Origin: Candidatus Tectimicrobiota bacterium
GTDB taxonomy: Bacteria; JACPSX01
DNA length: 6,937 bases
Direction: 5' to 3'
Assembly (NCBI GenBank): GCA_016193065.1
Contig: JACPSX010000123.1
Coordinates: 1-6,937, forward strand
The notes below the pieces were generated by a model. It saw only the letters and a list, made by a program, of their open reading frames with translations. It was not told where the DNA came from and made no database searches. Each line of letters begins with the position of its first letter. Position 1 is the first letter of the stretch. This document shows, one piece after another, positions 1 to 6,937 of the stretch. The position numbers and the translations under genes were made by a program.

Positions 1-100
1 CCCCCAGGGGTGTGTAGTACCTTCAAAAAATCAGATACTTAAGGAGAGAAGCACGGTTGAAGGGTGAGCGTTGATAGCTGATCGCTTTCCATACATAAAA

Positions 101-109
101 GAGGAGGAG
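101..109 (+). promoter_or_regulatory. Ribosome binding site of the binding-protein gene
   Basis: GAGGAGGAG lies five bases upstream of the ATG at 115 and is a near-ideal Shine-Dalgarno sequence. It fixes the start of the binding protein and suggests high translation, as expected for a periplasmic binding protein needed in excess over its membrane complex. Confidence 0.8.
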
Positions 110-114
110 ATCTC

Positions 115-1317
115 ATGGCTCGCAAGAGAGGACAGATGTATATGTGGGTCCTCTGGTGTGGGGTTCTTCTAGCTGCCTTGGCTGTCCATTCTTTGGTTTG
201 GGCCCAGGCAAAACCTGTGATTAAGATCGTCAGTCAGAGTCCCCTGTCCGGGGAGCAGGCGGCTCTGGGAGAGCAGGTGAAACTGGGGGCGCAGCTCGCT
301 GTGGATGAGTTAAAGAAGAACATTGAGGCCAAGGGGTTTAAGGTCGAATTTGTCCCCTACGATGATCAGGCCAAGCCCGATGTGGGGGTGGCCAACGCGA
401 AGAGCATGGTGGCGGACCCCGATGTGTTGGTCATCATCGGCCATTTTAACTCGGGGGTTGCCCTGCCGGCCTCGGAAGTTTACAAGGATGCCGATCTGGT
501 CATGATCTCACCAGCCAATACGAATCCCAAGATTACGGACCGCAATTACAAAAATGTAAACCGGGTCTGCGGCCGCGATGACGTGCAGGGGCCCGTCGGA
601 GCCCAGTTTGCTGCCAAGGACCTCAAGGTGAAGTCCGTCTATGTCATTCACGACAAGACTCTCTACGGTCAGGGAGTTGCCGATGCCTTTGTGGAAGAGG
701 CCAAGAAGTTGGGGCTCAAGGTTCTCGGCTATGAAGGGACCGAAGAGAAAGCCAACTTTGATCCCATCATTAATCCCATGCGCGCGAAGAGTCCGGACCT
801 GGTCTACTTCGGCGGAATTTACAATCAGGGGGCGATCCTCCTGAAACAGATGCGCGAAAAAGGGGTGAAGGCCATCTTCCTGGGGCCCGATGGGCTGGAC
901 TCCTCGGAGATGGTTAAGATCGGCGCAAAGGCCGTGGTGGGGAGCTACTACACCACCGTGGCGGGTCCCCCTTCCGCATACCAGGAGGCTGCCAGTTTCG
1001 TGAAGAGATTCAAAGGAAAATTTGGCAAGGACCCCGAATCCTTCAGCATGTACTCCTATGATTCCGCGGCAGTGGGGGTGAAGGCCCTGGAGATTGCCAT
1101 TGCGGATGCCCAAGGGAAAAGGCCGACCCGGGCCCAGGTGAGCGTGGCAGTGCGGAAGATAAAAAACTTTAAAGGAATCACCGGCACCATCACCTTCGAC
1201 AGCAAGGGGGATCCCGTCAAGGCCAAGTACTTCGTGCTCAGGTTTGCCGAGGAGAAGTACCCGGGCAGCATCGTGAAGACTCTCGAGCTCGGAGCGCCTC
1301 AGCCGAAGAAAGGGTAA
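115..1317 (+). CDS. livJ: Periplasmic branched-chain amino acid-type ABC transporter substrate-binding protein (LivJ/LivK family)
   Basis: A 400-residue type I periplasmic binding protein (Peripla_BP_6 / LivJ-LivK group) that should capture an amino acid or related ligand in the periplasm and deliver it to LivHM. Residues 1-32 form a Sec signal peptide: basic MARKR, a hydrophobic core, and a likely signal peptidase I site near VWA-QA or AQA-K. There is no lipobox cysteine, so the mature protein should be soluble. The mature part begins with the usual strand and SPLSG motif (about 42-46). It continues with IIGHFNSGVA (about 107-116), the loop that contacts the ligand backbone in LivJ, then ISPANTNPKIT and a second lobe with the segment LVYFGG. 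Length fits the family. The start is fixed by a strong ribosome binding site. It is the first gene of the operon, 54 bases before livH. Ligand identity is unknown: family members bind leucine, isoleucine, valine, other amino acids, amides or aromatic acids. The gene symbol is by family only. Confidence 0.92.
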   Translation: MARKRGQMYMWVLWCGVLLAALAVHSLVWAQAKPVIKIVSQSPLSGEQAALGEQVKLGAQLAVDELKKNIEAKGFKVEFVPYDDQAKPDVGVANAKSMVADPDVLVIIGHFNSGVALPASEVYKDADLVMISPANTNPKITDRNYKNVNRVCGRDDVQGPVGAQFAAKDLKVKSVYVIHDKTLYGQGVADAFVEEAKKLGLKVLGYEGTEEKANFDPIINPMRAKSPDLVYFGGIYNQGAILLKQMREKGVKAIFLGPDGLDSSEMVKIGAKAVVGSYYTTVAGPPSAYQEAASFVKRFKGKFGKDPESFSMYSYDSAAVGVKALEIAIADAQGKRPTRAQVSVAVRKIKNFKGITGTITFDSKGDPVKAKYFVLRFAEEKYPGSIVKTLELGAPQPKKG

Positions 1318-1371
1318 AGCGTTTGAGAGCTCCCACAGTACCGCGCCGTGCAGCCGTAGTGCCGAGATGAG

Positions 1372-2337
1372 ATGGAATTTGCCCTAGCCCTGGCCCCCCA
1401 AGTCCTCGTAGATGGCCTGGTCTTGGGGTTCATGTACGCCCTGATCGCGCTGGGCTACACGATGGTCTACGGGGTGCTCCAGTTCATCAACTTCGCCCAC
1501 AGTGAAATTTTTGTCCTGGGGGCCTTCGTCGGCGTCGAGATCCTGTTGGGCCTGCAGGGGGCGGGTGTGCTGGCGGGGATCCCGGTCTGGGTCCTCCTGC
1601 CGGTTCTGGTGGCTGCCGGCATGGCGGCCAGTGGCTTTCTGGCCGTCGGTGTCGAACGGGTGGCCTATCGCCCCTTGCGGGGTGCTCCTCGTCTGGTCCC
1701 TCTCCTTTCCGCCATCGGCATCTCCTTCTTCTTGCAGGATGCGATCCGCTTCCTGGAGAGCATCTGGCGCAACGCCTTTTATCTGACCTATCCCTCTCTG
1801 GAGGGGCTGGATCGACGGATCCAGCTCGGCCCCGCCCTCGACATCTCGGTGAAGTCTCTGGTCGTGATTGGTTCCTCGATCCTCATGCTGGTGGGCCTGA
1901 CCTTCCTGGTCAACAAGACGAAGATGGGCAGGGCCATTCGAGCTGTGGCTCAGGATCCGGAAACGGCCAGCCTTATGGGGGTTGACGTGAACCGGGTTAT
2001 TTCTCTCACGTTCCTAATCGGCGGGGCCATGGGGGGAGCCGCCGGGGTCCTCTTCGGCATCCAGTATAGCCTGATCAGCCCCTACACGGGGTTCATCCCC
2101 GGGATCAAAGCGTTCACGGCGGCCGTGCTCGGGGGGATCGGCAACATCCCCGGGGCCATGGTGGGCGGCCTTGTCCTGGGGCTTCTGGAATCCTTTTCCG
2201 CTTCTTACCTGTCGCTGCTCACCGGAGGTGCTTTCGGAGCCGAGTACAAGGACATCTTCGCGTTTTCTATTCTCATCCTGATCCTCATCCTGAGACCCAA
2301 GGGGCTTTTGGGTGAAGTGGTGGGGGAAAAGGCATGA
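1372..2337 (+). CDS. livH: Branched-chain amino acid ABC transporter permease LivH
   Basis: A 321-residue inner-membrane permease that forms half of the transport channel with LivM. It is strongly hydrophobic along its length, with about eight membrane segments. Family hallmarks are ALIALGYTMVYGVLQFINFAH near residues 24-44, the segment VERVAYRPLRGAPRLVPLL, and a cytoplasmic coupling loop MGRAIRAVAQDPETASLMGV at about 185-204 that docks onto the ATPases. The conserved AVLGGIGNIPGAMVGG stretch starts near residue 250, and the protein ends with the typical LRPKGLLG. Length agrees with LivH (about 300-320). The chosen ATG gives the usual short N-terminus before the first helix. Its ribosome binding site is poor: I see only a weak purine patch (CCGAG) just before it, so translation may depend partly on the upstream gene. 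Its stop codon overlaps the livM start (ATGA), which indicates translational coupling. Confidence 0.94.
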   Translation: MEFALALAPQVLVDGLVLGFMYALIALGYTMVYGVLQFINFAHSEIFVLGAFVGVEILLGLQGAGVLAGIPVWVLLPVLVAAGMAASGFLAVGVERVAYRPLRGAPRLVPLLSAIGISFFLQDAIRFLESIWRNAFYLTYPSLEGLDRRIQLGPALDISVKSLVVIGSSILMLVGLTFLVNKTKMGRAIRAVAQDPETASLMGVDVNRVISLTFLIGGAMGGAAGVLFGIQYSLISPYTGFIPGIKAFTAAVLGGIGNIPGAMVGGLVLGLLESFSASYLSLLTGGAFGAEYKDIFAFSILILILILRPKGLLGEVVGEKA

Positions 2338-3029
2338 GAGCCCTTAAATATCTTGCCCTGGCCCTGCTCTACATCGGCGGCACCTCTCTCCTGGTGATTG
2401 TTTTTCCCCGCTCCCTGCCGGCATTCCTGGCCTTTCAGAGCTCTTTGCTGCTGCTCTACTATCTGCCGCTGTCCCCTCATCTGCGGATCTCTCTGGCCTT
2501 TGCCGTCCTCGCGCTCCTCATGCCCCTGATCGGCACCATCAATGGGTATTATCTCGAGATTGCGATCCAGGTGGGGATCTTCGTGGCCCTGGCCCTGGGG
2601 CTCAACATCGTGGTCGGCATGGCCGGTCTGCTGGATCTTGGTTACGTGGCCTTTTTCGCGGTGGGTGCTTACCTGTGGGCGATTTTCGGCTCTTCCCAGG
2701 CCAACGAGTTTATCCCCCGTTCCTGGCTCGAGTTTCCTTTGCCCCCTGCCTGGTTCTTTGTTTTCCTCCTGCTTGGAGTCGTGGCGGGGGCCTGCACCGG
2801 TTTCATTTTAGGGCTGCCCGTCTTGCGATTGCGGGGGGACTATCTGGCCATCGTGACGCTCGGGTTTGGCGAGGTGATCCGGGTGCTGGCCAACAACCTG
2901 GATAAGCCCATCAACTTGACGAACGGGCCCAAGGGAATCACCCCGATTCAACGGCCGCCGCTCTTTTTCCAGCACCTCTTGGAGAACTTGGGTTTTTCCG
3001 TCTCGACGCCGGCGCTTTACTCCCTCTAG
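2334..3029 (+). CDS. livM: LivM N-terminal portion, truncated by TAG
   Basis: This is the 231-residue product expected if the amber codon is obeyed. It contains the extra N-terminal hydrophobic segments, the conserved VGMAGLLDLGYVAFF helix region and the periplasm-exposed LTNGPKGI part. It ends at TPALYSL, just before a membrane helix. It lacks the ABC-coupling loop and the C-terminal membrane segments, so on its own it should not be a working permease. LivM proteins are normally about 300-425 residues. Confidence 0.6.
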   Translation: MRALKYLALALLYIGGTSLLVIVFPRSLPAFLAFQSSLLLLYYLPLSPHLRISLAFAVLALLMPLIGTINGYYLEIAIQVGIFVALALGLNIVVGMAGLLDLGYVAFFAVGAYLWAIFGSSQANEFIPRSWLEFPLPPAWFFVFLLLGVVAGACTGFILGLPVLRLRGDYLAIVTLGFGEVIRVLANNLDKPINLTNGPKGITPIQRPPLFFQHLLENLGFSVSTPALYSL

Positions 3030-3050
3030 TTTTATTTTCTGGTTCTGCTG

Positions 3051-3599
3051 GTGGTCCCCGCAGTCATCACCGTCACCCGCCGCCTGGACCATTCCCCCAT
3101 CGGCCGTGGCTGGGAGGCCATTCGGGAGGACGAACTGGCGGCGGCCAGCATGGGGGTCCCCTTGATTCGCATGAAGCTGCTTGCCTTTGCCATCGGGGCC
3201 TCCTTTGCCGGGATCATGGGGGTCATCTTCAGCGCCAAACAGTATTTCATCAATCCGGAAAGCTTCACCTTCATGGAATCCATCGGGGTCCTGGCCATGG
3301 TGATCCTGGGAGGGATGGGAAGCATCCCCGGAGCCATCCTTGGCGCCAGCCTCGTCACGGTCTTGAACCTCCAGGTGCTCAAGGGTCTCTCTCTGTGGCT
3401 CAATACACTGCGGAATTCCGGGCAGATTCTCTCCATTCCTTTTCTGGGTGACTTTGCCTTGAGCCAGCTTCCGGCTCAACTGGAACCGGCCAAGTATGAG
3501 CGCATGGTTTTTGGTATCATTATTGTGTTGATGGTCATCTTCCGGCCCCAGGGGATATGGCCTGCTCGCAGACGTCTGGGAAAGGCCGGAAGGGCATAA
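3051..3599 (+). CDS. livM: LivM C-terminal portion, same frame after the TAG
   Basis: This open frame continues directly from the interrupted livM. The earliest possible re-start is GTG 3051, giving 182 residues. It carries the cytoplasmic coupling loop (EAIREDELAAASMG), the MKLLAFAIGASFAGIMG helix, the LGGMGSIPGA motif and the last membrane helix ending FRPQGIWP. I see no Shine-Dalgarno sequence before GTG 3051, since the preceding bases are T-rich helix codons. Independent translation is therefore doubtful, and this is best regarded as the rest of livM. One base separates its TAA from the livG start. Confidence 0.5.
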   Translation: MVPAVITVTRRLDHSPIGRGWEAIREDELAAASMGVPLIRMKLLAFAIGASFAGIMGVIFSAKQYFINPESFTFMESIGVLAMVILGGMGSIPGAILGASLVTVLNLQVLKGLSLWLNTLRNSGQILSIPFLGDFALSQLPAQLEPAKYERMVFGIIIVLMVIFRPQGIWPARRRLGKAGRA

Positions 3600-3600
3600 C

Positions 3601-4395
3601 ATGGCTTTGCTGGAAGCAGTGGGGATCCGCAAATCGTTTGGCGGGCTCTTGGCCCTCAGCGAGGTTGATTTACGCCTCGAGCCGGGGGAAATTGCCAGCA
3701 TCATCGGCCCCAACGGGGCCGGAAAAACGACCCTCTTTAACATCTTGACGGGCCTTGATCTTCCGGACTCCGGGGCAATCTGGTTCGGCGGACGACCGGT
3801 GACGGGGCTCAAGGCCGAGCAAATCACCGCCCTGGGCATTGCCCGCACATTCCAGAACATCCGGTTGTTTGCGAACATGAGCGTGCTGGAAAACGTCCTG
3901 GTCGGAATGCACTGCCGGCTTCCCTTCCGGCTCTGGAGCGTGCTGGCCAGAAGCCGGCGCTTTACGGAAATGGAGGAGAAGGCCTGGGAACAAGGACAGG
4001 CGCTCTTGGAACTGGTCGGCCTCCAGGACAAGCAAAATGAGCTGGCTCGAAATCTCCCCTACGGGGATCAGCGCCGGCTGGAGATTGCCCGGGCGTTGGC
4101 CGCGCGCCCGATGCTCCTGCTGCTGGACGAGCCTACGGCAGGCATGAATCCCGGAGAGGCTCGCGTTTTGATGGAATTCCTGCGCCGCCTGGTGGAGCAG
4201 TTTGAGGTCACCCTCCTCCTCATCGAGCATAATATGCGCGTCGTGATGTCCATATCCGATTGGGTCAGCGTTTTGGATCACGGGGAGAAGATCGCCGAGG
4301 GGACGCCCGAGGAGGTGCAGCAAAATCCCCGGGTCATGGAGGCGTATCTGGGGAGCAAAGACTGGGGGAAGGGGAGTCTCCAACGCGATGCTTGA
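3601..4395 (+). CDS. livG: Branched-chain amino acid ABC transporter ATP-binding protein LivG
   Basis: A 264-residue cytoplasmic ABC ATPase that energises the LivHM channel as partner of LivF. Walker A is GPNGAGKTT (residues 36-44), and Q85 in ARTFQNIRLF forms the Q-loop. The signature is LPYGDQRRLEIARALA (about 152-167), the YGDQRR form typical of LivG instead of LSGGQ. Walker B with the catalytic glutamate is LLLLDEP (172-178; E177), then TAGMNP, and the H-loop histidine is H210 in IEHNM. The C-terminus has the usual EGTPEEVQQNPRVMEAYLG. The stretch at about 103-124 is the LivG-specific insert. All ATPase residues are present and length is normal (E. coli LivG is about 255). GGAAGGG six bases before the ATG is a good ribosome binding site. 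The start sits one base after the livM stop, and the end overlaps livF by eight bases. Confidence 0.96.
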   Translation: MALLEAVGIRKSFGGLLALSEVDLRLEPGEIASIIGPNGAGKTTLFNILTGLDLPDSGAIWFGGRPVTGLKAEQITALGIARTFQNIRLFANMSVLENVLVGMHCRLPFRLWSVLARSRRFTEMEEKAWEQGQALLELVGLQDKQNELARNLPYGDQRRLEIARALAARPMLLLLDEPTAGMNPGEARVLMEFLRRLVEQFEVTLLLIEHNMRVVMSISDWVSVLDHGEKIAEGTPEEVQQNPRVMEAYLGSKDWGKGSLQRDA

Positions 4396-5116
4396 AATCG
4401 AGGATCTTCATGTTCACTATGGCTCCATCCCGGCCCTGCGGGGGATCTCCCTGTTTATTCCGCGGGGGGAAGTGGTGGCTCTGTTGGGGAGTAACGGCGC
4501 CGGCAAGAGCACGACGCTGAAAACCATCTCGGGTCTGTTGAAGCCCAAGCAGGGAACGATGCGACTAAATGGGGAGCGCATCGATGGGCTTCCACCCTAT
4601 GCGGTCGTGCAGAAGGGGGTTTCCCACGTCCCCGAAGGGCGGCGGATCTTCAACCGGATGACGGTCCGCGAAAACCTGGAAATGGGTGCTTACACCCGCC
4701 GGGACGGAGAGATTGCCCGGGACATGGAGAGGGTTTTTGAACTCTTCCCTCGGCTGGCCGAGCGCTGCAATCAAGTGGCGGGAACCCTGTCCGGCGGGGA
4801 GCAGCAAATGCTGGCCATCGGCAGGGCTCTCATGTCGAACCCCTCCCTGCTGTTGATGGACGAGCCCTCCCTGGGACTGGCTCCCCGCCTGGTGGAGATG
4901 ATCTTTCGCGTGATCGAGGAGATCCGCAGCCGTGGCACCACGATTTTTCTGGTGGAGCAAAATGCCCTTATGGCCCTCTCCGTGGCCCGCATGGCCTACG
5001 TTCTGGAAACGGGTCAGATCGTAGGTTCAGGAGAAGCCGCAGTGCTCCTGCGTGACCCGAAGGTGCGCCAGGCGTACCTGGGGGAACCCCCGGAGAGTGC
5101 TGAAAACCCCGGTTAG
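4388..5116 (+). CDS. livF: Branched-chain amino acid ABC transporter ATP-binding protein LivF
   Basis: A 242-residue ABC ATPase, the second nucleotide-binding subunit of the Liv transporter. Walker A is GSNGAGKSTT (34-43). The Q-loop region reads VPEGRRIF, with E83 at the usual glutamine position, a LivF family trait. The signature is LSGGEQQMLAIGRAL (134-148), and Walker B LLLMDEP (154-160; E159) is followed by SLGLAP. The switch position has Q191 in LVEQNA instead of histidine, also normal for LivF. The protein ends with DPKVRQAYLGE plus a short tail, so the TAG at 5114-5116 is at the natural family end (E. coli LivF is about 237). ATG 4388 lies inside the end of livG. The purine-rich run GGGGAAGGGGAG upstream serves as ribosome binding site. 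Translational coupling to livG is likely. Confidence 0.96.
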   Translation: MLEIEDLHVHYGSIPALRGISLFIPRGEVVALLGSNGAGKSTTLKTISGLLKPKQGTMRLNGERIDGLPPYAVVQKGVSHVPEGRRIFNRMTVRENLEMGAYTRRDGEIARDMERVFELFPRLAERCNQVAGTLSGGEQQMLAIGRALMSNPSLLLMDEPSLGLAPRLVEMIFRVIEEIRSRGTTIFLVEQNALMALSVARMAYVLETGQIVGSGEAAVLLRDPKVRQAYLGEPPESAENPG

Positions 5117-5119
5117 CAT

Positions 5120-5140
5120 CCGTTTCCCCTGAGGGGACGG
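5120..5140 (+). promoter_or_regulatory. Hairpin just after the livF stop
   Basis: CCGT (5120-5123), two unpaired T, CCCC (5126-5129), loop TGA, GGGG (5133-5136), ACGG (5137-5140) can fold into an eight-pair stem with a two-base bulge. It starts four bases after the livF stop. No T-tract follows, so it is not a standard intrinsic terminator. It could protect the 3' end of a processed liv message or reduce readthrough into the aldehyde dehydrogenase gene. This is inference from sequence only. Confidence 0.4.
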
Positions 5141-5158
5141 TTGGCAAGGAAAGGGGAA

Positions 5159-5164
5159 GAGGAG
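5159..5164 (+). promoter_or_regulatory. Ribosome binding site that decides the aldehyde dehydrogenase start
   Basis: GAGGAG lies six bases before ATG 5171. The upstream in-frame TTG at 5141 has only the 3' arm of a hairpin before it and no comparable site, so ATG 5171 is the preferred start. Confidence 0.7.
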
Positions 5165-5170
5165 AATGTC

Positions 5171-6655
5171 ATGGCCCAGACCTACCATAACTTCGTCGCC
5201 GGGAAATGGGTCCCGGCCCGGTCAGGAAAAACCTTTGAGAGCATCAACCCGGCGCGGAAAAAGGAGGTGCTTGGGATCTTCCCCTGCTCCGAAGCCGCGG
5301 ATGTGGCCCAGGCTGTACAGGCAGCCCGCCGGGAGTTTCGACGCTGGCGTCTGACACCGGCCCCGAGGCGGGCTGAAATTATGTTCCGGGCCGCGGAAAT
5401 CATGGTGAGCCGGAAAGAGGAACTGGCTCAAATCATGACCCGGGAGATGGGGAAGGTTTTGAAAGAGAGCCGGGGGGATGTACAGGAAGGCATCGACATG
5501 ACCTACTTCATTGCCGGGGAAGGGCGGCGGCTTTATGGAGAGACAACCCCCTCGGAATTGCCCGATAAGTTTGCCATGTCCATCCGGGTTCCCGTTGGAG
5601 TGGTAGCGGCCATCACCCCCTGGAATTTTCCCCTGGCCATCCCCACCTGGAAGATTGTCCCGGCCCTGGTGTCTGGCAACACGGTGGTGTTCAAGCCGGC
5701 CGAGGACACCCCCCTGGTGGCAACTATGCTCGTGCAGATCTTCGAGGAAGCGGGTCTTCCGGGCGGAGTCTTAAACTTGGTCCATGGGTTTGGCGAAGAG
5801 GCGGGAGCCGCCCTCGTGGCTCATCCGGGCGTGGATCTCGTATCGTTTACCGGTTCCTGTGAGGTGGGTCAGCAAGTGGCCGTGCGCTGCGCTCAGGATT
5901 TCCGCAGGGTTTCCCTGGAGATGGGGGGCAAGAACGCGATTCTCATCATGGAGGATGCGGATCTGGATCTGGCTGTGGAGGGAGCCGTCTGGGGGGCCTG
6001 CGGCACCACGGGACAGCGCTGCACGGCGGCCAGCCGCCTGATCGTCCATAAGCAGGTTGCCCGAGAGTTCACCGAGCGGTTCGTCAGCGCCGTGTCCCGG
6101 CTGCGCCTGGGAGATGGAATGAAAGCTGAAACGGACGTGGGACCCGTTATTAACGAGGCCCAGCTCAAACGGGTCGACTCCTATACCCAGATTGCCCGCC
6201 AGGAGGGGGCTTCCATCCTGTGCGGAGGAGAGGTGGCTGTGGAGGGGGAATGCGCCGAGGGATTTTTCTATAAGCCCACAGTGTTTGCTCAGGTGACACC
6301 GCTGATGCGGATTGCCCGCGAGGAGATCTTCGGGCCCTGTCCGGCGCTCCTTCCCGTGGGCAGCTTCGAGGAAGCCCTGGAGGTTGCCAATAGCACTTCT
6401 TACGGCTTGTCTTCAGCCATTTACACCCGGGACGTGAACCGGGCCTTCGTGGCCATCCAGGAGCTGGCAGCGGGGATCACTTACGTGAACGCTTCGACCA
6501 TCGGGGCCGAGGTTCACCTCCCCTTTGGCGGGATTTGCCACACGGGGAACGGTCACCGGGAAGGAGGGAAAACAGTCCTCGACATTTTTACCGAGTGGAA
6601 GGCCGTCTACGTGGACTACAGCGGGAAGCTCCAGAAGGCCCAGATTGATCGATAG
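5171..6655 (+). CDS. NAD(P)-dependent aldehyde dehydrogenase family protein
   Basis: A 494-residue soluble enzyme of the ALDH superfamily that oxidises an aldehyde to the acid with NAD(P)+. All key parts are visible: PWNFP with N152 (oxyanion residue), K175 in FKPAEDTP (cofactor binding), FTGSCEVG with G228-G233 (GxxxxG dinucleotide loop), E250 in SLEMGGKN (general base), and the nucleophile C284 in GQRCTAASR. The REEIFGP motif and the terminal [16 protein letters not shown] follow. The GQRCTA form and the C-terminus recall semialdehyde dehydrogenases of the aminoadipate-semialdehyde (ALDH7-like) and ketoglutarate-semialdehyde groups, but substrate cannot be assigned. I chose ATG 5171, which gives the usual family N-terminus [12 protein letters not shown] 5141 would add ten residues. 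It lies 54 bases after livF on the same strand and is probably co-transcribed. This suggests a role in breaking down the imported compound, which is inference. It ends with TAG. Confidence 0.92.
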
Positions 6656-6658
6656 GTC

Positions 6659-6689
6659 TGGTGCGGAAAACGGTGCATTCCCGGCACCA
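6659..6689 (+). promoter_or_regulatory. Hairpin just after the aldehyde dehydrogenase stop
   Basis: TGGTGCGGAA (6659-6668) can pair with TTCC (6678-6681) and GCACCA (6684-6689), leaving two bases (6682-6683) bulged and a nine-base loop. It starts three bases after the TAG at 6653-6655. No T-run follows, so intrinsic termination is not supported; it could be an RNA-stabilising or Rho-related 3' structure. The rest of the 6656-6811 gap holds no promoter that I can defend. Confidence 0.35.
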
Positions 6690-6796
6690 AGGTCGCCTCT
6701 TGCTATCCCGCAGAACGGAAATATATTGAAAAGGCAGGAACGGGTAGGTGGGGGCCCTTTTTAAGAGGCTTTCAATCGACCTTTGATCAGCAAGGC

Positions 6797-6804
6797 AGGG
6801 AGGG
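6797..6804 (+). promoter_or_regulatory. Ribosome binding site of the zinc-ribbon gene
   Basis: AGGGAGGG ends seven bases before ATG 6812, a strong Shine-Dalgarno sequence that fixes this start and shows that the truncated frame at the edge is a real gene. Confidence 0.65.
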
Positions 6805-6811
6805 TGGTTCC

Positions 6812-6937
6812 ATGCCTACTTACACATTCAAATGCCAGGACTGCCACGAGGAGTTTAGCCTGAAATTAACTTTTCAGGAGCGGGAGGCCAAAGAATATAA
6901 GTGTTCGAAGTGCGGCGGGAAAAACCTGGAGCCGGTC
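6812..6937 (+). CDS. FmdB-type zinc-ribbon protein, partial at the right edge
   Basis: The first 42 codons of a gene that continues beyond the window. The protein begins MPTYTFKCQDC and has two CxxC knuckles, C8/C11 and C31/C34 (KCSKCGGKN), that would bind one zinc ion. This is the layout of the FmdB / CxxC_CxxC_SSSS zinc-ribbon family, small proteins of about 60-110 residues that start MPxYxFxCxxC. Most have no proven function; the name comes from a putative regulator next to formamidase/amidase genes. It sits 156 bases after the aldehyde dehydrogenase with its own strong ribosome binding site, and may be last in the operon or start another unit. The C-terminal part, which would show any low-complexity tail or further domain, is outside the window. 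Confidence 0.8.
   Translation, partial: MPTYTFKCQDCHEEFSLKLTFQEREAKEYKCSKCGGKNLEPV

Follow-up and report, generated by a model that had tools for sequence, protein, structure and literature searches.

The window, meaning the whole stretch of DNA analysed, is the complete contig C38 of 6,937 bases, from a metagenome-assembled draft genome (294 contigs, 2.9 Mb, 86% complete). One point of detail is corrected: the window is the whole of a short contig in a fragmented assembly. It carries a branched-chain amino acid ABC transporter (liv) operon in the order binding protein, livH, livM, livG and livF, followed by an aldehyde dehydrogenase gene; the binding protein, LivH, LivG and LivF genes are all present and all unbroken, and the livM frame is interrupted by one stop codon. 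The features are as follows.

115–1317, + strand: solute-binding protein (LivJ/LivK-like), intact (NCBIfam PRK15404, E = 1e-64; Peripla_BP_6)
1372–2337, + strand: livH permease, intact, its stop overlapping the livM start in ATGA (NCBIfam PRK10740, E = 7e-72; sequence)
2334–3599, + strand: livM permease frame of 421 codons, broken by a single in-frame stop
3027–3029, + strand: in-frame TAG, codon 232 of livM; Tyr in the 15 closest relatives
3105–3131, + strand: conserved motif GWEAIREDE, absent from the predicted truncated product (translation)
3601–4395, + strand: livG ATPase, intact (NCBIfam PRK11300, E = 5e-84)
4388–5116, + strand: livF ATPase, intact, with a normal TAG at its end (NCBIfam PRK11614, E = 1e-76; sequence)
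5171–6655, + strand: aldehyde dehydrogenase (alpha-ketoglutaric semialdehyde dehydrogenase-like), intact, with a normal TAG end (NCBIfam NF042993, E = 9e-163, below its cut-off; sequence)

The interrupted livM frame

The livM frame extends from the ATG at 2334, which overlaps the livH stop, to a TAA at 3597–3599, and the TAG is the only stop within it; the other two forward frames across the same stretch contain 13 and 4 stops. Read through the TAG, the frame matches PF02653 (E = 2.7e-45) over residues 73–400, with LivM/BPD_transp_2 homology along its whole length. The two halves occupy consecutive regions of the BPD_transp_2 profile (positions 2–121 before the stop and 134–268 after it, of 269), and the LivM model PRK11301 likewise matches each half in consecutive stretches, with each half below the full-length cut-off. 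Intact LivM homologues, to which the window copy is up to about 75% identical, align over approximately residues 8–421, which fits the combined length of 421 codons. These results bear out the earlier note, which had described a single TAG, rightly numbered codon 232, in an otherwise open livM, with the same frame on both sides and a normal combined length. The frame shares its single-frame domain and its operon order with LivM permeases (NCBIfam NF008450 subfamily; PF02653), and differs from intact members in the single TAG that stands in frame in place of a Tyr codon.

Conservation around the stop codon

The ancestral residue was assessed in 79 relatives from genome contigs, comprising Methylomirabilota, Rokuibacteriota, deltaproteobacterial MAGs and others. 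Homologues were gathered as open frames, with WEAIREDE among the search patterns; a break would appear as a truncated match, as it does for the window’s own copy. Tyr aligns with codon 232 in 55 of the 79 relatives, and in 42 of the 49 in which the neighbouring columns are cleanly aligned. The 15 nearest relatives all have Tyr, encoded by TAT or TAC, either of which is converted to TAG by one third-position change, and no stop occurs at this site in any of the 79. Where the earlier note had proposed Tyr, Trp or Gln, alignment with the closest relatives thus selects Tyr.

Median identity to relatives is 74% over the 189 codons after the stop, compared with 73% for livH, 66% for livM before the stop, 63% for livG and 64% for livF. 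The higher identity after the stop is the normal pattern, as relatives compared with each other behave likewise (71% before and 78% after; 70% and 76% for the window copy). Of the positions that do not vary among the 15 relatives, the window copy retains 100 of 101 before the stop and 94 of 96 after it, within the leave-one-out range; taken with the homology, the latter count indicates that the open frame beyond the stop reflects more than chance, and that coding character persists downstream, as had been claimed. Downstream of the stop, the second- to third-position difference ratio is 0.25, slightly above the 0.20 between relatives, a weak hint at most. The frame contains no second lesion, and both halves look to be under selection. 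With the flanks conserved and no further lesion, the stop is either recent or not real; it lies one substitution away from a conserved sense codon, between flanks that show no decay.

TAG usage in the genome

TAG serves as a normal stop codon in this genome. Across the 1.13 Mb used in the codon scan (39% of the genome), it terminates 97 of 312 long frames, and it separates distinct, complete Pfam domains lying in one frame: NADHdh from Oxidored_q3 (NuoH and a NuoJ-like protein), 2Fe-2S_thioredx from Complex1_51K (NuoE and NuoF), and H_PPase from DUF502. Release factor RF1 (prfA) is present, above its cut-off. No in-frame TAG was found in matches to ABC_tran (60), Peripla_BP_6 (15), Aldedh (5) or AMP-binding (13), and a livM search of the same genome returned no further example; an EF-P domain search of the genome gave no match.

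The scan for interrupted frames yielded 30 candidates (11 TAG, 10 TGA and 9 TAA) with no excess of TAG, in a weak scan for which livM itself falls below the threshold. Pfam was run on 20 of these candidates. In four of them, domains flank the stop on each side (H_PPase and DUF502, NuoH and NuoJ-like, NuoE and NuoF, E1 alpha and beta), and these were rejected as adjacent genes that share a frame. In a further candidate only one side of the stop carries domains, and the rest, with no domain, are probably antisense frames.

Origin and consequences of the stop codon

By all appearances the livM stop is either a recent nonsense mutation of the ordinary kind or an error in the sequence, rather than a sign of a new code or of programmed readthrough. 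We favour, at about an even chance, a real and recent nonsense mutation of livM, inferring that the base is genuine and its product inactive. The invariant Tyr in the 15 closest relatives, a downstream half as well conserved as LivH, and a TAG that functions as a normal terminator alongside RF1 all point to it; against this, an assembly error would yield the identical sequence, and the complete lack of a second lesion is equally expected from error.

On the favoured reading, a TAT or TAC codon would have become TAG, and translation would end after 231 residues, before a transmembrane helix. The C-terminal half of LivM would not be made, including the GWEAIREDE loop for coupling to the LivG and LivF ATPases, a segment that we take to be the cytoplasmic loop contacting the ATPase subunits in this permease family. 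With a real stop the permease, and with it the transporter, would then probably be inactive, and the locus would be either a pseudogene in the making or a null allele at strain level. Loss of livM could be tolerated, because other Liv permeases and binding proteins may stand in for it: the genome has several Liv permease paralogues and yields 15 matches to Peripla_BP_6.

The alternative that the metagenome assembly contains a base-call or consensus error here, and that livM in the living cells is intact with a codon for Tyr at this site, is a serious contender to which we give somewhat less than an even chance. The shortness of the contig, the fragmentation of the assembly and the absence of a clear sign of relaxed selection in livM are consistent with it, as is the occurrence of broken genes beyond livM, although those other lesions could be real pseudogenes. 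Two Peripla_BP_6 solute-binding genes are each in two pieces in different frames, as if frameshifted: one on contig C48 (37240–38189, − strand), with the break at about 37821, and one on contig C137 (9865–10801, + strand), with the break at about 10064–10077. On contig C150 (4754–5074, − strand), an ABC_tran match covering only profile positions 1–91 contains one in-frame TGA; it may be a pseudogene, or the alignment may extend beyond a gene end. Isolated broken genes therefore occur at a low rate in this assembly, whatever their cause. A literature search on MAG pseudogenes found nothing. Compared with single-nonsense pseudogenes and sequence errors in draft bacterial genomes, livM is alike in its isolated stop, its conserved flanks and its freedom from a second lesion, and no difference was seen.

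Of the three origins put forward in the earlier note, recent mutation and base-call error thus hold, whereas suppression or readthrough is unsupported. The other readings (readthrough, a split gene, reassignment) jointly retain only a small share of the probability. Partial readthrough of the TAG, by a suppressor tRNA or in a leaky context, would give some full-length LivM and would suit two conserved halves in one frame, but is unlikely: a CUA anticodon is absent from all 33 tRNAs found across the genome, and the only Tyr tRNA found has GUA, in a set that is incomplete (Ala, Cys, Gln, Glu, Ile and Lys tRNAs unseen), so that this absence is not proof. Nor is the stop conserved in relatives, and the RNA fold after it has a z-score of +0.7, no structure beyond chance, and structure-stimulated readthrough is rejected. 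Suppression of this amber codon in the cell by a tRNA that the incomplete assembly lacks, giving reduced and possibly regulated amounts of full-length LivM, is very unlikely.

A split livM, with a translational restart after the stop (GTG 3051 or ATG 3150) and a permease assembled from two polypeptides, is similarly improbable. The in-frame GTG, 8 codons past the TAG, opens a 182-residue frame, but it encodes a normal Val within a hydrophobic helix and has no ribosome-binding-site-like sequence upstream, which makes reinitiation unlikely; a start at ATG 3150 would drop the coupling loop, and homologues are unbroken at this place.

Reassignment of TAG is known as code 15 in phages (PMC9523058), and screens for alternative codes have been published (PMC8629427). 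Such systems resemble livM in having an in-frame TAG at a conserved position, but livM is a single instance, TAG still ends other genes, and no matching tRNA was found. That this organism reads TAG as Tyr or pyrrolysine, as the one conserved Tyr site might suggest, is exceedingly improbable given normal termination at TAG, RF1, the four surveyed families free of in-frame TAG, and a best PylS score of 25.7 against 178 bits, which lies far below the cut-off and resembles the usual cross-matches in control genomes; pyrrolysine is rejected on this score.

Both main readings are ordinary and have little bearing beyond annotation. There, this livM should be flagged as interrupted, and the transporter should be counted as functional only with read support. 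The locus is also instructive as a negative case: where TAG still terminates other genes of a draft genome, one isolated in-frame TAG is not evidence of recoding.

The genome is the sole member of its phylum among the genomes compared and may represent a poorly sampled lineage. At the end of the window, positions 6812–6937 encode the first part of a zinc-ribbon protein of FmdB-like type (Zn_ribbon_8), which runs off the contig.
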